Assembly (NCBI GenBank): GCA_017432305.1
Contig: JAFRJK010000006.1
Location: forward strand, 1 to 64,000
Direction: 5' to 3'
DNA: 64,000 nucleotides
Origin: Candidatus Saccharimonadota bacterium
GTDB taxonomy: Bacteria; Patescibacteriota; Saccharimonadia; Saccharimonadales; Saccharimonadaceae
This document shows, piece by piece, positions 1 to 64,000 of this stretch. The notes beneath the pieces are model-generated. The model searched no databases. It was not told where the DNA came from and worked only from the letters and a program-made list of their open reading frames with translations. Positions within the stretch are counted from its first letter, which is position 1; each line of letters opens with the position of its first letter. A program made the position numbers and the translations under genes.

Positions 1-99
1 ACCAGTTATTCATTTTAGGAGTTCCATTGAGCTTAATTATTAGTTAAACTCGACTGGGCGCTCCCCTAAAACTATAGGAACGCCCGATTGTTCTCGAGC

Positions 100-225
100 G
101 TTCTGGACTCAATTTTGACAGTAAGGCGTTAACCCGACTGGAACGAATCGGACGTTCCATCTAGGGGTTAATCAATTAGCCACAGCGCCTAACTGTAGAC
201 CTTACTATCATTTTGATTCCAGAAC
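100..225. repeat. Nested inverted repeats, possible origin or transfer site
   Basis: Outer arms at 100-126 and 200-225 are imperfect reverse complements (GTTCTGGA..TCAA..TAAGG against CCTTA..TTGA.TCCAGAAC). Inside them are AGGCG/CGCCT, TTAACCC/GGGGTTAA and a central TGGAACG-loop-CGTTCCA hairpin. At least four stems therefore share one axis. Such structures are typical of replication origins, transfer origins or structured RNAs on small elements. No iterons or nick site are recognised, so the role is open. Confidence 0.5.
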
Positions 226-281
226 AATTATTATTTTACCATGAAAACCATCAAAAATCTAGTTTTCCTACCCCAAAAAAA

Positions 282-301
282 CCTCGCCAAAAACAGCGAG
301 G
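282..301 (-). terminator. Rho-independent terminator
   Basis: On the minus strand CCTCGC, an 8-nt loop and GCGAGG are followed by a run of T. It lies directly after the stop of the leftward gene at 322-681. Confidence 0.8.
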
Positions 302-321
302 CTCGTTCTTTACGCGCGCGT

Positions 322-681
322 TTATTTCCCTAGTAGAAATCTCTTAAACCCCGCCCGATTCTTAGCGTCCGTTTTCCTAACTAAAGCCCGTTTGAGCTCT
401 CGGAATTTATCGCTCGAGATTTCGCCAGTCTTTTTCTGGTGCTTAAGTTTTCTAAGTTCCTGCTTATAATTTTGTATAATTTCACGGTGGTCATCAGAAA
501 ACTCACGATAAGATTTATTAGTGTCTGTGGCGAACTCAAAATCCACCTCAACACCCGTAGGTTTTACCTTAGTTTTGCCGAAAGTATTGTCGGAATCGTC
601 CATCAGAGCAGCCTGTTCATAAGCACCCTTAACCCCCCTACCATCTGATGTTGGAAATAGTGGGTTCGTTCCGCGTTTCAT
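322..681 (-). CDS. Uncharacterised basic protein of the integrative element
   Basis: A 119-residue protein not recognised as a known family. The first half is polar and acidic in patches. The second half (about residues 65-115) is lysine/arginine-rich and probably helical. The stretch around ELRKLKHQKKTGEISSDKF resembles the SHOCT short helical motif, in which a Gly-(E)-Ile turn separates two charged helices, but the match is weak. The gene is transcribed leftward, away from the other element genes, and is followed at once by a strong terminator, so it forms its own unit. The start ATG at 681 is the first in the frame. The gene is probably real, because the frame is open, isolated and has its own terminator. 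Its function is unknown. Confidence 0.6.
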   Translation of the reverse strand: MKRGTNPLFPTSDGRGVKGAYEQAALMDDSDNTFGKTKVKPTGVEVDFEFATDTNKSYREFSDDHREIIQNYKQELRKLKHQKKTGEISSDKFRELKRALVRKTDAKNRAGFKRFLLGK

Positions 682-912
682 ACTCCTATTTTACCGCTAC
701 TAGACAATAAAGTCCAGTATAAGGCAACCATAACCCGTTAAAACACGCCTTGTAAGGCATTTAGAGCCATTTTGAGGGCGGTTTGGAGCTGAAATAGGCA
801 AAGTATCATCTGGAAACAATAATGCCCTTAGGGAATCACCTAATAACGGGGGCGGAAAATCCAAATCAAATGGTATGTTATAAATTAGCCATAATCACTA
901 AAAAGGAGAGAT
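682..912. promoter_or_regulatory. Divergent intergenic region of the element
   Basis: Lies between the leftward gene at 322-681 and the rightward gene at 913. It holds CATAACCCGTTA (729-740), which resembles the perfect palindrome CATAACCGGTTATG upstream of the excisionase (2667-2680), and a small GCCTTGTAAGGC palindrome shortly after. A TATAAAT-type -10 and an AAGGAG ribosome site precede the gene at 913. A shared operator for one element regulator is plausible but not shown. Confidence 0.35.
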
Positions 913-1599
913 ATGCCTCGAGGAAGACTAAAATTTCAACAATACTATGCGCCAAACAATTTTAAGAGAGCGATGGGCTATACGGAGCCAGACTACCTAC
1001 GGGTTGCTGGGTTATATTATTCGACCGAACAAAGTCTAAAATCCAAACCATTTGGTGGCTTCCTTGTAAAAAAGGCAGACTATGTGGCAAAAACCCTTAA
1101 TTGGTCCAAACCAAATGGAGAACCGGACGTAGAGAGAGCGAAAAACGCTATTTATAGAGCCTGCAAAACAAAGGGTGCAAATGGTCTCAACTACTTATAC
1201 AGCGTCTCAAACAAAGATAAGATTTTCTCCGATAAAGGTGGAGCCAGAATTTTCATGTCTGGACCAAAATGGAACGATTCAGAAACCCAACAAAAACTCA
1301 AAGGTCTAGAAACCGGCTCATTTCAGACTATTGTAAGGCTCATTATGAAAACATCAACCAACTGTGGGCTACAAAATGTCACTAAAAATGATTCAACTAA
1401 ACTGGCTCAAAGACTATTGGAGCAGCATTACGAGGACGAAATCCTTAAAGTCTTGGAGTATTTAGCTAGTAGTGAGTATGAAAGAAATCTACGACATGAC
1501 TGGTCCACCCCTCAAATCTGCAAACTCAACCATATTGCGGAAAAGTTTTCAACATTTCAAGAATATGCAAATCGTACTAACTTCACGCTGTGGCAATAA
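913..1599 (+). CDS. Uncharacterised element protein
   Basis: A 228-residue basic protein of unknown family. The ATG at 913 has a good ribosome site (AAGGAG seven bases upstream), so the start is well supported. No membrane segment or signal peptide is seen. The N-terminal half is rich in aromatic and basic residues. The C-terminal 60 residues (around LEQHYEDEILKVLEYLASS) look helical, with a charged pattern. It sits second in the element between a small basic protein and an HTH-like protein, a position often taken by replication or regulatory proteins of small integrative elements. No replication-initiator motif can be named, so no function is assigned. Confidence 0.7.
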   Translation: MPRGRLKFQQYYAPNNFKRAMGYTEPDYLRVAGLYYSTEQSLKSKPFGGFLVKKADYVAKTLNWSKPNGEPDVERAKNAIYRACKTKGANGLNYLYSVSNKDKIFSDKGGARIFMSGPKWNDSETQQKLKGLETGSFQTIVRLIMKTSTNCGLQNVTKNDSTKLAQRLLEQHYEDEILKVLEYLASSEYERNLRHDWSTPQICKLNHIAEKFSTFQEYANRTNFTLWQ

Positions 1600-1800
1600 T
1601 CACTAATTTTTAACGCTAAAAAATGGCGAAAAAAGACATGGAAAACCAAGTTTTCTAGCCCAAAACACCAAAAAACGAGACCATTTTTATAAAAATTACC
1701 CCTGTAAAATAGCCCGAAATTACTACCCTATTCCCTATATTATAAATATAGTTAAAATTCCCAAAAAGAGCAGCAAGAAAAAGCAGGACATCTCCCTTAA
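1600..1800. other. AT-rich gene-free stretch inside the element
   Basis: No supported gene is seen. The stretch has A/T runs and an ATATTATAAATATA motif near 1737-1752 that could act as a -10 region. Nothing else is recognised. Confidence 0.4.
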
Positions 1801-1829
1801 TTGAAAATCCTTAAAAATCAGTTTATAAT
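1801..1829 (+). promoter_or_regulatory. Sigma70-type promoter for the HTH-like gene
   Basis: TTGAAA (1801-1806), a 17-nt spacer and TATAAT (1824-1829) give a near-consensus promoter. The ATG at 1837 follows seven bases later, so the transcript is predicted to be leaderless. The TTG at 1801 that would extend the frame is the -35 box, which argues against that longer start. Confidence 0.75.
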
Positions 1830-1836
1830 TATTTCA

Positions 1837-2589
1837 ATGAATAGGAATAAACAGGAGTTAATAGAGAAATTAAATGCGCAAATTCAACGCGAAATCGCCT
1901 CAGTTAAAGGCGGGATGTCCGAAGATGACAAAATACTCATAAACTCCAAAACTTTTAGAGAGGGTATAGAGTTCGGCAAAAAATATCTAGGAATCGTCAA
2001 AAGATTCAAAGAGGTGGAACCTAAAGACCCCGGCGAAATTGAGCATGCGCTACTAGAAGATTTTAACGACAACGAGAAAGAGTGGCTTAGAGACGTCATT
2101 GGCTACTATGCTAGCGCTACAATTAGGGACGCACGTCTAGATTCCCCAGAAGTTCTGGCAACGCTCATTGCCGACCACATGAATGTAGGTTCAGAATTTC
2201 ACGAGTATATCAAGTGCGCTATTACTGATGAAAAACTGCCGACAAAGATAGGGGATGGACGCATTAGGGTTGTAGATGTGGTTGATGATTCTCAAGTGAT
2301 TTTGAGCATAGATAGAGGTATAAAACCGCCAGTATTTCACGCAGTATGGAATGGACTGAGCAAATATATTGCTCAAGATGTTTTTACTACTAACGAAACG
2401 CTTGGGAGCTCGGTTCATGGCGAAACCGAGAGGCGAATAATTGAGGCTTGGAAAACTGGCTCCACCTATAAGCAAATCTCAGAGGAGTTTTTCCCTAACG
2501 AAGACTATATTGACACCAAAGACCGAATCGCAAAAATAGTCCAACGGTCCGGCACGAAAAGATATAAAGTTTTACGGAATAAAAAATAA
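1837..2589 (+). CDS. Uncharacterised protein with C-terminal HTH-like region
   Basis: A 250-residue soluble protein beginning MNRNKQELIEKLNAQ. The start at 1837 is chosen because the promoter boxes occupy the upstream in-frame codons. Most of the protein is not recognised. The last 55 residues (from about ERRIIEAWKTGSTYKQISEEF) look like a sigma-factor or resolvase-type helix-turn-helix: a helix, a glycine-containing turn (KTGSTYKQIS) and a recognition-type helix (KDRIAKIVQRSG). It lies directly upstream of the excisionase and integrase genes, so a role as an element regulator is a reasonable guess. A hairpin terminator follows at once. Confidence 0.65.
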   Translation: MNRNKQELIEKLNAQIQREIASVKGGMSEDDKILINSKTFREGIEFGKKYLGIVKRFKEVEPKDPGEIEHALLEDFNDNEKEWLRDVIGYYASATIRDARLDSPEVLATLIADHMNVGSEFHEYIKCAITDEKLPTKIGDGRIRVVDVVDDSQVILSIDRGIKPPVFHAVWNGLSKYIAQDVFTTNETLGSSVHGETERRIIEAWKTGSTYKQISEEFFPNEDYIDTKDRIAKIVQRSGTKRYKVLRNKK

Positions 2590-2605
2590 TTCTACCTCAG
2601 TATGG

Positions 2606-2632
2606 TGGACATTCTAATTATAGGAATGTCCA
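2606..2632 (+). terminator. Rho-independent terminator
   Basis: TGGACATTC, a 9-nt loop and GAATGTCCA followed by TTTTT. It ends the unit carrying the HTH-like gene and separates it from the excisionase-integrase pair. Confidence 0.75.
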
Positions 2633-2666
2633 TTTTTGACCCCTTAAAAATAGACTAAGATAGAGA

Positions 2667-2680
2667 CATAACCGGTTATG
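2667..2680. promoter_or_regulatory. Palindromic operator candidate before excisionase gene
   Basis: CATAACCGGTTATG is a perfect 14-bp palindrome located 30 bp upstream of the chosen excisionase start. A degenerate copy lies at 729-740 in the divergent promoter region of the same element. This fits binding by a dimeric repressor of the element; the binding protein is unknown. Confidence 0.5.
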
Positions 2681-2710
2681 ACCAAAATAAATCAGAGAAG
2701 AAAGGAGAAT

Positions 2711-2947
2711 ATGACTAAAGAAAAAACAGAAAAAGGGACGGACAAAACCGACAAATTGCGACACACTATAAATGAGGGGGTATTGAGCGTCAAAGAGGCG
2801 GCGGGAGTATTAGGAATCAGTATCCCTACCATCTACCGATTATTTGACACCCAGTCATTAAAAAATTTTCATATTGGTCGCAGACGTTTAGTAAGTCTGC
2901 CAGCAATTAACGAGTTCATCAATAATAAAGAGAAAGGAGAAATTTAA
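2711..2947 (+). CDS. Excisionase / helix-turn-helix DNA-binding protein
   Basis: A 78-residue protein with a MerR/excisionase-type winged helix. The core LSVKEAAGVLGISIPTIYRL (residues 25-44) matches the typical HTH_17 pattern, in which a helix of alanines and leucines is followed by SxPTxYR, and is trailed by a basic wing (HIGRRRLVS). Such proteins bend DNA at attachment sites and steer the integrase towards excision. The ATG at 2711 is preferred over the in-frame ATG at 2678, because AAAGGAG sits just before it and 2678 overlaps the palindromic operator. Two nucleotides separate it from the integrase gene, so the two are one operon. Confidence 0.85.
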   Translation: MTKEKTEKGTDKTDKLRHTINEGVLSVKEAAGVLGISIPTIYRLFDTQSLKNFHIGRRRLVSLPAINEFINNKEKGEI

Positions 2948-2948
2948 G

Positions 2949-4085
2949 ATGAGCAGACGAAGAACTAAAGGAGAGGGGTCAATCACCAAGCGCAAAGATG
3001 GGCGCTGGATGGCACGTTATCGCGCCACAGACGCTAATGGAGACCGTAGAACCTACGCAATCTATGCCAAAGCTAAAGAAGAAGCAGCTAAACTACTCCG
3101 TCAAAGACTCAAAGAGATTGACGATGGCGATTTTACGATTCGAGACGGCAGCACCCTAAATGGGTTTTACTCCTACTGGAAAAACGACCTCGCCCCAAAT
3201 TATCTAAAAGAGACCACCATTTGGGGCTATGACATGATTTTCCAAAAGCATATCTTACCCGTATTGGGGAAAAAGCGACTTACAGACATCAACCCTATTG
3301 ACATCCAAAAACTTATTACCAAAGTCAAAAAAACCACTAATTCCCCAAGACAATGTTATCACTGTCGCGACGCATTGTCATCAGTTTTGAAACGAGCACT
3401 AAAACAACGTAAGATTTACTATAATCCAGCCGCTGGAGTTGAATTGCCGAAATATAAGAAAAAAGAGAAAGTATTATGGGACTTAGATGAGCTCAGTCAA
3501 TTTCTTGAGACAGCTCGAAAACATAGTAGATTCTATGTTTTATACCTACTAATGGCAAACTATGGACTTAGGATGGGAGAATCATTGGGAATCCGGTATA
3601 GTGATATCGATTTTGAAACACGCGTAAAAGATGGCTGCGGTCTGATTCACATTCGTCAACAAGTCGTGATTCTCAATTATTCACCAACGATTTCCACACC
3701 AAAGACCGAAAGCAGTATCCGTGATTTAGTTATTACAAGAGAAATCGCAGACGCGCTAACTCCCCTAATGCTAAAGAGAAACCAAAAATGCGAGTTGCTA
3801 TTCCATACGTCCAACAATACCCCGATTTCTCCGTATAATCTAAGGAGAGATTTTAATCGGATTATTAAACTGGCAGGGGTAAAACACACTACTCCACACG
3901 CCCTAAGGCATTGGGCATGCACCGAAATGAACAGTTTAGGGGCTGACGGAAAAACCATCCAAAGTATTATGGGGCATAGTAGCTATAAGACCACTGCAGA
4001 CATCTATGAACATACGCGTCTCGACGATAAGGCTAAAGCCTCTGCAATTCTAAGTAAACGGATTTTCTCAGCCATGGCGGTATAA
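2949..4085 (+). CDS. Tyrosine site-specific recombinase (integrase)
   Basis: A 378-residue phage-type integrase that cuts and rejoins DNA at attachment sites through a phosphotyrosine link. The N-terminus (about 1-60) is a basic arm-binding region (GEGSITKRKDGRW...RYRA). A SAM-like core-binding domain follows at about 65-160, then the catalytic domain. Catalytic residues can be seen: Arg near 208 (NYGLRMGE), His317 and Arg320 (HALRH), His in the MGHSS motif and the nucleophile Tyr near 353 (ADIYEH). The set is complete, so the enzyme is probably active. It ends 98 bp before tRNA-Arg and pairs with the excisionase. It most likely mobilises the 1-4363 element; a role in the cassette system at 16.5 kb cannot be excluded but nothing supports it. 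Confidence 0.95.
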   Translation: MSRRRTKGEGSITKRKDGRWMARYRATDANGDRRTYAIYAKAKEEAAKLLRQRLKEIDDGDFTIRDGSTLNGFYSYWKNDLAPNYLKETTIWGYDMIFQKHILPVLGKKRLTDINPIDIQKLITKVKKTTNSPRQCYHCRDALSSVLKRALKQRKIYYNPAAGVELPKYKKKEKVLWDLDELSQFLETARKHSRFYVLYLLMANYGLRMGESLGIRYSDIDFETRVKDGCGLIHIRQQVVILNYSPTISTPKTESSIRDLVITREIADALTPLMLKRNQKCELLFHTSNNTPISPYNLRRDFNRIIKLAGVKHTTPHALRHWACTEMNSLGADGKTIQSIMGHSSYKTTADIYEHTRLDDKAKASAILSKRIFSAMAV

Positions 4086-4104
4086 AAACTACAATATGCG
4101 CCCC

Positions 4105-4128
4105 AACCCCCTAGAAAAATAGGGGGTT
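4105..4128 (+). terminator. Rho-independent terminator after integrase
   Basis: AACCCCCTA, a short A-rich loop and TAGGGGGTT followed by TTCTGTT. It separates the integrase operon from the tRNA-Arg promoter (TATAAT at 4135-4140). Confidence 0.8.
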
Positions 4129-4183
4129 TTCTGTTATAATAGATTTACACCTACGATAGGGAAATGGCATTTTAACAGGGCGT

Positions 4184-4258
4184 GTGCCCGTAGCTTAACG
4201 GATAAAGCCCCGGTCTTCGGAACCGGTAATGCGGGTTCGATTCCTGCCGGGCATACCA
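4184..4258 (+). tRNA. tRNA-Arg (anticodon TCG), CCA encoded
   Basis: A complete cloverleaf. The acceptor arm GTGCCCG/CGGGCAT has one wobble pair, the anticodon stem is CCGGT/ACCGG with loop CTTCGGA, and the T-loop is TTCGATT. CCA is encoded at 4256-4258. It has its own -10 box at 4135. It stands at the right end of the integrative element, and a foreign tRNA 3' half with the same anticodon-loop core follows at 4371, so it may be carried by the element as a replacement. Confidence 0.92.
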
Positions 4259-4363
4259 CGAAAAATGGGCGATAGTGTGTCAAAATTGTGCGTCAAAGCA
4301 GTTTTATCAACATTTAATCGACCATATTACCCCAGTTATTTTAGCCAAAATGAATCCATTGAG
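4259..4363. other. Right arm of the integrative element
   Basis: About 100 non-coding bases between the intact tRNA-Arg and the tRNA fragment. It carries CCAGTTATT (4332-4340) and TCCATTGAG (4355-4363), the same 9-mers found at 2-10 and 23-31. These are likely attachment-site arm repeats. A longer open frame crosses this stretch from inside the tRNA, but it has no ribosome site here and is an artefact. Confidence 0.5.
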
Positions 4364-4370
4364 ACCGTAT

Positions 4371-4414
4371 CTTCGGAACAAGGTGTCGGGGGTTCGAGTC
4401 CCTCTGCGGGTACC
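4371..4414 (+). pseudogene. 3' half of a second tRNA-Arg (attachment-site remnant)
   Basis: Begins with TCTTCGGAAC, identical to the anticodon-loop core of the intact tRNA-Arg (4214-4223). It then continues with a different variable loop, a T-arm (GGGGG-TTCGAGT-CCCTC), a 3' acceptor strand TGCGGGT, a discriminator A and CCA. No 5' half able to pair with TGCGGGT lies upstream. The simplest reading is that the element inserted at the anticodon loop of this tRNA, leaving its 3' half here. Confidence 0.6.
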
Positions 4415-4420
4415 AATTTT

Positions 4421-4921
4421 ATGCCTGTTATATTTATTATTCTTGGAATTTTAACCATCATTCTTAGCTTTACTGCTTTTTTCGGTGCGCCCTATGTTCC
4501 GAGTTTAAAATCAGAACTTAAAAAGGCCTTTACTAAACTTTATCCATTATCAGAAAAAGATACTTTAATCGATCTCGGCGCTGGCGACGGAGTTGTTTTA
4601 AAAGTTGCGAGCGAATTTAAAGCTAAAGGAATTGGCATCGAATTAAATCCGGTTTTTGCCCTTATATCGAAATTTCGCCTTCGAAAAATTAAGAACACAA
4701 AAATTCTTACGAAAAACTTTTATAACTACGAATTTCCGGAAGAAACTACTGCCGTTTACATCTTCGGCGACTCTCGTGATATTGAAAAAATCACGAGGAA
4801 GATTGAAAGAGAAGCGAAGCGTTTAAAAAAATCCATTTACGTTATTTCGAACGGTTTTCGTTTACCGAGCCATAAACCCATTAAACATGTCGGCGCATAT
4901 TATCTTTATAGAATAAAATGA
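4421..4921 (+). CDS. Membrane-anchored class I SAM-dependent methyltransferase
   Basis: A 166-residue protein with one N-terminal membrane helix (residues 2-24) and a Rossmann-fold methyltransferase domain. SAM-binding motif I is DLGAGDG (51-57), followed by a GIELNP acidic strand end. The substrate is unknown; the family methylates proteins, lipids or small molecules. The ATG at 4421 is chosen because the longer open frame begins inside the upstream tRNA. No promoter is visible directly upstream, and the gene starts 6 nt after the tRNA fragment, so it was probably once cotranscribed with that tRNA before the element inserted. It ends 24 bp before ftsK. Confidence 0.8.
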   Translation: MPVIFIILGILTIILSFTAFFGAPYVPSLKSELKKAFTKLYPLSEKDTLIDLGAGDGVVLKVASEFKAKGIGIELNPVFALISKFRLRKIKNTKILTKNFYNYEFPEETTAVYIFGDSRDIEKITRKIEREAKRLKKSIYVISNGFRLPSHKPIKHVGAYYLYRIK

Positions 4922-4933
4922 TTGCACTTATGC

Positions 4934-4945
4934 TATAATATATGT
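4934..4945 (+). promoter_or_regulatory. Extended -10 promoter, leaderless ftsK mRNA
   Basis: TATGCTATAAT ends at 4939 and the ATG follows after six bases. Transcription should start at or near the A of the start codon, leaving no room for a ribosome binding site. Confidence 0.7.
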
Positions 4946-7168
4946 ATGGCAAAACGAAAAAAACGCAAATCTTCAAGAGAAGCGGCTCCTGAACACGAGC
5001 TCCCGGGTGGTTTCTGGCGTCAAGTTGGCGCAGTTGTTCTTCTAGCAATCGCTGTTATCTTAGTGATGACTTGGTTTGGAAGTGGCGGAACTATTCTTAA
5101 TAATATCCATAAAGCCACTCTCTACGCAATCGGTTATGCAGCCTATTTCATCCCATTTTTGCTTGTTTATCTTTCAATTATGATTTTTAGAGCGGAAGGA
5201 AACCGTCTTCCATTTGTTACTTGGATTGCGAGCTTTCTTATGGTTGCTTGGCTTTCCGGAATTTTTGGCATCCCAACAATCGGCCAAGCTGAACCAACCG
5301 GCGGCGTTGTCGGTGAAGGCCTAAACTCTGTCGCTGTCCAAATCCTCGATAAAACCGTTGTTTTCTTTATCTATGCCGTCCTAATTTTCTTAACTGGGAT
5401 TTTTATCCTCAGCGTTTCGCCTGCTTCGGTTTTCCGTTGGGTTAAAAATCTATTTAGAAGCACAAAACGTGACGAAGACCACGAAAATGCAAAAATTGCT
5501 CGCCGTGCAAATGCTGAAGCAATCTCAAATATGAAAGACTTAAAGATCAATACTGGAATTGCTCCGTCTATCGCTGAAGCTGATAAAGAAAATAAGAAAT
5601 TAAATATTAAAAAACCAACTGAATCGAAACCAGAGCCTGAAACTCGTGCGCTTACTGTCGTTTCTGATCCAAATTGGAAGATGCCTTCTACTGACCTTCT
5701 ATCTAAAAAACAGACTCCTCCGGACGGTGGAAATATTCAACAAAACGCCTATATTATTAAATCGACCTTTGCGGAATTTGGTATCGATGTCGAAGTCGAT
5801 GGTGCAAACGTTGGCCCTCGTGTGACGCAATACACAATGAAACCGCCTTCTGGCGTTAATCTCTCGAAAATTACCGCGCGTGACCGTGAACTTGCGCTCA
5901 ACCTTGCTGTCGATAAAGTTCGTATCGAAGCTCCAATTCCGGGAACTCGCTCGGTCGGTGTCGAAATCCCGAACGTTCGTCCAGCTGATGTTACCCTCCG
6001 CGCAATCTTGGAGAGTACCGAATGGAAGAAAGCTGATGATCCACTTACCTTCGCGGTTGGTAAAGATATTTCCGGTAATTCCGTTGTCGCAAATCTCGCA
6101 AAAATGCCACACCTTCTCATTGCTGGTACTACCGGTTCTGGTAAGTCTGTGATGACGAACACCCTCATTTCCTCGCTTCTTTATCGAAACGCACCGAGCG
6201 ACTTAAAACTTATTATTGTCGATCCAAAACAAGTTGAAATGGTTCAATATGACGCAATTCCGCATCTTCTAACTCCGATTATTAACTCGACCGATAAAGC
6301 TCTTTCCGCAATGAAATGGGCTGTAAACGAGATGGAGCGTCGCTATTCTCAAATGGCGGAAGAAAAAGTAAAGAAGATCGAGGACTATAACACTAAAATG
6401 GCGAAAAAGGCCGCTCCAGTTGCTGACGAAGATGGAAATGAGCAAATGCAAGACGGTTCAAAGATGCCTTATATCGTGATTATCGTTGATGAGATGGCGG
6501 ACTTAATGATGCAGGCCGGAAAAGACCTCGAACAGCTTATTGTTCGTGTTGCTCAGAAAGGTCGTGCTGCCGGGATGCATCTCGTTCTCGCAACCCAGCG
6601 TCCAGAAGTAAAAGTCATTACCGGTCTTATTAAAGCAAACGTTCCAGGTCGTATCGCTTTCGCCGTTAATAATAATACCGACTCTCGTATCATGCTCGAT
6701 ATGGGTGGTGCTGAAAAACTTCTCGGAAAAGGCGACATGTTAATGCTTACGACCGAAATGATGGGTAAACCTCGCCGTATTCAAGGTGCCTTCGCCTCTG
6801 ATGGTGATGTCGATAAATTAACAAACTTCCTCCGCGAACAACGTGCTCCAGAATATAACGACGAAGTTATTTCCCAAGCTGTCCAAATTAAAGGTTTCGG
6901 CCCATCGGATGGTGGCGCAATTGGCGACCTCGGTCGAAAGTATGATCCGAACGACCAATATGTGAGAAAAGCCGTTGAAATTACGCTATCCAAAGGCAAA
7001 TTCTCTACCGCTTCACTCCAGACTTATCTCGGAAAAGGCCATGGTTTCGTTTCTGGGCTCGCAATTTGGCTTGAAGAAATCGGTGTAATTGGCCCACAAA
7101 ACGGAAATAAGCCTCGCGACGTGCTCATCTCCTCGATGGAAGAGTTCGACGAGCTCGCTGGAAACTAG
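4946..7168 (+). CDS. ftsK: DNA translocase FtsK/SpoIIIE
   Basis: A 740-residue ATP-driven DNA pump that clears chromosome termini from the division septum. A lysine/arginine-rich start is followed by about four membrane helices (residues 25-165), a charged linker, the alpha domain and the RecA-like motor. Walker A is GTTGSGKS near 393-400, Walker B is IIVDEMAD near 515, and ATQRPEVKVITG gives the family's sensor region. The C-terminal gamma winged helix (about 670-735) is present. The linker is short compared with E. coli FtsK, as in SpoIIIE-sized proteins. ATG 4946 is chosen because the promoter's -10 box occupies the in-frame codons upstream. Confidence 0.96.
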   Translation: MAKRKKRKSSREAAPEHELPGGFWRQVGAVVLLAIAVILVMTWFGSGGTILNNIHKATLYAIGYAAYFIPFLLVYLSIMIFRAEGNRLPFVTWIASFLMVAWLSGIFGIPTIGQAEPTGGVVGEGLNSVAVQILDKTVVFFIYAVLIFLTGIFILSVSPASVFRWVKNLFRSTKRDEDHENAKIARRANAEAISNMKDLKINTGIAPSIAEADKENKKLNIKKPTESKPEPETRALTVVSDPNWKMPSTDLLSKKQTPPDGGNIQQNAYIIKSTFAEFGIDVEVDGANVGPRVTQYTMKPPSGVNLSKITARDRELALNLAVDKVRIEAPIPGTRSVGVEIPNVRPADVTLRAILESTEWKKADDPLTFAVGKDISGNSVVANLAKMPHLLIAGTTGSGKSVMTNTLISSLLYRNAPSDLKLIIVDPKQVEMVQYDAIPHLLTPIINSTDKALSAMKWAVNEMERRYSQMAEEKVKKIEDYNTKMAKKAAPVADEDGNEQMQDGSKMPYIVIIVDEMADLMMQAGKDLEQLIVRVAQKGRAAGMHLVLATQRPEVKVITGLIKANVPGRIAFAVNNNTDSRIMLDMGGAEKLLGKGDMLMLTTEMMGKPRRIQGAFASDGDVDKLTNFLREQRAPEYNDEVISQAVQIKGFGPSDGGAIGDLGRKYDPNDQYVRKAVEITLSKGKFSTASLQTYLGKGHGFVSGLAIWLEEIGVIGPQNGNKPRDVLISSMEEFDELAGN

Positions 7169-7193
7169 TCTTTACTTTTTGCATAATTTGTGC

Positions 7194-7264
7194 TAAAATA
7201 ACAGATAATATTAGCTCAGCAAACAACTTTTTATAGTGTGTTTGCTTTAACCAAAGGAGTAAAA
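7194..7264 (+). promoter_or_regulatory. Promoter and hairpin leader of the rpsF operon
   Basis: TGCTAAAAT (-10 at 7194-7199) is followed by a leader with an 8-bp hairpin AGCAAACA (7218-7225) / TGTTTGCT (7239-7246), then AAAGGAG before the GTG start. In many bacteria the S6-S18 complex binds the rpsF leader. The hairpin sits where such a site would be, but the known CCG bulge is not evident, so this is only a candidate. Confidence 0.45.
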
Positions 7265-7624
7265 GTGAAACAGTACGAACTTACTGTTATGTTTCATCCT
7301 GATTTGGAGATGAACTTAACACCTGCTCTTGATAAAGTTGCTAAAATCCTTAGTGACGTCAAGGGTAAAATCGTCAAAGACACGAACGAGGGTAAAAAAC
7401 GCCTCGCTTATCCGATTTCGGGTAACGAATACGCTGTTTATTACTACTACGAAGTCGAGCTTCCAGCGGACGCTCCAAAGAAAATTTCGCAGTCTTTGAA
7501 TATCACCGATGAGGTAATTCGCTATCTTATCGTCGCTACTGATCCTCGCAAGGCTAAATATGAAGCCGCTAAAAAAGCTGAGGAAAAAGAAGCTGATGCT
7601 GAAGAAAAAAGCGAAGAAGAATAA
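7265..7624 (+). CDS. rpsF: 30S ribosomal protein S6
   Basis: A 119-residue protein of the small-subunit platform, where it pairs with S18. The ferredoxin-like fold can be followed: KQYELTVMFHPDL as the first strand, KRLAYPISGNEYAVYYYYEVEL as the central hairpin and YLIVATDPRK as the final strand. A glutamate/lysine-rich tail (from about residue 100) follows, as in many S6 proteins. The GTG at 7265 is chosen because AAAGGAG lies 5 nt upstream and homology begins there; the longer frame would add unlike residues. First gene of rpsF-ssb-rpsR-efp-tlyA, an order with rpsF, ssb and rpsR together as in most bacteria. Confidence 0.95.
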   Translation: MKQYELTVMFHPDLEMNLTPALDKVAKILSDVKGKIVKDTNEGKKRLAYPISGNEYAVYYYYEVELPADAPKKISQSLNITDEVIRYLIVATDPRKAKYEAAKKAEEKEADAEEKSEEE

Positions 7625-7652
7625 TTAGAAATTTAAAAAAAAGGAGTTATTT

Positions 7653-8105
7653 ATGGCGCGGGGTTTTAGTAAAGCAATCATTATTGGTAATATCACACGC
7701 GATCCTGAGATGCGAGCAATCACATCTGGCGCACAAGTTTGTTCTTTTAGTGTTGCGGTTAACCGTAATTATAAGGGCCAAGATGGTTCCGATAAAGAAC
7801 AAGTATCTTTCATCAACTGTACCGCTTGGGGAAAAGCTGCTGAAATCATCTGCCAATACGCACATCGTGGTTCTGGCATTATGGTTTGTGGCCGTCTTGA
7901 GCAACGTTCATTTGAAGGCAAAGATGGCGTAAAACGTTCGTCGACCGAAATCGTCGTTGAAGACTTTAACTTTATCGGCGGTCGTGGCGAAGCTGGTGAT
8001 GGCGGAAGCGATTCTGTTAAAGCTAGCGACGACGGAGCTTCTGAAGAAGTTGTTCCTGACGACATTCCAGAAGAACCAATTGACTTAAGTGATGTTCCAT
8101 TCTAA
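7653..8105 (+). CDS. ssb: Single-stranded DNA-binding protein
   Basis: A 150-residue SSB. The OB-fold occupies residues 1-110, with the conserved opening ([13 protein letters not shown]), the strand [11 protein letters not shown] and [13 protein letters not shown] disordered Gly/Asp/Glu linker and the acidic tip DLSDVPF follow; this is the usual docking tail for repair and replication partners. It coats single-stranded DNA as a tetramer. The ATG at 7653 has AAGGAG upstream. It lies between rpsF and rpsR, the classic position for this gene. Confidence 0.97.
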
Positions 8106-8122
8106 TAAGAATAAGGAGAAAA

Positions 8123-8317
8123 ATGAGAAGGATTAAAAACGATCCAAATCTTTACTTCGATTATCGTGATGTAAAGACTTTGCAACGTTATATTGATGTT
8201 TATGGTCGCATTGAACCGATGTCTAAAACCGGTCTCTCTGCGAAACAACAACGCCAACTCGCAGTCGCTATTAAGCGTGCTCGCCACTTGGCACTCTTAC
8301 CATTTGTATCAGAATAA
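8123..8317 (+). CDS. rpsR: 30S ribosomal protein S18
   Basis: A 64-residue protein of the ribosomal platform, partner of S6. Conserved features are [21 protein letters not shown] and the basic helix [17 protein letters not shown], which binds 16S rRNA, followed by HLALLPF. The short N-terminus lacks the cysteine/zinc-type extension seen in some S18 paralogs. AAGGAG precedes the ATG. Confidence 0.95.
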
Positions 8318-8334
8318 TTAAAGAAAGGGGATAA

Positions 8335-8895
8335 ATGTACGGACCAACAGATTTAAAAAAGAATGTGCTGATCACACTTGACGGGCAACCGTACAAGGTG
8401 GTTGAATATTCCCAAAAAGTGATGGGACGTGGTGGTTCAATCGTGAACGTTAAGGTTAAAAACCTCATTACCGGTGCGCTTCTCCCTAAGACCTTTAAGG
8501 GACAAGAAAAAATCGAACCGGCAGAAGTCACGAACAAGCATGTTCAATATCTCTATAAAGACGATGAAAAGTTCTATTTCATGGATCCGGAATCGTTCGA
8601 ACAATACGAACTAGCTAGCGACATGGTTGGCGACATGAAAGATTTCATGAAAGATGGCGATGAGATGGATATCCAATTCTATAACGGGACTGCGATTAAC
8701 CTCGTTCTCCCAAAGAATCTTTGGCTAAAAGTTACTTATACTGAGACTGCAGTTAAAGGCGACACCTCGACTTCCGTCATGAAAGACGCAACGCTCGAGA
8801 CTGGAGTTGTTATTAAAGTTCCAGCTTTTATCAAAGAAGGCGACATCGTCTCTGTTGATACAGATACCTACGCTTATCGCGAGAGGAGAAAATAG
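8335..8895 (+). CDS. efp: Elongation factor P
   Basis: A 186-residue, three-domain translation factor that relieves ribosome stalling at polyproline. Domain I is a KOW-type barrel (1-65), followed by two OB-folds (about 66-128 and 129-186). The family signature near the C-terminus (GVVIKVPAFIKEGD...) is present. The loop tip that reaches the P-site is GRGGS with Arg32, rather than the lysine of most EF-P proteins. Arg32 is the position rhamnosylated by EarP in Pseudomonas and Neisseria. No earP-like gene is seen in this window. AAAGGGG precedes the ATG. It is in an operon with rpsR and tlyA. Confidence 0.95.
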   Translation: MYGPTDLKKNVLITLDGQPYKVVEYSQKVMGRGGSIVNVKVKNLITGALLPKTFKGQEKIEPAEVTNKHVQYLYKDDEKFYFMDPESFEQYELASDMVGDMKDFMKDGDEMDIQFYNGTAINLVLPKNLWLKVTYTETAVKGDTSTSVMKDATLETGVVIKVPAFIKEGDIVSVDTDTYAYRERRK

Positions 8896-9477
8896 TTGCC
8901 CGTCTCAAGGGCATATGAAAAAGTAGCCGGTTTCGTTCGTGAAATCGGCTACGATTTTCGTGGGAAGGTTGTGCTCGATATTGGTTCCTCGACCGGTGGT
9001 TTCTCTGAATTTGCTCTAAAATCCGGAGCCGAAAAAGTCGTCGCGGTTGAAAAGGGAACAAACCAAATGAAAGAGCCACTTCGCTTCGATTCAAGAATCG
9101 AATTGCACGAAAAAACTGACATTTTTGATTGTACCCGCGAGAGTTTGGATGCGGATTTTAAAGTTATTCTCGCGGATGTTTCGTTTGTCTCTTTGAAAAA
9201 AGTCTTGCTCCACGCAAGGTTTAATCTTGCTTCGCCTGATACTGATTTTCTCGTAATGCTAAAGCCACAATTCGAAGCAAAATCTTTCGAGCTAAAAAAC
9301 GGCATAGTAAAGAACGAAAAAATTCGCCGTGATATTATTAAAGAATTCGAAAAATGGCTGAAAAAATACGGCTTCATTATCGTAAAAAAGCGTGATAATG
9401 ATCTTTTTGGAAAAAATGGGAATCTAGAGCGTTTCTATCTGTTAAAACTCGCAAAAAAAAGTATTAAAATTTACTAA
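8896..9477 (+). CDS. TlyA-family rRNA 2'-O-methyltransferase, lacking the S4 domain
   Basis: A 193-residue FtsJ/TlyA-type methyltransferase. It begins PVSRAYEK, where family members have VSRAG(Y/F)KL. SAM motif I is DIGSSTGGFSEF (about residues 28-39), followed by VVAVEKGTNQ, ADVSFVSLKKVL and the motif LKPQFEAKSFELKNGIVK. TlyA proteins methylate ribose in 16S/23S rRNA and normally carry an N-terminal S4 RNA-binding domain of about 60 residues, which is absent here. The start is TTG at 8896, immediately after the efp stop, with GGAG seven bases before it. No other good start is seen upstream. Confidence 0.85.
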   Translation: MPVSRAYEKVAGFVREIGYDFRGKVVLDIGSSTGGFSEFALKSGAEKVVAVEKGTNQMKEPLRFDSRIELHEKTDIFDCTRESLDADFKVILADVSFVSLKKVLLHARFNLASPDTDFLVMLKPQFEAKSFELKNGIVKNEKIRRDIIKEFEKWLKKYGFIIVKKRDNDLFGKNGNLERFYLLKLAKKSIKIY

Positions 9478-9514
9478 GAAATCGCGAGCTATTGCTTTTT
9501 TATTCCGTTTATGC

Positions 9515-9520
9515 TATAAT
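9515..9520 (+). promoter_or_regulatory. -10 box (TATGCTATAAT) of small membrane-protein gene
   Basis: An extended -10 of the type repeated throughout the window, 29 bp before the ATG at 9550. Confidence 0.6.
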
Positions 9521-9549
9521 AGAAGTATAAGCTAATAAACATAAAAATT

Positions 9550-9729
9550 ATGAATAGCACGAACAAAACAACTAACGAGACTCAAGCAGTGCCAGAGGTG
9601 CCAATCACAGGCTCCACTCCGCTTGATTACGTTGGAAAAGATGTTATTATTATGTTCGCCATCTTCGTAATTTGCGCCCTCTCGGTGATAATGCTCGCCT
9701 TAAAGGGCGTCTCTAAAGACGAAGCTTAA
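9550..9729 (+). CDS. Small single-pass membrane protein
   Basis: A 59-residue open frame starting MNSTNKTTNETQAV and ending GVSKDEA. It has a polar, threonine-rich N-terminal half and one clear hydrophobic helix (about residues 33-51, rich in Ile, Met and Leu), then a short charged tail. It has its own extended -10 promoter at 9515 and is followed by another at 9779, so it is an independent transcription unit. No ribosome site stands out (AAAAATT precedes the ATG). The family is unknown. The predicted layout is a short outside segment and a tiny cytoplasmic tail, or the reverse. Confidence 0.6.
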   Translation: MNSTNKTTNETQAVPEVPITGSTPLDYVGKDVIIMFAIFVICALSVIMLALKGVSKDEA

Positions 9730-9778
9730 GCGGACGATTTCTTTTATCTAGACTCTTGAAAAAGCGTCCAGAGTTTGC

Positions 9779-9784
9779 TATAAT
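9779..9784 (+). promoter_or_regulatory. -10 box of RNase J gene
   Basis: TTGCTATAAT about 90 bp before the ATG. The leader is AT-rich with AAAGGA before the start. Confidence 0.6.
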
Positions 9785-9873
9785 AAAAGTAGCAATAATT
9801 ACTTGTTATAGACACGGAAAAACTTACTGTTTTTGTGCCTTTCATATAGCACTATTAAATTAAAGGAAAATAA

Positions 9874-12060
9874 ATGAACCAAAAAGAACAAGAGCGTCGT
9901 GCGCGTTTGATGAAGATGCAGGCAGAGCGTCTTCCTGAGATAAAACGACGTTTTGAAGAGAATAAAAAACGCGCCAATGTAAAACCTGAAGAACCGACCA
10001 TAACTGGCGAAGCGGTAATTTTTGAGGAAGTCCAAAAACGAAATTTTAATTCGAACTTTAAACCGGGCGGGAAAGATGCCCATCTTCTAAAGAAATCGGC
10101 GAAAAAATCTACTGCGAAAAAAGCCACGAAAAAAGCTTCAGCAAAATCTGAAAAAACCGAAAAAGCACAAGCTCGAAAAGTCGATCTTTCTGTCTCGACA
10201 AAAAAAGGTGACATGGTCCATCACCAACGCATGCTTTCCCAAGACGTTAACGCTCAAGCTACTCAACATATTATTGGCGTCCCAGTTAATAAATCTCGCT
10301 ATAACGGTTATAATGGCGCTCAGGTCACGAACGGCCAATTAAAACAAGCTCGTACCGATAATGATTCTGTCCTAATTATTCCAATTGGTGGTACTGGCGA
10401 ATTTGGTATCGGTAAAAATATGACCGTGATTCAATATAAAAATGAAGCTATCGTGATCGACATGGGTGTTTTGTTCGCTGGTGACGACTATCCTGGCGTA
10501 AATTACATGGTTCCAGATATCAAATATCTCGAAGATAATATGGATAAAATTAAGGCGATTTGTTTCACTCACGCTCATCTTGACCACATCGGTGCTTGTC
10601 GTCATATTTTGCCGAAATTCCCGACAACTACTCCGATTTATGGCTCCGATTTCACGATTGGTATGATTAAAAAACAAATGTCCGAACTCGATGAAGTTCC
10701 GGATATGAATTACATCACTGTCGATCCATTCAAACACGAAAAAATTGCAGTCTCCGAACATTTAAGTGTTGAATTTATTCACACTCTCCACTCAATCCCT
10801 GGAAATAATGCTCTTGTAATTCGCACTCCGAACGGCGTAATTTATGTTTCCGGTGACTGGAGAATTGAGCAAAACCCACTATACCAACAAACTGATTTCG
10901 AACGTATTGATGAAATTGTGAAGAAAGAGGGAATCACTTTAATGCTTAACGAATCAACCAATATCGATTCGCCAGGCCATCACCCACATTCCGAATATGA
11001 TGTTGGTGATAACCTCGGTAAAGTGATGGATCACTACGCAAACGGTCGTATTATCGTTTCCTGTTTCTCGTCCCAGATTTCTCGTATTGGTATGATTATG
11101 GAAGAAGCAGCAAAACGTGGCCGTAAAGTCGCATTCGCTGGTTTCTCAATGATTAATAACGTCGAAGTCGCGCTTAGAACTCGTGTTGTGAAAGCTCCGA
11201 AAGACACAATTGTGAAGATGGAAGATATTATTAAACTTCCGGACGATAAAGTGACGATTATTTGTACTGGTTCGCAAGGTGAGCTTAACGCGGTCTTAAA
11301 TCGCATGGTAACTGGCGCGCATAAATATATTAAAATTAAATCGACTGATACAATTGTCTTCTCCTCGAACCCAATTCCTGGAAATGAACCACACGTCGTT
11401 AATACGGTTGACGGTCTTCTCCGCGAGGGCGCTCAAGTCATCCAAAACGGAAAAACTCATCTTTCTAACATTGGCCCACTCCACCTTTCTGGGCACGCCT
11501 ACTACGAAGACCACGTTGAATTTGTCACCCGTCTAAATCCGAAAAACTACATGCCTTATCATGGTGAATTCTATATGATGCAACACAACGCTGAGATGGC
11601 CGAAAACGTGATTGGCATCCCGAAAGAAAATATCATCATCTCTGACGATGGCGATATCGTCGAATTAACAAAAGATCAAAAAATTAAGAAAACTGGTCGC
11701 GTTCATGTCGGGAATAAACTTTATGACGATGCTGACATGCCGGTCCATGAAGCTGTCGTAAAAGACCGTATCCATATCTCGCGTGAAGGGATTTTTGTAA
11801 TCGTCTTAACACTTTCGAAAAAATCTGGACGCCTCATTAAAACTCCGGACATTGTCTCGCGTGCTTTCATTTATCTTGATAACTCGGAGGAACTAATCGG
11901 AAAAATCCGTCATTATCTCCGTGTTAAAACCGACCGCTCCGTCTCGACCGATCCTGAATTAAAAGTTCTAAAAGACGAAATAAAAGAGGACGTAACTCGC
12001 ATCCTCTTCGACGCCACCGGCCACACTCCGATTGTCATCCCAGTAATAAACAAAGTCTAA
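9874..12060 (+). CDS. rnj: Ribonuclease J with long basic N-terminal extension
   Basis: A 728-residue metallo-beta-lactamase/beta-CASP nuclease that matures and degrades RNA by endonuclease and 5'-3' exonuclease action. The zinc motif HAHLDH lies at residues 233-238. Further metal ligands (HTLHSIPGN..., SGDW) and the beta-CASP domain (FSSQISRIG, CTGSQGE) follow, then the C-terminal domain. Residues 1-165 are an extension very rich in Lys, Arg and Ala, predicted disordered, which B. subtilis RNase J lacks; it may bind RNA or ribosomes. The start at 9874 has AAAGGAA upstream. Confidence 0.93.
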   Translation: MNQKEQERRARLMKMQAERLPEIKRRFEENKKRANVKPEEPTITGEAVIFEEVQKRNFNSNFKPGGKDAHLLKKSAKKSTAKKATKKASAKSEKTEKAQARKVDLSVSTKKGDMVHHQRMLSQDVNAQATQHIIGVPVNKSRYNGYNGAQVTNGQLKQARTDNDSVLIIPIGGTGEFGIGKNMTVIQYKNEAIVIDMGVLFAGDDYPGVNYMVPDIKYLEDNMDKIKAICFTHAHLDHIGACRHILPKFPTTTPIYGSDFTIGMIKKQMSELDEVPDMNYITVDPFKHEKIAVSEHLSVEFIHTLHSIPGNNALVIRTPNGVIYVSGDWRIEQNPLYQQTDFERIDEIVKKEGITLMLNESTNIDSPGHHPHSEYDVGDNLGKVMDHYANGRIIVSCFSSQISRIGMIMEEAAKRGRKVAFAGFSMINNVEVALRTRVVKAPKDTIVKMEDIIKLPDDKVTIICTGSQGELNAVLNRMVTGAHKYIKIKSTDTIVFSSNPIPGNEPHVVNTVDGLLREGAQVIQNGKTHLSNIGPLHLSGHAYYEDHVEFVTRLNPKNYMPYHGEFYMMQHNAEMAENVIGIPKENIIISDDGDIVELTKDQKIKKTGRVHVGNKLYDDADMPVHEAVVKDRIHISREGIFVIVLTLSKKSGRLIKTPDIVSRAFIYLDNSEELIGKIRHYLRVKTDRSVSTDPELKVLKDEIKEDVTRILFDATGHTPIVIPVINKV

Positions 12061-12518
12061 TCTTCGAGCCAGCTTTCTGGGACACTTATTTCGATAATCT
12101 CTAACTTTTTGCCGAGATTTTCGCGGATAGCTTCAACAATCCTCGGTTTTTCTCCAAGTACCGTGAGCAAAAAAACTTTTTTTACACTCTTTGCAATTTC
12201 TAAAAAGCGATCGTAATCTATATTAAAGCTTTTTGACGATGAAAGAAAAATCACATAATCAGCCTCGTGAGAAAAATGTCTTACTATCGTAAAAGTAACA
12301 TCTAAATCTGGGCGATTCGGCTCGACAATTCTATACTTTTTCTCATCTTCAACATCAATCTTAACTAGCGATAAAATGTCTGCACTTTTTAAATCTACAA
12401 TATCGGTATATTCCATTCCCACAAAAACAATTTTTGCACCTTCTGGAGCATCTCTAAGTCTCGATGCAATATAGTTTAAATCTGTTTGGATTGAACAGCC
12501 TAAAATTTCTGTGAACAT
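12057..12518 (-). CDS. Hypothetical protein
   Basis: A 153-residue soluble protein of unknown family. Alternating strands and helices are suggested by segments such as KIVFVGMEYTDIV, YVIFLSSSKSF and KKVFLLTVLG, giving an alpha/beta, possibly Rossmann-like, impression. No catalytic motif or membrane segment is seen. It converges with the RNase J gene and overlaps its stop by 4 nt. It reads from its own divergent promoter region near 12520-12540. It is probably a real gene, given the full-length frame and the tight fit between neighbours. Confidence 0.65.
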   Translation of the reverse strand: MFTEILGCSIQTDLNYIASRLRDAPEGAKIVFVGMEYTDIVDLKSADILSLVKIDVEDEKKYRIVEPNRPDLDVTFTIVRHFSHEADYVIFLSSSKSFNIDYDRFLEIAKSVKKVFLLTVLGEKPRIVEAIRENLGKKLEIIEISVPESWLED

Positions 12519-12594
12519 AGTAAAGCTATTTTATCATATTGACGCCAATATATATACATATGTATAATTAAATTATAATAAAAGAGGAGAAGAA

Positions 12595-12783
12595 ATGAGT
12601 AAAAAAATGATCGGCGGAATTTGTGCAATTATCGCAATATTAGCTGGTGGGTCCATGGTTATTATTGGTACTCTTACAGGCTCTTGGGAAAATCTTTGGT
12701 TAATTCCATTTTGTGGTGGTATCTTAATTGCAGCTTTTTCGATTATCGCTGGGATTGCTAACGAAAAAAACGGTAAGAAATAG
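12595..12783 (+). CDS. Small membrane protein with two helices
   Basis: A 62-residue protein, almost entirely hydrophobic. Helix one spans about residues 5-26 (IIGGICAIIAILAGG type) and helix two about 33-55, with a short lysine tail (NEKNGKK). AGAGGAG stands just before the ATG and TATAAT about 30 bp upstream. It is followed after 6 nt by the DUF4428-like gene, so the two are probably coexpressed. Function unknown. Confidence 0.65.
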   Translation: MSKKMIGGICAIIAILAGGSMVIIGTLTGSWENLWLIPFCGGILIAAFSIIAGIANEKNGKK

Positions 12784-12789
12784 AGTTTT

Positions 12790-13410
12790 ATGGGGATTTT
12801 TGGTAATCTTTTTTCAAAGCAAGCTTGCGAGATTTGCAAAAAAGAAGTTGGCGCACTTTCTCGCACAAAATTGAAAGATAAAACTTACATTTGTAACGAT
12901 TGTAGAAAAAACACGAGCATTCTTTTTGAACCACATCTTAATGATTTAGAAGAGACGAAAAAACATTTAGCACACATGGAAGAAATGGACCAACTTTATA
13001 AAGAGAAGGTCGAGCCATTAAGTGATAAAGAAATAGATTTTTGTGGGCATCACGGCTCATATAAAATTGGCTTTGTCGATTCTATTAAAATGTTCTTTAT
13101 TATTACTCCACAGACTAAGAAAAAGAACAAAAAAGAGCTATTTGCTTACGATGAAATCGAAAGTTTTGGCCCGTATGAAAATCTAAATGATGGAAGTCAC
13201 GAAGGTCAAAAAAGAATTGAGGAATGTGGCGTGGCGATTAAAATGCGCGCATATAGAATGCCGATAAAAATCCCAATCGCAAAAAATGTCGACACTCCGC
13301 TTGGGGGCGAACGTATTCTCGAACATCTTAACGCTGCTACCGGAGGAAAACATAGTTCGATGATTGGAGCTGCTGGGGCAGTTGCTTCTACAATTTTAAA
13401 TAATATCTAA
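12790..13410 (+). CDS. DUF4428-like zinc-ribbon protein
   Basis: A 206-residue protein. The N-terminus carries a four-cysteine ribbon (CEIC at about 13-16, CNDC at about 35-38, with the typical LSRTKLKDKTYIC between), resembling the DUF4428 domain found in Firmicutes. A charged coiled segment follows (EETKKHLAHMEEMDQLY), then a domain of unknown fold that in related proteins resembles a PH-like sheet (ELFAYDEIESFGPYENL). The C-terminus is a glycine/alanine tail. It belongs with the preceding small membrane gene. The biochemical role is unknown. Confidence 0.7.
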   Translation: MGIFGNLFSKQACEICKKEVGALSRTKLKDKTYICNDCRKNTSILFEPHLNDLEETKKHLAHMEEMDQLYKEKVEPLSDKEIDFCGHHGSYKIGFVDSIKMFFIITPQTKKKNKKELFAYDEIESFGPYENLNDGSHEGQKRIEECGVAIKMRAYRMPIKIPIAKNVDTPLGGERILEHLNAATGGKHSSMIGAAGAVASTILNNI

Positions 13411-13414
13411 TTCG

Positions 13415-13500
13415 TGGTGCCCGGAACAGGACTTGAACCTGCACATCTAAAAGACACTAGCACCTGAAGCTAGCGCGTCTGCCAATTCCGCCATCCGGGC
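13415..13500 (-). tRNA. tRNA-Leu (anticodon CAG), CCA encoded
   Basis: On the minus strand GCCCGGA/TCCGGGC form the acceptor arm. There is a long class II variable arm, anticodon loop TTCAGGT and T-loop TTCAAGT. The 5' end is at 13500, the discriminator is at 13418 and CCA is at 13417-13415. It is transcribed away from pgi from a divergent promoter. Confidence 0.95.
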
Positions 13501-13534
13501 TTCTTCTATCTTATAAGTATATCATAACTTATGC

Positions 13535-13540
13535 TATAAT
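13535..13540 (+). promoter_or_regulatory. -10 box (TATGCTATAAT) of pgi
   Basis: An extended -10 box 26 bp before the ATG; AGTGAGG lies between as ribosome site. Confidence 0.65.
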
Positions 13541-13565
13541 AGAGAAAGATAGAAGTGAGGTAAAA

Positions 13566-14834
13566 ATGATAGATTTAAAATTCCACTGCGATATTGACGC
13601 GTCTGCACTCGCTGTCGAAACCAGTGCGGCAAAAAACTTATTAGAAGAAATAAAAGCCGATAAAATGGCAGATTGGCTAACTCTCCCGGATAATTTTGAT
13701 GAAAGTGAGTTAGACCACATTAAAAAAGCCGCTGAGAAAATTAAAGAAAATAGCGACTTCCTCGTTTGTATTGGTGTCGGCGGCTCTTATCTTGGCCATA
13801 AAGCAATCATTGATGCTTTAAGTTCGAGAATTAAATCTAATACAAAAATTCTCTACGCTGGAAATTCTGCTTCCACTATCTCACTCCAAGCTGTACTCGA
13901 TGAAATCGGCGATAAAGATTTCTCGATTAATGTTATTTCTAAATCTGGCACGACGACCGAGCCGGCAATCGCTTTTCGTATTTTTAAGGAAAAACTTTTC
14001 GAAAAATATGGTGAAAATGAGGCCTTTTCTCGCATCTATGCAACAACCGATGGTGAAGTTGGTGCGCTCCACGACGAAGCACTTTATAATCACTATGAAC
14101 GTTTTGTAATCCCAAATGGAATTGGTGGACGTTATTCGGTTCTTACCGCTGTTGGACTTCTCCCGCTTGCAGTTGCTGGAGTCGATATCGACGAGCTTCT
14201 TGCTGGCGCAAGAGAAGAAGCCGTTTCAGGCGTTTTCGATGAAATCTTTAAATATGCTGCATCTCGTCATATTCTTCGTTCAAGAAATTATGACGTTGAA
14301 GTCCTCGCCTCGTTCGAGCCTTGTCTTGAATCACTCGGAAAATGGTGGCAACAACTTTTCGGCGAATCGGAAGGGAAAGAAAACAAGGGGATTTTCCCAG
14401 CTATTGCAACCTACACAACCGATCTACATTCTCTCGGTCAATACATGCAACAAGGTCGTCCAAATATTCTTGAAACAGTTCTTTCTTTCCGCGAAAATCC
14501 AATGCCGAAATTTACAAATCGCGTCGAGCCAGATATTAAAATCCCGAAAATGCCGGACAATGTTGATGGACTTGGTTATCTTGAAGGAAAAGAATTAGGC
14601 TTCGTAAATGAAAAGGCAAAAGAAGCAACTATCACTGCTCACGCTAAACATATTCCAGTTTTCGAGCTTGAGCTCCAAGATTTATCTGAAAAAAGTCTCG
14701 GGAATTTAATCTATTTCTTCGAGCTTGCTTGTGCAATTTCCGCAAAATTTGAGCAAGTAAATCCTTTCGACCAGCCAGGCGTTGAGGCTTATAAAAACGA
14801 GATGTTCCGTCTTCTTGGAAAACCTGAAAACTAG
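13566..14834 (+). CDS. pgi: Glucose-6-phosphate isomerase
   Basis: A 422-residue cytosolic enzyme interconverting glucose-6-phosphate and fructose-6-phosphate. Two SIS-type sugar-isomerase domains are visible. Landmarks are CIGVGGSYLGHKA, the phosphate-binding VISKSGTTTEPA, GGRYSVLTAVGLLP, the signature QQLFGESEGK and the C-terminal NPFDQPGVEAYK with its catalytic lysine. It is shorter than E. coli Pgi (549) and close to the compact Bacillus type. It is followed 25 bp later by gpmI with its own promoter, so two glycolysis genes stand together. Confidence 0.96.
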   Translation: MIDLKFHCDIDASALAVETSAAKNLLEEIKADKMADWLTLPDNFDESELDHIKKAAEKIKENSDFLVCIGVGGSYLGHKAIIDALSSRIKSNTKILYAGNSASTISLQAVLDEIGDKDFSINVISKSGTTTEPAIAFRIFKEKLFEKYGENEAFSRIYATTDGEVGALHDEALYNHYERFVIPNGIGGRYSVLTAVGLLPLAVAGVDIDELLAGAREEAVSGVFDEIFKYAASRHILRSRNYDVEVLASFEPCLESLGKWWQQLFGESEGKENKGIFPAIATYTTDLHSLGQYMQQGRPNILETVLSFRENPMPKFTNRVEPDIKIPKMPDNVDGLGYLEGKELGFVNEKAKEATITAHAKHIPVFELELQDLSEKSLGNLIYFFELACAISAKFEQVNPFDQPGVEAYKNEMFRLLGKPEN

Positions 14835-14846
14835 ATTCAAATGTGA

Positions 14847-14852
14847 TAAAAT
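14847..14852 (+). promoter_or_regulatory. -10 box of leaderless gpmI mRNA
   Basis: TGATAAAAT ends at 14852 and the ATG follows after seven bases, too close for a ribosome site on the transcript. Confidence 0.6.
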
Positions 14853-14859
14853 AGAATAA

Positions 14860-16464
14860 ATGAGCGATTTGAAATATAGTGGGCCGATCGTTCTTGCAAT
14901 CTTAGACGGTGTGGGCCTCTCTAAGAACGAAAAAGGTAACGCAGTAAAAAAAGCGCATACCGAATTTTTGGATGAAGCAATTCATAATCACCGCACAATG
15001 GCGCTCGAAGCTAGTGGCGAAGCAGTCGGAATTATGCCGGGCCAAATGGGGAATAGCGAAGTCGGCCATAATGCTCTAGGAAGTGGTCAGATTATAAAAC
15101 AGGGAATCGCAAAAATTGAAGATGAATTTGAAAGTGGAAGAATTTGGGAATCGACCGCCTGGACTGGGGTAATTTCTCACGTTAAAGCGAATAATGGTAC
15201 GCTCCATTTCTCAGGGATTTTTTCCGATGGTGGTGTCCATAGTGACATAAACCACCTCTTTAAGATGCTAAAACGTGCGAATGAAGAAGGTGTCGAGCGT
15301 GTTCGTATTCATCTTGTTTTGGATGGTCGTGACGTTCCGCCTCGTTCGGCTGAAAAATATATCGAAATGCTTGAAAATTTCTTAAATACTCTGCGCGATC
15401 CTTACGGTCATCAAAGAGATTATAAGGTTGCTGGCGGTGGCGGTAGGATGATTTATGTTGCAGATCGTTATGAAACGGACTGGGAAATCGTAAAACGCGG
15501 CTGGAACGCAATCGTCCATGGCGAAGCCGAAAATCGTTTTGAATCATCGATGGAAGCAATAACGGAGCTTCGTGAAAGAGACCCAGGTGTCCAAGACCAA
15601 TATCTTCCACCGTTTATTATTGTTGAAAATGACGAACCAGTCGGAACTGTAAAAGATGGCGACGGCTTCATTTATTATGATTTTCGTGCTGATCGTGCAA
15701 TTGAAATTGCCGAAGCTTTCACTTATGAAAACTTTATCCCGTTTGACCGCGGAACTGAAAACAATCGAAGATTAAACGTTTTCTTCGTCGGGATGACGGA
15801 ATATAATTCTGATACCCACGTTCCACAATATCGTCTTGTCGAGCCAGTTGAAATTAAAAACTCGCTCCATGAATTTCTTGGCGAAAAGGGAATTTCCCAA
15901 CTCTCAATTGCTGAAACCGCAAAGTTTGGCCACATTACCTACTACTTTAATGGTAATTCTTATGAGAAGTTTAGTAATGAAGAACAGGTTGAAATTGAAT
16001 CTGATACCTGTCCTTATAATGAGCGCCCTTGGATGAAATCAGCTGAAATTGCAGATGCTATGCTTGAGAAAATGGGGGATTATAAATTTGTTCGCGTTAA
16101 TTTTGCAGCTGGAGATATGGTCGGGCACTTCGGAGAATTAGAAGCAACAATCACGGCTATGGAAGCGATTGATATCCAACTTAATCGCATTGCGAAAAAA
16201 GTTGACGAACTTGGTGGGATGATGATTATTACTGCTGACCATGGTAACGCTGAAGAGCTAATCGACGAAGACGGAAATCCTAAAACTTCACACACAATAA
16301 ATCTCGTGCCTTGTATTTTCTACGATAATACTGAAAACAAAAATCGCTATGAGTTGAACCGAGTTTCCGATGCTGGAATTTCAAATATTGCTCCAACTAT
16401 CGCAAATCTCCTCGGTTTTAAAGACCTCCCAGACAATTGGCGCGAATCGCTAATTAAATTTTAG
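14860..16464 (+). CDS. gpmI: 2,3-bisphosphoglycerate-independent phosphoglycerate mutase
   Basis: A 534-residue enzyme of lower glycolysis that converts 3- to 2-phosphoglycerate using two manganese ions and a phosphoserine intermediate. The metal-binding start DGVGL, the serine nucleophile in GNSEVGH (about Ser66), the phosphatase-domain ligands DGRDVPPRS and DFRADRA, and the C-terminal ITADHGNAEE are all present. Length fits the family (about 510-550). It is transcribed from a leaderless promoter right after pgi. The cofactor-dependent type is not seen here, although a histidine phosphatase relative is at 48565. Confidence 0.96.
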   Translation: MSDLKYSGPIVLAILDGVGLSKNEKGNAVKKAHTEFLDEAIHNHRTMALEASGEAVGIMPGQMGNSEVGHNALGSGQIIKQGIAKIEDEFESGRIWESTAWTGVISHVKANNGTLHFSGIFSDGGVHSDINHLFKMLKRANEEGVERVRIHLVLDGRDVPPRSAEKYIEMLENFLNTLRDPYGHQRDYKVAGGGGRMIYVADRYETDWEIVKRGWNAIVHGEAENRFESSMEAITELRERDPGVQDQYLPPFIIVENDEPVGTVKDGDGFIYYDFRADRAIEIAEAFTYENFIPFDRGTENNRRLNVFFVGMTEYNSDTHVPQYRLVEPVEIKNSLHEFLGEKGISQLSIAETAKFGHITYYFNGNSYEKFSNEEQVEIESDTCPYNERPWMKSAEIADAMLEKMGDYKFVRVNFAAGDMVGHFGELEATITAMEAIDIQLNRIAKKVDELGGMMIITADHGNAEELIDEDGNPKTSHTINLVPCIFYDNTENKNRYELNRVSDAGISNIAPTIANLLGFKDLPDNWRESLIKF

Positions 16465-16481
16465 TTTTTTATTTCGCTTAT

Positions 16482-16556
16482 GATATAATGAATTTAGATA
16501 GTATTTTGTAACTATCTTTACGTGTGTTAAGTTTACCGCTCTGCGGTAAACTTTTT
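16482..16556 (+). ncRNA. Candidate short RNA: promoter, hairpin, terminator
   Basis: TATGATATAATG (16480-16490) is followed by the hairpin AGATAGT/ACTATCT (16496-16517) and, at 16531-16551, GTTTACCG-CTCTG-CGGTAAAC with a T run. A transcript of about 60 nt is predicted. The terminator sequence also forms the 3' end of the leftward cassette that begins at 16533, so its origin may be linked to the cassette array. Confidence 0.35.
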
Positions 16557-16790
16557 TATGCAACGGATACGAAATCCGAATCCTCTATTTCCATAATTCA
16601 TGACAGCATAGAAAAAGGCACTTCCAAGATCAACATCAGTCCCAGTATTAAGATATCCAGCGGAATTTTCAGCACCTGCAATATATTCCCACCAAAAACC
16701 GCCAGCAGTTTTATTCATGATCGTACCCTTCGACCTGGCGTAATTCCCACCCCTCCAAAAATCCAATCGGAACAGAATTACTATAATATC
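16533..16790 (-). pseudogene. Silent FISUMP-like C-terminal cassette 1
   Basis: An open frame reads FRLDFWRGG, a variable middle (about 55 residues including FWWEYIAGAENSAGYL) and GFGFRIRC near its end. It stops at 16533 inside the terminator hairpin. The pattern FWRGGxY-G-W(x)(A)SS-RGxGxxIRC resembles the second half of the FISUMP (Fibrobacter succinogenes major paralogous, C-type-lectin-like) domain common in Saccharibacteria surface proteins. There is no start codon with a ribosome site, and an in-frame TAG lies in the linker upstream, so it is a silent end-cassette. It is head to head with cassette 2. Confidence 0.7.
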
Positions 16791-16825
16791 CTAATAATGC
16801 TCTGTAGTATTTTTGGAGGGGTGGG
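16746..16825. repeat. Head-to-head cassette sites S1 and S2 with linker
   Basis: TTTTTGGAGGGGTGGG occurs on the minus strand at 16746-16761 and on the plus strand at 16810-16825. The linker holds TACTATAATAT and GCTCTGTAGTA; the same elements recur in the linker at 17612-17699. The 16-mer codes for part of FWRGG in both reading directions outward. Confidence 0.85.
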
Positions 16826-17035
16826 GTATATTTTCTTGATGGTGGAGTTGGGTCTAATAAAGTTTCTTTCACTTCGTTTTATCATAATTATGCTGATACA
16901 CCTAGTAGTGCGCGTCTCTCACAATTTAACTCCAGTACTACCGGAGATGTCTGGCTGAACGTACTCGTTAATAGAGGATATGGAAGATTTATCCGTTGCG
17001 CAACGGAGAGACAACCCATCCCCACGATAGAGTGA
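16808..17035 (+). pseudogene. Silent FISUMP-like C-terminal cassette 2
   Basis: The frame immediately before the site ends in TAG (16805-16807). It then reads YFWRGGVYFLDGG, a variable middle and GYGRFIRCATE, with a stop at 17033-17035. The distance from the Trp codon of FWRGG to the stop is 73 codons, exactly as in cassette 6. The stop directly upstream means it cannot be expressed where it stands. Its 3' end meets cassette 3 at the palindrome 16992-17007. Confidence 0.7.
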
Positions 17036-17200
17036 AATCGATGTCTGGACTGTAGCTCCACCAGACGAGTTTACTGGCCTCGAATAGAAAGTGGAAGCAA
17101 CTTCGTTAGTAATGACCATATTTGAACGATGGCTATTTCTGCTCGTCCTGACAAAAATAGCACCATTATGGTCTAAATACCCACCCCTCCAAAAATATCA
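16940..17200 (-). pseudogene. Silent FISUMP-like C-terminal cassette 3
   Basis: Reading leftward from site S3 (17180-17195), TGA lies directly before YFWRGGYLDHNG. The frame continues through ASTFYSRPVNSSGG and ISLYRGDGLSLRCATD across the palindrome at 16992-17007, and an in-frame stop comes only at 16919. The FISUMP-like core therefore ends at the palindrome, and the rest is antisense to cassette 2. Confidence 0.65.
16992..17007. repeat. Tail-to-tail cassette palindrome
   Basis: TCCGTTGCGCAACGGA is a perfect 16-bp palindrome that encodes (I)RCAT on both strands and forms the common 3' end of cassettes 2 and 3. A near copy, TCCGTTGTGCAACGGA, joins cassettes 4 and 5 at 17421-17436. Confidence 0.85.
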
Positions 17201-17251
17201 ACAGAGCAATATTATAGTATTAGTACTCTCTTGGATTTTTGGAGGGGTGGG
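17180..17251. repeat. Head-to-head cassette sites S3 and S4 with linker
   Basis: The 16-mer lies on the minus strand at 17180-17195 and on the plus strand at 17236-17251. The 40-nt linker between them contains ATATTATAGTA and CTCTCTTGGA. Confidence 0.85.
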
Positions 17252-17512
17252 AATTATGCCTACACTGGCGGCGGTTTCTATAATCGCATCATCGATGCCT
17301 ATTGGTGGATGAATAAAGCTACAGAAAATATTAGAGCCGGCGATCTTTTCACATCCGTCCAAAGCCAAGTAGTATTGATTTGGGTCCAAGCTGCCAATAT
17401 GAGAGGAAACGGGTACTACATCCGTTGTGCAACGGACATGAATTCCATAACCTCTATTGTAATTGCCTTGCGGGTATACATGGGCATTACCAGAGCTATT
17501 AGCAGTATATGA
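17231..17512 (+). pseudogene. Silent FISUMP-like C-terminal cassette 4
   Basis: Reads LDFWRGGNYAYTGGG, a variable middle (YWWMNKATENIRAGDL) and MRGNGYYIRCATDMNS across the palindrome 17421-17436. It then runs on into sequence antisense to cassette 5 until 17512. TTG at 17231 could serve as a start only if the GGAGGGG within the site acted on something downstream; no ribosome site precedes it. Confidence 0.65.
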
Positions 17513-17660
17513 ATTAATATAATTAGCACTATTTGCAGACGAGGCAATACCAGATCTCCAAGCGCCATCTACATTTGGCTGGTGTATGCGGCCATTCCCA
17601 AGCTGATAAATCCCACCCCTCCAAAAATCCAATCGGAACAAAATTACTATAATATAAAGT
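17390..17660 (-). pseudogene. Silent FISUMP-like C-terminal cassette 5
   Basis: Reading leftward from S5 (17612-17627) it gives FRLDFWRGGIYQLGNG, then a middle with WRSGIASSANSANYI and NRGYGIHVRCTTD up to the near-palindrome. The upstream linker is almost identical to that of cassette 1 (GTTCCGATTGG), so these two are close relatives while their variable parts differ. Confidence 0.7.
17421..17436. repeat. Tail-to-tail cassette near-palindrome
   Basis: TCCGTTGTGCAACGGA: seven-base arms are perfect complements around a central TG. It marks the shared 3' end of cassettes 4 and 5. Confidence 0.8.
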
Positions 17661-17699
17661 AAAACTAATTATGCTCTGTAGTATTTTTGGAGGGGTGGG
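17612..17699. repeat. Head-to-head cassette sites S5 and S6 with linker
   Basis: The 16-mer is on the minus strand at 17612-17627 and on the plus strand at 17684-17699. The linker has TACTATAATAT and ATGCTCTGTAGTA as in the first pair, but is a little longer. Confidence 0.85.
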
Positions 17700-17909
17700 A
17701 GTTACGATAACTACTCGCCTGATTCCGTAGGGCGTATTACAGCGCGTAGGGTGAATCTTGAGATATGGTTGAACCGAGTAGACTCTAGTAGCGATGCTCG
17801 TTATGCGAATGAGTTTGATTCCTATCTATATAATTCGACGTCCTATATTGTGACGTCTTCCCAAGCTTATCGTGGACGAGGGATTACTGTCCGTTGCGTA
17901 TTGTTGTGA
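17682..17909 (+). pseudogene. Silent FISUMP-like C-terminal cassette 6
   Basis: TAG stands directly before YFWRGGSYDNY. The frame continues through a variable middle (RVDSSSDARYANEFD) to YRGRGITVRCVLL and TGA at 17907-17909. It ends 3 nt before the stop of the convergent galU gene, so the array abuts galU without a spacer. Its 73-codon length equals that of cassette 2. Confidence 0.7.
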
Positions 17910-17912
17910 TTT

Positions 17913-18749
17913 TTACTTATCACCTAACACTACATTATTCGCATGCAACCACCCCTCAACTGTTCCTCCGTCAAGATATTCACCATCAGTTCTTGCGACA
18001 CGAATGCAACCACCTTTGTTAACGAATGATGCAAATGGATCAGTAATCATATATTCTTGATCGTTTGGTCCAAAGTCGTTGTTATGAACGTATTCGACGA
18101 TTTCCTTGAGTAGTTCTGGTGAGAGAATATATTTCGAAACTGATGCAAGCCCAGTTACTTGCTCTGGTGCCGGCTTCTCGGTAATTTTTATGAGTTTTTC
18201 ATCTTCAATCGTCAAGGCCCCACCGTTAAGAAGCGCTTCGTATGGATGGTCAATCCCCAGAATCGCTGATTCGGATTCACCACGCACGGAATTAAGAAGC
18301 GACTTTGCGGAACTTTCGCCTTCCGGATTCCAAACGAAATCATCGCCCATAAAACAGAAGACTGGTTCGTTGATATTGTATTCTTCGACTACCATCGCAA
18401 CCGGAACTGCTGTTCCATATTTTCCAGACGGATCTTGGACTGTATAGTGGATTTTTACATTATTCGGGAGAGTCTTCGCAAGTTTTAGGCGATCCTCCTT
18501 CCCACGTTCAATCAAGTATTTGTTTAAGGCAATATTATCTTTATAGAATTCTTGCACCTGGCAAGGTTCGACGTTCGAAATCACCATGTAAATGTCGGTC
18601 ACGCCCGCATCGATTAACTCTTGTACAGAATAATCAACTAACGGTCTATTCCCGACCGGAAGCATCGATTTCTCAATAATTTTTGTAATTGGCAACCTTC
18701 TTGTCCCCCATCCAGCCACCGGGATAATTGCTTTAGTAATCTTTTTCAT
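17913..18749 (-). CDS. galU: UTP-glucose-1-phosphate uridylyltransferase
   Basis: A 278-residue nucleotidyltransferase making UDP-glucose from UTP and glucose-1-phosphate for envelope polysaccharides and glycolipids. The N-terminal nucleotide-binding motif PVAGWGTRRLPITKIIEKSML carries the family's G-x-G-T-R and K-x-x-P-K-like pattern. The strands GDDFVWNP and the C-terminal part EYLDGGTVEGWLHAN fit GalU. ATG 18749 is preferred over the in-frame start two codons upstream, because TATAAT (18758-18763, minus strand) ends eight bases before it, implying a leaderless mRNA. The array of silent cassettes converges on its 3' end. Confidence 0.93.
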   Translation of the reverse strand: MKKITKAIIPVAGWGTRRLPITKIIEKSMLPVGNRPLVDYSVQELIDAGVTDIYMVISNVEPCQVQEFYKDNIALNKYLIERGKEDRLKLAKTLPNNVKIHYTVQDPSGKYGTAVPVAMVVEEYNINEPVFCFMGDDFVWNPEGESSAKSLLNSVRGESESAILGIDHPYEALLNGGALTIEDEKLIKITEKPAPEQVTGLASVSKYILSPELLKEIVEYVHNNDFGPNDQEYMITDPFASFVNKGGCIRVARTDGEYLDGGTVEGWLHANNVVLGDK

Positions 18750-18821
18750 ATGCAAAAATTATACCATAAAATCGCTGAAAAGTCCACCTCTAAAACGATT
18801 TATTTTTTATTCATCCTATGA

Positions 18822-18827
18822 TATAAT
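18822..18827 (+). promoter_or_regulatory. -10 box of leaderless XRE-murA mRNA
   Basis: CTATGATATAAT ends at 18827 and the ATG comes seven bases later. It is divergent from the galU promoter in a gap of under 90 bp. Confidence 0.6.
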
Positions 18828-18834
18828 TATTCTT

Positions 18835-20385
18835 ATGAAGAAAACAGTTTCATATCAACAAGAAATTGGTAAAGTCATCGAGAATATGCGGAAGGAAAAA
18901 GGCCTAACTCAGGCTGAACTTGCAAAATTGATTGGAACTAGCCAGTCCGCAATCCACCGTATCGAAAAAGGCGACCAAAATATCTCTCTCGAAATGGTGA
19001 AAAAAATTTCATCGGAGCTTGGTAGCCAAATCCTCTCTATAAATGACTCTTCGTCACAGTCCTATCGTATTAACGGCGGAAAGACTTTAAGTGGCGAGAT
19101 TACAATTAATACCTCGAAAAATGCTGCGGTTGGGCTTCTTTGTGCTGCACTTTTAAATTCCGGAAAGACTACACTCCATCACGTCGCGAGAATCGAAGAG
19201 GTTTTTAGAATTATTGAAGTGCTCGAGTCTGTTGGTGTGAAATGTCGTTGGGTAAATCGTCGAAAAGACCTTGAAATTATATCACCTCGTGAATTAAAGA
19301 TAGAAAAATTAAATGTCGAAGCAGCTCGTAGAACTCGTTCAATCATCATGTTTATGGGCCCACTTCTCCATAAATACGAGAAATTTAAACTTCCGTACGC
19401 TGGTGGTTGTAGTCTAGGCACGAGAACTGTCGATCCACATCTTCGCGCTCTTTCTGCTTTTGGTCTTGAAATTGATGCTAAGAAGAACGTCGGTTTTTAC
19501 GAAGCAAAAGTCGACCAAAAAGCCTTAAAAGATAAAAATGGGAAGAGAATTGTTCTAATCGAACGTGGCGATACTGTGACTGAAAACGTCTTAATGGCAG
19601 CGGCGCTCTATCCTGGAAAAACGAAAATTATTGGCGCTTCTCCGAACTACATGGTCCAAGACGTTTGCTTCTTCCTTGAAAAACTCGGTGTGAAAATTAA
19701 AGGAATCGGTACAACTACTCTCGAAGTAACTGGGCTTGAAAAAATTGATAAAGACATCGAATATTGGCCGAGCGAAGATCCGATCGAGTGCATGTCTTTC
19801 ATCGCGGCGGCACTCGTCACAAAATCGGAAATAAAAATTACACGCGCTCCAATTGAATTTCTTGAAATTGAACTTGAAGTTCTAAAATCGATGCATGCAA
19901 AAATTGAACGTAGCGACGAGTATTTTTCGAAAAATGAACGCACTCGCCTTGTCGACTTAGTAATCAAAAAAGCCGAACTTGTCGCGCCGATGGATAAAAT
20001 TCATCCGATGCCATTTCCTGGGCTTAACATTGATAACCTTCCGTTCTTCGGCGTGATTGCTGCGACCGCAGAGGGGAGAACTCTAATCCATGATTGGGTT
20101 TTCGAGAACCGTGCAATCTATACAAGCTATCTCTCGAATCTTAACGCAAAAGTCGAACTTCTTGATGCGCACCGGGTTTATGTTGAAGGGCCAACGAATT
20201 GGCGCCCAGCCGAACTTGTCGCTCCTCCAGCACTCCGCCCAGCAGTCGTGATTTTAATTGCAATGCTTGCTGCTCCGGGAACTTCGATTCTTAGAAATAT
20301 CTATTCGATTTCTCGTGGGTATCAAGATTTTGCCCGCCGTCTAAACCACCTTGGCGCCGACATTCAACCGCTTGCTGGAATTTAA
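18835..20385 (+). CDS. murA: XRE-type HTH fused to UDP-GlcNAc enolpyruvyl transferase (MurA)
   Basis: A 516-residue protein. Residues 1-62 form a Cro/C1-type helix-turn-helix (IGKVIENMRKEKGLTQAELAKLIGTSQSAIHRIEKG is the canonical five-helix pattern). Residues 75-516 are MurA, which starts peptidoglycan synthesis by adding enolpyruvate to UDP-GlcNAc. The sequence RINGGKTLSGEI opens the enzyme, the catalytic cysteine is Cys192 in GGCSLGTRTVDPH, and the closing part (ILRNIYSISRGYQDF) is normal. Usual MurA is about 420 residues, so the extra is the HTH domain. The frame runs unbroken through the junction, and the only promoter lies before the HTH, so this is a true fusion. Its 3' end overlaps uvrD by 4 nt. 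Confidence 0.92.
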   Translation: MKKTVSYQQEIGKVIENMRKEKGLTQAELAKLIGTSQSAIHRIEKGDQNISLEMVKKISSELGSQILSINDSSSQSYRINGGKTLSGEITINTSKNAAVGLLCAALLNSGKTTLHHVARIEEVFRIIEVLESVGVKCRWVNRRKDLEIISPRELKIEKLNVEAARRTRSIIMFMGPLLHKYEKFKLPYAGGCSLGTRTVDPHLRALSAFGLEIDAKKNVGFYEAKVDQKALKDKNGKRIVLIERGDTVTENVLMAAALYPGKTKIIGASPNYMVQDVCFFLEKLGVKIKGIGTTTLEVTGLEKIDKDIEYWPSEDPIECMSFIAAALVTKSEIKITRAPIEFLEIELEVLKSMHAKIERSDEYFSKNERTRLVDLVIKKAELVAPMDKIHPMPFPGLNIDNLPFFGVIAATAEGRTLIHDWVFENRAIYTSYLSNLNAKVELLDAHRVYVEGPTNWRPAELVAPPALRPAVVILIAMLAAPGTSILRNIYSISRGYQDFARRLNHLGADIQPLAGI

Positions 20386-22379
20386 TAATATTCCGGGAAA
20401 GGATCAGTTTCATCATATTCAATATCGTCTCGCCATGGGTCAAAAGTTTTTGGTCCGTGGTGAAACTTTTCAAACGGATTCTTCGATTTTCCAGCAGATT
20501 TGTATGGATCATAACCTAGCTCAGCCAAAAATCTTGATGGCATACTATAACTTCTTTGCCCCATCGTAAACCTTGATGAAGCATAGGAAAGGTAAAGTTT
20601 TTCCTTCGCACGTGTCATCCCAACGTAGGCGAGCCGTCTTTCTTCTTCGATTGCAGCCTCGTTATCATCATGCATTGAAGGGAATAAACCTTCTTCCATC
20701 CCGACGATAAATACAACCGGGAACTCTAGTCCCTTCGCCGCGTGAAGCGTCATGAGCGTTACGGAATTTTTTGCGCTCTCTTCGTCTGCCGAAGACATTA
20801 AAACCGCCTCGGAAAGAAAATCTTCTAGTAACTCGAATTGTGCTGCGTTTGAGACCATTGTATTTAAGTTGTTAACGCGTTCCTCCCCGACCGGTGTTCC
20901 GTCTTGGACTAAATTAAAAATCGAAAATTCTCTAATCACATCCGAAACAATTTCTGAAGGCGAAACGTTTAATTTTTCTGACTTTAAGAAATCTTGGAGT
21001 CTTAAAATCGAGCCACGCGCTTTTCCGGAAACTGCTTCTGAAAGATCTTCGTTTATTAAAGGATTTTCAGCTTTCGAAACACTAATTACGGCATTCAATT
21101 TTTTAATCGATGCCGCCCCAACTCCGGAAAGAATATTTTTGCAAACTCGCTCGAGCGAAACTTGGTCTTTCGGATTTACCATAATTTTTAGGACCGCTAA
21201 AACATCTTTCACTTCGCGTCGATCGTAGAATCTAACGCCACCAATAATTTTATACGGGATATGAGCATCAATAAATGCTTTTTCAAAACTATAGCTTTGT
21301 GCATTTGTGCGGTATAAAATCGCAAAATCGGAGTAGGTATGTTTATCCATCGAACCGAGAATCTTATAAGCAACATATTTCGCCTCCGCCGTTTCGTCTG
21401 AAAGATTTTCAATATCAACTGGCTCACCATCTCCAAGTTCCGTAAATAAAGTTTTTTCCGTCCGCGTTTTATTAAAATTAATCACTTTTTGCGACGCTTT
21501 TAAAATATTTCCAGTCGAGCGATAATTTTGTTCTAGTTTAATTACAGTCGCACCTGGAAAATCCCGTTCAAAGTTTAAGATATTTGTAAAATCTGCCCCC
21601 CGCCAAGAATAAATACTTTGCCAATCATCCCCAACAACGCAAATATTTCGCTCCTCGTTTACGAGTGCTTTAACGAGACGATATTGGATATGGTTTGTGT
21701 CTTGATATTCGTCGATTAAAATGTGTTTAAATTTATCTTGCCACTTTTTTCGAACTTCCGGATTTTTTTCGAATAAAATTGCTGTCTTAATTAGAAGGTC
21801 GTCAAAATCTAACGCCGAGCTAGCTTTTTTAAATTGTTCATAAAGTTTAAAAACTTTTGCCGCATTTTTTTGGTTTGGATAAATCGCATTATTCGCATAG
21901 GAATTTGGAGTTTCACCTGCATTTTTGCAACTGGAAATAATGTTTTGAACAATTTTTGGTTTTAAATACTTATCATCAATTCGAAGCTCTCTAATTGCGC
22001 GTTTGATTAAGGCGAGTTGATCATCCGAGTCGTAAATCACAAAGTTTTTATCGAGCTTTGCCGCCTCGCTCTCCATCCTTAAAATTCGTACACAAATTGA
22101 GTGAAAAGTCCCCATATATGGCATAAAGGAACGTGGGACCTCATCTTTTTGCTCTGGGTTTAAAAGGTTCCAAAGACGCGTTCGCATTTCTTTCGCCGCT
22201 TTATTTGTAAAAGTGACCGCGAGAATTTGGTTTTGATAAATTCCGGAAGAAATCAAATTCGCGATACGATGCGTTAAAGTCTTTGTCTTTCCGCTTCCTG
22301 CGCCGGCCAAAATAAGTACCGGCCCCGAAAGTGTCTCGACCGCTCGTTTCTGTTCTTTATTCAGTCCTTCCGTAAACAT
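20382..22379 (-). CDS. UvrD/PcrA-type superfamily 1 DNA helicase
   Basis: A 665-residue 3'-5' helicase for excision repair and removal of recombination intermediates. Walker A GAGSGKT is at residues 26-32. Further motifs are FTNKAAKEMR (Ia), DEYQDTN (II), VVGDDWQSIYSWRGAD (III), LEQNYRS (IV), TLHAAKGLEF (V) and the VI region YVGMTRAKEKL. The length is slightly below the E. coli UvrD norm (720), with a short C-terminus. The ATG at 22379 lies seven bases after TATAAT (minus strand, 22387-22392), again leaderless. Whether it is UvrD, PcrA or Rep cannot be settled from sequence alone. Confidence 0.93.
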   Translation of the reverse strand: MFTEGLNKEQKRAVETLSGPVLILAGAGSGKTKTLTHRIANLISSGIYQNQILAVTFTNKAAKEMRTRLWNLLNPEQKDEVPRSFMPYMGTFHSICVRILRMESEAAKLDKNFVIYDSDDQLALIKRAIRELRIDDKYLKPKIVQNIISSCKNAGETPNSYANNAIYPNQKNAAKVFKLYEQFKKASSALDFDDLLIKTAILFEKNPEVRKKWQDKFKHILIDEYQDTNHIQYRLVKALVNEERNICVVGDDWQSIYSWRGADFTNILNFERDFPGATVIKLEQNYRSTGNILKASQKVINFNKTRTEKTLFTELGDGEPVDIENLSDETAEAKYVAYKILGSMDKHTYSDFAILYRTNAQSYSFEKAFIDAHIPYKIIGGVRFYDRREVKDVLAVLKIMVNPKDQVSLERVCKNILSGVGAASIKKLNAVISVSKAENPLINEDLSEAVSGKARGSILRLQDFLKSEKLNVSPSEIVSDVIREFSIFNLVQDGTPVGEERVNNLNTMVSNAAQFELLEDFLSEAVLMSSADEESAKNSVTLMTLHAAKGLEFPVVFIVGMEEGLFPSMHDDNEAAIEEERRLAYVGMTRAKEKLYLSYASSRFTMGQRSYSMPSRFLAELGYDPYKSAGKSKNPFEKFHHGPKTFDPWRDDIEYDETDPFPEYY

Positions 22380-22418
22380 ACTTCCAATTATAGCACATTT
22401 ATGTTAAACTTAAGGGGT

Positions 22419-23339
22419 ATGAAACTGCGAAAGTTGAATACGAATTTATTTTGTACCGCAGGAACAATTATTCTTGTTGGGCTTTTTGTATTTCTAACTG
22501 TCGCTAAGGTCTCTAATACTCATGCTTCGGGCGATTCTGAAAACGCCCAACATTTCGTCACAATCCACGATGGTGAAAATTCTTTAACGATAAAAACTAA
22601 TGCTGATACCGTTGGCGAAGCTTTGAAACGTGCAAAAATTGATTTAAATGAAAAAGACTTAGTTGATCCAGAAAAAGATGTTAAAATCGATTCGAACAAT
22701 TTTCACATCGATCTTTATCGCGCTCGTCCAGTAATCGTAACGGATGGAAAAACGAAAAAATATTTAATGTCCGCAAATTATGATAAAGAACTCCTTGTTG
22801 CGGAAGCTGGATTCGAAATTGATGGGAATGACGAAATTAGAACCGTCCAAGATAACCACGGTATCCTCGAAACCGGTCTTGCCGAGACTTATCGAATTTA
22901 TCGAAATGACGAACCAGTCGCCGAAGAAAAATATATGAAAAAGAGTTCGAAAAAACTTGAATTAAAGACGATTTCCGAACCAACGAAAGAACCAGAGAAA
23001 GATTCAGTAGTTGCGACAAATTTCTCGAGTTTTAGTACAAACCCAGACGAAGCAACTTGTAAGGCTTGGATTCGTGCCGCTGGGGTAAGTAGCAAAGATC
23101 TCGAAGTTGCCTATTGGTTAATCACGAAAGAATCGCATTGTCGCTATAATGCAACCAACCGTAGCTCTGGAGCTTATGGAATCCCGCAAGCTCTTCCTGG
23201 AAAAAAGATGGCTAGTGCCGGCTCTGATTGGCAAACAAACCCAATCACCCAAATTAAATGGATGATTTCTTATGTGAACGAACGTTATGGTGGTTGGAGC
23301 GGGGCTAAAAGTTTCTGGGATAGCCATAGGTGGTATTAA
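22419..23339 (+). CDS. Secreted DUF348 protein with C-terminal lytic transglycosylase-like domain
   Basis: A 306-residue envelope protein. A membrane anchor or signal segment (residues 10-32) is followed by two DUF348 repeats (VTIHDGENSLTIKTNADTV and a second around YLMSANYDKELLVAEAG), a charged linker with ELKTISEPTKEPEK, and a C-terminal catalytic-like domain (from about 215). That domain has WLITKESHCRYNA, whose Glu fits the transglycosylase active site, and GAYGIPQALPGKKM. The layout is that of resuscitation-promoting-factor-like proteins that cut peptidoglycan during growth. ATG 22419 is chosen because the signal segment follows it and the upstream codons overlap the promoter. Confidence 0.82.
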   Translation: MKLRKLNTNLFCTAGTIILVGLFVFLTVAKVSNTHASGDSENAQHFVTIHDGENSLTIKTNADTVGEALKRAKIDLNEKDLVDPEKDVKIDSNNFHIDLYRARPVIVTDGKTKKYLMSANYDKELLVAEAGFEIDGNDEIRTVQDNHGILETGLAETYRIYRNDEPVAEEKYMKKSSKKLELKTISEPTKEPEKDSVVATNFSSFSTNPDEATCKAWIRAAGVSSKDLEVAYWLITKESHCRYNATNRSSGAYGIPQALPGKKMASAGSDWQTNPITQIKWMISYVNERYGGWSGAKSFWDSHRWY

Positions 23340-23340
23340 T

Positions 23341-24102
23341 ATGAGCCTGCAAAATAATAAATCACTCGGCCAACATTGGTTAAAAGATCGCCTAGTTCTC
23401 GATGATATTGCGGATGAAGCAGTTCTAGACGATAAGTCAATCCAGCCACTTTGCCTCGAAATCGGTCCAGGCCTCGGAACTTTAACTAGCTCACTTTTAA
23501 AGCGGTTTTATAAGGTTTTAGCAGTTGAGTTTGATGCGAAATTAGCGCATAACCTCCCGAAATCTTTTCCTGGAACAAATCTTAAAGTTGTAAACGAAGA
23601 TATTTTAAAATTCAACCTAGAATCAATCGACGAAAAATACGTTGTTGCTGGAAACATCCCTTATTACATTACTAGCCCAATCATCACAAAACTTTTAACT
23701 ACGGAAAATAAACCTGAAAAAATTGTCCTCTTAATTCAAAAAGAAGTCGCCGAAAGAATTCTCGCCGAGCCGGGAAAGCATACTTATCTCTCTCTTTCTG
23801 TCCAAAATTATGCTTTTGTCGAGCCAGGGGTAGTTGTGCCGAAATCTTATTTTACTCCTCCTCCAAAAGTTGACTCTGCAACAATTATTCTAACTCCGCG
23901 TGAAACCCCGCTCTTAAAAGACGAAGTTTTAAGGTTTATTAAGCGTGGTTTTTCTAACCCAAGGAAGAAGCTGATAAAAAATCTCCCTTATGATAAAGAG
24001 AAGTTAAAAACCGCTTTTTCAGAGTTAATGCTCGATGAAAATGTTCGCCCAAGCGACCTCTCCCATGAGGAGTGGCAAAAACTTTTTGATAAAATTATCT
24101 AA
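23341..24102 (+). CDS. rsmA: 16S rRNA dimethyladenosine transferase (KsgA)
   Basis: A 253-residue methyltransferase that dimethylates two adenines near the 3' end of 16S rRNA during 30S assembly. It opens with NKSLGQHWLKD, the family's K-x-x-GQ(H/N)FL element. SAM motif I is EIGPGLGTLT (about residue 40), and the catalytic motif is NIPYYITSP. The start 23341 (2 nt after the previous stop) is chosen over a longer frame that would overlap the previous gene by 50 nt and add unrelated residues. A second member of the same superfamily lies at 50486. Confidence 0.95.
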   Translation: MSLQNNKSLGQHWLKDRLVLDDIADEAVLDDKSIQPLCLEIGPGLGTLTSSLLKRFYKVLAVEFDAKLAHNLPKSFPGTNLKVVNEDILKFNLESIDEKYVVAGNIPYYITSPIITKLLTTENKPEKIVLLIQKEVAERILAEPGKHTYLSLSVQNYAFVEPGVVVPKSYFTPPPKVDSATIILTPRETPLLKDEVLRFIKRGFSNPRKKLIKNLPYDKEKLKTAFSELMLDENVRPSDLSHEEWQKLFDKII

Positions 24103-24213
24103 AACCATTGATTTATTTTTAAGTTATGTGCTAAAATAAGCGTAAGGATTATACCTTGTCTCGTGTCCTGAGTGCGTGGCATGGAAATAATGCAAAATAT
24201 CAGAAAGGATAAA

Positions 24214-24852
24214 ATGAAAAAAATGAATAATAGAAAAGGTTTTACGATTATCGAAGTCGTGCTTGTGCTTGCGATTGCCGGTCTTATCTTTATGATGGTG
24301 TTTATTGCACTTCCAGCATTGCAGCGCTCACAGCGTGATACACAGCGTTCGAATGATGTCGCTCGTGTCCAAACCGCTCTAAACCAATACCAATCTAACA
24401 ACCGTGGTGCAATCCCAACAACTGGGACCTATGTTAAAGGTCACGCAACTGCATCAACTGCAACTGGTGCTGACACAAAGACTTGGAGCTACTTCTATGA
24501 CAACTATCTAATCGTTGGTGCTGGTGGTGCGCAAGATGTCTTCGCCGATCCAGATGGCGGTTATTATTCACTTTGGATTCAAGATTGTAGCCCATCAGAA
24601 GCTAAAACCACATCTTCATGTCAAAAAGGACAAAGATATGAAGTTACCTTTGATGCACAATCTCTCGGTAACCTCTCTGAAGAATCTACCGCAGCTGCTA
24701 CCTATACTGGTGCTGGTGATGTCGGCCACTCGGTCTCGATTATTACTCACGCAACTTGCCAAGGTGAAGTCGCTTACTACTCGTCTGGTGCAAGAAAAGT
24801 TGCTATCCTCTATAAGAAAGAGGGTGGTGGTACTATCTGTCTAAACAACTAA
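24214..24852 (+). CDS. Type IV prepilin-like protein
   Basis: A 212-residue protein with a class III signal: basic leader MKKMNNRKG, then cleavage between Gly and Phe of G-FTIIEVVLVLAIAGL with the conserved Glu at +5, and a 20-residue hydrophobic helix. The mature part has a short heptad stretch (SQRDTQRSNDVARVQTALNQY), a mixed globular region and four cysteines in the C-terminal half (CS, CQ, CQ, CL), likely forming disulfides. AAAGGAT precedes ATG 24214; earlier in-frame ATGs lack a ribosome site. It is probably a pilin or pseudopilin subunit; the assembly machinery is not in this window. A terminator follows. Confidence 0.88.
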   Translation: MKKMNNRKGFTIIEVVLVLAIAGLIFMMVFIALPALQRSQRDTQRSNDVARVQTALNQYQSNNRGAIPTTGTYVKGHATASTATGADTKTWSYFYDNYLIVGAGGAQDVFADPDGGYYSLWIQDCSPSEAKTTSSCQKGQRYEVTFDAQSLGNLSEESTAAATYTGAGDVGHSVSIITHATCQGEVAYYSSGARKVAILYKKEGGGTICLNN

Positions 24853-24866
24853 TTTTACATTAAAAA

Positions 24867-24886
24867 ATACTCCCGCAAGGGAGTAT
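24867..24886 (+). terminator. Rho-independent terminator after prepilin gene
   Basis: ATACTCCC-GCAA-GGGAGTAT followed by TTTTTT. The next promoter (TATAAT-like, about 24893) comes immediately after. Confidence 0.85.
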
Positions 24887-24925
24887 TTTTTGATATAATA
24901 TATATTATACTGACTTAGGAGTTAT

Positions 24926-26842
24926 ATGGTTGAAAAGAAAATGAATAAACCACAAAAAAACGGTAATAAAAAATCTTCAAACACGATTCGTAGTATTATC
25001 TTTTTTAGTCTTACTGCGATTTTTGTTTACGCTTTAATTTTAAACTTCTCTCATCCAGCAAAAGTCGAAGAAGTTGCGCTCTCTGACGTTGTTGCCCGTG
25101 CAAACGATGAAAATGGGAATATTAAGAAAATCTCCGTTTCTGGTAATGATATTAATATCACTTTAAAAGGGAAGGACCAGCCAACCGAACACTCCTATAA
25201 AGACGCTTCTGGAACGCTCTACGATTTAGGTTTAATTAACTATTGTAATAAACTTTCTGGCGACGAACTAAAAAAATGCAATGAAAAGTATCCGACCGTC
25301 GAATATAGCGAGCCAGTAAATTACTCCGACATTATTTTCAACATCTTAACTCTTGGAATTCCAATTGTCGCAATCATCATTTTCTTCTCCTATATGCTCC
25401 GCCAAGCCCAATCGATGAACCGTGAAAATATGGGCTTCGGAAAAGCGAAAGCAAAACTCTATGGCCCTGATAAAAAGAAAGTCACTTTCGAAGATGTCGC
25501 AGGGAATGAATCCGCAAAACAAGATCTCGAAGAAATTGTCGACTTCCTTAAAAATCCGAAAAAATATGAAAGTCTCGGTGCGAAAATCCCGCGTGGCGTT
25601 CTTCTTGCGGGTGAACCAGGAACTGGTAAAACTTTAATGGCTCGTGCCGTTGCTGGTGAGGCGAACGTTCCTTTCTTTAGTATCTCTGGTTCGGAATTTG
25701 CTGAAATGTTTGTCGGTGTTGGTGCAAGTCGTGTGCGTGACCTCTTTAGTAAAGCGAAGAAGAACGCTCCGTCGATTATCTTCATCGACGAAATCGACGC
25801 CGTCGCCCATAAGCGCGACGCACGCGGTGGTGCTGGCCGTGAAGATGAACAAACTCTTAACCAAATTCTTGTCGAGATGGATGGGTTTGATAATGAATCT
25901 GGCGTTATTGTGATGGCTGCGACAAACCGCGTCGATATGCTCGACAAAGCCCTCCTACGACCTGGTCGTTTCGATCGTCATGTTGATGTAACACTCCCGG
26001 AAAGAAAAGATCGCCTCGCAATTCTTAAAGTTCACTTTAAGAAGAAACCACTCGAAGAAGGTGTTGACCTTGATTCGCTCGCTGCGAAAACTGCTGGATC
26101 TTCTGGTGCCGATCTTGCAAATATTGCAAACGAAGCCGCTATTACTGCTGCTCGTGAAGGCCATAAAACTATTACATCTGGCGATATTACCGAGGCCTTT
26201 GAACGTGTCGCAATCGGTCCAAAACGCCAATCGAAAGTTATGAATGATTATGAGAAAAAACTTACTGCCTATCATGAAGCTGGTCACGCTATTGTTGGTC
26301 ACGTCCTTCCTGATTCCGATCCGGTTCATAAAGTGACAATTATCCCGCGTGGACATACTGGTGGCGTAACTTGGTTCCTTCCTCCAGAAGATCGAAGTTA
26401 TAAAAATATCTATGAATTAAAAGATGTGCTTGCTCGTGCTATGGGTGGACGTATCGCTGAAAAAATCATTTTTGGAAATGACGACATTACGACTGGTGCT
26501 TCTTCTGACCTTAAGAATGTTGCACAACTCGCTAAAGAGATGATTATCGAAGAAGGTATGGGCGATGAGACTAGAAACCTCGTCTTCCCAGATGAAGCTA
26601 CTGGCTATTATACAATTTCGACCGGAAAACCATATTCCGAAAAAACTGCCGAACTAATCGATAAAGAAATTAAGAAACTTTCCGATGAAGCTGCAAAACG
26701 TGCTGAACTTGTTCTTAGCGCGAATAAGAAAGTCCTCGACCGCCTTGCAACTGCACTTCTTGAGAAAGAAACGCTCGAAGAGGAAGATCTTCCAGAATTA
26801 CTTAAAGGAACGACGCTTCCAGAAGGTGCTAGGTTACACTAA
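24926..26842 (+). CDS. ftsH: ATP-dependent zinc metalloprotease FtsH
   Basis: A 638-residue membrane-bound protease that degrades damaged membrane and regulatory proteins. Two membrane helices (about 20-40 and 135-158) flank a small extracytoplasmic domain. The AAA module then shows Walker A GEPGTGKT (about 229-236), Walker [10 protein letters not shown] and the SRH motif ([23 protein letters not shown]). The zinc site HEAGH is near 450, with the third ligand in the later D-(D/E) region (GASSDL). TAGGAG precedes the ATG. The stop overlaps the murJ start by one nucleotide, so the two are translated together. Confidence 0.97.
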
Positions 26843-28482
26843 TGAAGAAATTCAAGTTCCGCTCTGTTGTTGCGCTTGCGAACTCTAAACTCAGTATTAG
26901 ATTTGCTGCAGTTTTGCTTTCCGCATCGACGCTCATTTCGGCGTTACTTGGCATTTTCCGTGACCGTCTTTTAAATTCATATTATCTTAACACTTACCCG
27001 ACTGGTATTGACGCTTATACTGCCGCTTTTACCGTCCCTGATTTCATGTTCTTCATCTTAACTTCAGGTGCCTTAGCTGTTTCGTTCATCCCAGTTTTTA
27101 ACCAGCGTCTTGCGTCTGGAAATAAAAAATCTGCCTGGGAACTTTCGAGCTCTGTTATTAATCTTTTTGCACTTGTAACGCTCGTTGCCTCGGTTCTCAT
27201 TATGATTTTTGCTGATCCGCTTATCCGTTACGTTGTTGGGCCTGGTCTCGACGAATCCGGTACAATTCTTGCGATTAACATGATGCGCGTGATTGCAATT
27301 AACCCGTTCCTCTTCTCAATCGCGACTGTTCTTTCCTCAATGCAACAAGCTGTCGGGCGTTTCGTTTTCTACTCGCTTGCTCCAGCGCTCTATAATATCG
27401 GTATTTTAGTCGGTATTACCGTCTTTACGAACGGAATTAATATCTTTGGTTTCCAACTTTTCGAAGGTGGAATTATGGGTGTTGCACTTGGTGTCGTCTT
27501 TGGTGCAGTCCTCCAAGTTATCGTCTCGCTTATCGGGCTATTTGGCCTCGGCTTTGATTATGAATTTAAGATTTATTGGAAGAACCATGGTTTCCGCTCG
27601 GTCTTAAAACTACTCCCAGCTCGCTCTTTGGACCAGGGAATTGATTATGTTTCTGGTATCGTTAACACAAACCTATCAAGCCGTATGGGCGCCGGTGCAC
27701 TCCGTTCGTACCAACAAGCGAACACTCTCCATACCATGCCAGTAAACTTAATTGGTGTTGCGATTTCGACCGCCTTTTTCCCGAAATTAACTGAAGAAAC
27801 TACCGAAGAAAATGCCGAAGAATTTAATAGTACCTTTAGGAAAGCTCTTCGGATGATTGTCTTTATTTCACTCCCAGTTTCCGCAATTGCTTATTTTGCT
27901 CGCGGTTACGTCGTGAACTTTATTAAAAACGGTGGTGACCCGGTGATTGCGAGTGTTCTCGCCTCGCTCATTATTGCGATTTTTGCTCAATCTGTCTTTC
28001 ACATTGCTTCGCGTGGATTTTATGCCCGCCAAGACACGAAAACCCCGTTTATTATTTCGATTTTCTCGATTGGTCTCTCGATGGTTCTTGCAGTTATCTT
28101 TACGAAAATGAATTTCGGGCCTTACGGCCTTGGTTGGGCGCAAAGTATTGGTGCGGTCGTCGAAATGTTCCTACTTCTCGGGATTCTTAATAAACGCTCG
28201 AAACATAAATTATTTAACAAAACCTTCTGGTCTGGCGCTTGGCGTATGGCGCTCGCCACCCTTATTACTTCGGTTGTCGCTTACATTATGACAAAATTCT
28301 TCCCACTCCTTGCAACTGACAACTCCTTCTTTGTCACCTTCCCGAAATTTATGTTAATTTCTCTTGTCTCACTCGCAGCTTATTTATTTGCTAGCTATCT
28401 CTTAGATCTAGAGGAAGTTATCCCAATCTTTAAATATCTAAGCAAAATCATTTTTAGAAATGTGACCGAGAAAAAAGATTGA
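26842..28482 (+). CDS. murJ: Lipid II flippase MurJ (MviN family)
   Basis: A 546-residue polytopic membrane protein with about 14 helices, of the MOP superfamily. It moves lipid II across the membrane for peptidoglycan synthesis. Family signs are the N-terminal ISALLGIFRDRLL-like stretch, the arginine-containing loop MFFILTSGALAVSFIPVF and SSRMGAGALRSYQQANTLHTMPVNLIGVAISTAFFP in the middle. Coupled to ftsH through a 1-nt overlap. MurA, MurJ, GalU and the transglycosylase make envelope synthesis a theme of this region. Confidence 0.93.
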   Translation: MKKFKFRSVVALANSKLSIRFAAVLLSASTLISALLGIFRDRLLNSYYLNTYPTGIDAYTAAFTVPDFMFFILTSGALAVSFIPVFNQRLASGNKKSAWELSSSVINLFALVTLVASVLIMIFADPLIRYVVGPGLDESGTILAINMMRVIAINPFLFSIATVLSSMQQAVGRFVFYSLAPALYNIGILVGITVFTNGINIFGFQLFEGGIMGVALGVVFGAVLQVIVSLIGLFGLGFDYEFKIYWKNHGFRSVLKLLPARSLDQGIDYVSGIVNTNLSSRMGAGALRSYQQANTLHTMPVNLIGVAISTAFFPKLTEETTEENAEEFNSTFRKALRMIVFISLPVSAIAYFARGYVVNFIKNGGDPVIASVLASLIIAIFAQSVFHIASRGFYARQDTKTPFIISIFSIGLSMVLAVIFTKMNFGPYGLGWAQSIGAVVEMFLLLGILNKRSKHKLFNKTFWSGAWRMALATLITSVVAYIMTKFFPLLATDNSFFVTFPKFMLISLVSLAAYLFASYLLDLEEVIPIFKYLSKIIFRNVTEKKD

Positions 28483-28532
28483 AAAAAACCTAACTCTCGT
28501 GTATAATTTATAACAAGATAAAAAGGAGGTTA

Positions 28533-29474
28533 ATGGCTAAAGGTCATCTTAAAACAGTTATTGGCGGTGTTTTGGCGTCGGCATTATTAAGTATTTCGGG
28601 AATATTCGGTGTGGCTCCTGTCATGGCAGAAGGAGAGCATCCGATTTATCTTTGGGTTTCCCCGACTTCGCAAAATCTCGGTAATATGGAACCGGGAAAC
28701 AGTTATGAAGGCGAATTCATTGTCCAAAACTCTGGAACCGAGGAATTTACTTATAAAGTCTATTCTGCACCATATTATGTAACGGACGAGAACTATAATC
28801 CGTCCTATAACGTCGAAAACAACTATACTCATATTTCAGAGTGGTTTAATTTCGAGAAAACTACTGGCCATCTAAAGCCAAATGAGAACGAGAAGATTAA
28901 ATTCTCTGTAAAAGTTCCTGCTGACGCTCCTGGTGGCGGTCAAAACGCTGCTATTATGGTCGAGACCGAAGACAGCGCTGATGGTGTTTCAACTGTCCAA
29001 GCAACAGTCCGTATCGGCTCGATTGTCTATTCTAACGTCAATGGTGAAACGAGAAAATGTGGTGAAATCGTTGAAAAAAACATTCCTTCGCTTCTCCTTA
29101 ATCCTCCTATCTCCGCTTCGGCATTAGTTAAAAACTGTGGTAACGTCGACCTTGATGTAAAATATGTCATGTCGGTCTTTCCTCTCTTCTCGGATGAAGA
29201 AATCTACACCACTGCTGAAGATCCGAAAGTTTTGACGACTCTCCCTGAAACTCGTCGTTATACAAAGATTGAGTGGGATAACGCTCCACAAATCGGTTTT
29301 TATAAAGTTGTCTTAGAAGTAACTTATAACGATAAAACTGAAACTATCGAGAAGATTATTCTAATTTGTCCGCTTTGGGTGATTGTTCTAGTTATTATCT
29401 TTATCGGAGCAGCAGTGTTCTGGTTGGTATCGAGAAACCGTGAGCGCAAAGCTAAGAAAACAATGGAAGGATAA
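28533..29474 (+). CDS. Secreted membrane-anchored protein, DUF916/WxL-associated type
   Basis: A 313-residue protein with a signal peptide (1-31, cut after VMA-like AEG), an extracellular all-beta part and a C-terminal membrane helix (about 280-303) with a basic tail. The opening IYLWVSPTSQNLGNMEPGNSYEGEF and the middle PADAPGGGQNAAIMVETE follow the pattern of the DUF916 Ig-like domain of cell-surface proteins in Gram-positives, where a ...PGG.Y-type loop recurs. It is a paralog of the next gene, with which it shares the same domain order. AGGAGG precedes the ATG; promoter TGTATAAT is 30 bp upstream. Confidence 0.75.
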   Translation: MAKGHLKTVIGGVLASALLSISGIFGVAPVMAEGEHPIYLWVSPTSQNLGNMEPGNSYEGEFIVQNSGTEEFTYKVYSAPYYVTDENYNPSYNVENNYTHISEWFNFEKTTGHLKPNENEKIKFSVKVPADAPGGGQNAAIMVETEDSADGVSTVQATVRIGSIVYSNVNGETRKCGEIVEKNIPSLLLNPPISASALVKNCGNVDLDVKYVMSVFPLFSDEEIYTTAEDPKVLTTLPETRRYTKIEWDNAPQIGFYKVVLEVTYNDKTETIEKIILICPLWVIVLVIIFIGAAVFWLVSRNRERKAKKTMEG

Positions 29475-29475
29475 A

Positions 29476-30444
29476 ATGGGAAAGAAATTTTTAAAAAGCA
29501 TTATTATCGCGGCATTTACTCTTGCTTCGGTCTTCGTCCCGAATAGCAACGTTTACGCCGAAGATAAACCAGCTATTTGGCTCCAAGTTTCGCCAGTTGC
29601 TAACCGCATCACTTTAAACCCTGGCGATGAATTAACTTACACTATGCAAGTTGATAATATCGGCTCCGAAAAATTTAGTTTCAAAGTTTATGCTACCCCT
29701 TATACCGTAGCGAACGAAGAATACGAAATTAACTTCTCCACCGAAACGAATCGTACCCAAATTTCGCGCTGGATTACTTTTAACCAAAACGCGAACGCTC
29801 AAAAAGATTCTGAAAAAGATTGGAAAAACGAAGTAAAATTCGATCTCGAACCAGATCAACATCAAGTCGTTGAATATAAAATTACCGTCCCGGACGACAT
29901 CCCAGCTGGTGGTCAATATGCAACCATCTTTGCTGAATCAATCCCTGAAGGTGGCACTACCTCGACTGGTGTCCATACAATCTCTCGCGTCGGTCTAATC
30001 CTTTATGGTACAACTAATGGCGAAACCGTTAGTAAGGCTGTTATCTCCGATTTTAGCCTCAAACCATTTATCACTAGTGGAAAAATCACCGCTAACGCCA
30101 ACCTTTCAAACGAGGGGAACACCGATTTCACTTCAATCATGAAGATGAAAATTGAAAAACTCTTCGGTGGAACCGTTACTGAGCTTGAGGGGAGCTACAC
30201 GATTATTCCTGATGCTCCAGCTCGTCATGCAACCTTGGAATGGAATGATACCCCGGCATTTGGTATCTTTAGAGTGAAAACTACCATTAACGCTCTCGAC
30301 GAATCCTTCGAAGATTCGAGAATTGTCATCATTTTGCCAATATTTATCATAGTTATTATGGTTATGCTATTGACAATTATTATTGTATGGCTTATAATGC
30401 TCATTAGGAAGCGCCGCGCTCAGAAGTCGCGTCTCATTGTATAA
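29476..30444 (+). CDS. Secreted membrane-anchored protein, paralog of 28533 gene
   Basis: A 322-residue protein: signal peptide (1-30), the beta-rich DUF916-like domain (WLQVSPVANRITLNPGDELTYTMQV; VPDDIPAGGQYATIFAESIP) and a C-terminal membrane helix (about 288-312) with a basic tail. It is similar in layout to the preceding protein; the two probably arose by duplication. The start at 29476 (AAGGAT upstream) is preferred, since the longer frame overlaps the previous gene and lacks a signal peptide at its N-terminus. The -10 box of the next gene overlaps its last codons. Confidence 0.75.
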   Translation: MGKKFLKSIIIAAFTLASVFVPNSNVYAEDKPAIWLQVSPVANRITLNPGDELTYTMQVDNIGSEKFSFKVYATPYTVANEEYEINFSTETNRTQISRWITFNQNANAQKDSEKDWKNEVKFDLEPDQHQVVEYKITVPDDIPAGGQYATIFAESIPEGGTTSTGVHTISRVGLILYGTTNGETVSKAVISDFSLKPFITSGKITANANLSNEGNTDFTSIMKMKIEKLFGGTVTELEGSYTIIPDAPARHATLEWNDTPAFGIFRVKTTINALDESFEDSRIVIILPIFIIVIMVMLLTIIIVWLIMLIRKRRAQKSRLIV

Positions 30445-30451
30445 TCGCGAT

Positions 30452-30554
30452 ATACGATAGCCCGACCAGAGCAGGAGCCGCCGATTTAAACTGCGAATCT
30501 AAGTTGGCGACTCTAGGGTTTCAAAATAAAAACATAAAAAAGCGAGTGTGAAAT
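30452..30554 (+). promoter_or_regulatory. Structured 5' leader (possible cis-regulatory RNA)
   Basis: TGTATAAT (-10 at 30440-30445) should start a leader near 30452. It can fold as nested stems: AGCCC/GGGTT (30459-30463 / 30516-30520), AGAG/CTCT (30468-30471 / 30511-30514) and a 10-bp hairpin (30479-30488 / 30500-30509) with an 11-nt loop. Every pair of the 10-bp stem is allowed, including three G-T pairs. It matches no riboswitch class I can name. Confidence 0.4.
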
Positions 30555-31475
30555 ATGAAAAAACATGCGAAAATATTCGGCTCTATTGGGGCAGCAGCTC
30601 TTGCTATCTCCTTTGGAGCACTAACCACAGCCTCGGATGTGAGCGCTGTAAATCCTACTGGTCCTAGCCCAGCATCAGCCGATGTTACGGTTGAATTAAT
30701 TGTTACGGGTAATGTTCCAGGGGTGACCATTGAAAGCCCAGTTGATGAGGCTGAATATATTGGTCTTAACATCCCAGTCAGAACAGTTTATACAGACACC
30801 ACAAGGTTAGTCTATACATTAACTTATGTGGCTCCGGATGAAACTAGAACTGATTATGTCCTTCCAGACATTTATGTCGCGGATTATGGCACAGCAAGTG
30901 GTATAAATGAAATAACAATCAACGTTGCCGAATACGGTGGCAAATACGGAAATTACATTTTATCAAGCCGAGCAGACGGCGCTGGTTCTACCACAGATTC
31001 AGTTTCTCTAAAACTTTCAGCACTTGATTTTGTCGTCAAGGGCGCTGAAGAAAAAACTAATAACCCAATCATCACGATCACAAGCGGAAGCAACGTCAGT
31101 GAAGCATTAGTCCAGGTGTTAGATAAAGATGGAAATGTCGTATTCACTAGACCTCTTGATATCACGCTTGATGAAGATGGTGAAACTGATGTGACCTTAC
31201 CATTAACTAGCTACGGTGTCCCAACTGATGATTATACTGTCGTTATCACCCCATACGATGCATCTGGCAACATTGTCGATGTAAACCGTACCGGAATTGT
31301 CAGATATACCGCTCCAGACGTCCCAGACGTGCCTGATACTGGTTCATTCTTCGGTTCGATTGGACTCTCCCGTTCAGATCTTATCTCGACCGGCATCGCA
31401 TTACTTGCGGTCAGTGTGGTCTTCGGAATCCTTATCGTAGCAAAGAAAAACCGCGATTCAAAACATCGTCGCTAG
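30555..31475 (+). CDS. Surface protein with signal peptide and C-terminal anchor
   Basis: A 306-residue protein. A signal peptide (1-31, ending VSA) is followed by an extracellular region rich in Thr, Val and Asp with Ig-like repeats (VTIESPVDEAEYIGLNIPV; ITITSGSNVSEALVQVLDKDGNVV; YGVPTDDYTVVITPYDASGN). A proline/aspartate linker (DVPDVPDTGS) leads to a membrane helix (about 280-300) and a basic tail. VPDTG resembles a sortase signal LPxTG in position but not in exact sequence. It is the third secreted protein in a row and is preceded by a structured leader. Function unknown; probably cell-surface or host-contact. Confidence 0.72.
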   Translation: MKKHAKIFGSIGAAALAISFGALTTASDVSAVNPTGPSPASADVTVELIVTGNVPGVTIESPVDEAEYIGLNIPVRTVYTDTTRLVYTLTYVAPDETRTDYVLPDIYVADYGTASGINEITINVAEYGGKYGNYILSSRADGAGSTTDSVSLKLSALDFVVKGAEEKTNNPIITITSGSNVSEALVQVLDKDGNVVFTRPLDITLDEDGETDVTLPLTSYGVPTDDYTVVITPYDASGNIVDVNRTGIVRYTAPDVPDVPDTGSFFGSIGLSRSDLISTGIALLAVSVVFGILIVAKKNRDSKHRR

Positions 31476-31513
31476 ATAGATTCTCTTTAAATCTATAAAT
31501 AAACTCGCTTTTA

Positions 31514-31542
31514 AATAGCGCCTCAGATTTTGAGGCGCTATT
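31514..31542. terminator. Bidirectional terminator
   Basis: AATAGCGCCTCA-GATTT-TGAGGCGCTATT is a perfect 12-bp hairpin with T/A runs on both sides. It lies between the surface protein gene (plus) and the small membrane gene (minus). Confidence 0.85.
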
Positions 31543-31561
31543 CTTATCTTAAGATAATTTT

Positions 31562-31786
31562 TTAACCTGTAATGATTAAGAATAGGGAAACAAGTGCTAG
31601 CCCTACCAAAACAAACCAAACCCAAGTAAAACGCCCAGTTTTTTTCAAATCACGCACATAATCGGCATCCTCGACTAAATCTGGATCTTCTTGCGTGGTT
31701 TGTTCCGCACGCGCCCTCAAATCAGCCGCAATACGGTCGTTCAATTCTGTTCTTTTTTCTGTTTCTTTATGGACAATAACTCCCAT
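31562..31786 (-). CDS. Small membrane protein
   Basis: A 74-residue protein with a charged N-terminal part (residues 1-50, many Asp, Glu, Arg) and one C-terminal membrane helix (about 52-72), so it is tail-anchored. A GAGG-type ribosome site (GGAGGTTGG on the minus strand) lies before the ATG, and an A/T-rich promoter region is shared with the divergent aquaporin gene. The family is not recognised. Confidence 0.65.
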   Translation of the reverse strand: MGVIVHKETEKRTELNDRIAADLRARAEQTTQEDPDLVEDADYVRDLKKTGRFTWVWFVLVGLALVSLFLIITG

Positions 31787-31867
31787 CCAACCTCCTTATA
31801 AGCAATTATTTCTATTTTATCACAATTTTGTGCTATAATGAACTTAATATTACTTTAAGGAGGTAAA

Positions 31868-32782
31868 ATGGCTAATACAAAGTCAAAGAAGACCGCTGCT
31901 AAGAGACCGTCTTCGAAAGCCAAAGCTGTTGCAACCAAGTCAGAAAAGACCGTGAAAGCAGAAACAGCTGTCGGGACCATCTCGGCAAACGCAATTGCTG
32001 CGAAAAAAGGTAATCCGTTTAAGGGTTTCTTCGAGCGCAAATGCGACAAAGATGAAAACATCTTAACAATCTTTAAAAACCCGAAAATCTGGGGCGCAAT
32101 CGCTGGTGAAGTTATCGGTACGATGCTTCTCATGATTCTCATGATTACTCTCGGCGTTTATCAACCACTTTATGTGATTATTGGCATGATCGCTATCACT
32201 ATGGGCGTTTACGCACTTTCTGGTGCACATCTTAACCCAGCTATTACTGTTGGTATGATGGCTACCCGCCGCGTTTCCGCTATCCGTGGTATTCTTTACA
32301 TCGTCGCACAAATCGTTGGTGCATGGCTCGGCCTTCTCATCATGAGTGGCTTCCGTGGCGCTGGTGGAGACCTCGTTGAGCTCCCAGCTATCACCGCATT
32401 ACAAGATTCGACAATCTGGAAGAACATCTTTGTCGAGCTTCTCGGTACTGCAATTATCGGTTTCTTCTTCTGCCGCGCACAATCTTATCGCACCCCTAAA
32501 GGTGCCTTCACTTACGCAGCAGTTATCGCTGGTGGTATTGCACTTGCAGTTCTATTCTCAGTAGTGATTTCAACAAACTATCTTGGTTTGTCTTCGAATT
32601 TCGCTCTTAACCCAGCAGTCGCAATCATGGAACAAATCTTCCCATCCGTCTCTGATGGATTTGGTGAATTAATGGGTAGCGTTGGTGTCGCAGCTCTTAC
32701 CTACATTATTGTTCCTATGCTTGGCGCAACTATCGGCTTCTTTGCAGCAGACGCTTCAAAGAAACTCGCTGGCGAAGAATAA
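31868..32782 (+). CDS. Aquaporin-family channel (MIP) with altered selectivity filter
   Basis: A 304-residue membrane channel. After a lysine/alanine-rich cytoplasmic tail of about 65 residues come six helices. The NPA boxes are at 123-125 (HLNPAITVG) and 248-250 (ALNPAVAIM). Most aquaporins have Arg directly after the second NPA (NPAR), which forms the narrow filter; here it is Val251. Glycerol facilitators keep this Arg too, so the pore may be wider or conduct another solute. AAGGAGG precedes the ATG and TATAAT lies about 25 bp upstream. A terminator hairpin follows at 32813. Confidence 0.88.
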   Translation: MANTKSKKTAAKRPSSKAKAVATKSEKTVKAETAVGTISANAIAAKKGNPFKGFFERKCDKDENILTIFKNPKIWGAIAGEVIGTMLLMILMITLGVYQPLYVIIGMIAITMGVYALSGAHLNPAITVGMMATRRVSAIRGILYIVAQIVGAWLGLLIMSGFRGAGGDLVELPAITALQDSTIWKNIFVELLGTAIIGFFFCRAQSYRTPKGAFTYAAVIAGGIALAVLFSVVISTNYLGLSSNFALNPAVAIMEQIFPSVSDGFGELMGSVGVAALTYIIVPMLGATIGFFAADASKKLAGEE

Positions 32783-32807
32783 TTCTGCCTAGAAATTAAA
32801 ATCACTC

Positions 32808-32833
32808 CGTGGCTAACACCGCGGGGTGTTTTT
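32808..32833 (+). terminator. Terminator after aquaporin gene
   Basis: AACACC-GCGG-GGTGTT followed by TTTT. Directly behind it, at 32839-32851, stands TGTTGCGCAACGG, a match to the inner bases of the cassette 3' palindrome without any cassette frame attached. Confidence 0.7.
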
Positions 32834-32838
32834 TATAT

Positions 32839-32852
32839 GTTGCGCAACGGGT
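32839..32852. repeat. Isolated copy of the cassette 3' palindrome core
   Basis: TGTTGCGCAACGGG repeats 12 of the central bases of TCCGTTGCGCAACGGA. Neither strand continues a FISUMP-like frame from it, so it may be a scar or a chance match. It lies 90 bp from tRNA-Val and 400 bp from cassette 7. Confidence 0.4.
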
Positions 32853-32939
32853 GATGAACCAGTTGTGTATTTAATAAAACCCCCTCTATCTTGCATGAAA
32901 CTCTTAATTGTGATATTATAATAATGTTCAAAGCCACAT

Positions 32940-33016
32940 GGGCGGTTAGCTCAGTTGGCTAGAGCGCGTCTTTGACGTAGACGAGGTCAGAGGTTCGACT
33001 CCTCTATCGCCCACCA
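32940..33016 (+). tRNA. tRNA-Val (anticodon GAC), CCA encoded
   Basis: Acceptor GGGCGGT/ATCGCCC with a G-T pair, D-loop AGTTGGCTA, anticodon loop TTGACGT, T-loop TTCGACT, discriminator A and encoded CCA. TATTATAAT precedes it. A hairpin CGAGC-TTAG-GCTCG-TTTTTT ends the transcript at 33031-33049, where cassette 7 begins on the other strand. Confidence 0.95.
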
Positions 33017-33030
33017 TGCTTTGAACATAA

Positions 33031-33049
33031 ATCGAGCTTAGGCTCGTTT
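33031..33049 (+). terminator. Terminator of tRNA-Val
   Basis: CGAGC-TTAG-GCTCG followed by TTTTTT. The reverse strand of this region is where the frame of cassette 7 runs on, so the cassette joins directly to the tRNA terminator. Confidence 0.8.
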
Positions 33050-33270
33050 TTTAATGCTACACAACGGATAGAAAACCCCATACCACGATAATCTCCACCT
33101 TGGCCATTAACATGTGAAGAAGGACTCTGTAGCCAAGATGTTAAGTGTTTATCAGACTCATCACTACTTGCGAACAGCCCCCTCCAATCTCCACCCGTAG
33201 TGCGAGTACCAACCCTACCTAGGACGCGACGATATTGCCCACCCCTCCAAAAATCCAACGGAGCAAGAAG
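33050..33270 (-). pseudogene. Isolated silent FISUMP-like cassette 7
   Basis: Reading leftward from the 16-mer site (33238-33253): APLDFWRGGQYRRVLG, a variable middle with WRGLFASSDESDKHL, and DYRGMGFSIRCVA, after which the frame runs on into the tRNA-Val gene. This is the best single match to the FISUMP C-terminal half (G-WR-ASS-RGxGFSIRC). It has no start codon or ribosome site of its own. It is a lone copy, 16 kb from the array, inserted between tRNA-Val and the next gene. Confidence 0.7.
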
Positions 33271-33387
33271 CTGATAAAAAGTAAGTTTACTTACTTTTTA
33301 GAAGCGACGCAGGTCCGTCTATAGCGAAGCTAGACGGAGCACTAAAAAGTATATTACACCAATCTAGAAATTATCCCCTAACTAGCT
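33271..33387. other. Hairpin-rich gap downstream of cassette 7
   Basis: It contains AAAAAGTAAG-TTTA-CTTACTTTTT and CCGTCTA-TAGCGAAGC-TAGACGG, both near-perfect hairpins. The first, with its T run, can terminate the leftward gene that ends at 33388 and also stop transcription from the right. No gene is seen. Confidence 0.5.
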
Positions 33388-34686
33388 CTAATATCCTTTC
33401 GAAACCGAGCAAGTATAACCAATATTGTTTTGAAGTCCCTTATAATATTCGAGATTTCTCGTGACTGTTACGCCTTCTTGTGCTGCTTGTTGTGCGCCAT
33501 AAGTGACATCACTATACGCATCCGATGCTAACCAATCGCTAATATCTTCGGATTTAACTTCCATACCGTGAATAACCTCTGTTCCATCAATCGAGACATT
33601 ATGATAAAGCATCTCGTTAACAGTCTTCTTCGTGCCGCTCGTTCCAGAAGTCTCGCTTGTTGTTTCGTTAGTTGTGACGGTGTTCGTCTCAGTCGAAACA
33701 TTATCAGTAGTGTTTTCTTGGCCTTCAACTTTCGGCTCTTCTGCTTCTTTATTTTCACTTTCAACCTTCACGCCATATTGTGCTGCGAGATTTGCTCTTG
33801 CAATTTCCGCAAGGCTCTTGTTTGTATAAGTGTAGCTGAAGTTCGTCACAAGTCCGTCAAGTACATCATCAGAGAAGTAGAAGATATTTTCTTGGCTTCC
33901 ACCAACTGCGCCAATCCAAGTATATTCTTCAGTCGCTAAGGTTCTCTTACAAGAGAGTGTAGAAATTGAGGAATCATCATACGAAGGAGTTGGGTTTTGA
34001 GTCGGTTTGCTACTTGAGGAATTACCGCCAAAGACTAACCATGCAATCACGCCGCCAAACGCTAAGAAAACTACAATCGCAACAATAATTAAGATATTTT
34101 TCTTCGTGAAAGTGAACTTTTTGCCATGTGCAGCCGCAACTTTTGCTGCTTTTTCAGCCTCTTCGCGTCTAATATCAGCATAAGATCTCGCACTTCCAAT
34201 CGAACCTGGAACTGGTGCCGCTGCGACTAGTGGTTCTTGTTCCTCAGCTGGCTGTTTATTCTCTAGTTGTGCTGGATTTTCGCCTGGAGCTCCGGTTGCT
34301 TCACCTGGTGCTCCGGCCATATCGCCCGGCATCGGCATTCCACTCATATCTGGTGTACTAGCTCCACCCATGTCGCCGATTCCGCCACCTGGAGTATTCG
34401 GGTTCGCCGAAACGGTCGAAACTTCGTTTAAACCGAGGTCGCTTCCAGCTTGTGGTTGGATAATTCTCCCAGGGAGATTTTCTTCATCAACAGTCGTTGT
34501 TACAATTGGTGTCGCGCCGTTCATCGCCGCGTTCGCAATATCAGCTGCCGGATTTTGAGCCGCGCTATTTGGGTCAAGTGTTCCCGGCATTGTTGCGAGG
34601 TAAGAGGTGTTAGACGGATCTGGGGTTAATGCTTGCCCCATCGCCCCGTCGCCACCACCAGGGGTTTTATTGTTATTTGGATCCAT
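33388..34686 (-). CDS. Single-pass membrane protein with low-complexity N-terminus
   Basis: A 432-residue protein of unknown family. Residues 1-150 are Pro/Gly/Met/Ala-rich and disordered (PGGGDGAMGQAL; GMPMPGDMAGAPGEATG), probably cytoplasmic. A basic segment (HGKKFTFTKKN) precedes the only membrane helix (about 200-221). The outer part has two or three cysteines (STLSCKRTL; IGYTCSVSKGY), suggesting a disulfide, and a Thr/Ser/Glu-rich stretch in the middle (TNTVTTNETTSET). ATG 34686 is chosen because AAGGAAT stands before it; the longer frame is AT-rich leader. Possibly a surface protein. Confidence 0.7.
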   Translation of the reverse strand: MDPNNNKTPGGGDGAMGQALTPDPSNTSYLATMPGTLDPNSAAQNPAADIANAAMNGATPIVTTTVDEENLPGRIIQPQAGSDLGLNEVSTVSANPNTPGGGIGDMGGASTPDMSGMPMPGDMAGAPGEATGAPGENPAQLENKQPAEEQEPLVAAAPVPGSIGSARSYADIRREEAEKAAKVAAAHGKKFTFTKKNILIIVAIVVFLAFGGVIAWLVFGGNSSSSKPTQNPTPSYDDSSISTLSCKRTLATEEYTWIGAVGGSQENIFYFSDDVLDGLVTNFSYTYTNKSLAEIARANLAAQYGVKVESENKEAEEPKVEGQENTTDNVSTETNTVTTNETTSETSGTSGTKKTVNEMLYHNVSIDGTEVIHGMEVKSEDISDWLASDAYSDVTYGAQQAAQEGVTVTRNLEYYKGLQNNIGYTCSVSKGY

Positions 34687-34793
34687 TTTATTCCTTAGAT
34701 TATTATTTTTGATTTTGTACAAAATTTATATCTTATATTATAACGCTTAAGCCTATTTTTTGCAAGGGGTTTTACACTTGAAAATGCTTATGC

Positions 34794-34799
34794 TATAAT
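34794..34799 (+). promoter_or_regulatory. -10 box of leaderless 34806 gene
   Basis: TTATGCTATAAT ends at 34799 and the ATG at 34806 follows after six bases. TTGAAA lies 14-15 bases upstream of the -10. Confidence 0.6.
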
Positions 34800-34805
34800 T
34801 AAGTC

Positions 34806-35240
34806 ATGAAGATTAACCGAAAAGGGAGCCGCCCGATGTCGATCATCACAATCATCGTTATTTTGGTGGCGGTTATTGTAGTTGTTGCAACGATTATTTT
34901 CACGAATCTCTACGAAAACTCCTATTTTGCGAGGAATAAATTCGAAGAGCTCGCTAGGAGATATTACGAAACGAGTCTTTATGATAACTTCCTCTCGGAA
35001 CATAAAGGGGAAGATCTAAGCGTCGCCTTTGAAAAATATGCTGAATTTGGCTTTGATATAAAACTTCGCCAACTTCTTAATAGTGAATATCTTATGAACG
35101 GCCAAAATTACCGTGCTTATTTCGAAACAAACGTCTATACCTGTGATACAAACGCTTCTAGCGCAAAATTCATCCCTTACGCCCCATTTGGTAAAAAAGA
35201 CTATAATCTCGAGATTAAACTTGAGTGTACTAAAAACTAA
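34806..35240 (+). CDS. Hypothetical single-pass membrane protein
   Basis: A 144-residue protein: basic start (MKINRKGSRP), one membrane helix (about 11-33), then an extracytoplasmic part of about 110 residues with a charged helical stretch (ARNKFEELARRYYETSLYD) and two cysteines (YTCDTN; KLECTKN). No signal cleavage site is obvious, so it is an N-terminal anchor. Family not recognised. It stands 22 bp before tRNA-Leu with a separate promoter. Confidence 0.7.
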   Translation: MKINRKGSRPMSIITIIVILVAVIVVVATIIFTNLYENSYFARNKFEELARRYYETSLYDNFLSEHKGEDLSVAFEKYAEFGFDIKLRQLLNSEYLMNGQNYRAYFETNVYTCDTNASSAKFIPYAPFGKKDYNLEIKLECTKN

Positions 35241-35262
35241 TTTTATGTTATAATAATTCCAC

Positions 35263-35347
35263 GCCCGGATGGTGGAACTGGTAGACACGTATGCCTTAGG
35301 AGCATATGTCGTATGACGTGCAGGTTCAAGTCCTGTTCCGGGCACCA
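35263..35347 (+). tRNA. tRNA-Leu (anticodon TAG), CCA encoded
   Basis: Acceptor GCCCGGA/TCCGGGC, a long variable arm, anticodon loop CTTAGGA, T-loop TTCAAGT, encoded CCA. TTATAAT lies 9 bases before it. GAGAGC-TT-GCTCTC-ATTTTTT (35364-35383) ends the transcript. Confidence 0.95.
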
Positions 35348-35363
35348 AGGAGACTACAAAAAA

Positions 35364-35383
35364 GAGAGCTTGCTCTCATTTTT
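35364..35383 (+). terminator. Terminator of tRNA-Leu
   Basis: A short GAGAGC/GCTCTC hairpin followed by ATTTTTT. Confidence 0.75.
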
Positions 35384-35404
35384 TGTGGTCACCACTGTTT
35401 ATGG

Positions 35405-35433
35405 TTGACAAATTATACTTTTTATGCTAAAAT
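35405..35433 (+). promoter_or_regulatory. Consensus promoter of HD-GYP gene
   Basis: TTGACA (35405-35410), 17 nt and TAAAAT (35428-35433) preceded by TATGC. It is one of the best sigma70 promoters of the window. A leader of about 55 nt with the hairpin ACGCA/TGCGT and AAGGAGG leads to the ATG. Confidence 0.75.
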
Positions 35434-35492
35434 ATAAGTAACGCACCAAAAATGCGTTATTTTGCACATTAACAGTTTAAGGAGGGTGAAAA

Positions 35493-36764
35493 ATGGAAAT
35501 AATAATCACTTATAGTCTTGTCGGCGTTTGTGTCGTTTTAATGATACTAATAAACGTGACTGACAGTATGACTAAAAAACGTAAGCGTCTTCTATTCTTG
35601 ATGACGCTTGCCCCGATGCTTCTAATGATTGCGGACAGATTGGCGTACAATTTTAACGGCACCCCTGGTCCGACAGGCGGCTTTATCGTCCGGTCGAGTA
35701 AATTCCTTGCGTACGGTCTAAATTTGACAATAATTTTTGTCTTTAGCCAATATCTTAAGGATATACTTCTGACCGAAGGCGGGCTAAAAACCCTGCCGAA
35801 GAGCCTGAAAAATGTTGAATACATCTTGATGGCCGGAGCGCTTATGCTCGTTATATCTCAAATATTTGGTATTTATTACATCTACGACGAGAATAACGTT
35901 TATAAGAGGCAACCCGGTTATCCGGGCTCCTACATTTTTGCTTTTATGGCCCTGATTATATTAATTTATACGATAATCAGGCACCGTAAAAACCTGAGAA
36001 AGCGGCTTTTTGTCCCGCTTCTCCTCTTTACCGGGATGCCGATAATCACCTCGATGGTTCATTTCTTTATCCACTGGTATACTCTTACTAGTGGCTCGAT
36101 AGTTGCGATGACAGTTCTGCTTTATTGCTTCTCTATCTTGGACGCAAACGAGATAGTGAGAACGGCCAATGAAAAAGACCGCATCATGGTCTCACAGACC
36201 ACCTCAGCTCTTGCTGAGGCGATTGATGCCAAAGATAGCTACACAAATGGCCATTCACGCCGAGTAGCGGAATACTCGGTCATGATAGCGAAAAGAGCTG
36301 GAAAATCGGAGACTGAGTGCGATGAAATCTATCTTATCGCCCAGCTTCATGACGTCGGGAAAATCGGTATTCCTGACGCGATTATTAACAAGGCTGGAAA
36401 GCTGACGGATGCGGAGTTTGGCATTATAAAGACTCATCCAGTCGTCGGGAGCGAAATTCTGTCGAAAATCGATATCGCTCCAAATCTCGGAGTTGGCGCT
36501 CGTTGGCATCACGAGAGATACGACGGAAAAGGCTATCCAGATGGCTTAAAGGGGGAGGAGATTCCGGAAATCGCTAGAATTATCGCGGTTGCGGATTCCT
36601 ACGATGCGATGGCCTCTAAGAGAAGTTATCGTGATGCTTTGCCTCAATATAAGATTAGGTCCGAGTTCCAAGAGGGAATTGGTACCCAATTTGATCCAAA
36701 ATTCGCGAAAATCATGATCGAAATCATTAACGAAGATGTCGATTATCAACTCCGCGAAAACTAG
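35493..36764 (+). CDS. Membrane-bound HD-GYP phosphodiesterase
   Basis: A 423-residue protein. Residues 1-225 hold seven or so membrane helices of unknown sensor type, followed by a coiled linker (DANEIVRTANEKDRI) and an HD-GYP domain. The domain carries the metal-binding HD (QLHDVGKIGIPD, about 285), HHERYDGKGYPDGL with the GYP triplet near 346, and ADSYDAMASKRSYR. Such enzymes degrade cyclic di-GMP, lowering its level to favour motility or dispersal. All key residues are present. Base use is slightly more GC-rich than neighbours and the gene has a strong consensus promoter, hinting at a separate origin. Confidence 0.9.
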   Translation: MEIIITYSLVGVCVVLMILINVTDSMTKKRKRLLFLMTLAPMLLMIADRLAYNFNGTPGPTGGFIVRSSKFLAYGLNLTIIFVFSQYLKDILLTEGGLKTLPKSLKNVEYILMAGALMLVISQIFGIYYIYDENNVYKRQPGYPGSYIFAFMALIILIYTIIRHRKNLRKRLFVPLLLFTGMPIITSMVHFFIHWYTLTSGSIVAMTVLLYCFSILDANEIVRTANEKDRIMVSQTTSALAEAIDAKDSYTNGHSRRVAEYSVMIAKRAGKSETECDEIYLIAQLHDVGKIGIPDAIINKAGKLTDAEFGIIKTHPVVGSEILSKIDIAPNLGVGARWHHERYDGKGYPDGLKGEEIPEIARIIAVADSYDAMASKRSYRDALPQYKIRSEFQEGIGTQFDPKFAKIMIEIINEDVDYQLREN

Positions 36765-36794
36765 GCATAAGCTTTCACCCCCGAACTGTTTCAT

Positions 36795-36818
36795 AATCCC
36801 CCACCCCTGTGGGGGATT
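36795..36818 (+). terminator. Rho-independent terminator
   Basis: AATCCCCCA-loop-TGGGGGATT followed by GACTTTTTT, after the HD-GYP gene and before the next promoter (TATAAT at 36840-36845). Confidence 0.8.
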
Positions 36819-36905
36819 GACTTTTTTCGAAAAATGTGCTATAATGTAGGCATACACTAGTGGGGTAATGAAAAAGCCCCAAGCACACCACAAGGAGGGA
36901 AAATA

Positions 36906-37415
36906 ATGAATAAGGGTTTCAAACTTAGTCCGCTTCAAAGCTGGACACTCGTCTTGTCGCTCGTAGTCTTAACCGTAATTGTGATTTGGTTGATTAAGAC
37001 CATCACTATTGCGATTAACAACATCCGTGCTGGTTATGGATTCTACGGAATTCTCGAGGCTTTAAACGGATATGAGCTCGCCCCGAAGGTTAATTTAAAG
37101 AAGGTCGTTGACGCTACCCGTCAGCAAGATGGCCTCTATAAATTAATGATTTCGGATGGCGAAAGTTCCTGGAGCATCCTCGCGCTTACGACGAAAATCG
37201 TAAAAAAGAGCATGAAGGATAAAACCCGCGCGTATGTGGGTTGCAATTGGAGTTTAAATGACAGGGAATCCGGCGATTCGACCGAAGTTTTCGTAGTTCA
37301 TGTAAACTATGAATCTATAACGGAAGTTGAAGACGCCCTAAACAGGTATTTTAAGGGGGAATACCTGAAAGAGTTAAGTAGCCAAGTAAAACACGGCTAC
37401 ACAGCCACTTATTAA
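36906..37415 (+). CDS. Hypothetical membrane-anchored protein
   Basis: A 169-residue protein with a short basic start, one membrane helix (about 12-36, WTLVLSLVVLTVIVIWLI type) and a mixed alpha/beta remainder with segments such as QQDGLYKLMISDGESSW and EVFVVHVNYESITEVEDALN. It is not recognised. AAGGAGG precedes the ATG. The leader holds the small hairpin GGGG/CCCC. A strong terminator follows, so it is a single-gene unit. Confidence 0.7.
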   Translation: MNKGFKLSPLQSWTLVLSLVVLTVIVIWLIKTITIAINNIRAGYGFYGILEALNGYELAPKVNLKKVVDATRQQDGLYKLMISDGESSWSILALTTKIVKKSMKDKTRAYVGCNWSLNDRESGDSTEVFVVHVNYESITEVEDALNRYFKGEYLKELSSQVKHGYTATY

Positions 37416-37454
37416 ATCAATGGACTTTATATAGATGAAGTTTTCCCCTCAAGG

Positions 37455-37482
37455 TACCCCGCCACGCAATATCGGCGGGGTA
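37455..37482 (+). terminator. Rho-independent terminator
   Basis: TACCCCGCC-loop-GGCGGGGTA followed by TTTTTTT. Confidence 0.9.
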
Positions 37483-37505
37483 TTTTTTTATGTTAAAATA
37501 GAATT

Positions 37506-39038
37506 ATGAATAAAGACGAAGCTTTCTTTGATGAGAAAAAAACCGAGCCGACTTTCTTCTTTTATGATCTAGAAACGAGCGGCCTCGATCCAAAAAACGA
37601 CCGTATTATGCAATTTGCTGGGATGCGTACCGACTTAAAATTTAATCCAATCGGCGAGCCAGTAAATCTTCTCGTCAAATTCCCGGACGATACTCTTCCT
37701 AGCCCTGGCGCAATCAATGTAACGAAAATCACTCCCCAACAAACCCTCCAAGATGGTCTAACCGAGCCGGAATTTTGTAAATATGTCCAGGAGGAAATTT
37801 TCACTCACGACACTATTGCAATCGGCTATAACTCCATCCGCTTCGACGACGAATATATGCGCTATACTTTCTATCGTAATTTTTATGATCCGTATGAGTG
37901 GGAATGGAGAGATGGACGCAGTCGCTGGGATCTTCTCGACGTCGTTCGTCTTACTCGCGCTCTTCGTCCAGAGGGGATAAAATGGCCAGTCTCGAAAGCT
38001 TTTAGGAAAAACGCGGACGGAAAAAGAGTTGCCTATTATAAACCAACAAACCGTCTTGAGCTTTTAACCTCTGAAAATGGCATTGTCCATACTCACGCCC
38101 ACGACGCCCTCTCCGATGTTGAGGCGCTCATTAGTGTGACGAAAATGATTTCTGAAAAACAACCAAGTCTTTATAAATACCTCTTTAAAATGCGCGATAA
38201 AAAGGCGGTGAAAAAACTCGTTAATCTCGATAAAAAGGAGCCATTTGTTTATACGAGCGGTCGTTATCCGAGTAGTACGATGCACACAACCGTTGCCTTC
38301 CCACTTACGGCTGGCGCGAACGGAAATGTTGTAGTTTTTGACCTTCGCTACAATCTTGATGAACTCTTAAAAGCGGAGAAAAACTTTGTTCCAGAAGAGA
38401 AAACAAATAGTAAAGGAATAAAATATAAAACCACTTTTAGCTGGGGCGTTGCAGTAAAAGAACTTGCCTTTAATCGCTGTCCGGCGGTCGCTCCGACTAG
38501 TGTTCTTGATATTAAAACCGAAGTAGATTCAACTGATAAGGCTAATCCGTTTAAAAAAGGGACAACCGGCTGGGAGAAAATCGGTTTGGAGAAAAAAACT
38601 GTTGAGAAAAATCTTAAATCTCTCTTAAAACATCCAGATTTTGCCGAAAGAATGCGTGAACTTTTCGAGGAGAAAAAAGGCAGTTACGAGACTCCAGAAG
38701 ACGTTGACGGTCAACTTTATGAAGGTTTTACGCCTGATTCAGACCGGCTAAAAATGCAAGATGTGAGAAAACGCAACGCAAACGAACTTGCCGATCTTCA
38801 TCCAATGTTTGAAGATTCGCGCCTCCCGGAATTACTCCTCCATTATAAGGGACGAAACTTCCCAACTGCACTCGATGAAAATGAACAAAAGAAATGGGAG
38901 GCTTATCGTGTTGCCCGTCTCCGAAAACAGGAAAAACCTTTCCTTGACGAACTTGATAAACTAAAAGACTCGATGGATATTTCGCTTCTTGAAGATCTCA
39001 TGCTTTGGTATCAATCTCTCGCAAGTTCCGACTACTAG
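37506..39038 (+). CDS. sbcB: Exodeoxyribonuclease I
   Basis: A 510-residue 3'-5' single-strand DNA exonuclease used in recombination and mismatch repair. The DEDD-type nuclease domain shows FFYDLETSGL (motif I), IGYNSIRFDDEY (II) and HDALSDVEA (III). The SH3-like and helical C-terminal parts typical of ExoI follow. TAAAAT (37494-37499) ends six bases before the ATG, so the mRNA is leaderless. With UvrA next and SSB at 7653 it belongs to the repair set of the window. Confidence 0.92.
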   Translation: MNKDEAFFDEKKTEPTFFFYDLETSGLDPKNDRIMQFAGMRTDLKFNPIGEPVNLLVKFPDDTLPSPGAINVTKITPQQTLQDGLTEPEFCKYVQEEIFTHDTIAIGYNSIRFDDEYMRYTFYRNFYDPYEWEWRDGRSRWDLLDVVRLTRALRPEGIKWPVSKAFRKNADGKRVAYYKPTNRLELLTSENGIVHTHAHDALSDVEALISVTKMISEKQPSLYKYLFKMRDKKAVKKLVNLDKKEPFVYTSGRYPSSTMHTTVAFPLTAGANGNVVVFDLRYNLDELLKAEKNFVPEEKTNSKGIKYKTTFSWGVAVKELAFNRCPAVAPTSVLDIKTEVDSTDKANPFKKGTTGWEKIGLEKKTVEKNLKSLLKHPDFAERMRELFEEKKGSYETPEDVDGQLYEGFTPDSDRLKMQDVRKRNANELADLHPMFEDSRLPELLLHYKGRNFPTALDENEQKKWEAYRVARLRKQEKPFLDELDKLKDSMDISLLEDLMLWYQSLASSDY

Positions 39039-39063
39039 GATGGACTTTTTCTTAATTTTATGA

Positions 39064-39069
39064 TAGAAT
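39064..39069 (+). promoter_or_regulatory. -10 box of uvrA
   Basis: TTATGATAGAAT, 13 bases before the ATG, leaves at most a few bases of leader. Confidence 0.5.
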
Positions 39070-39082
39070 ATATGCGTTTATT

Positions 39083-41950
39083 ATGGAAAACGCTATTAAA
39101 ATTAGGGGTGCTAGACAACACAACTTAAAGAATATTGATCTTGATATTCCGAGAGAAAAATTCGTTGTTATAACCGGTCTTTCCGGCTCTGGTAAATCGA
39201 GTCTGGCTTTTGATACAATTTATGCCGAAGGCCAAAGACGCTATGTCGAGAGCCTTTCGTCTTACGCTCGAATGTTCCTCGGCGTGATGGATAAGCCGGA
39301 TGTTGATACAATTACTGGTCTTTCTCCAGCTATCTCGATTGATCAAAAATCCACTTCTAGAAACCCTCGCTCGACCGTCGCAACCGTGACCGAAGTTTAT
39401 GATTATCTCCGTCTTCTTTTTGCTCGCGTCGGCGTTCCACATTGTCCAATTTGTCACCGCGAAGTTTCGAGACGCTCTGTCGAAGACATCGTAAATGAGG
39501 TAATGAAACTCCCGTTAGGTTCGAAATTAATGCTCCTCGCTCCAATCGTCCAACAAAAGAAAGGCGAATTCCAGCACATTTCCGAACAATTCATCCAAAA
39601 AGGTTTTTCGCGTGTTCGCGTCGACGGAATTGTTTATGCACTCGACGAATTTCCAGAGCTCGAAAAACAGGTTAAGCACGACATCGAAATTGTTGTCGAT
39701 CGTTTTGTTTTAAGTCCAGATCTCCTCTCTCGCATTTCCGGTAGTATCGAACAAGCTCTTGATCTCGGCCAAGGTATTATCAAACTATTAAAAATTACCG
39801 ATAATTCCGCTAGTATTGAACAAAAAAATCTCGAAAGTTCCGAAATCTACACTTATTCCCAGCGTTATGCTTGTGAATATCATCCCGACGAGCTTATCCC
39901 AGAGCTCGAGCCACGCCTCTTTTCTTTCAACGCCCCACAAGGTGCTTGTCCAACTTGTACTGGTTTAGGCTCTCGCCTCGAAATTGATCCAGAACTTGTC
40001 TTTAATAAAAATCTCACTATCGCCGAGGGCGGAATCCGTCCATTTAATCGAATTCGCGATGATTCTTGGTGGATGAAACGCTTAAACGCCGTCGCAAATC
40101 GCCATGGTTTTTCGATTCATACTCCAATTAAGGAACTCACTGAAGATGAACGCCACATGATTCTTTATGGTACCGGCGATGAAAAATATCAAGTCCGGAT
40201 TAATGGTTCTGGAAAATTCCAAGAAGGCGCAATTTACGAATCAACCTACGAAGGTGTTATCCCGACCTTGGAACGTCGTCATAAGGAAACTGATTCCGAC
40301 TTTATTCGAAAAGACATTGAGCGTTTTATGCGTGTTAGAGAATGCCAAACTTGTCACGGTGCACGTCTTAAACCAGCCGTTCTCGCCGTCACAATTCATG
40401 GCCTAAATATCGTCGATATGTGCAATCTCGATGTCGATGCCACCCTCGAAGTTCTAAACCAAGATTTAGAGTTTTCTGAATCAGAAGAAATTATCGCAAA
40501 ACCAATTCTAAAAGAAATCAGAGAGCGCGTGAAATTCATGCAAGATGTCGGTCTCGGTTATCTCGAGCTCGGTCGTGCCGCAAATACGCTATCTGGCGGC
40601 GAAGCCCAACGTATTCGCCTCGCTACCCAAATTGGCTCTGGTCTCCAAGGCGTCCTTTACGTCCTCGACGAACCATCAATTGGCCTCCACCAACGTGATA
40701 ATGATAAACTTATCGCAACCTTGAAACATCTCCGCGACTTAAAAAATACCGTGCTCGTTGTCGAGCATGACGAAGATACAATGCGTTCTGCCGACTATAT
40801 TATTGACATCGGACCAAAAGCCGGAAATCTTGGTGGGGAAGTTGTTGCTGTCGGTACTCCGGAAGAAATTATGAAGAATAAAAACTCAATTACCGGGAAA
40901 TATCTTTCCGGCGAACTAAAAATCGAAACTCCGAAGAAGCGTCGCAAAGCTAAGGCTGGGAAAGAATTAATCATAAAAGGCGCACGCGAAAATAATCTTA
41001 AAAATATCGACGTAAAAATTCCGCTTGGCGTTATGACGGTTGTTTCCGGCGTTTCTGGATCCGGTAAATCAACACTCGTTAACGAAATTCTCGCGAACGA
41101 TCTTCTCGCCCGCTATCATCGCGCCCAAACTGTTCCAGGTGAACACGACGAAATTTTAGGAACCGAGAACCTCGATAAATGTATCGTAATCGACCAAAGT
41201 CCAATTGGTCGTACTCCGCGTTCTAACCCTGCAACCTATACCGGCGTCTTTAATCAAATTCGTGAACTTTTCGCTCGTCAACCTGAAGCGGAAATTAGAG
41301 GTTATAAAGCTGGTCGTTTCTCATTTAATGTAAAAGGCGGTCGTTGTGAACATTGTCAAGGCGACGGTGTCAATAAAATCGAAATGCATTTTCTCCCAGA
41401 CGTTTACGTCACTTGTCCAGCTTGTCACGGAAAACGCTATAACCGCGAAGCTCTCGAAATTAAATATAAGGGAAAAACTATTTCTGATGTACTTGACATG
41501 ACGATTGATGAGGCAGTCGAATTCTTTAAAAATATCCCATCGATTGCTCCGAAATTAAAGACAATTAAAGAGGTTGGGCTTGGCTATATCCGTCTTGGTC
41601 AACCAGCTACAACTTTCTCTGGTGGCGAGGCTCAAAGGATTAAACTTGCAACCGAGCTTTCGCGCCGTTCTACTGGTCGCACCCTCTATATTCTTGATGA
41701 GCCGACTACTGGTCTTCATACCGACGATGTAAAACGTCTCCTTGAAATTTTGAATCGTCTTGTTGATGGTGGAAATTCGATGATTATTATCGAACACAAT
41801 CTCCACGTTATAAAATCTGCTGACTGGATTATCGATATGGGTCCAGAAGGCGGCGGAAAAGGTGGAAAGATTATCGCCGAAGGTACTCCAGAAGACATCG
41901 CAAAAAGTGGGAAAACGCCGACAGGGGAATTCTTAAAAACGGTTTTATAA
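39083..41950 (+). CDS. uvrA: Excinuclease ABC subunit A
   Basis: A 955-residue damage-recognition ATPase of nucleotide excision repair. Two ABC modules have Walker A TGLSGSGKSS and SGVSGSGKST and signature LSGGEAQRIRLA / FSGGEAQRIKLA. Zinc fingers are intact: CPICHRE, CPTC..., CQTCHG and CEHCQG/CPACHG. Walker B VLDEPSIGLHQRD and ILDEPTTGLHTDD are present. This contrasts with UvrC at 60758, where metal-binding cysteines are lost. A weak hairpin (GGGG-AGAA-CCCC) follows the stop. Confidence 0.98.
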   Translation: MENAIKIRGARQHNLKNIDLDIPREKFVVITGLSGSGKSSLAFDTIYAEGQRRYVESLSSYARMFLGVMDKPDVDTITGLSPAISIDQKSTSRNPRSTVATVTEVYDYLRLLFARVGVPHCPICHREVSRRSVEDIVNEVMKLPLGSKLMLLAPIVQQKKGEFQHISEQFIQKGFSRVRVDGIVYALDEFPELEKQVKHDIEIVVDRFVLSPDLLSRISGSIEQALDLGQGIIKLLKITDNSASIEQKNLESSEIYTYSQRYACEYHPDELIPELEPRLFSFNAPQGACPTCTGLGSRLEIDPELVFNKNLTIAEGGIRPFNRIRDDSWWMKRLNAVANRHGFSIHTPIKELTEDERHMILYGTGDEKYQVRINGSGKFQEGAIYESTYEGVIPTLERRHKETDSDFIRKDIERFMRVRECQTCHGARLKPAVLAVTIHGLNIVDMCNLDVDATLEVLNQDLEFSESEEIIAKPILKEIRERVKFMQDVGLGYLELGRAANTLSGGEAQRIRLATQIGSGLQGVLYVLDEPSIGLHQRDNDKLIATLKHLRDLKNTVLVVEHDEDTMRSADYIIDIGPKAGNLGGEVVAVGTPEEIMKNKNSITGKYLSGELKIETPKKRRKAKAGKELIIKGARENNLKNIDVKIPLGVMTVVSGVSGSGKSTLVNEILANDLLARYHRAQTVPGEHDEILGTENLDKCIVIDQSPIGRTPRSNPATYTGVFNQIRELFARQPEAEIRGYKAGRFSFNVKGGRCEHCQGDGVNKIEMHFLPDVYVTCPACHGKRYNREALEIKYKGKTISDVLDMTIDEAVEFFKNIPSIAPKLKTIKEVGLGYIRLGQPATTFSGGEAQRIKLATELSRRSTGRTLYILDEPTTGLHTDDVKRLLEILNRLVDGGNSMIIIEHNLHVIKSADWIIDMGPEGGGKGGKIIAEGTPEDIAKSGKTPTGEFLKTVL

Positions 41951-41990
41951 AAACAGGGGAGAACCCCTTGTAAAAAATCGAAAAATAGTG

Positions 41991-41996
41991 TATAAT
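41991..41996 (+). promoter_or_regulatory. -10 box of L25 gene
   Basis: GTGTATAAT, 31 bases before the ATG; AAGGAAAG serves as ribosome site. Confidence 0.55.
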
Positions 41997-42027
41997 TGAT
42001 GACAGTTGTAAAAAATAAGGAAAGTTT

Positions 42028-42741
42028 ATGTCTGAAAATAAGTTAAAGTTACAAGCTCGAACTTTGACCGGCAAGAAAGTTGCGGGCCTCCGCGCTGAAG
42101 GTTTAATCCCTTCGGTTATCTACGGTGAAGGCGAGCCGATTCTAGCTCAAAGCGTTTATAACGAAACTGAAAAAGTTTTACTCGTTGCTGGCTACCACTC
42201 TACTATCGATATCGATATTGATGGTAAAAAGAAAATGGTGATTGTTAAGGATGTTAATCTTGATCCAGTTTCTCGTAAAATCGTTAACATTGAATTCCAA
42301 GCCGTCTCTGCTGACCGCGCGATTGAGGCTACCACCCCTATTACAATTGTTAACTTCGAAACTTCTGACGCTTCGAAAGCACATCTTGCAATTCTCCAAG
42401 TTATGGAAGAAGTTGATGTTAAGGCTAAACCGTCCGATCTTCCGAAAGAGCTCATTGTTGATGCAGGCGCTATGGCGACCCTCGATGATAAGCTAACTAT
42501 CGCGAATATTACTCTTCCGAAAGGTGTTGAATTCGCTGATAAAGAGATGGAAGAAACCCAGACTATCGCGATTTTGACCGACCCTGCTGCTGAGGCTGCG
42601 GCTCGTGAGGCTGAAGAGGCTGCAGCGAAAGAAGCTGAAGCTGTCGAAGCTGCTGACGTCCCAAGCGAAAATGGCTCGAAACCTGAAGAAGCTGAAGGTG
42701 AAGGTAAAACTGAAGAGAAATCTGAAGAAAATAAAGAATAA
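42028..42741 (+). CDS. rplY: 50S ribosomal protein L25/general stress protein Ctc
   Basis: A 237-residue two-domain L25 (TL5/CTC type) that binds 5S rRNA. The N-terminal domain (1-93) begins KLQARTLTGKKVAGLRAEGLIPSVIYG, the family hallmark. The C-terminal TL5 domain (about 98-185) follows with ITIVNFETSDASKA and LPKGVEFADKE. A tail of Ala/Glu/Lys repeats (about 190-237) is typical of long forms. The gene stands alone between uvrA and the divergent hypothetical, ending in a terminator. Confidence 0.93.
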   Translation: MSENKLKLQARTLTGKKVAGLRAEGLIPSVIYGEGEPILAQSVYNETEKVLLVAGYHSTIDIDIDGKKKMVIVKDVNLDPVSRKIVNIEFQAVSADRAIEATTPITIVNFETSDASKAHLAILQVMEEVDVKAKPSDLPKELIVDAGAMATLDDKLTIANITLPKGVEFADKEMEETQTIAILTDPAAEAAAREAEEAAAKEAEAVEAADVPSENGSKPEEAEGEGKTEEKSEENKE

Positions 42742-42764
42742 TAAAAATAATCCGAAAATGAGAA

Positions 42765-42791
42765 AAGCCCTAGGCCTAAGGCCCGGGGCTT
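42765..42791. terminator. Terminator between rplY and the convergent gene
   Basis: AAGCCC-TAGGCC-TAA-GGCC-CGGGGCTT forms an imperfect hairpin usable on both strands; it overlaps the stop of the minus-strand gene. Confidence 0.7.
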
Positions 42792-43494
42792 ATTCTTTGT
42801 AGAACATCAACGCCGTTAATGTTACGGCTCGATCTTCTATGAAACGGATGTAATCTTCAACGTTGAATAGCTTATTTTTCTCGACTTTACTATTTTCAAG
42901 ATACCTTTTGAACTTTTCCTTCCAAGGCTCTTCGACTATAGTATCAAACTCTGGAACAGTCGTCCGACATATTTCATCAGGCAAACTTCTAATAGCTTTT
43001 ACCTTTAACTTCTCACTCGCTAAAAGCGCAGCCGTCGTTTCCGAATAGGCGTGTCGAAGTTCCCGGATAAAATCTTCCGGTGTAAAAAGCTCTCCCGTCG
43101 CAATGTTTCTAATCTTACAATCTTCCGCCCTGAAATCGAACCTCGGGATTATAAAATCGGTTAGAAACGTCATATCGAACCAGAAATGAGAATAAATTCC
43201 CATCTTAATCGACCAATCGGTCGTCGCGCGATTTATCAATCTCTCCGCTGTATTTATATCGGGGAGAAAAACACCTGGCGCCTTCCTTGTTCGATAACGG
43301 AAATGTGAAGAGAATTGGTTTTTCGCCATATCCGGCAAAATTCCAGTTAATATAAATCTCTCACGATTCAGAAGTTGTTTAAATTCCGAACCAAGTCGAA
43401 TATCCCCGTTCTTAAGGATTTTTGATGTTGGTCGAATCGATAAGCTATGATAGATTAATCCGTTAAAGTATAAATGTTCAATCATACCAGCCAT
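42790..43494 (-). CDS. Hypothetical soluble protein, possible zinc-phospholipase-like
   Basis: A 234-residue protein of no confirmed family. It has histidines in positions that recall zinc-dependent phospholipase C-like proteins (GILPD; HFRYRTRK; MGIYSHFWFDMTF), but the match is weak. The rest is charged and helical. ATG 43494 is supported by AAGGGGGTG before it; the longer frame adds 11 residues without support. It converges with rplY and shares a divergent promoter region with glyS. No neighbour hints at its role. Confidence 0.6.
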   Translation of the reverse strand: MAGMIEHLYFNGLIYHSLSIRPTSKILKNGDIRLGSEFKQLLNRERFILTGILPDMAKNQFSSHFRYRTRKAPGVFLPDINTAERLINRATTDWSIKMGIYSHFWFDMTFLTDFIIPRFDFRAEDCKIRNIATGELFTPEDFIRELRHAYSETTAALLASEKLKVKAIRSLPDEICRTTVPEFDTIVEEPWKEKFKRYLENSKVEKNKLFNVEDYIRFIEDRAVTLTALMFYKE

Positions 43495-43611
43495 TTCATC
43501 ACCCCCTTGATATGTACTAGTACTCACTCATATTATAACACAATCTCCTTAAAAATCAAGTTAGACCCATTTTTTAAAGCATTAGAATTATTTTTTAACC
43601 TAAAAACGTGG

Positions 43612-43617
43612 TATAAT
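43612..43617 (+). promoter_or_regulatory. -10 box of glyS
   Basis: GTGGTATAAT, 24 bases before the ATG; TAGGAG stands between as ribosome site. Confidence 0.6.
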
Positions 43618-43641
43618 AAAAGGGAATTTAGGAGATTTTTT

Positions 43642-45006
43642 ATGGCGACAAAGCTTGAAGATATTGTGAGTTTATGTAAGAGGCGGGGATTCATTTTTCC
43701 GGGCTCCGACGTTTATGGCGGGATGGCCGGAACTTGGGACTTTGGACCGCTTGGCGTTGCTTTAAAAAAGAAAATCGAAAACGAGTGGTGGGATTTCTTC
43801 GTTGAAAAACGCGAAGACATCTTTGGTGTCGACGCGGCAATTTTAATGAACCCACGAACTTGGATTGCCTCTGGTCACACCGCGACTTTTGCTGATCCGC
43901 TTGTTGAATGTAAAGAATGTAAATCTCGCTTTCGTGCTGATAAAATCGCCGAAGGAATCTCCGAATCTGTCACTACTGAAGAATTTTTAGAAACCCATAC
44001 AAAATGTCCAGTTTGCGGAAAAGAAAATTGGGGGCCAATCCGTAAATTTAATATGATGTTCTCGACACACGTTGGTGCTGTTCTTCCGGAAGACGTAAAT
44101 GGCGACGAAGAATCGAAAGCTCTTGCCGAAAAATCAGTTGCCTATCTTCGTCCTGAAACCGCGCAAGGGATTTTCACGAATTATAAAAACGTTGTAGATA
44201 CAATTTATCCAGATCTTCCGTTCGGTCTCGCACAACAAGGGAAAGCTTTCCGAAACGAAATTTCTCCGCGTGACTTTATTCTTCGCGATCGTGAATGTTC
44301 CCAAATGGAAATCGAATATTTTGTTCGTCCAGATGCTTGGGAAGAGGATTTTGAGAAAATGCGAAAACTTCAACACGAATTTCTCGAAGACGTTGTAAAG
44401 CTCCCGACTAAGAATATTCACGAACTTGAAGTTCCAGCCGAGGATCGCGCTCATTATTCTAAACGCACAATTGACTTTATGTTTGATTATCCAAACGGCG
44501 AAGAAGAACTAATGGGGCTAGCCTATAGGACCGATTTTGATCTTTCTAACATCCAACGCGAATCTGGAAAATCGATGGAATATCGTGATAAAAATACTGG
44601 CGAAACTTTCGTCCCACACGTGATTGAGCCATCGATTGGCGTTGAGCGACTTTTCCTCGCAATTCTCTCGACTGCCTACACCGAAGAAGAAAAAGATGGA
44701 AAAACTCGTATCCTATTGAAGTTTCCAGAAAATCTTGCGCCATATAAATTCTGCGTTTCGCCACTTCTAAAAAATAAACCAGAACTCGTCAAGAAAGCGA
44801 AAGAAGTTTATAACTTGCTACGCGAGAAATATAAGAACGTCACTTGGGATGATTCTGGAAATATCGGAAAACGTTATATGAAACAAGATGAAATCGGAAC
44901 TCCGAAATGTGTCGTAATCGATTTTGATACACTTGAAGATGAAACCGTCACAATTCGTGATCGTGATACAACCGACCAAATTCGTGTAAGAATTGAGGAA
45001 CTCTAA
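43642..45006 (+). CDS. glyS: Glycyl-tRNA synthetase, dimeric alpha2 type
   Basis: A 454-residue class II enzyme. Motif 1 is GTWDFGPLGVALKKKI. The cysteines CKECKSRF and CPVCGKENWG mark an inserted zinc ribbon. Class II motif 2 is FRNEISPRDFILRDRECSQMEIEYF, motif 3 is HVIEPSIGVERLFLAIL. It charges tRNA-Gly (one is encoded at 53258). The start 43642 has TAGGAG; a longer frame from 43474 crosses the promoter and is not used. It overlaps nothing but is directly followed by the ABC transporter, with no gap. Confidence 0.95.
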   Translation: MATKLEDIVSLCKRRGFIFPGSDVYGGMAGTWDFGPLGVALKKKIENEWWDFFVEKREDIFGVDAAILMNPRTWIASGHTATFADPLVECKECKSRFRADKIAEGISESVTTEEFLETHTKCPVCGKENWGPIRKFNMMFSTHVGAVLPEDVNGDEESKALAEKSVAYLRPETAQGIFTNYKNVVDTIYPDLPFGLAQQGKAFRNEISPRDFILRDRECSQMEIEYFVRPDAWEEDFEKMRKLQHEFLEDVVKLPTKNIHELEVPAEDRAHYSKRTIDFMFDYPNGEEELMGLAYRTDFDLSNIQRESGKSMEYRDKNTGETFVPHVIEPSIGVERLFLAILSTAYTEEEKDGKTRILLKFPENLAPYKFCVSPLLKNKPELVKKAKEVYNLLREKYKNVTWDDSGNIGKRYMKQDEIGTPKCVVIDFDTLEDETVTIRDRDTTDQIRVRIEEL

Positions 45007-45948
45007 ATGGCTGAAAAAGTTATCGAAGTAAAAAAATTAACGAAAAAATATAAAGAGTTAACCGCTGTTGACCATCTATCGTTTGATGTAGAAAAGGGCG
45101 AAATTCTCGGCCTTCTCGGACCGAACGGTTCTGGTAAATCGACAACAATAAACAGCATTCTCTCGCTTTTAACTTTCGACGAAGGCGACATTAAAATCTT
45201 TGGCGAAGAAATGACGCCGGACGCGCTTGAAATTAAGCGTAGAATTGGCGTCGTTTTCCAAGATGTCGCAGTTTTTGAAGAACTTACTGTCTGGGAAAAT
45301 GTGAATTATTTCTGTAGTCTTTATATTTCTGATAAAGCAACTTGTGAAAAATATACCGAAGAAGCGATTAAGCTCGTCGGCCTCGGTGATTTTAAAAAGT
45401 TTCTACCGAAAAAACTTTCTGGCGGTCTTTTGCGCCGATTAAATATTGCTTGTGGAATTGCGCATAAACCGAAACTAATTTTTCTTGACGAGCCAACCGT
45501 TGCAGTTGACCCGCAATCTCGAAACAACATTCTTGAGGGAATTAAAAAACTTCGTGATAACGGCGCAACTATCGTTTATACAACACATTATATGGAAGAG
45601 GTCGAAATCCTTTGTGACCGCGTAATCATTCTTGACCACGGAAAAATTGTTGCTTCCGGCACGAACGACTCTCTAAAAGACCTCGCAAAAATTAAAGAGA
45701 AGATTACTGTCGAAACTCGCGGAATTTCGAAAAAATTCCAAGATGAAATTAAGAAATTAAAAGATGTCGTTAGTGTTAAAAGTGGTAGGGACACTTTAGT
45801 GGTGAATTATTCTGACACAAGAAAAAATCTTGCCGAACTCGTTAATCTTCTTGAGAAAAATAAAATTAAATACGAAAAAATTTATTCTGAACGTCCAACC
45901 TTAAATGATGTCTTCCTCGAATTAACCGGTAAGGATCTTCGTGACTAA
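45007..45948 (+). CDS. ABC transporter ATP-binding protein
   Basis: A 313-residue ATPase of the DrrA/CcmA type that powers an exporter. Walker A GPNGSGKST (about 39-47), Q-loop VVFQDVAV, signature LSGG followed by LLRRLNIACG (variant of LSGGxxxR), Walker B LIFLDEPTVAVD and H-loop TTHYMEE are all present. The C-terminal 80 residues form the regulatory domain seen in antibiotic and lipid exporters. Directly continuous with glyS and overlapped by the first permease by one base, so ATPase and two permeases are one operon. Confidence 0.93.
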   Translation: MAEKVIEVKKLTKKYKELTAVDHLSFDVEKGEILGLLGPNGSGKSTTINSILSLLTFDEGDIKIFGEEMTPDALEIKRRIGVVFQDVAVFEELTVWENVNYFCSLYISDKATCEKYTEEAIKLVGLGDFKKFLPKKLSGGLLRRLNIACGIAHKPKLIFLDEPTVAVDPQSRNNILEGIKKLRDNGATIVYTTHYMEEVEILCDRVIILDHGKIVASGTNDSLKDLAKIKEKITVETRGISKKFQDEIKKLKDVVSVKSGRDTLVVNYSDTRKNLAELVNLLEKNKIKYEKIYSERPTLNDVFLELTGKDLRD

Positions 45949-47018
45949 TGAAAAGACTATTTTATAATTTAAAAATAACGTTTAAAAATAAGGAATTGAT
46001 TTTTTGGACGTTTGCTTTCCCGATTATTCTAATCACGCTTTTTTACGCAGCATTCTCGAATATCACGGCCGCCGATAACTATACCGCTCCGAAAATAGTG
46101 GCGATTGAAAATGAAAATAGTAAGCTTCTACCGGTCTATAAACAAATTTTTGAAAAAGTCGATGCGCTCGATGTGTCTTTTGAAAATAATTTCGACGAAA
46201 CAAAACAGAAACTCGAAAAAGAAGATATTATCGGGATTATCACGTTTGAAGATGATATGAGTTTTCCGAAGCTTATAATCGAAAAAAATGGTACTAGCCA
46301 AACTATCGTCCAAAATATTATGACCGAAATTGAGCTTTCCATTCGTTCTGGCAAACAATTTGATGAAGTGAAAATTAAAAATACTTATGAGCGCAACCAG
46401 GAAATGGCGATGATTGAATATTTTTCGCTTCTCGCGATGGCTTGTCTTTATGGCGCAATGATCGGGACAAAATCGCTCGACAAGAGCCTTGCAAATATGA
46501 CTGCGAGTGGAAAGCGGATTGCTGTTTCTGCAATATCAAAAGCGAAGATCGTTCTAGTTTCGCTCGTAACGAGTTACATCACGCAACTAATTGGACTAGC
46601 GCTTCTATTCTTACATATATTATTTATCTTAAAGATTGATTTTGGGCCGGAGCTCCCGGGTGTAATCGGTTTAACGGCTGTCGGCGCACTTGCCGGCTTA
46701 GCTCTTGGAACATTTGTTTCGGCGGCCTTTAGAGTAAAAGAAGATACAAAAGACGGAATTACGACTGGGTTTACAATGCTCTGCTGTTTCTTCTCCGGAA
46801 TGATGGGTCCATCTATGAAATTCGTTATCGATTCTGCAGTTCCGTTTCTAAATAAAATCAATCCCGCTGCACTCCTCACGGATGGTTATTATTCTTTGAC
46901 GAATTTTGGTGCAGGCGAAAGATTCTGGACGGACGTTATTTTACTTTTGGTTTTCTCTGGCGTTATTAGCATAATTTCGGTTAAGATTTTAAGGAGACAG
47001 AAATATGACAACCTTTAA
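45948..47018 (+). CDS. ABC-2 type permease, first subunit
   Basis: A 356-residue membrane protein. One N-terminal helix, a large extracytoplasmic loop (about 40-160, with PKIVAIENENSKLLPVY) and five or six further helices from 165 on give the ABC-2 permease layout. The conserved region around GEGxxR-like PAALLTDGYYSL near the end fits the family. It overlaps the ATPase stop by one base and the next gene start by 14 bases. Substrate unknown; with the ATPase it probably exports a lipid, drug or peptide. Confidence 0.85.
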   Translation: MKRLFYNLKITFKNKELIFWTFAFPIILITLFYAAFSNITAADNYTAPKIVAIENENSKLLPVYKQIFEKVDALDVSFENNFDETKQKLEKEDIIGIITFEDDMSFPKLIIEKNGTSQTIVQNIMTEIELSIRSGKQFDEVKIKNTYERNQEMAMIEYFSLLAMACLYGAMIGTKSLDKSLANMTASGKRIAVSAISKAKIVLVSLVTSYITQLIGLALLFLHILFILKIDFGPELPGVIGLTAVGALAGLALGTFVSAAFRVKEDTKDGITTGFTMLCCFFSGMMGPSMKFVIDSAVPFLNKINPAALLTDGYYSLTNFGAGERFWTDVILLLVFSGVISIISVKILRRQKYDNL

Positions 47019-48147
47019 AACATACCTTAGAATCGTCCAAAAAAATATTTGGATTATCATCATGTACACCGTGATGTTAGTCCTCTTTAGTGCTGTGAAT
47101 AGCTCGACTGGAAGAGGTCAAATGGACTTTGCGGCAACAAAACCGTCTACTGCTGTTTATGATTATGATGGCTCAAACCTATCGAATGCCTTAGCTGATT
47201 ATGTAAAAGAGCATACAGAAACTAAAGAGATTCCTAAAGATGGCGACACACTTTCCGACGCGCTTTATTATAGCGACGTAGATTATGTAATTTATATTGA
47301 AAAAGGTTTTGGCGAGAAAATTGCCAAAGGCGAAGATTCCGAAATCGAAGTAAAATCGAATAATAGCTATGGTTCATATCTTTCGGAAACAATCGTCTCG
47401 CGTTTCGTAAAAGTCGCGAAAAGTTTTGCCCCAATGTCGGAAACGGAAATTGCATCAAAAACGAGTGCCCTTCTTAAAAATGAAACAAAGGTTGAGCTTA
47501 ATACAAAACTTGATACGAGCGGGCTTTCAACTGCGGAATTTTACTATAATTTCATGAATTACTCAATTCTGGCCGGTCTCGTTTTCGCAATTTCTTACGC
47601 AACAATCGGCTTCCGCCGCAGAATGGTAAAAAAGCGCTTGAATGTTTCATCGACGAGTTATAGAAAAATCAACCGCGATTTAATGATTTGTAACTCTATC
47701 CTCGCAATAGCTATGCTTACTATCTATACGATTCTTGGGCTATTCGTTATCGGGCCGAGTGTAATTTTCTCAACAAACGGGCTATTAATGGTCTTAAATT
47801 CGATTATCTTAACGATTTTTGCAGTTTCGTTTGCCTTCTTACTGACGAATTTAGTCGAGAAAAATAACGCACTCCTCGCAATTATCAATATCGTCTCGAT
47901 TGGCTCGAGCTTTATTTGTGGAGTCTTTGTACCGATGGAATGGGTGCCAGATTTTGTCGTTTCGCTCGCCCATTTTCTCCCGAGTTTCTATTATATTGAT
48001 AATAACCGCATTTTCGCGACACTCGAGAAATTTGATGGTGAACATCTAGGGCCAGTCTTATTTAACTTCAGTATAATTATTGGAGCAACAATTCTTCTTA
48101 TTATCATAAATAGCATTGTTTCGAGGAAAAAGGGAAACGAAAAATAA
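47005..48147 (+). CDS. ABC-2 type permease, second subunit
   Basis: A 380-residue paralog of the first permease with the same layout: helix (about 12-32), extracytoplasmic domain, then six helices. FLPSFYYIDNNR in the C-terminal part corresponds to the first permease's NPAALLTDGYYS. AAGGAGA stands before the ATG within the upstream gene. Two different permease subunits suggest a heterodimer. The frame of cassette 8 runs into its last codons from the opposite strand. Confidence 0.85.
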   Translation: MTTFKTYLRIVQKNIWIIIMYTVMLVLFSAVNSSTGRGQMDFAATKPSTAVYDYDGSNLSNALADYVKEHTETKEIPKDGDTLSDALYYSDVDYVIYIEKGFGEKIAKGEDSEIEVKSNNSYGSYLSETIVSRFVKVAKSFAPMSETEIASKTSALLKNETKVELNTKLDTSGLSTAEFYYNFMNYSILAGLVFAISYATIGFRRRMVKKRLNVSSTSYRKINRDLMICNSILAIAMLTIYTILGLFVIGPSVIFSTNGLLMVLNSIILTIFAVSFAFLLTNLVEKNNALLAIINIVSIGSSFICGVFVPMEWVPDFVVSLAHFLPSFYYIDNNRIFATLEKFDGEHLGPVLFNFSIIIGATILLIIINSIVSRKKGNEK

Positions 48148-48149
48148 AA

Positions 48150-48380
48150 ATTTTGAAAAACGCTACGCAACGGATAGTATACCCACGTCCACGCATGTTG
48201 CCTGCCTCCGGGTAGAAGTGAGCGGTAGAAACTTCAAGATGCCCATCAATATTGACGGTATAACGTACATCGGATGAAGCAGCATAAGAGGTGCTCAATC
48301 TTAACGCTTCCATACGACGCCAAATCCCCGCCTCCGTATTAAAATAACCCCCACCCCTCCAAAAATCCAACAGTGAACTA
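48150..48380 (-). pseudogene. Isolated silent FISUMP-like cassette 8
   Basis: Reading leftward from the 16-mer (48350-48365): LLDFWRGGGYFNTEAG, a middle with WRRMEALRLSTSYAASSDVRYTV, and NMRGRGYTIRCVA near 48163, after which the frame continues into the ABC permease gene. No start codon with a ribosome site is present. It lies between the permease and the promoter of tRNA-Phe, a position like that of cassette 7 next to tRNA-Val. Confidence 0.7.
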
Positions 48381-48440
48381 TTAAGGTTGATTCTAGAGAG
48401 ATTTATGCTATAATGTAATAAGTATAGAGCGTATTTTTAT

Positions 48441-48516
48441 GGCTCTGTAGCTCAGCTGGTAGAGCAGAGGCCTGAAGAGCCTTGTGTCACTGGTTCAAGT
48501 CCAGTCGGAGCCACCA
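48441..48516 (+). tRNA. tRNA-Phe (anticodon GAA), CCA encoded
   Basis: Acceptor GGCTCTG/CGGAGCC, D-loop AGCTGGTA, anticodon loop CTGAAGA, T-loop TTCAAGT, encoded CCA. TTATGCTATAAT lies about 24 bp upstream. A terminator AATCACC-TTT-GGTGATT-TTTTT follows at 48528-48550. Confidence 0.95.
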
Positions 48517-48527
48517 TAAAATCGAAA

Positions 48528-48550
48528 AATCACCTTTGGTGATTTTTTTA
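48528..48550 (+). terminator. Terminator of tRNA-Phe
   Basis: AATCACC-TTT-GGTGATT followed by TTTTT. Confidence 0.8.
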
Positions 48551-48564
48551 TGTAAACCTAGCTT

Positions 48565-49098
48565 CTAGACTTCGTACTCTTTAATTTCGCCGTTTTCTAA
48601 GCTAAAACTCCAGAAATCTGTATCATCGTCATACCCGACAATATTGAAATGCATTGTCTTGAGAAAAGAGCCATGCGCGACGATTAAAACTGATGAATCT
48701 GGAGAATTTTCTGCCTTAATTTTTTCTAGCGCTCTTTTTGAACGGGCAAGCAAATCTTTAATCGGCTCGATTCCGCCCTCATTCGAGTTTATCCTTCTAT
48801 CATAGTCATCCATGGTCCAAGTTTTAGGATCGGAACCTTCGAGGCTACCAAAATAGCGCTCTTTTAGATCGTCCATGAAAATGATTTCACATTGTCCATC
48901 AACTGCAATTTTCGCCGTTTCCGCCGCCCGTGAAAGTGGCGACGCATAGCAAATATCAAAATGGTAGGATTTTAGTTTTTCTCGTAGTTCTTCAGCCTGC
49001 TTTATTCCAGTTTCGTTCAAAGGAATATCAACTTGGCCTTGGGCTCTATGTTCTAAATTCCAATCAGTTTGTCCATGTCTAGCTAAATAAAGTTTCAT
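48565..49098 (-). CDS. Histidine phosphatase (phosphoglycerate mutase-like)
   Basis: A 177-residue enzyme of the branch-1 histidine phosphatase family. The opening YLARHGQTDWN carries the catalytic His of RHG, with the second arginine in SPLSRAAETA, the acid in ERYFGSLEG and the second His in IVAHGSFLK. Members hydrolyse sugar phosphates or other phospho-compounds; the residues that make cofactor-dependent mutases are less clear, and a separate gpmI exists at 14860. ATG 49098 is chosen because it follows TATAAT (minus strand, 49105-49110) by six bases: leaderless. The longer frame crosses that promoter and the cassette site. Confidence 0.88.
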   Translation of the reverse strand: MKLYLARHGQTDWNLEHRAQGQVDIPLNETGIKQAEELREKLKSYHFDICYASPLSRAAETAKIAVDGQCEIIFMDDLKERYFGSLEGSDPKTWTMDDYDRRINSNEGGIEPIKDLLARSKRALEKIKAENSPDSSVLIVAHGSFLKTMHFNIVGYDDDTDFWSFSLENGEIKEYEV

Positions 49099-49118
49099 AG
49101 AAAAATTATAGCATAATT

Positions 49119-49134
49119 GCCACCCCTCTAAAAA
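49119..49134 (-). repeat. Lone degenerate cassette site
   Basis: On the minus strand it reads TTTTTAGAGGGGTGGC, 14 of 16 bases identical to TTTTTGGAGGGGTGGG, and is preceded by GTCGGA as real sites are preceded by TTGGA. No cassette follows; it sits between two divergent promoters. It looks like a scar of a lost cassette. Confidence 0.55.
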
Positions 49135-49159
49135 TCCGACAGGGTAAAACAGAGTATGG

Positions 49160-49165
49160 TATAAT
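49160..49165 (+). promoter_or_regulatory. -10 box of leaderless hisS mRNA
   Basis: TATGGTATAAT ends at 49165 and the ATG follows after six bases. Confidence 0.6.
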
Positions 49166-49171
49166 AAAACT

Positions 49172-50476
49172 ATGAAGAAAATGAATACATCCCCAATTTC
49201 TGGCATGCAGGAGCTAACTCCCGGAAAGCAGGCCACTTTCGACAAACTTAAAAACGAGATTGATCGGGTGTATCATTCCCACGGTTTTTTGTCTGTTGAA
49301 ACCCCGACGATTGAGCGAAACGAAATTCTTCTCGCGAAAGCTGGTGGCGATACCGAAAAACAGATTTATAAGGTCTTTAAAACTGCCGAAACTACTGATG
49401 ATGCGGATCAAGCTCTTCGTTTCGACCATACTGTCCCACTCGCTCGCTATGTCGTCGAGCATGAAAACGATTTAACTTTTCCATTTAAAGTTACCCAAAT
49501 CGGCAAAAATTTTCGCGGTGAGCGCGCCCAGAAAGGCCGTTTTCGCGAATTTTACCAACTCGATGTCGACGTCATTGGCCGAAATGAGTTAAGTCTCGCT
49601 TATGATGTCGAAGTTGTGAAAACTGCTTACGATGCGCTAAAAACTTTCATAAAACCGGAAATGAAAATCCGTATTTCGAACCGAAAAATCCTCTCCGGCC
49701 TTCTCCAGGAACTCGGGCTCGTAACGAAATCTGAAGATATATTCTCAATCGTTGACCACGCCGAAAAGGTCCCGAAAGAAAAGACTATTTCCGCTTTTGA
49801 AGAAATTGGTATGTCTGTTGCTGAAATTGAAAAATTGACAACTTTCATGGAAATTAACGGTTTGCGCGAAGAAGTAATCGAAAGCCTTAAAGATCTCGGA
49901 ATCGAAAATGAAACCTATAAGCTCGGCGTTGATGAGCTAGAAAAAGTCTTAGATTTTCTTGAAAAACAGGGGATGAAAGACGTTGTGGTCGGCGATATGC
50001 TGATCGTCCGCGGACTTGATTATTATACCGGCTCAGTTTTTGAAACTTTCCTCCCAGAATATCGCGAAATTGGCTCGATTTGTTCCGGTGGTCGTTACGA
50101 AAATTTGGCAGGGAATTATACCGACCAAAAGTTCCCTGGTGTCGGGATTTCGATTGGTTTAACTCGTCTCTTCTATATCTTAAACGAAAATAATCTTCTA
50201 GATAGCGCTGAAGAAAAGCCACTCGACCTCGTCTTAATCCCATTTTCCGAAAAAGAATACGAATATACCTTTAAACTTGCTGAAAATCTCCGAGAAAGCG
50301 GAAAGAAGGTCGACATAAACTTGACCGATAAAAAAGTCGGCGATAAATTTACTTATGCTGCGAAAATCGCGAAATTTGCTTCCGTCATTGGCGAAAATGA
50401 AGTCTCGACAGGGAACATCGAAGTAAAAAACCTCGAAACTGGCGAAAAAATTAAGCTCGAGGACTATATTCGCTAA
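49172..50476 (+). CDS. hisS: Histidyl-tRNA synthetase
   Basis: A 434-residue class II synthetase. Landmarks are the N-terminal SGMQELTPGKQ, motif 2 with RFDHTVPLARYV and IGKNFRGERAQKGRFREFYQLDVDVIG, the His-specific loops LDYYTGSVFE (His A) and ICSGGRYENLAG, and the C-terminal anticodon-binding domain from about 340. Length fits bacterial HisRS (about 420-430). The start lies six bases behind a TATAAT, so it is leaderless. The rRNA methyltransferase follows 9 nt later. Confidence 0.95.
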   Translation: MKKMNTSPISGMQELTPGKQATFDKLKNEIDRVYHSHGFLSVETPTIERNEILLAKAGGDTEKQIYKVFKTAETTDDADQALRFDHTVPLARYVVEHENDLTFPFKVTQIGKNFRGERAQKGRFREFYQLDVDVIGRNELSLAYDVEVVKTAYDALKTFIKPEMKIRISNRKILSGLLQELGLVTKSEDIFSIVDHAEKVPKEKTISAFEEIGMSVAEIEKLTTFMEINGLREEVIESLKDLGIENETYKLGVDELEKVLDFLEKQGMKDVVVGDMLIVRGLDYYTGSVFETFLPEYREIGSICSGGRYENLAGNYTDQKFPGVGISIGLTRLFYILNENNLLDSAEEKPLDLVLIPFSEKEYEYTFKLAENLRESGKKVDINLTDKKVGDKFTYAAKIAKFASVIGENEVSTGNIEVKNLETGEKIKLEDYIR

Positions 50477-50485
50477 TTCCCCGCT

Positions 50486-51160
50486 ATGCCATCTCGAAAA
50501 TTTGAGCTCGACCAACATTTCTTAAAATCTCCAAGATTAGCTTTAATGTTAATCGGCCATTCAAATATTCGAAAAAATGACACCGTTCTCGAAATCGGCG
50601 CTGGCTCCGGTGTGATTACAATTGCGCTCTCGAAACGTTGTAAAAAGGTTATTGCAGTCGAGCCAGACAGGGAAACTGCCGAAAAACTAAAGAAAAACCT
50701 TGAAAAATACGAGATAAAAAACGTCGAACTAATCGAGAAAGACTTTCGCGAAATTAAACTTCCAACCGAGCCATATAAAGTTTTCGCAAATCCGCCATTT
50801 AGGATGAGCGCTGAAATTTTTTATAGACTTCTAAATCTCGAAAATAAAGAGGGTAAAATCGTTAAAAAATCCGAAAATAACAGAGGAAATGTTGTAGGCC
50901 TATGGCCTTCCGCGTCCCAAGTGGCGGTAAAAAATACAACATTTTCGGAATCAACATTTCCTAAATCTATCTACCTAATTCTCCAGAAAAATCTCGCTTT
51001 GAAGCTTATTCCGACCGACCGCCATTATACGAGCCAGCTCGGAAAAATTCTCCAAAAATCCTACGACACAAAAATCCGCTATCCGATGAAGAAAACTGAT
51101 TTCACTCCCCCACCAGCTGTCGATACAGTTCTTTTCGAGGCAAAACTCCGCCAAGAATAA
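50486..51160 (+). CDS. rRNA adenine N6-methyltransferase (KsgA/Erm superfamily) with in-frame insert
   Basis: A 224-residue methyltransferase. The opening FELDQHFLKSPRLALML and motif I VLEIGAGSGVITIAL resemble Erm-type methylases that dimethylate A2058 of 23S rRNA. The catalytic motif is ANPPF rather than the usual N-(I/L)-P-(Y/F). KsgA at 23341 is the housekeeping paralog. Between SAEIFYRLLN and SIYLILQKN, related proteins have about ten residues; here there are about 40 more. The extra part is encoded by a 92-bp imperfect palindrome (50871-50962). The frame stays open through the insert. Whether it is active, or confers macrolide resistance, cannot be told. Confidence 0.8.
   Translation: MPSRKFELDQHFLKSPRLALMLIGHSNIRKNDTVLEIGAGSGVITIALSKRCKKVIAVEPDRETAEKLKKNLEKYEIKNVELIEKDFREIKLPTEPYKVFANPPFRMSAEIFYRLLNLENKEGKIVKKSENNRGNVVGLWPSASQVAVKNTTFSESTFPKSIYLILQKNLALKLIPTDRHYTSQLGKILQKSYDTKIRYPMKKTDFTPPPAVDTVLFEAKLRQE
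50871..50962. repeat. Palindromic insertion element inside the methyltransferase gene
   Basis: Arms CCGAAAAT (50871) / ATTTTCGG (50941-50948), AATGTTGTA (50888-50896) / TACAACATT (50935-50943) and AGGAAATGTTG (50884-50894) / CAACATTTCCT (50952-50962). The inner part has GGCCTATGGCC and CCGC/GCGG. The insert codes for about 31 residues without stop. It is like the small palindromic elements known to insert in frame in some reduced genomes. Confidence 0.65.
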
Positions 51161-51179
51161 AAGAGCTACGCAATTCCCT

Positions 51180-51932
51180 TTACTCTTTATTTAGCCCAAT
51201 ATCGAAATATCTCTTAATATAGCTCCAATCCCAGCTCGTATCAAACCCGGTTGTCTCGAAGTCGTTAAACTTAAAATATGGCATCCCCGCAGCGTTCGAT
51301 TTTTGCATGATTTTTGCCGTTTTTGCAGTGTTCTCACGTACCTGTTCGAGCATTTTATGGTTATTGTAGCAGTCTTTAAAGCTCTCCCCTAGCCCGATTT
51401 CTTCCCCAATATTAATCCAATAATTCTCTGGAATACTCATCATCGGCGCACCTTTTGCGTTTCCAATTCCCTTCGAGTGGTAGTCGTAGTAGAGTGCTGC
51501 CATCGTTGCGTGATAATAGTCCCAGAAGCGATTCTCTTCTGTCGCACAAAGCGTTGCTTCCGCCGCTAGTTCAGACATCTCTCCTGCTTCCCCATATTCG
51601 TTCAAAAAGTCCGTAATTCTAATCTCGAATACGACGTCGTTCTCTTTCAAATATTTCTCAAATTCCGCTTGTTCGTTCATAATTGCGCGCGAAAAATAAT
51701 CACAATACGGGCACATTACATCGGTTGTCATTACGAAGTGGTTTTTTGCCTTTACATCCCCAATCGTCGTTCTCTCATCCCAAATTCCGGACAAATCTGC
51801 GTTTTTTGGCATCGCCACAAAAATTAACACGATAAAAGTTAAAATGATTAAAACAAGCACAACAATCCTTGCGACCGCTCCTGCATTTCCCTTTGTATTT
51901 TTTTCTGCTAGAATCTCTGTACTTCCCGCCAT
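51180..51932 (-). CDS. Membrane-anchored DsbA-like thioredoxin-fold protein
   Basis: A 250-residue protein: a short N-terminal cytoplasmic segment, one membrane helix (about 22-43) and an extracytoplasmic thioredoxin-fold domain with the active site MCPYCDYFS (about residue 72), a helical insert rich in aromatic residues and the cis-proline region AAGMPYFKF. CPYC is a redox-active pair as in disulfide oxidases or isomerases. It overlaps by one base with the upstream membrane gene, so they are an operon. Probable role: forming or reshuffling disulfides in surface proteins such as the cysteine-containing pilin and anchored proteins of this window. Confidence 0.85.
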   Translation of the reverse strand: MAGSTEILAEKNTKGNAGAVARIVVLVLIILTFIVLIFVAMPKNADLSGIWDERTTIGDVKAKNHFVMTTDVMCPYCDYFSRAIMNEQAEFEKYLKENDVVFEIRITDFLNEYGEAGEMSELAAEATLCATEENRFWDYYHATMAALYYDYHSKGIGNAKGAPMMSIPENYWINIGEEIGLGESFKDCYNNHKMLEQVRENTAKTAKIMQKSNAAGMPYFKFNDFETTGFDTSWDWSYIKRYFDIGLNKE

Positions 51933-52543
51933 TACTTTTTACCTTTCTTTTCCTTATATTTTTCTTCCATCAAAATCGCGTAAGTTTCGAATCCAACTTT
52001 TTTTAGAGCGAGCAGGGCGATAATAATCGACGCTGCCGTTAAAATCCAGCTAATCGTTCCCGCTACCGCCATCCCAGATGAACCCATAATTGAGATAATG
52101 ATCGGTGCTAAAATCGTCGTTCCGCAAGTCGGACAGCCCGAACCGAGGATAATTAGCCCAGTAACAATTCCCACATTTTGGATATTTGCCGAATCTTTGC
52201 GATATTTAAAGACGAACACAACTAAACTGATCAAAACTGATTGTAAGATCGTGACGATAAAAATGAAAATCCAATCAACAAAAATTCGATTCACTCCGAA
52301 AGTCCCGAGGAATGCATCTCTTAAAATCTCTAGCTTACCAACAAAATCGACATGAATAAAGAGATTAAAACTTGCCGAACCGCCAGCCAACATATTAAGT
52401 AGCGTTCCGAAAACTATAAAGGAAATCAAAAAGGTAATAAGAAAGCGCTTTTTCTTTGTTGCGAGAATTGCTCCATAAATCGCTAACTTAAATTCATCAG
52501 CCCATCTCTGAACCTTTGAATAAAATTTCTTTCCTCCACTCAT
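51932..52543 (-). CDS. Polytopic membrane protein with GCPTCG redox-like motif
   Basis: A 203-residue membrane protein with about five helices. One helix ends in GSGCPTCGTTILAPI, a CxxC pair that suggests thiol chemistry or metal binding within the membrane. It is read ahead of the DsbA-like gene with a one-base overlap. Together they may be a two-part oxidase system in which the membrane partner re-oxidises or reduces the thioredoxin-like protein, as DsbB, DsbD or VKOR do, though it does not match those families. ATG 52543 is preferred: TTGTGTTATACT lies directly upstream, and no ribosome site precedes the longer start. Confidence 0.7.
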   Translation of the reverse strand: MSGGKKFYSKVQRWADEFKLAIYGAILATKKKRFLITFLISFIVFGTLLNMLAGGSASFNLFIHVDFVGKLEILRDAFLGTFGVNRIFVDWIFIFIVTILQSVLISLVVFVFKYRKDSANIQNVGIVTGLIILGSGCPTCGTTILAPIIISIMGSSGMAVAGTISWILTAASIIIALLALKKVGFETYAILMEEKYKEKKGKK

Positions 52544-52746
52544 GTTTTTAGTATAACACAATTTTTTATTAAAAACGGGGGAATTTAAAAGGCCTTAAAA
52601 TTTCTGAATTACCGCTATAAAACCGAACAAATTTCAGAAAAACCGAACGAAAAGGGAATATTGAATAAAATAAAACAGAGAAAAGTCAAACGGGGAAAAT
52701 GTGGAAAACTGCTAAAGCTAGAACATAGAAAAGCATAAAAACAATA

Positions 52747-52914
52747 TTGACTTCTTCTCTGCTAATGCTAAAATTAAAGTAAGATTTGGTCGCAGGTTGA
52801 GAGAGCGCCAAATCGAGAAGAGAAATCGGTGGAGTGTGAAGTTATTAAAAGGTTTTATTTCACCTAGAAATTAAAAAGATTTTAAAATGCGTCAGAGAGT
52901 GGCGCATTTTTTTA
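52747..52914 (+). ncRNA. Candidate structured small RNA with own promoter and terminator
   Basis: TTGACT (52747-52752), 16 nt and TAAAAT (52769-52774) make a good promoter. A transcript from about 52781 would begin with the hairpin GATTTGG.CGC/GCG.CCAAATC (52783-52814), continue through a purine-rich stretch with the loose hairpin GTGAA/TTCAC, and end at AAATGCG/CGCATTT plus TTTTTTT (52885-52914). No start codon with a ribosome site and open frame of length is seen. It fits none of 6S, SRP, tmRNA or RNase P as I know them. Confidence 0.45.
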
Positions 52915-52958
52915 TTTTATGATAAGATATATTCATAGCGCACCTGCGCTAGTATTAT

Positions 52959-52968
52959 TTGGCGCTGT
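52959..52968 (+). repeat. Partial repeat of the tRNA-Cys 5' end
   Basis: TTGGCGCTGT is repeated at 53028-53037, the start of tRNA-Cys. Behind the first copy comes a small hairpin (AGGC-AAA-GCCT) and then unrelated sequence. It is too short to be a tRNA and may be a duplication remnant. Confidence 0.4.
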
Positions 52969-53029
52969 AGGCAAAGCCTTCATCGCCAGCGTTCGTCGAT
53001 AAAAATAATTTACTTCTATCTACTCACTT

Positions 53030-53103
53030 GGCGCTGTGGCGGAGTGGTTACGCAGAGGTCTGCAAAACCTTGTACACCGGTTCAATTCCGGTCGGCGCCT
53101 CCA
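53030..53103 (+). tRNA. tRNA-Cys (anticodon GCA), CCA encoded
   Basis: Acceptor GGCGCTG/CGGCGCC, anticodon loop CTGCAAA, T-loop TTCAATT, discriminator T and encoded CCA at 53101-53103. First of three tRNAs in a row. Confidence 0.95.
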
Positions 53104-53119
53104 AACAAAATAATAACGA

Positions 53120-53204
53120 GCCCGAATGGCGGAATTGGTATACGCGTTCGACTTAAAATCGAATGGAGAAATCCATATGGGTTCAAGTCCCATTTCGGGC
53201 ACCA
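53120..53204 (+). tRNA. tRNA-Leu (anticodon TAA), CCA encoded
   Basis: Acceptor GCCCGAA/TTCGGGC, anticodon loop CTTAAAA, class II variable arm (GGAGAAATCC), T-loop TTCAAGT and encoded CCA. The third tRNA-Leu of the window (with CAG at 13415 and TAG at 35263). Confidence 0.95.
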
Positions 53205-53257
53205 CGTCCTTTATGTAGTTGTAAAAACCATAAAAACCTGCTATAATACAGGTATAT

Positions 53258-53334
53258 GCGAATGTAGCTCAGTTGTTTAGAGCGCTTCCTTGCCAAGGAA
53301 GAGGTCGAGAGTTAGAGTCTCTTCATTCGCACCA
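53258..53334 (+). tRNA. tRNA-Gly (anticodon GCC) with unusual elbow
   Basis: Acceptor GCGAATG/CATTCGC, anticodon loop TTGCCAA and encoded CCA. Its D-loop reads AGTTGTTTA where GG is expected, and its T-loop reads TTAGAGT where TTC is expected. The universally conserved G19-C56 pair at the elbow is thus replaced by T19-A56, a matched change. It has its own TATAAT (53242-53247) and a very strong terminator. Confidence 0.88.
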
Positions 53335-53373
53335 CTAAGTCCCTGCTGACCCCCCTCAGCAGGGACTTAGTGG
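53332..53373 (+). terminator. Strong terminator of tRNA-Gly
   Basis: An 18-bp perfect stem CCACTAAGTCCCTGCTGA / TCAGCAGGGACTTAGTGG with a C6 loop, followed by TTTT. The stem includes the encoded CCA of the tRNA, an unusually tight fusion. Confidence 0.85.
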
Positions 53374-53465
53374 TTTTAGGAGGAAAATTTATAGCCAAAA
53401 GCAGAATAGGCTAGTTAAAAATATCATTCTGTGCTAAAATAGAGATATAAATAAAAGGAGTAAAA

Positions 53466-54059
53466 ATGCCAATTTGGTTAATCATCGTCCTTGCTATTGT
53501 AGTAGTTCTTCTACTTGTAGTTTGGGGCTCTTATAATGGATTAGTAAAACTTAACGAACGCGTTGAGGAAGCTTGGTCTGATATCACGGTCCAATTAAAA
53601 CGCCGTTCTGATCTCATTCCTAACCTCGTTGAAACTGTTAAGGGTTACGCAAAACACGAAACCGAAGCGATTAAACAAGTTTCTGATGCTCGTGCAAAAA
53701 TGATGGGTGCTCGCTCGGTCCAAGAAACTGCTGAGGCTGATAAAAGCTTCATGGGTGCGCTTTCTCGCATCATGGCTATTTCCGAATCTTATCCGGAACT
53801 TAAAGCTGATGCGAACTTCCGCCAACTTACTGAAGAATTAACTGATACGGAAGATAAAATCCAAGCTGCACGTCGTTTCTATAACGCTGGTGTGAAAGAT
53901 TTTAATACGAAAGTTAAACTCTTCCCGACCACTCTTATCAACTCGATGCTCCTCCACTTCAAAGCTCGTGAATATTACGAAGTTGATGAAGAAGAAGCAA
54001 AGAAAATTAACGAAGCTCCAAAAGTTAGCTTCTCTGACGACAAAAAAGAAGAGAAATAA
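53466..54059 (+). CDS. LemA family protein
   Basis: A 197-residue protein with an N-terminal membrane helix (2-22) and a long four-helix cytoplasmic or surface part. The family region LNERVEEAWSDITVQLKRRSDLIPNLVETVKGYAKHE is unmistakable. LemA is linked in other bacteria to membrane homeostasis and often stands next to HtpX, as here. AAAGGAG precedes the ATG. The HtpX ATG follows directly after the stop. Confidence 0.93.
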   Translation: MPIWLIIVLAIVVVLLLVVWGSYNGLVKLNERVEEAWSDITVQLKRRSDLIPNLVETVKGYAKHETEAIKQVSDARAKMMGARSVQETAEADKSFMGALSRIMAISESYPELKADANFRQLTEELTDTEDKIQAARRFYNAGVKDFNTKVKLFPTTLINSMLLHFKAREYYEVDEEEAKKINEAPKVSFSDDKKEEK

Positions 54060-54924
54060 ATGTACAAGCAGATCGCAGCCAATAAACGCAATACAATTAT
54101 TATCATGAGCTTATTCGTGGTAATAATTGCTGCTATTGGCTGCGCTTTTGCGTATGCTTTTAACGACTGGGCCATAACGATTTATGTTCTAGTCGTTGCA
54201 AGCATCTATGCTTTAATTCAATATTTCCTCGCGACAAAACTTGCGGTTGCGATGACTGGCGCGAAAGAAATTGAAAAAAGAGATAACCCTCGACTCTATC
54301 GCGTGGTTGAAAATCTTGCGATTACCGCCGGCCTCCCGATGCCGAAAGTGTATATTATCGACGATCCAGCGCCGAACGCTTTTGCGACCGGGCGTGATCC
54401 AGAACATGCAGTTGTTGCCGCGACTACTGGGCTAATTGATATTATGGATGATAATGAGCTTACTGCCGTAATGGCGCACGAAATGTCCCACGTTAAAAAC
54501 TATGACATTCGTGTTTCGATGATTGTTTTCGGCTTAGTCTGTTTGATCGGTTTTATCTCCGATCTTGGTTTTAGGATGCTTTATTATGGAAATCGCCGCA
54601 GTAGTAGTGATGAGGATCGTTCCCCGGTCGGTTTCATTATTATCTTAGTGACAAGCATCTTAGCTCCGCTCGTAGCGGCTCTCGCCCAAATGGCAATCTC
54701 GCGTGAGCGTGAATATCTTGCTGATATCTCCGCCGTAAAACTTACTCGTTTCCCGGAAGGTATGATTTCCGCACTTAAGAAGCTCGACGAACAAGGCCAG
54801 CCTATGAAACGTCAAAATTCTGCTGCCGCTCAAATGTATATTAATAATCCGATGAAAAAAGGTGTAATTTCGAAGCTCTTTAGCACCCATCCGCCAATTG
54901 AAGACAGAATCGAAAGGCTTGAAA

Positions 54925-54944
<20 letters not shown>
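54060..54944 (+). CDS. htpX: Protease HtpX homolog
   Basis: A 294-residue membrane zinc protease of the M48 family that degrades misfolded membrane proteins. Two helices at about 18-60, then PRLYRVVENLAITAGLPMPKVYIID, the zinc motif HEMSH (about 140-144), a second pair of helices and REREYLADISAVKLT, the third ligand Glu. FSTHPPIEDRIERL closes the domain. It is immediately continuous with lemA. The next gene starts inside its last 20 bases. Confidence 0.96.
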
Positions 54945-57995
<3,051 letters not shown>

Positions 57996-58013
57996 AGCTT
58001 AAGCTTTTTGTGA

Positions 58014-58019
58014 TATAAT
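58014..58019 (+). promoter_or_regulatory. -10 box of eno
   Basis: GTGATATAAT ends at 58019, nine bases before the ATG. A palindrome AAAGCTTAAGCTTT just upstream may terminate ligA. Confidence 0.6.
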
Positions 58020-58028
58020 ATAAGGGAT

Positions 58029-59330
58029 ATGAATAATGAGTTAACGATTAACGGGATTCGTGCTCGACAGGTTTTGGATAGTCGAGGGAATCCGACCGTG
58101 GAAGCCGACGTATTTTTGTCGAGCGGACACGTTGGGCGGGCAATCGTTCCGAGTGGTGCATCGACTGGTGTGGGCGAGGCACTTGAACTTCGAGATGGCG
58201 ACCCGTCTTATTATGGCGGCAAAGGTGTTTTAAAAGCCGTCTGGAATGTAAATAGTAAAATTAGGGATGTGCTTGTTGGGAACACCGCCGACCAGCGCGC
58301 AGTCGATGAGATGATGCTCGACCTTGATGGTACGAATAATAAATCGAACCTCGGTGCGAACGCAATTCTCGCTGTTTCCCTTGCAAACGCAAAGGCACTC
58401 GCAAAGGCCTATAATCTTCATTTCTACGAATATATCGCGAAACTTGCCGGAACGGAAAACGAAATGTCGATTCCGATGCCGATGATGAACGTGATGAATG
58501 GTGGTGCGCATGCTGATTGGTCGACCGATTTTCAAGAATACATGATTATTCCAAACGGCGCCGATAATATTAACGATGCAATTCGAATGGGTGCAGAAGT
58601 CTTTCACTCGCTAAAGAAAGTTCTAAAAGATAAAGACTACCCGACTACAGTTGGCGATGAAGGTGGTTACGCTCCGAAAGTTCGCGACGGAAATAATGAA
58701 CCGCTTGAATGTATCCGTCAAGCCATCCTTGATGCTGGTTACCGCCCAGGCGAAGATATTTCGATGGCGATGGATGTTGCAAGTTCGGAATTCTATGAAG
58801 ATGGGCACTACGCTCTTAAGACTAACGGCGATTGGAAATCGAGTGAAGATTTAATCAATTGGTATGAATGGATTCTCGAGAATTACCCAGTTGTTTCAAT
58901 CGAAGATGGTCTTTCTGAGAGTGATTGGGACGGTTGGAAAGTCTTAACCGAACGTCTTGGCGATAAAGTCCAACTTGTTGGCGACGATCTCTTTGTCACG
59001 AACACAAAACTCCTCGAAAAGGGAATTAACGAAAAAGCCGGAAACTCAATCCTAATTAAGCCAAACCAAATCGGAACTCTCTCCGAAACAATCGACGCTG
59101 TCTTAATGGCGAAAAAAGCTGGATTTAAAACTGTGATGTCTCACCGCTCTGGCGAGTCGGAAGATAATACGATTTCCCATCTTGCGGTTGGTCTCGGAAC
59201 TGGCCAAATTAAGACTGGCTCCCTCTCTCGAAGCGAACGTATTTCGAAATATAATGAACTAATGCGCATCGCTGAAGGAAATTCGAGCCTCGGATTGTTT
59301 AATCCATTTAAAGAAGAAAAGGAAGGATAA
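58029..59330 (+). CDS. eno: Enolase
   Basis: A 433-residue glycolytic enzyme converting 2-phosphoglycerate to phosphoenolpyruvate. It starts with [24 protein letters not shown], has the catalytic Glu in the GDEGGYAPK region, metal ligands in [25 protein letters not shown] and [10 protein letters not shown], the catalytic Lys in [10 protein letters not shown] and the signature [18 protein letters not shown]. Length is usual. With pgi and gpmI it completes part of a glycolytic pathway across the window. The next gene follows after one base. Confidence 0.97.
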
Positions 59331-59331
59331 T

Positions 59332-60690
59332 ATGGATAAAGCTGGAACTATCTCTCCAGAAATAGCAAAAGCTGCAAGCGAGGTGAACGCAGCTGCGAAC
59401 GAAGCTGAAACTCCGTCTAATAAACCGGAAAAAACTTCGAAACCTAAAAAAGGGCTAATCATTGGGATTGCAGCCGGAGTCGTCGTTATCGGTGGTAGTG
59501 TCGGCGTTGCCTATGCGGTTAGTAACACTCCTGAGAATATTGCACTTTCGGCCATTTCGGGCCTCTTTAACCAAAAAGAAAAATCGATTAGCGGGACTTT
59601 TGAACTTAGTATAAAAGATGGCGGAGGTTTATATTCTAATCTCGGCAACTCGAATTTGACCGATAACTGTTTGAAAACTGCCCAAGCGACGAATTGTCTT
59701 GTCGCGCAAAGAAATCCGCTCGAGAGCGTAAAAATTGAATTAAAATCCGCAAACAGCCTCGACAACGGTGAAGCGAGCGCATCTCTTTCCGTTGTCTACG
59801 ATGGAAAAACTTATAATATTTCGCTCGGGACTGTTCTTATTAAAGATTACACAGTGTACATTTCAATCAACGGCCTAAAAGAGGTATTAGCTAAATATGA
59901 CGGTGTCGACTTTTTCGGCGATAGCGTCATTTCGGCCGAACTCTATCAAGACCTAATTGAAAAAACCGTCAGCGAAATTGACGGAACTTGGTGGAAGATT
60001 GATATTTCCGATCTCGTCAATGCTGTCGATACCATTTCAAACGAAGAGAAAGAAAAAATTAAATCCACATACCAATGTCTCATTGATGAAACGAGAAAAT
60101 CGGTAAACGAAAGCTCGAAATATGGCGACTATTATAAAAATAATGCGTTCGTCTCGATTAGCGACTATAAAGGCGGAAAAACTTTCTCTAGCGAGGGGAC
60201 TCCATATACCGTGAAGCTCGACTCGGCGAAATTTGCTAACTTCTATAACGAAATAGTCAATCACTATGACGACTCGAAGCTAAAAGATTGTCTTGGCAGC
60301 CTTAATGAAACTGTCGCAGAAAAACCAGCCAAAATCAGCGCTGAAACTGTTGATAAGGCTATAAAAGATATCCCGGAAATCGTCATTACGATTAAAAATG
60401 GGCTCTTTAGTCACGACCTAACCGGAGTTTATATCGAGGCTGATAATGAATTCGCTAACGCAAAATTCTCGGCAAAATTCGATAAACTAAAAAATAAAAT
60501 CGAAGCTCCGTCCGATGCAAAAGATGCGACCGAACTTCTAACGAATATCACAAAAACCTTTAATGAATGGCAAGAAACTGCGCAATGTAAGTATATTAAG
60601 AAAGAATACCCACAATACTTTAACTACTATTGTGACGCAAACTATCACTCAAAAACTAATTACACTGTCCAAAATAACTATAATATCTAG
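59332..60690 (+). CDS. Hypothetical membrane-anchored surface protein
   Basis: A 452-residue protein: a low-complexity cytoplasmic head (AKAASEVNAAANEAETPSNK) and basic patch (KTSKPKKG), a membrane helix (about 44-66), then about 380 extracytoplasmic residues with Ser-, Lys- and Asp-rich beta-type segments (GTFELSIKDGGG; VKIELKSANSLDNGEASASLSVV) and six or so cysteines (DNCLK, TNCLV, YQCLID, KDCLG, AQCKY, YYCDA) that could pair by disulfides. The family is not recognised. AAGGATA precedes the ATG. It probably faces the host or the outside, fitting the DsbA-like protein at 51180. Confidence 0.72.
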   Translation: MDKAGTISPEIAKAASEVNAAANEAETPSNKPEKTSKPKKGLIIGIAAGVVVIGGSVGVAYAVSNTPENIALSAISGLFNQKEKSISGTFELSIKDGGGLYSNLGNSNLTDNCLKTAQATNCLVAQRNPLESVKIELKSANSLDNGEASASLSVVYDGKTYNISLGTVLIKDYTVYISINGLKEVLAKYDGVDFFGDSVISAELYQDLIEKTVSEIDGTWWKIDISDLVNAVDTISNEEKEKIKSTYQCLIDETRKSVNESSKYGDYYKNNAFVSISDYKGGKTFSSEGTPYTVKLDSAKFANFYNEIVNHYDDSKLKDCLGSLNETVAEKPAKISAETVDKAIKDIPEIVITIKNGLFSHDLTGVYIEADNEFANAKFSAKFDKLKNKIEAPSDAKDATELLTNITKTFNEWQETAQCKYIKKEYPQYFNYYCDANYHSKTNYTVQNNYNI

Positions 60691-60699
60691 GGCTTAATA

Positions 60700-60730
60700 A
60701 AATCTCGCTACTTTAAACGTGGCGAGATTT
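60700..60730 (+). terminator. Rho-independent terminator
   Basis: AAATCTCGC-loop-GCGAGATTT followed by TTTT, at the end of the eno operon. Confidence 0.85.
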
Positions 60731-60757
60731 TTTATGGAATATTGTATAATAGAATAA

Positions 60758-62032
60758 ATGAGTGATGAGTTAAAAGAAAAATTAAAGACCTTACCGAGCC
60801 TACCGGGTGTTTATTTTCATAAGAATAAAGACGGGGAAATTATTTATGTTGGGAAAGCAGCAGTTTTAAAAAATCGCGTTCGTCAATATTTCCAAAACTC
60901 CGAAAAAGATCCGAAGACAAGAGCACTCGTCTCCGAAATTGCAATGACCGATTGGACGGTAGTTGATACCGAAATGGACGCGCTCTTTTTAGAGTCAGAA
61001 ATGATAAAGCGTTATAAACCGAAGTGGAATATTCTTCTGCGCGACGATAAAACCGTATCTTATGTCCGAATTGATATGCGCTCCGATATTCCATACGTCA
61101 CAACAACTCGCACTCCTGAAGACGACCATGCTGAATACATCGGCCCGTTCTATGCAAAACGCACAATTCTCGAGGCGCTTCGCACTCTTCGCCGAGTTTT
61201 CCCATATTATATTAAACCTTATAACGGAAAGAAAACTTTAGAAACCGACCTCGGCCTAACTCCGGGAATTGAAGTTGGGAAAACCACCCCGAAAGAATAT
61301 AAAAAGGACCTCCGAAAATTAATCCGTTATCTAAATGGTGAGAGAAAAACTCTCCTAGTTGAGCTTGAAAAGTCGATGAAAGAAGCGGCGAAAGTTGGCG
61401 AATTTGAGAAAGCGGCAGTTCTTCGAAACCAACTCTTTGGACTCCAAAATCTAAGAAAGAAAATCGTCTTTTCCGATAAGGAATTTCTTGATATTTCCTC
61501 TGATAAGGCTTTGAGTCAACTCCAAAAACTTCTTCGACTTAAAAAACCGCCTCGTAGAATCGAAGGCTACGACATTTCACACCAATCTGGCACGGATGTC
61601 GTTGCAAGCATGGTAGTTTTTATAAATGGCGTTTCGGACCGAGCGGAATACCGAAAGTTCAAATTAAAGTCCCAAAAAAATGACGATCCGTCTTCGATGA
61701 GAGAAGTGATTGAACGAAGATTAAAACACGAGGAATGGGACTACCCCGATTTAATTATTCTTGACGGCTCGACCGCACAAATTTCCGCCGTCCATGAGCT
61801 TTTAAGATTAAAACGCATCCCGGTTATTGGGCGCGATAAATCTGGCGACCACTCGAAAAATGCCTGCGTTAATTTAATCGTTCCGGAAGAGAATAACGGT
61901 TTAACCTTTAAGAATTATTCCTTAAGTCCGGAAGACCATATTTCGAGATTAATCGCTCGTGTTGATGAGGAAGCACACCGCTTCGCAATTACCTATCATC
62001 GCTTGCTAAAACGTAAAAATATGCTAAAATAA
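60758..62032 (+). CDS. uvrC: Excinuclease subunit UvrC, C-terminally truncated form
   Basis: A 424-residue repair nuclease that cuts DNA on both sides of a lesion. The GIY-YIG domain (1-100) has GVYFHKNKDGEIIYVGKA with its Arg and Glu. UVR motif helices follow at about 200-230. The RNase H-like C-terminal nuclease has RIEGYDISHQSG and LIILDGSTAQ with acidic ligands. Other UvrC proteins are about 600 residues with a final (HhH)2 domain and a cysteine-rich stretch that binds an iron-sulfur cluster. Here the stretch (PYYIKPYNGKKTLETDLGL) has no cysteine, and the HhH domain is missing. TATAAT ends seven bases before the ATG: leaderless. Confidence 0.92.
   Translation: MSDELKEKLKTLPSLPGVYFHKNKDGEIIYVGKAAVLKNRVRQYFQNSEKDPKTRALVSEIAMTDWTVVDTEMDALFLESEMIKRYKPKWNILLRDDKTVSYVRIDMRSDIPYVTTTRTPEDDHAEYIGPFYAKRTILEALRTLRRVFPYYIKPYNGKKTLETDLGLTPGIEVGKTTPKEYKKDLRKLIRYLNGERKTLLVELEKSMKEAAKVGEFEKAAVLRNQLFGLQNLRKKIVFSDKEFLDISSDKALSQLQKLLRLKKPPRRIEGYDISHQSGTDVVASMVVFINGVSDRAEYRKFKLKSQKNDDPSSMREVIERRLKHEEWDYPDLIILDGSTAQISAVHELLRLKRIPVIGRDKSGDHSKNACVNLIVPEENNGLTFKNYSLSPEDHISRLIARVDEEAHRFAITYHRLLKRKNMLK
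62025..62030 (+). promoter_or_regulatory. -10 box of phage-holin-like gene, inside uvrC end
   Basis: TATGCTAAAAT ends at 62030, seven bases before the ATG, so the promoter overlaps the uvrC stop. Confidence 0.55.
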
Positions 62033-62037
62033 TTCTT

Positions 62038-62427
62038 ATGATAAAAAGTCAAATTCTTATCTTTCTATTCCGTTGGGTTGTCTCGGCAGTCGGGATGTGG
62101 GCTACGATTAATCTTTTCGGAACGGTTGACGCTGGTGTAACTGGTGGAATTTGGCTCTATGTTGTCGCCGGGTTAGTTTTTTCGCTCGTGAATAGTATCG
62201 TTCGACCTTTAACCACTCTCCTTAGTCTTCCTCTAATTATCGTCAGTATGGGGCTTTTTACTCTCCTTATTAACACTGGGATGATGGCTCTAACAGTTTG
62301 GATTCTCCCGGGAGTGCATATCGATTTTTGGGGTGCATTTTTCGGCGCAATTACGATTGCAATTATCAACGGTCTTGTTAACTTTCTTATTCCGATAAAT
62401 CCAACAAAACCGGCCCAAAATAACTAG
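62038..62427 (+). CDS. Phage holin family IV / YvlD-like membrane protein
   Basis: A 129-residue membrane protein with four helices. The region LVFSLVNSIVRPLTTLLSLPLIIVSMGLFTLLINTGM matches the conserved stretch of the DUF360/YvlD group, annotated as phage_holin_4. In bacteria these are not phage lysis genes but unknown membrane factors, often associated with envelope stress. Leaderless promoter just upstream. Followed 30 bp later by secG. Confidence 0.82.
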   Translation: MIKSQILIFLFRWVVSAVGMWATINLFGTVDAGVTGGIWLYVVAGLVFSLVNSIVRPLTTLLSLPLIIVSMGLFTLLINTGMMALTVWILPGVHIDFWGAFFGAITIAIINGLVNFLIPINPTKPAQNN

Positions 62428-62447
62428 ACATCTAGCCCTAAATCGAC

Positions 62448-62453
62448 TATAAT
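62448..62453 (+). promoter_or_regulatory. -10 box of secG
   Basis: ACTATAATA ends six bases before the ATG of secG; leaderless. Confidence 0.5.
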
Positions 62454-62459
62454 ATAAAT

Positions 62460-62687
62460 ATGAATTTGGGAAATATTTTAGAGACAGCGACTTTAATTTC
62501 TGCGATTTTTAGTATTCTCTTAATCCTCTTGCAACAACGCGGAGCTTCTCTTGGGGCTGGCTTTGGCGCGAGCGGCGAACTTTATACGACTCGTCGTGGC
62601 CTCGATAAATCGCTCTTTAAGGCGACTATCTTCTTCGTTCTTGTCTTCGTTCTATCCATCTTAGGTCTCCTTATAATTCCGGGGTAA
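62460..62687 (+). CDS. secG: Preprotein translocase subunit SecG
   Basis: A 75-residue two-helix protein of the Sec channel. The helix at 8-26, the cytoplasmic loop LLQQRGASLGAGFGASGELYTTRRGLDK with the typical Q-R-G...GGA/GA.. pattern and the second helix (51-73) fit SecG. Its ATG stands six bases behind a TATAAT. The peptide-binding protein gene begins 2 bases after its stop, so the two are one operon. Confidence 0.9.
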   Translation: MNLGNILETATLISAIFSILLILLQQRGASLGAGFGASGELYTTRRGLDKSLFKATIFFVLVFVLSILGLLIIPG

Positions 62688-62689
62688 AA

Positions 62690-64000
62690 ATGAGAGACAA
62701 AATAAGTAGTGGGCAAAAAATTGCGAGAAAAATTACGCACCTCTCTAAAAAAGCTGGCGAAGGTGTGGTTGAACACGCCCAAGAAAATATTATTGATCGC
62801 TTTTCACACATCCGCCGCGTCCGTCTTTTAATCCTCGAGTGGTCACTTCTCGTTATTGCGATTATCATCCTAAGTGTTACTCAGGCGTATTGGTATTCTA
62901 ACTCTTACGCAACCCAAACTTATAAAGATGGTGGAACTTATACTGAAGCGACTATCGGCGAGATTAACTCTCTAAACCCACTTTTTGCTTCGACAAATTC
63001 CGAAAAAGCTCTAAGTAAACTTCTTTTTTCTTCGCTTAGCTCTCCGGATTATTCTGGCCATTCCGGGCTTGATCTTGCAAAAAGTATTAAGACCGACGCA
63101 AGTGGTAAGGTCTGGACGGTCCGCCTTAAAGATAATTTAAAATGGTCGGACGGTGAACCTTTAACGAACGAAGATGTGATTTTTACAGTTAATTTAATTA
63201 AAAATCCGCTTTTAACTTGTAATTACGAAAGTAACGTTTCTGGTGTTAATGTGAGTGAAGATGCGGAGAAGAATCTCGTTTTTACTCTTTCCGCGGCGAG
63301 TACCTACTTCTCTTCGGCGCTCGACTTCCCGATTCTCCCGAAACACATCCTTGAAAATGTTTCTCCGGAACTCATCCTCGAAAATAATTTCTCCTCGAAA
63401 CCGACTGTTTCGTCCGGGCCGTTTGCTTATAATGCAACCCAAGCAATTGGGAATCTCGGCGAAAAATCGGTCTATCTCGTTGCAAACGGGAATTATTATA
63501 AAGGCCGCCCGCTGATTGACAGCTTTGTTATTCACGCCTTTACCTCGACAGATGATATCGTGAATGCCCTAAACTCCGGAACTGTTACCGCAAGTGGGGA
63601 TTTAACTGCGGGTGATGCAAAAAAAGTCACTTCGAATAATCTGCTTGAATTCCAAAGTTCGCTTAATTACGGCGTTTTTGCTTTCTTTAATACCTCGACA
63701 TCTCTCGCTGATAAGAATCTTCGAAAAGCGCTCCAACAGGGAATAAATATGAACGAAGTCCGAAGTATTTTAAATGGCGAACAACCGCTCGACTTCCCAT
63801 TAACCGAGAACCAGATTAAAATCGAGGAATTACCGACTCTCCCGAAGCTTGATACTAATACCGCAAAAAAGACGATTAAAACTATTCTCGATGGGAATCA
63901 AGAACTAAAAGAACAAGGCCTAGTTATCGCAACAATCCAATCCGGCTTCCTTCCGGAAATCGCCGAAAAACTTGCTGCCCAAATTCGTTCGCTCGGTATT
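62690..64000 (+). CDS. Family 5 extracellular solute-binding protein (peptide transporter type), partial
   Basis: An open frame of 437 codons without stop, cut by the window end. A basic start (RDKISSGQKIARKITHLSKK) and a single membrane helix (about 48-70) anchor an extracytoplasmic domain of the OppA/DppA type. GTYTEATIGEINSLNPLFA, TVRLKDNLKWSDGEPLTNEDVIFTV, LPKHILENV and GPFAYNATQAIG follow the family's order. Such proteins bind oligopeptides or other solutes for an ABC importer. Instead of a lipobox it has an uncleaved helix, and an N-terminal cytoplasmic tail of about 45 residues. The frame begins 2 nt after secG. Confidence 0.88.
   Translation, partial: MRDKISSGQKIARKITHLSKKAGEGVVEHAQENIIDRFSHIRRVRLLILEWSLLVIAIIILSVTQAYWYSNSYATQTYKDGGTYTEATIGEINSLNPLFASTNSEKALSKLLFSSLSSPDYSGHSGLDLAKSIKTDASGKVWTVRLKDNLKWSDGEPLTNEDVIFTVNLIKNPLLTCNYESNVSGVNVSEDAEKNLVFTLSAASTYFSSALDFPILPKHILENVSPELILENNFSSKPTVSSGPFAYNATQAIGNLGEKSVYLVANGNYYKGRPLIDSFVIHAFTSTDDIVNALNSGTVTASGDLTAGDAKKVTSNNLLEFQSSLNYGVFAFFNTSTSLADKNLRKALQQGINMNEVRSILNGEQPLDFPLTENQIKIEELPTLPKLDTNTAKKTIKTILDGNQELKEQGLVIATIQSGFLPEIAEKLAAQIRSLGI

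Follow-up and report, generated by a model that had tools for sequence, protein, structure and literature searches.

Results

The cassette array in the window

The window is the whole stretch of DNA that was analysed, 64 kb in length, and it forms part of contig C4 of a genome (G000) whose whole assembly comprises 748 kb in 8 contigs. As seen in Table 1, an array of six silent cassettes lies between convergent genes for a phosphoglycerate mutase and a nucleotidyl transferase. Each cassette starts at an exact copy of one 16-mer, and the frame which begins there with FWRGG reaches an IRC-type motif 63-71 residues downstream. The cassettes are paired head to head and tail to tail, and tail-to-tail partners abut without a gap. 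A stop codon is present one codon upstream of the frame in cassettes 2, 3 and 6. The six start sites, their FWRGG-to-IRC frames, the paired arrangement and the stop codons had been described in a sequence-only reading of the window, and that description proved accurate. Promoter-like sites are no commoner in the array than in shuffled sequence.

Table 1 Cassettes and other features of the window
Feature	Position	Strand	Remarks
Phage-type tyrosine recombinase gene	2949-4085	+	PF00589 (E 1e-25), PF14659; no cassette start adjoins it
Silent cassette 1, FWRGG...IRC, 67 aa	16560-16761	-	exact 16-mer at 16746; frame open
Head-to-head spacer, 48 bp	16762-16809		identical at C3:384 and C3:51069
Silent cassette 2, 63 aa	16810-16999	+	exact 16-mer at 16810; TAG one codon 5' of frame
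Silent cassette 3, 65 aa	17000-17195	-	exact 16-mer at 17180; tail abuts cassette 2
Head-to-head spacer, 40 bp	17196-17235		1 difference from copy at C7:66273
Silent cassette 4, 64 aa	17236-17428	+	exact 16-mer at 17236
Silent cassette 5, 66 aa	17429-17627	-	exact 16-mer at 17612; tail abuts cassette 4
Head-to-head spacer, 56 bp	17628-17683		same at C3:23177; one difference at C1:87917
Silent cassette 6, 71 aa	17684-17897	+	exact 16-mer at 17684
Further library cassette, single	33061-33253	-	beside tRNA gene; exact 16-mer at 33238
Further library cassette, single	48167-48365	-	upstream of tRNA gene; exact 16-mer at 48350
Degenerate start site, 2 mismatches	49119-49134	-	no cassette; probably a remnant

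Together with both of their start sites, the first and third spacers of the array form strong hairpins (z -6.8 and -7.7, respectively). The cassettes flanking the three copies of the 48-bp spacer (C4:16746, C3:384 and C3:51069) are unrelated to one another. In the single cassette at 33061-33253, the sequence ...APLDFWRGG is common to the cassette and the expressed gene described below. The degenerate site was obtained in a search of the window that allowed 3 mismatches, for which 0.52 matches are expected in shuffles. At the corresponding locus of the congener G003, the same convergent gene pair stands ~12 bp apart with zero cassettes, and this counterpart is an empty site.

A library distributed over the genome

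The 16-mer has 103 exact copies in the genome, 52 forward and 51 reverse, and 115 copies if one mismatch is allowed; its reversed control pattern gave 0 matches. Among the other 173 genomes of the genus, only four carry a copy, one each and with one mismatch. The inner 11-mer occurs 104 times in G000, and 103 of these occurrences are the full 16-mer. Since FWRGG can be spelt in 192 synonymous ways (2 x 1 x 6 x 4 x 4), the start is conserved as DNA. A start kept only for its amino acids was ruled out, as none of the 103 copies shows a synonymous change. The viral contigs searched do not contain the extended site.

The layout was analysed from the 101 exact sites present in the stretches around sites. 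When the expressed variable 3' end of the target gene (VR) and a contig-end copy are counted in, the sites form 29 clusters of one to eight, and the cassettes are distributed over six contigs. Orientation mostly alternates, with 32 head-to-head junctions (29 of them with 39-59 bp spacing) and 27 tail-to-tail junctions; 6 of the 8 apparent exceptions to alternation hold a one-mismatch inverted site between. Head-to-head spacers are identical at unlinked loci though the adjoining cassettes are unrelated, and spacers with their paired start sites fold as strong hairpins. On these inverted repeats, Rfam gave only weak plant or animal microRNA-type matches, which were taken as chance. The cassette tails mostly terminate in ATCCGTTGCG, and many of them meet in the palindrome CCGT(T)GCGCAACGG. 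The sequence GGAGGGGTGGG was considered as a candidate G-quadruplex-forming sequence. The clusters are intergenic; of the 24 that could be scored, 12 are flanked by convergent genes and no more than 2 by divergent ones. The library of ~100 cassettes of ~0.2 kb occupies roughly 3% of the 748-kb genome.

Two other features were recorded in the assembly. A 944-aa frame with two FISUMP-type matches (C1:95805-97670) adjoins the cassette cluster at C1:93222-93863; the FWRGG 16-mer is absent from this frame, which is perhaps an unrelated paralogue. A separate repeat, with the inverted repeat ACTCTTTTTCTATACC...GGATAGAAAAAGAG, breaks the assembly at contig ends of C1 (two), C3 and C7.

Coding content of the cassettes

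The FWRGG frame is open over 180 nt in 96 of 99 cassettes and interrupted in three. Each of the other five frames is open in 1-15 of the 99, with a shuffled expectation of 3.3. The sequence-only reading had noted strongly divergent middles between conserved ends, and this holds throughout the library: mean pairwise DNA identity of the cores is 45.7%, compared with 42.4% after shuffling, which is near saturation, and the 16-mer is invariant. In the protein alignment, FWRGG, Y7, G12, G59 and the final R and C are kept everywhere or nearly so.

The assignment of the cassettes to FISUMP was likewise borne out. A profile of the cassettes matched the C-terminal 60 residues of the FISUMP domains in related proteins (hhalign 97.5%, E 6e-12), and the product of a cassette corresponds to the final ~64 residues of a FISUMP-type domain. 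Single cassettes gave no match to family models, and the PDB sequence search gave none. As regards a putative C-type lectin fold of the variable domain, the predicted structure of the FISUMP domain of a congener is a low-confidence model (mean pLDDT 40).

The expressed gene and its retroelement

A full-length gene containing FWRGG, which the sequence-only reading had expected elsewhere in the genome, was found at C8:9291-10856, continuing on C5:1-201. The part on C8 encodes an N-terminal hydrophobic segment, a FISUMP match and ...NGAPLD-FWRGGLYSRSNGG..., and runs off the contig inside the variable part. Contig C5 opens with a 72-bp overlap to C8 and completes the gene, which ends ...IRCVARQ-stop. 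The protein is predicted to be membrane-anchored. Its match to TIGR02145 (E 8e-9) is slightly below the curated cut-off and its match to PF09603 is weak; the target of a congener matches PF09603 with E 1e-14. A second, identical VR copy is seen at C6-end/C8-start. Because the assembly breaks at the VR, contig overlaps are the basis for both the C8-C5 join and the second copy of the VR. The expression locus also breaks at the VR in the congeners G114 and G030, as expected for repeated sequence.

On C5 the target is followed by a 331-aa ORF, a reverse transcriptase (RT) and then an inverted template. The RT of a diversity-generating retroelement (DGR) is marked by SQ in motif 4 and by YxDD. The RT found here has the motifs YVDDF and IGNLTSQ, conserved in congeners, and matches Pfam RVT_1 and the PHROG reverse transcriptase (E 2e-76). 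A putative Avd-type accessory ORF stands between target and RT in 5 of 5 loci compared, with a match to bAvd in one congener only, and a weak one (E 0.21). The VR is the 3' end of the target gene. In the body of the VR, all 18 differences from the template fall at template adenines, and four further, non-adenine differences are confined to the 3' end (IMH/IMH* type). The expression locus has the standard anatomy of a DGR, and the expressed VR is at present derived from the template, not from a cassette. A DNA hairpin 3' of the VR was no better than in shuffles. Between RT and template, the stretch L051:2440-2523 (contig C5) holds an inverted, 5'-truncated VR end with a GC-rich element, and this copy is cut exactly at ATCCGTTGCG.

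The DGR is invisible from the window because the expressed locus sits on other contigs. The sequence-only reading had overlooked that the expressed gene is the target of a DGR which has left its imprint in cassettes.

Relation of the cassettes to the retroelement

The cassettes keep the exact start GGATTTTTGGAGGGGTGGG and end ATCCGTTGCG of the VR. Their flanks are also those of the VR, TTGGATTTTTGG at the start and ATCCGTTGCG at the end, and not those of the template, CGAAGTTTGG and ATTCGTTGTG. Flanks of VR type rather than template type indicate that the cassettes are copies of the VR, or exchange partners with it, and not direct products of the template. The GC-rich element 3' of the VR is absent from all cassettes; within the stretches around sites, its occurrences are limited to VR1, the C8-start copy, the template and one remnant.

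Two cassettes on C7 represent the present template in adenine-mutagenised form, being 95% and 88% identical to it at non-adenines and only 63% and 44% at adenines. An origin of all cassettes from the present template was ruled out, as only these 2 of ~99 fit. Apart from these two, the cassettes of G000 lack the adenine-confined differences by which they could be classed as DGR VRs, and none has the GC-rich element as a retrohoming signal of its own. The ~92 remaining cassettes are older or otherwise diversified and retain a fainter imprint of the DGR. In them, the columns in which the template encodes Asn are the most variable (entropy 3.66 vs 2.30) and show an excess of NNY codons (p 2e-11; p 0.007 in fourfold boxes alone). 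For simple DGR products, most cassettes have diverged too far and vary too much in length, so that some further source of change must be assumed.

Copying between sites has occurred, as the second, identical VR copy at C6-end/C8-start already shows. The cassettes at C2:219 and C5:62772 are 99% identical and have different 5' spacers, and two cassette pairs are mosaics with mainly their 3' halves in common.

Libraries in other genomes of the genus

The cassette profile matches 107 of the 117 genus genomes sampled, and relatives of the RT are present in 67 of them. The RT alignment search gave 80 loci, the nearest named relatives being ruminant-gut Saccharibacteria, and a single-protein RT search of named genomes gave no match.

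The genome G114 has dispersed single cassettes with another constant start, the same start being found in its own expressed target. Compared with the template, 20 of its cassettes are changed at 437 of 1000 adenines (44%) and at 69 of 2480 other bases (2.8%). Two identical cassette pairs are found at unlinked sites in G114, and its cassettes have ragged ends and unique flanks. A template-like repeat with Asn at all variable positions was also seen in this genome (C60:8338-8511); it does not adjoin the RT, which is encoded ~28 kb away on that contig (C60:36049-37137).

The draft genome G030 has 99 cassette matches and no RT match, and the start of its expressed VR is identical at 145 of 146 positions to a silent copy with a stop codon upstream. 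In G070, VR-like cassettes stand in same-strand tandem, ~220 bp apart (C6:17500-20700 and C23:76000-77991), an architecture different from the alternating arrays of G000 and G030. G027 and G085 carry a related DGR with few extra copies. In G054 and G089, many matches to the VR profile lie inside long open frames (~400-680 aa), as though complete target paralogues, and not silent cassettes, had become numerous. Libraries thus recur in the genus, with ends specific to the species, and those of the congeners are independent.

Discussion

The array in the window had been interpreted as a reservoir of six cassettes for one expressed FISUMP protein, whose ends would be swapped by inversion or gene conversion. 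The target gene and the FISUMP match support the first part of that interpretation, except that the library is genome-wide and not limited to six members. One gene is expressed, and its variable part and the promoterless partial copies have the same ends, as is typical of silent cassettes. In our judgement, a DGR is probably coupled to a genome-wide silent archive of VRs, with gene conversion as the means of sequence exchange between archive and expressed gene. The array in the window would then be one cluster of the silent library for a single membrane-anchored FISUMP-type protein. The RT would copy the template, with random adenine changes, into the 3' end of the gene, producing new binding surfaces. 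Recombination would copy VR sequences into promoterless intergenic cassettes with exact start and end retained, and gene conversion, for which the constant ends would serve as anchors, would return cassette sequences to the expressed VR, a switching that may be going on at present. Selection on expressed recombinants would keep the cassette frames open. The 3' shared end is only ~10 bp, so that the homology at this end is marginal for ordinary recombination.

The most serious rival regards the cassettes as debris, dead-end VR copies that arose from stray DGR cDNA or through recombination, were scattered in the manner of processed pseudogenes and play no part as donors. The ragged ends and unique flanks of the G114 cassettes would also suit such stray insertion, three cassettes of G000 are interrupted in frame, and transfer into the expressed gene was not among the copying events seen. 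Neutral copies so diverged should contain stops and broken ends, however, whereas 96 of 99 frames are open despite nearly saturated middles and the 16-mer is invariant in 103 copies; open frames at such divergence are the strongest counter-argument. The mosaics and identical spacers also point to continuing exchange. We therefore regard a library of mere dead-end copies as unlikely.

Much less credit can be given to a shufflon, in which a site-specific recombinase would invert segments between head-to-head 16-mers and so change the order of the cassettes and fuse different ends to the expressed gene. The inverted identical sites, the strict alternation and the hairpin cores would agree with it, and a phage-type tyrosine recombinase is encoded at 2949-4085 of the window. 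That gene, however, is ~12 kb from the array and has no sites beside it, and the sites, which are part of the coding frame, coincide with the VR border of the DGR itself. Inversion of the shufflon type is unsupported because the expressed gene (C8/C5) is neither in nor adjoining the array and because the cassettes are on six contigs, so that inversion would rearrange the chromosome. Of the two mechanisms originally put forward, gene conversion fits better. It is equally improbable that head-to-head pairs (~0.45 kb, bounded by ATCCGTTGCG) are non-autonomous transposing units with the coding content as passenger: identical spacers at unlinked loci, tails joined in a palindrome and the empty site in a congener would suit such units, but a passenger would not retain open frames and fold-defining residues, the cassettes next to identical spacers are mutually unrelated, partnerless single cassettes exist (33061-33253 and 48167-48365), and no link to a transposase was found.

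The proposed coupling of a DGR to a silent archive can be compared with several known systems. With known DGRs it shares the RT, the template, the adenine-specific changes and a surface-type protein whose C-terminus holds the VR. DGRs with target genes at a distance from the core are known in Treponema denticola (PMC4891356), and a DGR clade is restricted to CPR/Patescibacteria (PMC8144416). The remote VRs in these papers lie in target genes, whereas the ~100 VR-like pieces found here are devoid of a start codon, a promoter and an N-terminal part and also of the GC-rich 3' element of the VR. In Borrelia vls, 15 silent cassettes feed vlsE, whose variable region lies between 17-bp direct repeats (PMC9159922). 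As in vls, there is one expressed gene with cassettes of the variable part only and short invariant ends (17 bp in vls, 16-28 bp here). In vls the cassettes stand in a single uninterrupted array next to vlsE, on a plasmid, whereas the ~100 cassettes found here are spread along the chromosome with alternating orientation, have diverged much further and are linked to a DGR; switching has been proven for vls and is proposed here.

In Mycoplasma genitalium, MgPar repeats feed mgpB/mgpC (PMC2169797). These too are truncated copies of one expressed surface-protein gene, spread through a reduced genome and built of variable blocks that constant ones separate. Exchange takes place both with the expression site and among repeats, and the present library, as proposed, resembles them in all these points. 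There are nine MgPar loci with 78-94% identity, compared with ~100 short cassettes at near-random DNA identity here, each of them a single domain tip, and with a DGR present. Shufflons share the alternating inverted segments encoding alternative C-termini, but here there is no adjoining dedicated recombinase, the expressed gene is outside the array and the units are genome-wide. The open-access literature searched on DGRs and silent cassettes yielded no account of a silent VR library.

DGRs are seen as forgetful, because each retrohoming event overwrites the previous variant. If the coupling proposed here is true, a silent VR library would give a DGR storage and recall, as in vls and MgPar, fed by targeted hypermutation, and it would explain why ~3% of a reduced genome is kept as non-expressed coding pieces. 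A wider proposal, which we advance tentatively and with somewhat less than even confidence, is that of a heritable library fed by a retroelement: the DGR would write, recombination would file the variants in ~100 intergenic slots, and later recall would follow, an arrangement which may have arisen repeatedly in one genus and may outlast the loss of the RT, as G030 suggests. The organism may be able not only to invent new binding surfaces but also to keep them. The library would single out the tip of one surface protein as the part under the strongest diversifying pressure, its diversity serving perhaps for host-cell recognition or phage escape. The purpose of the DGRs of CPR would thus become a question that can be approached by sequencing the expressed VRs of a population.
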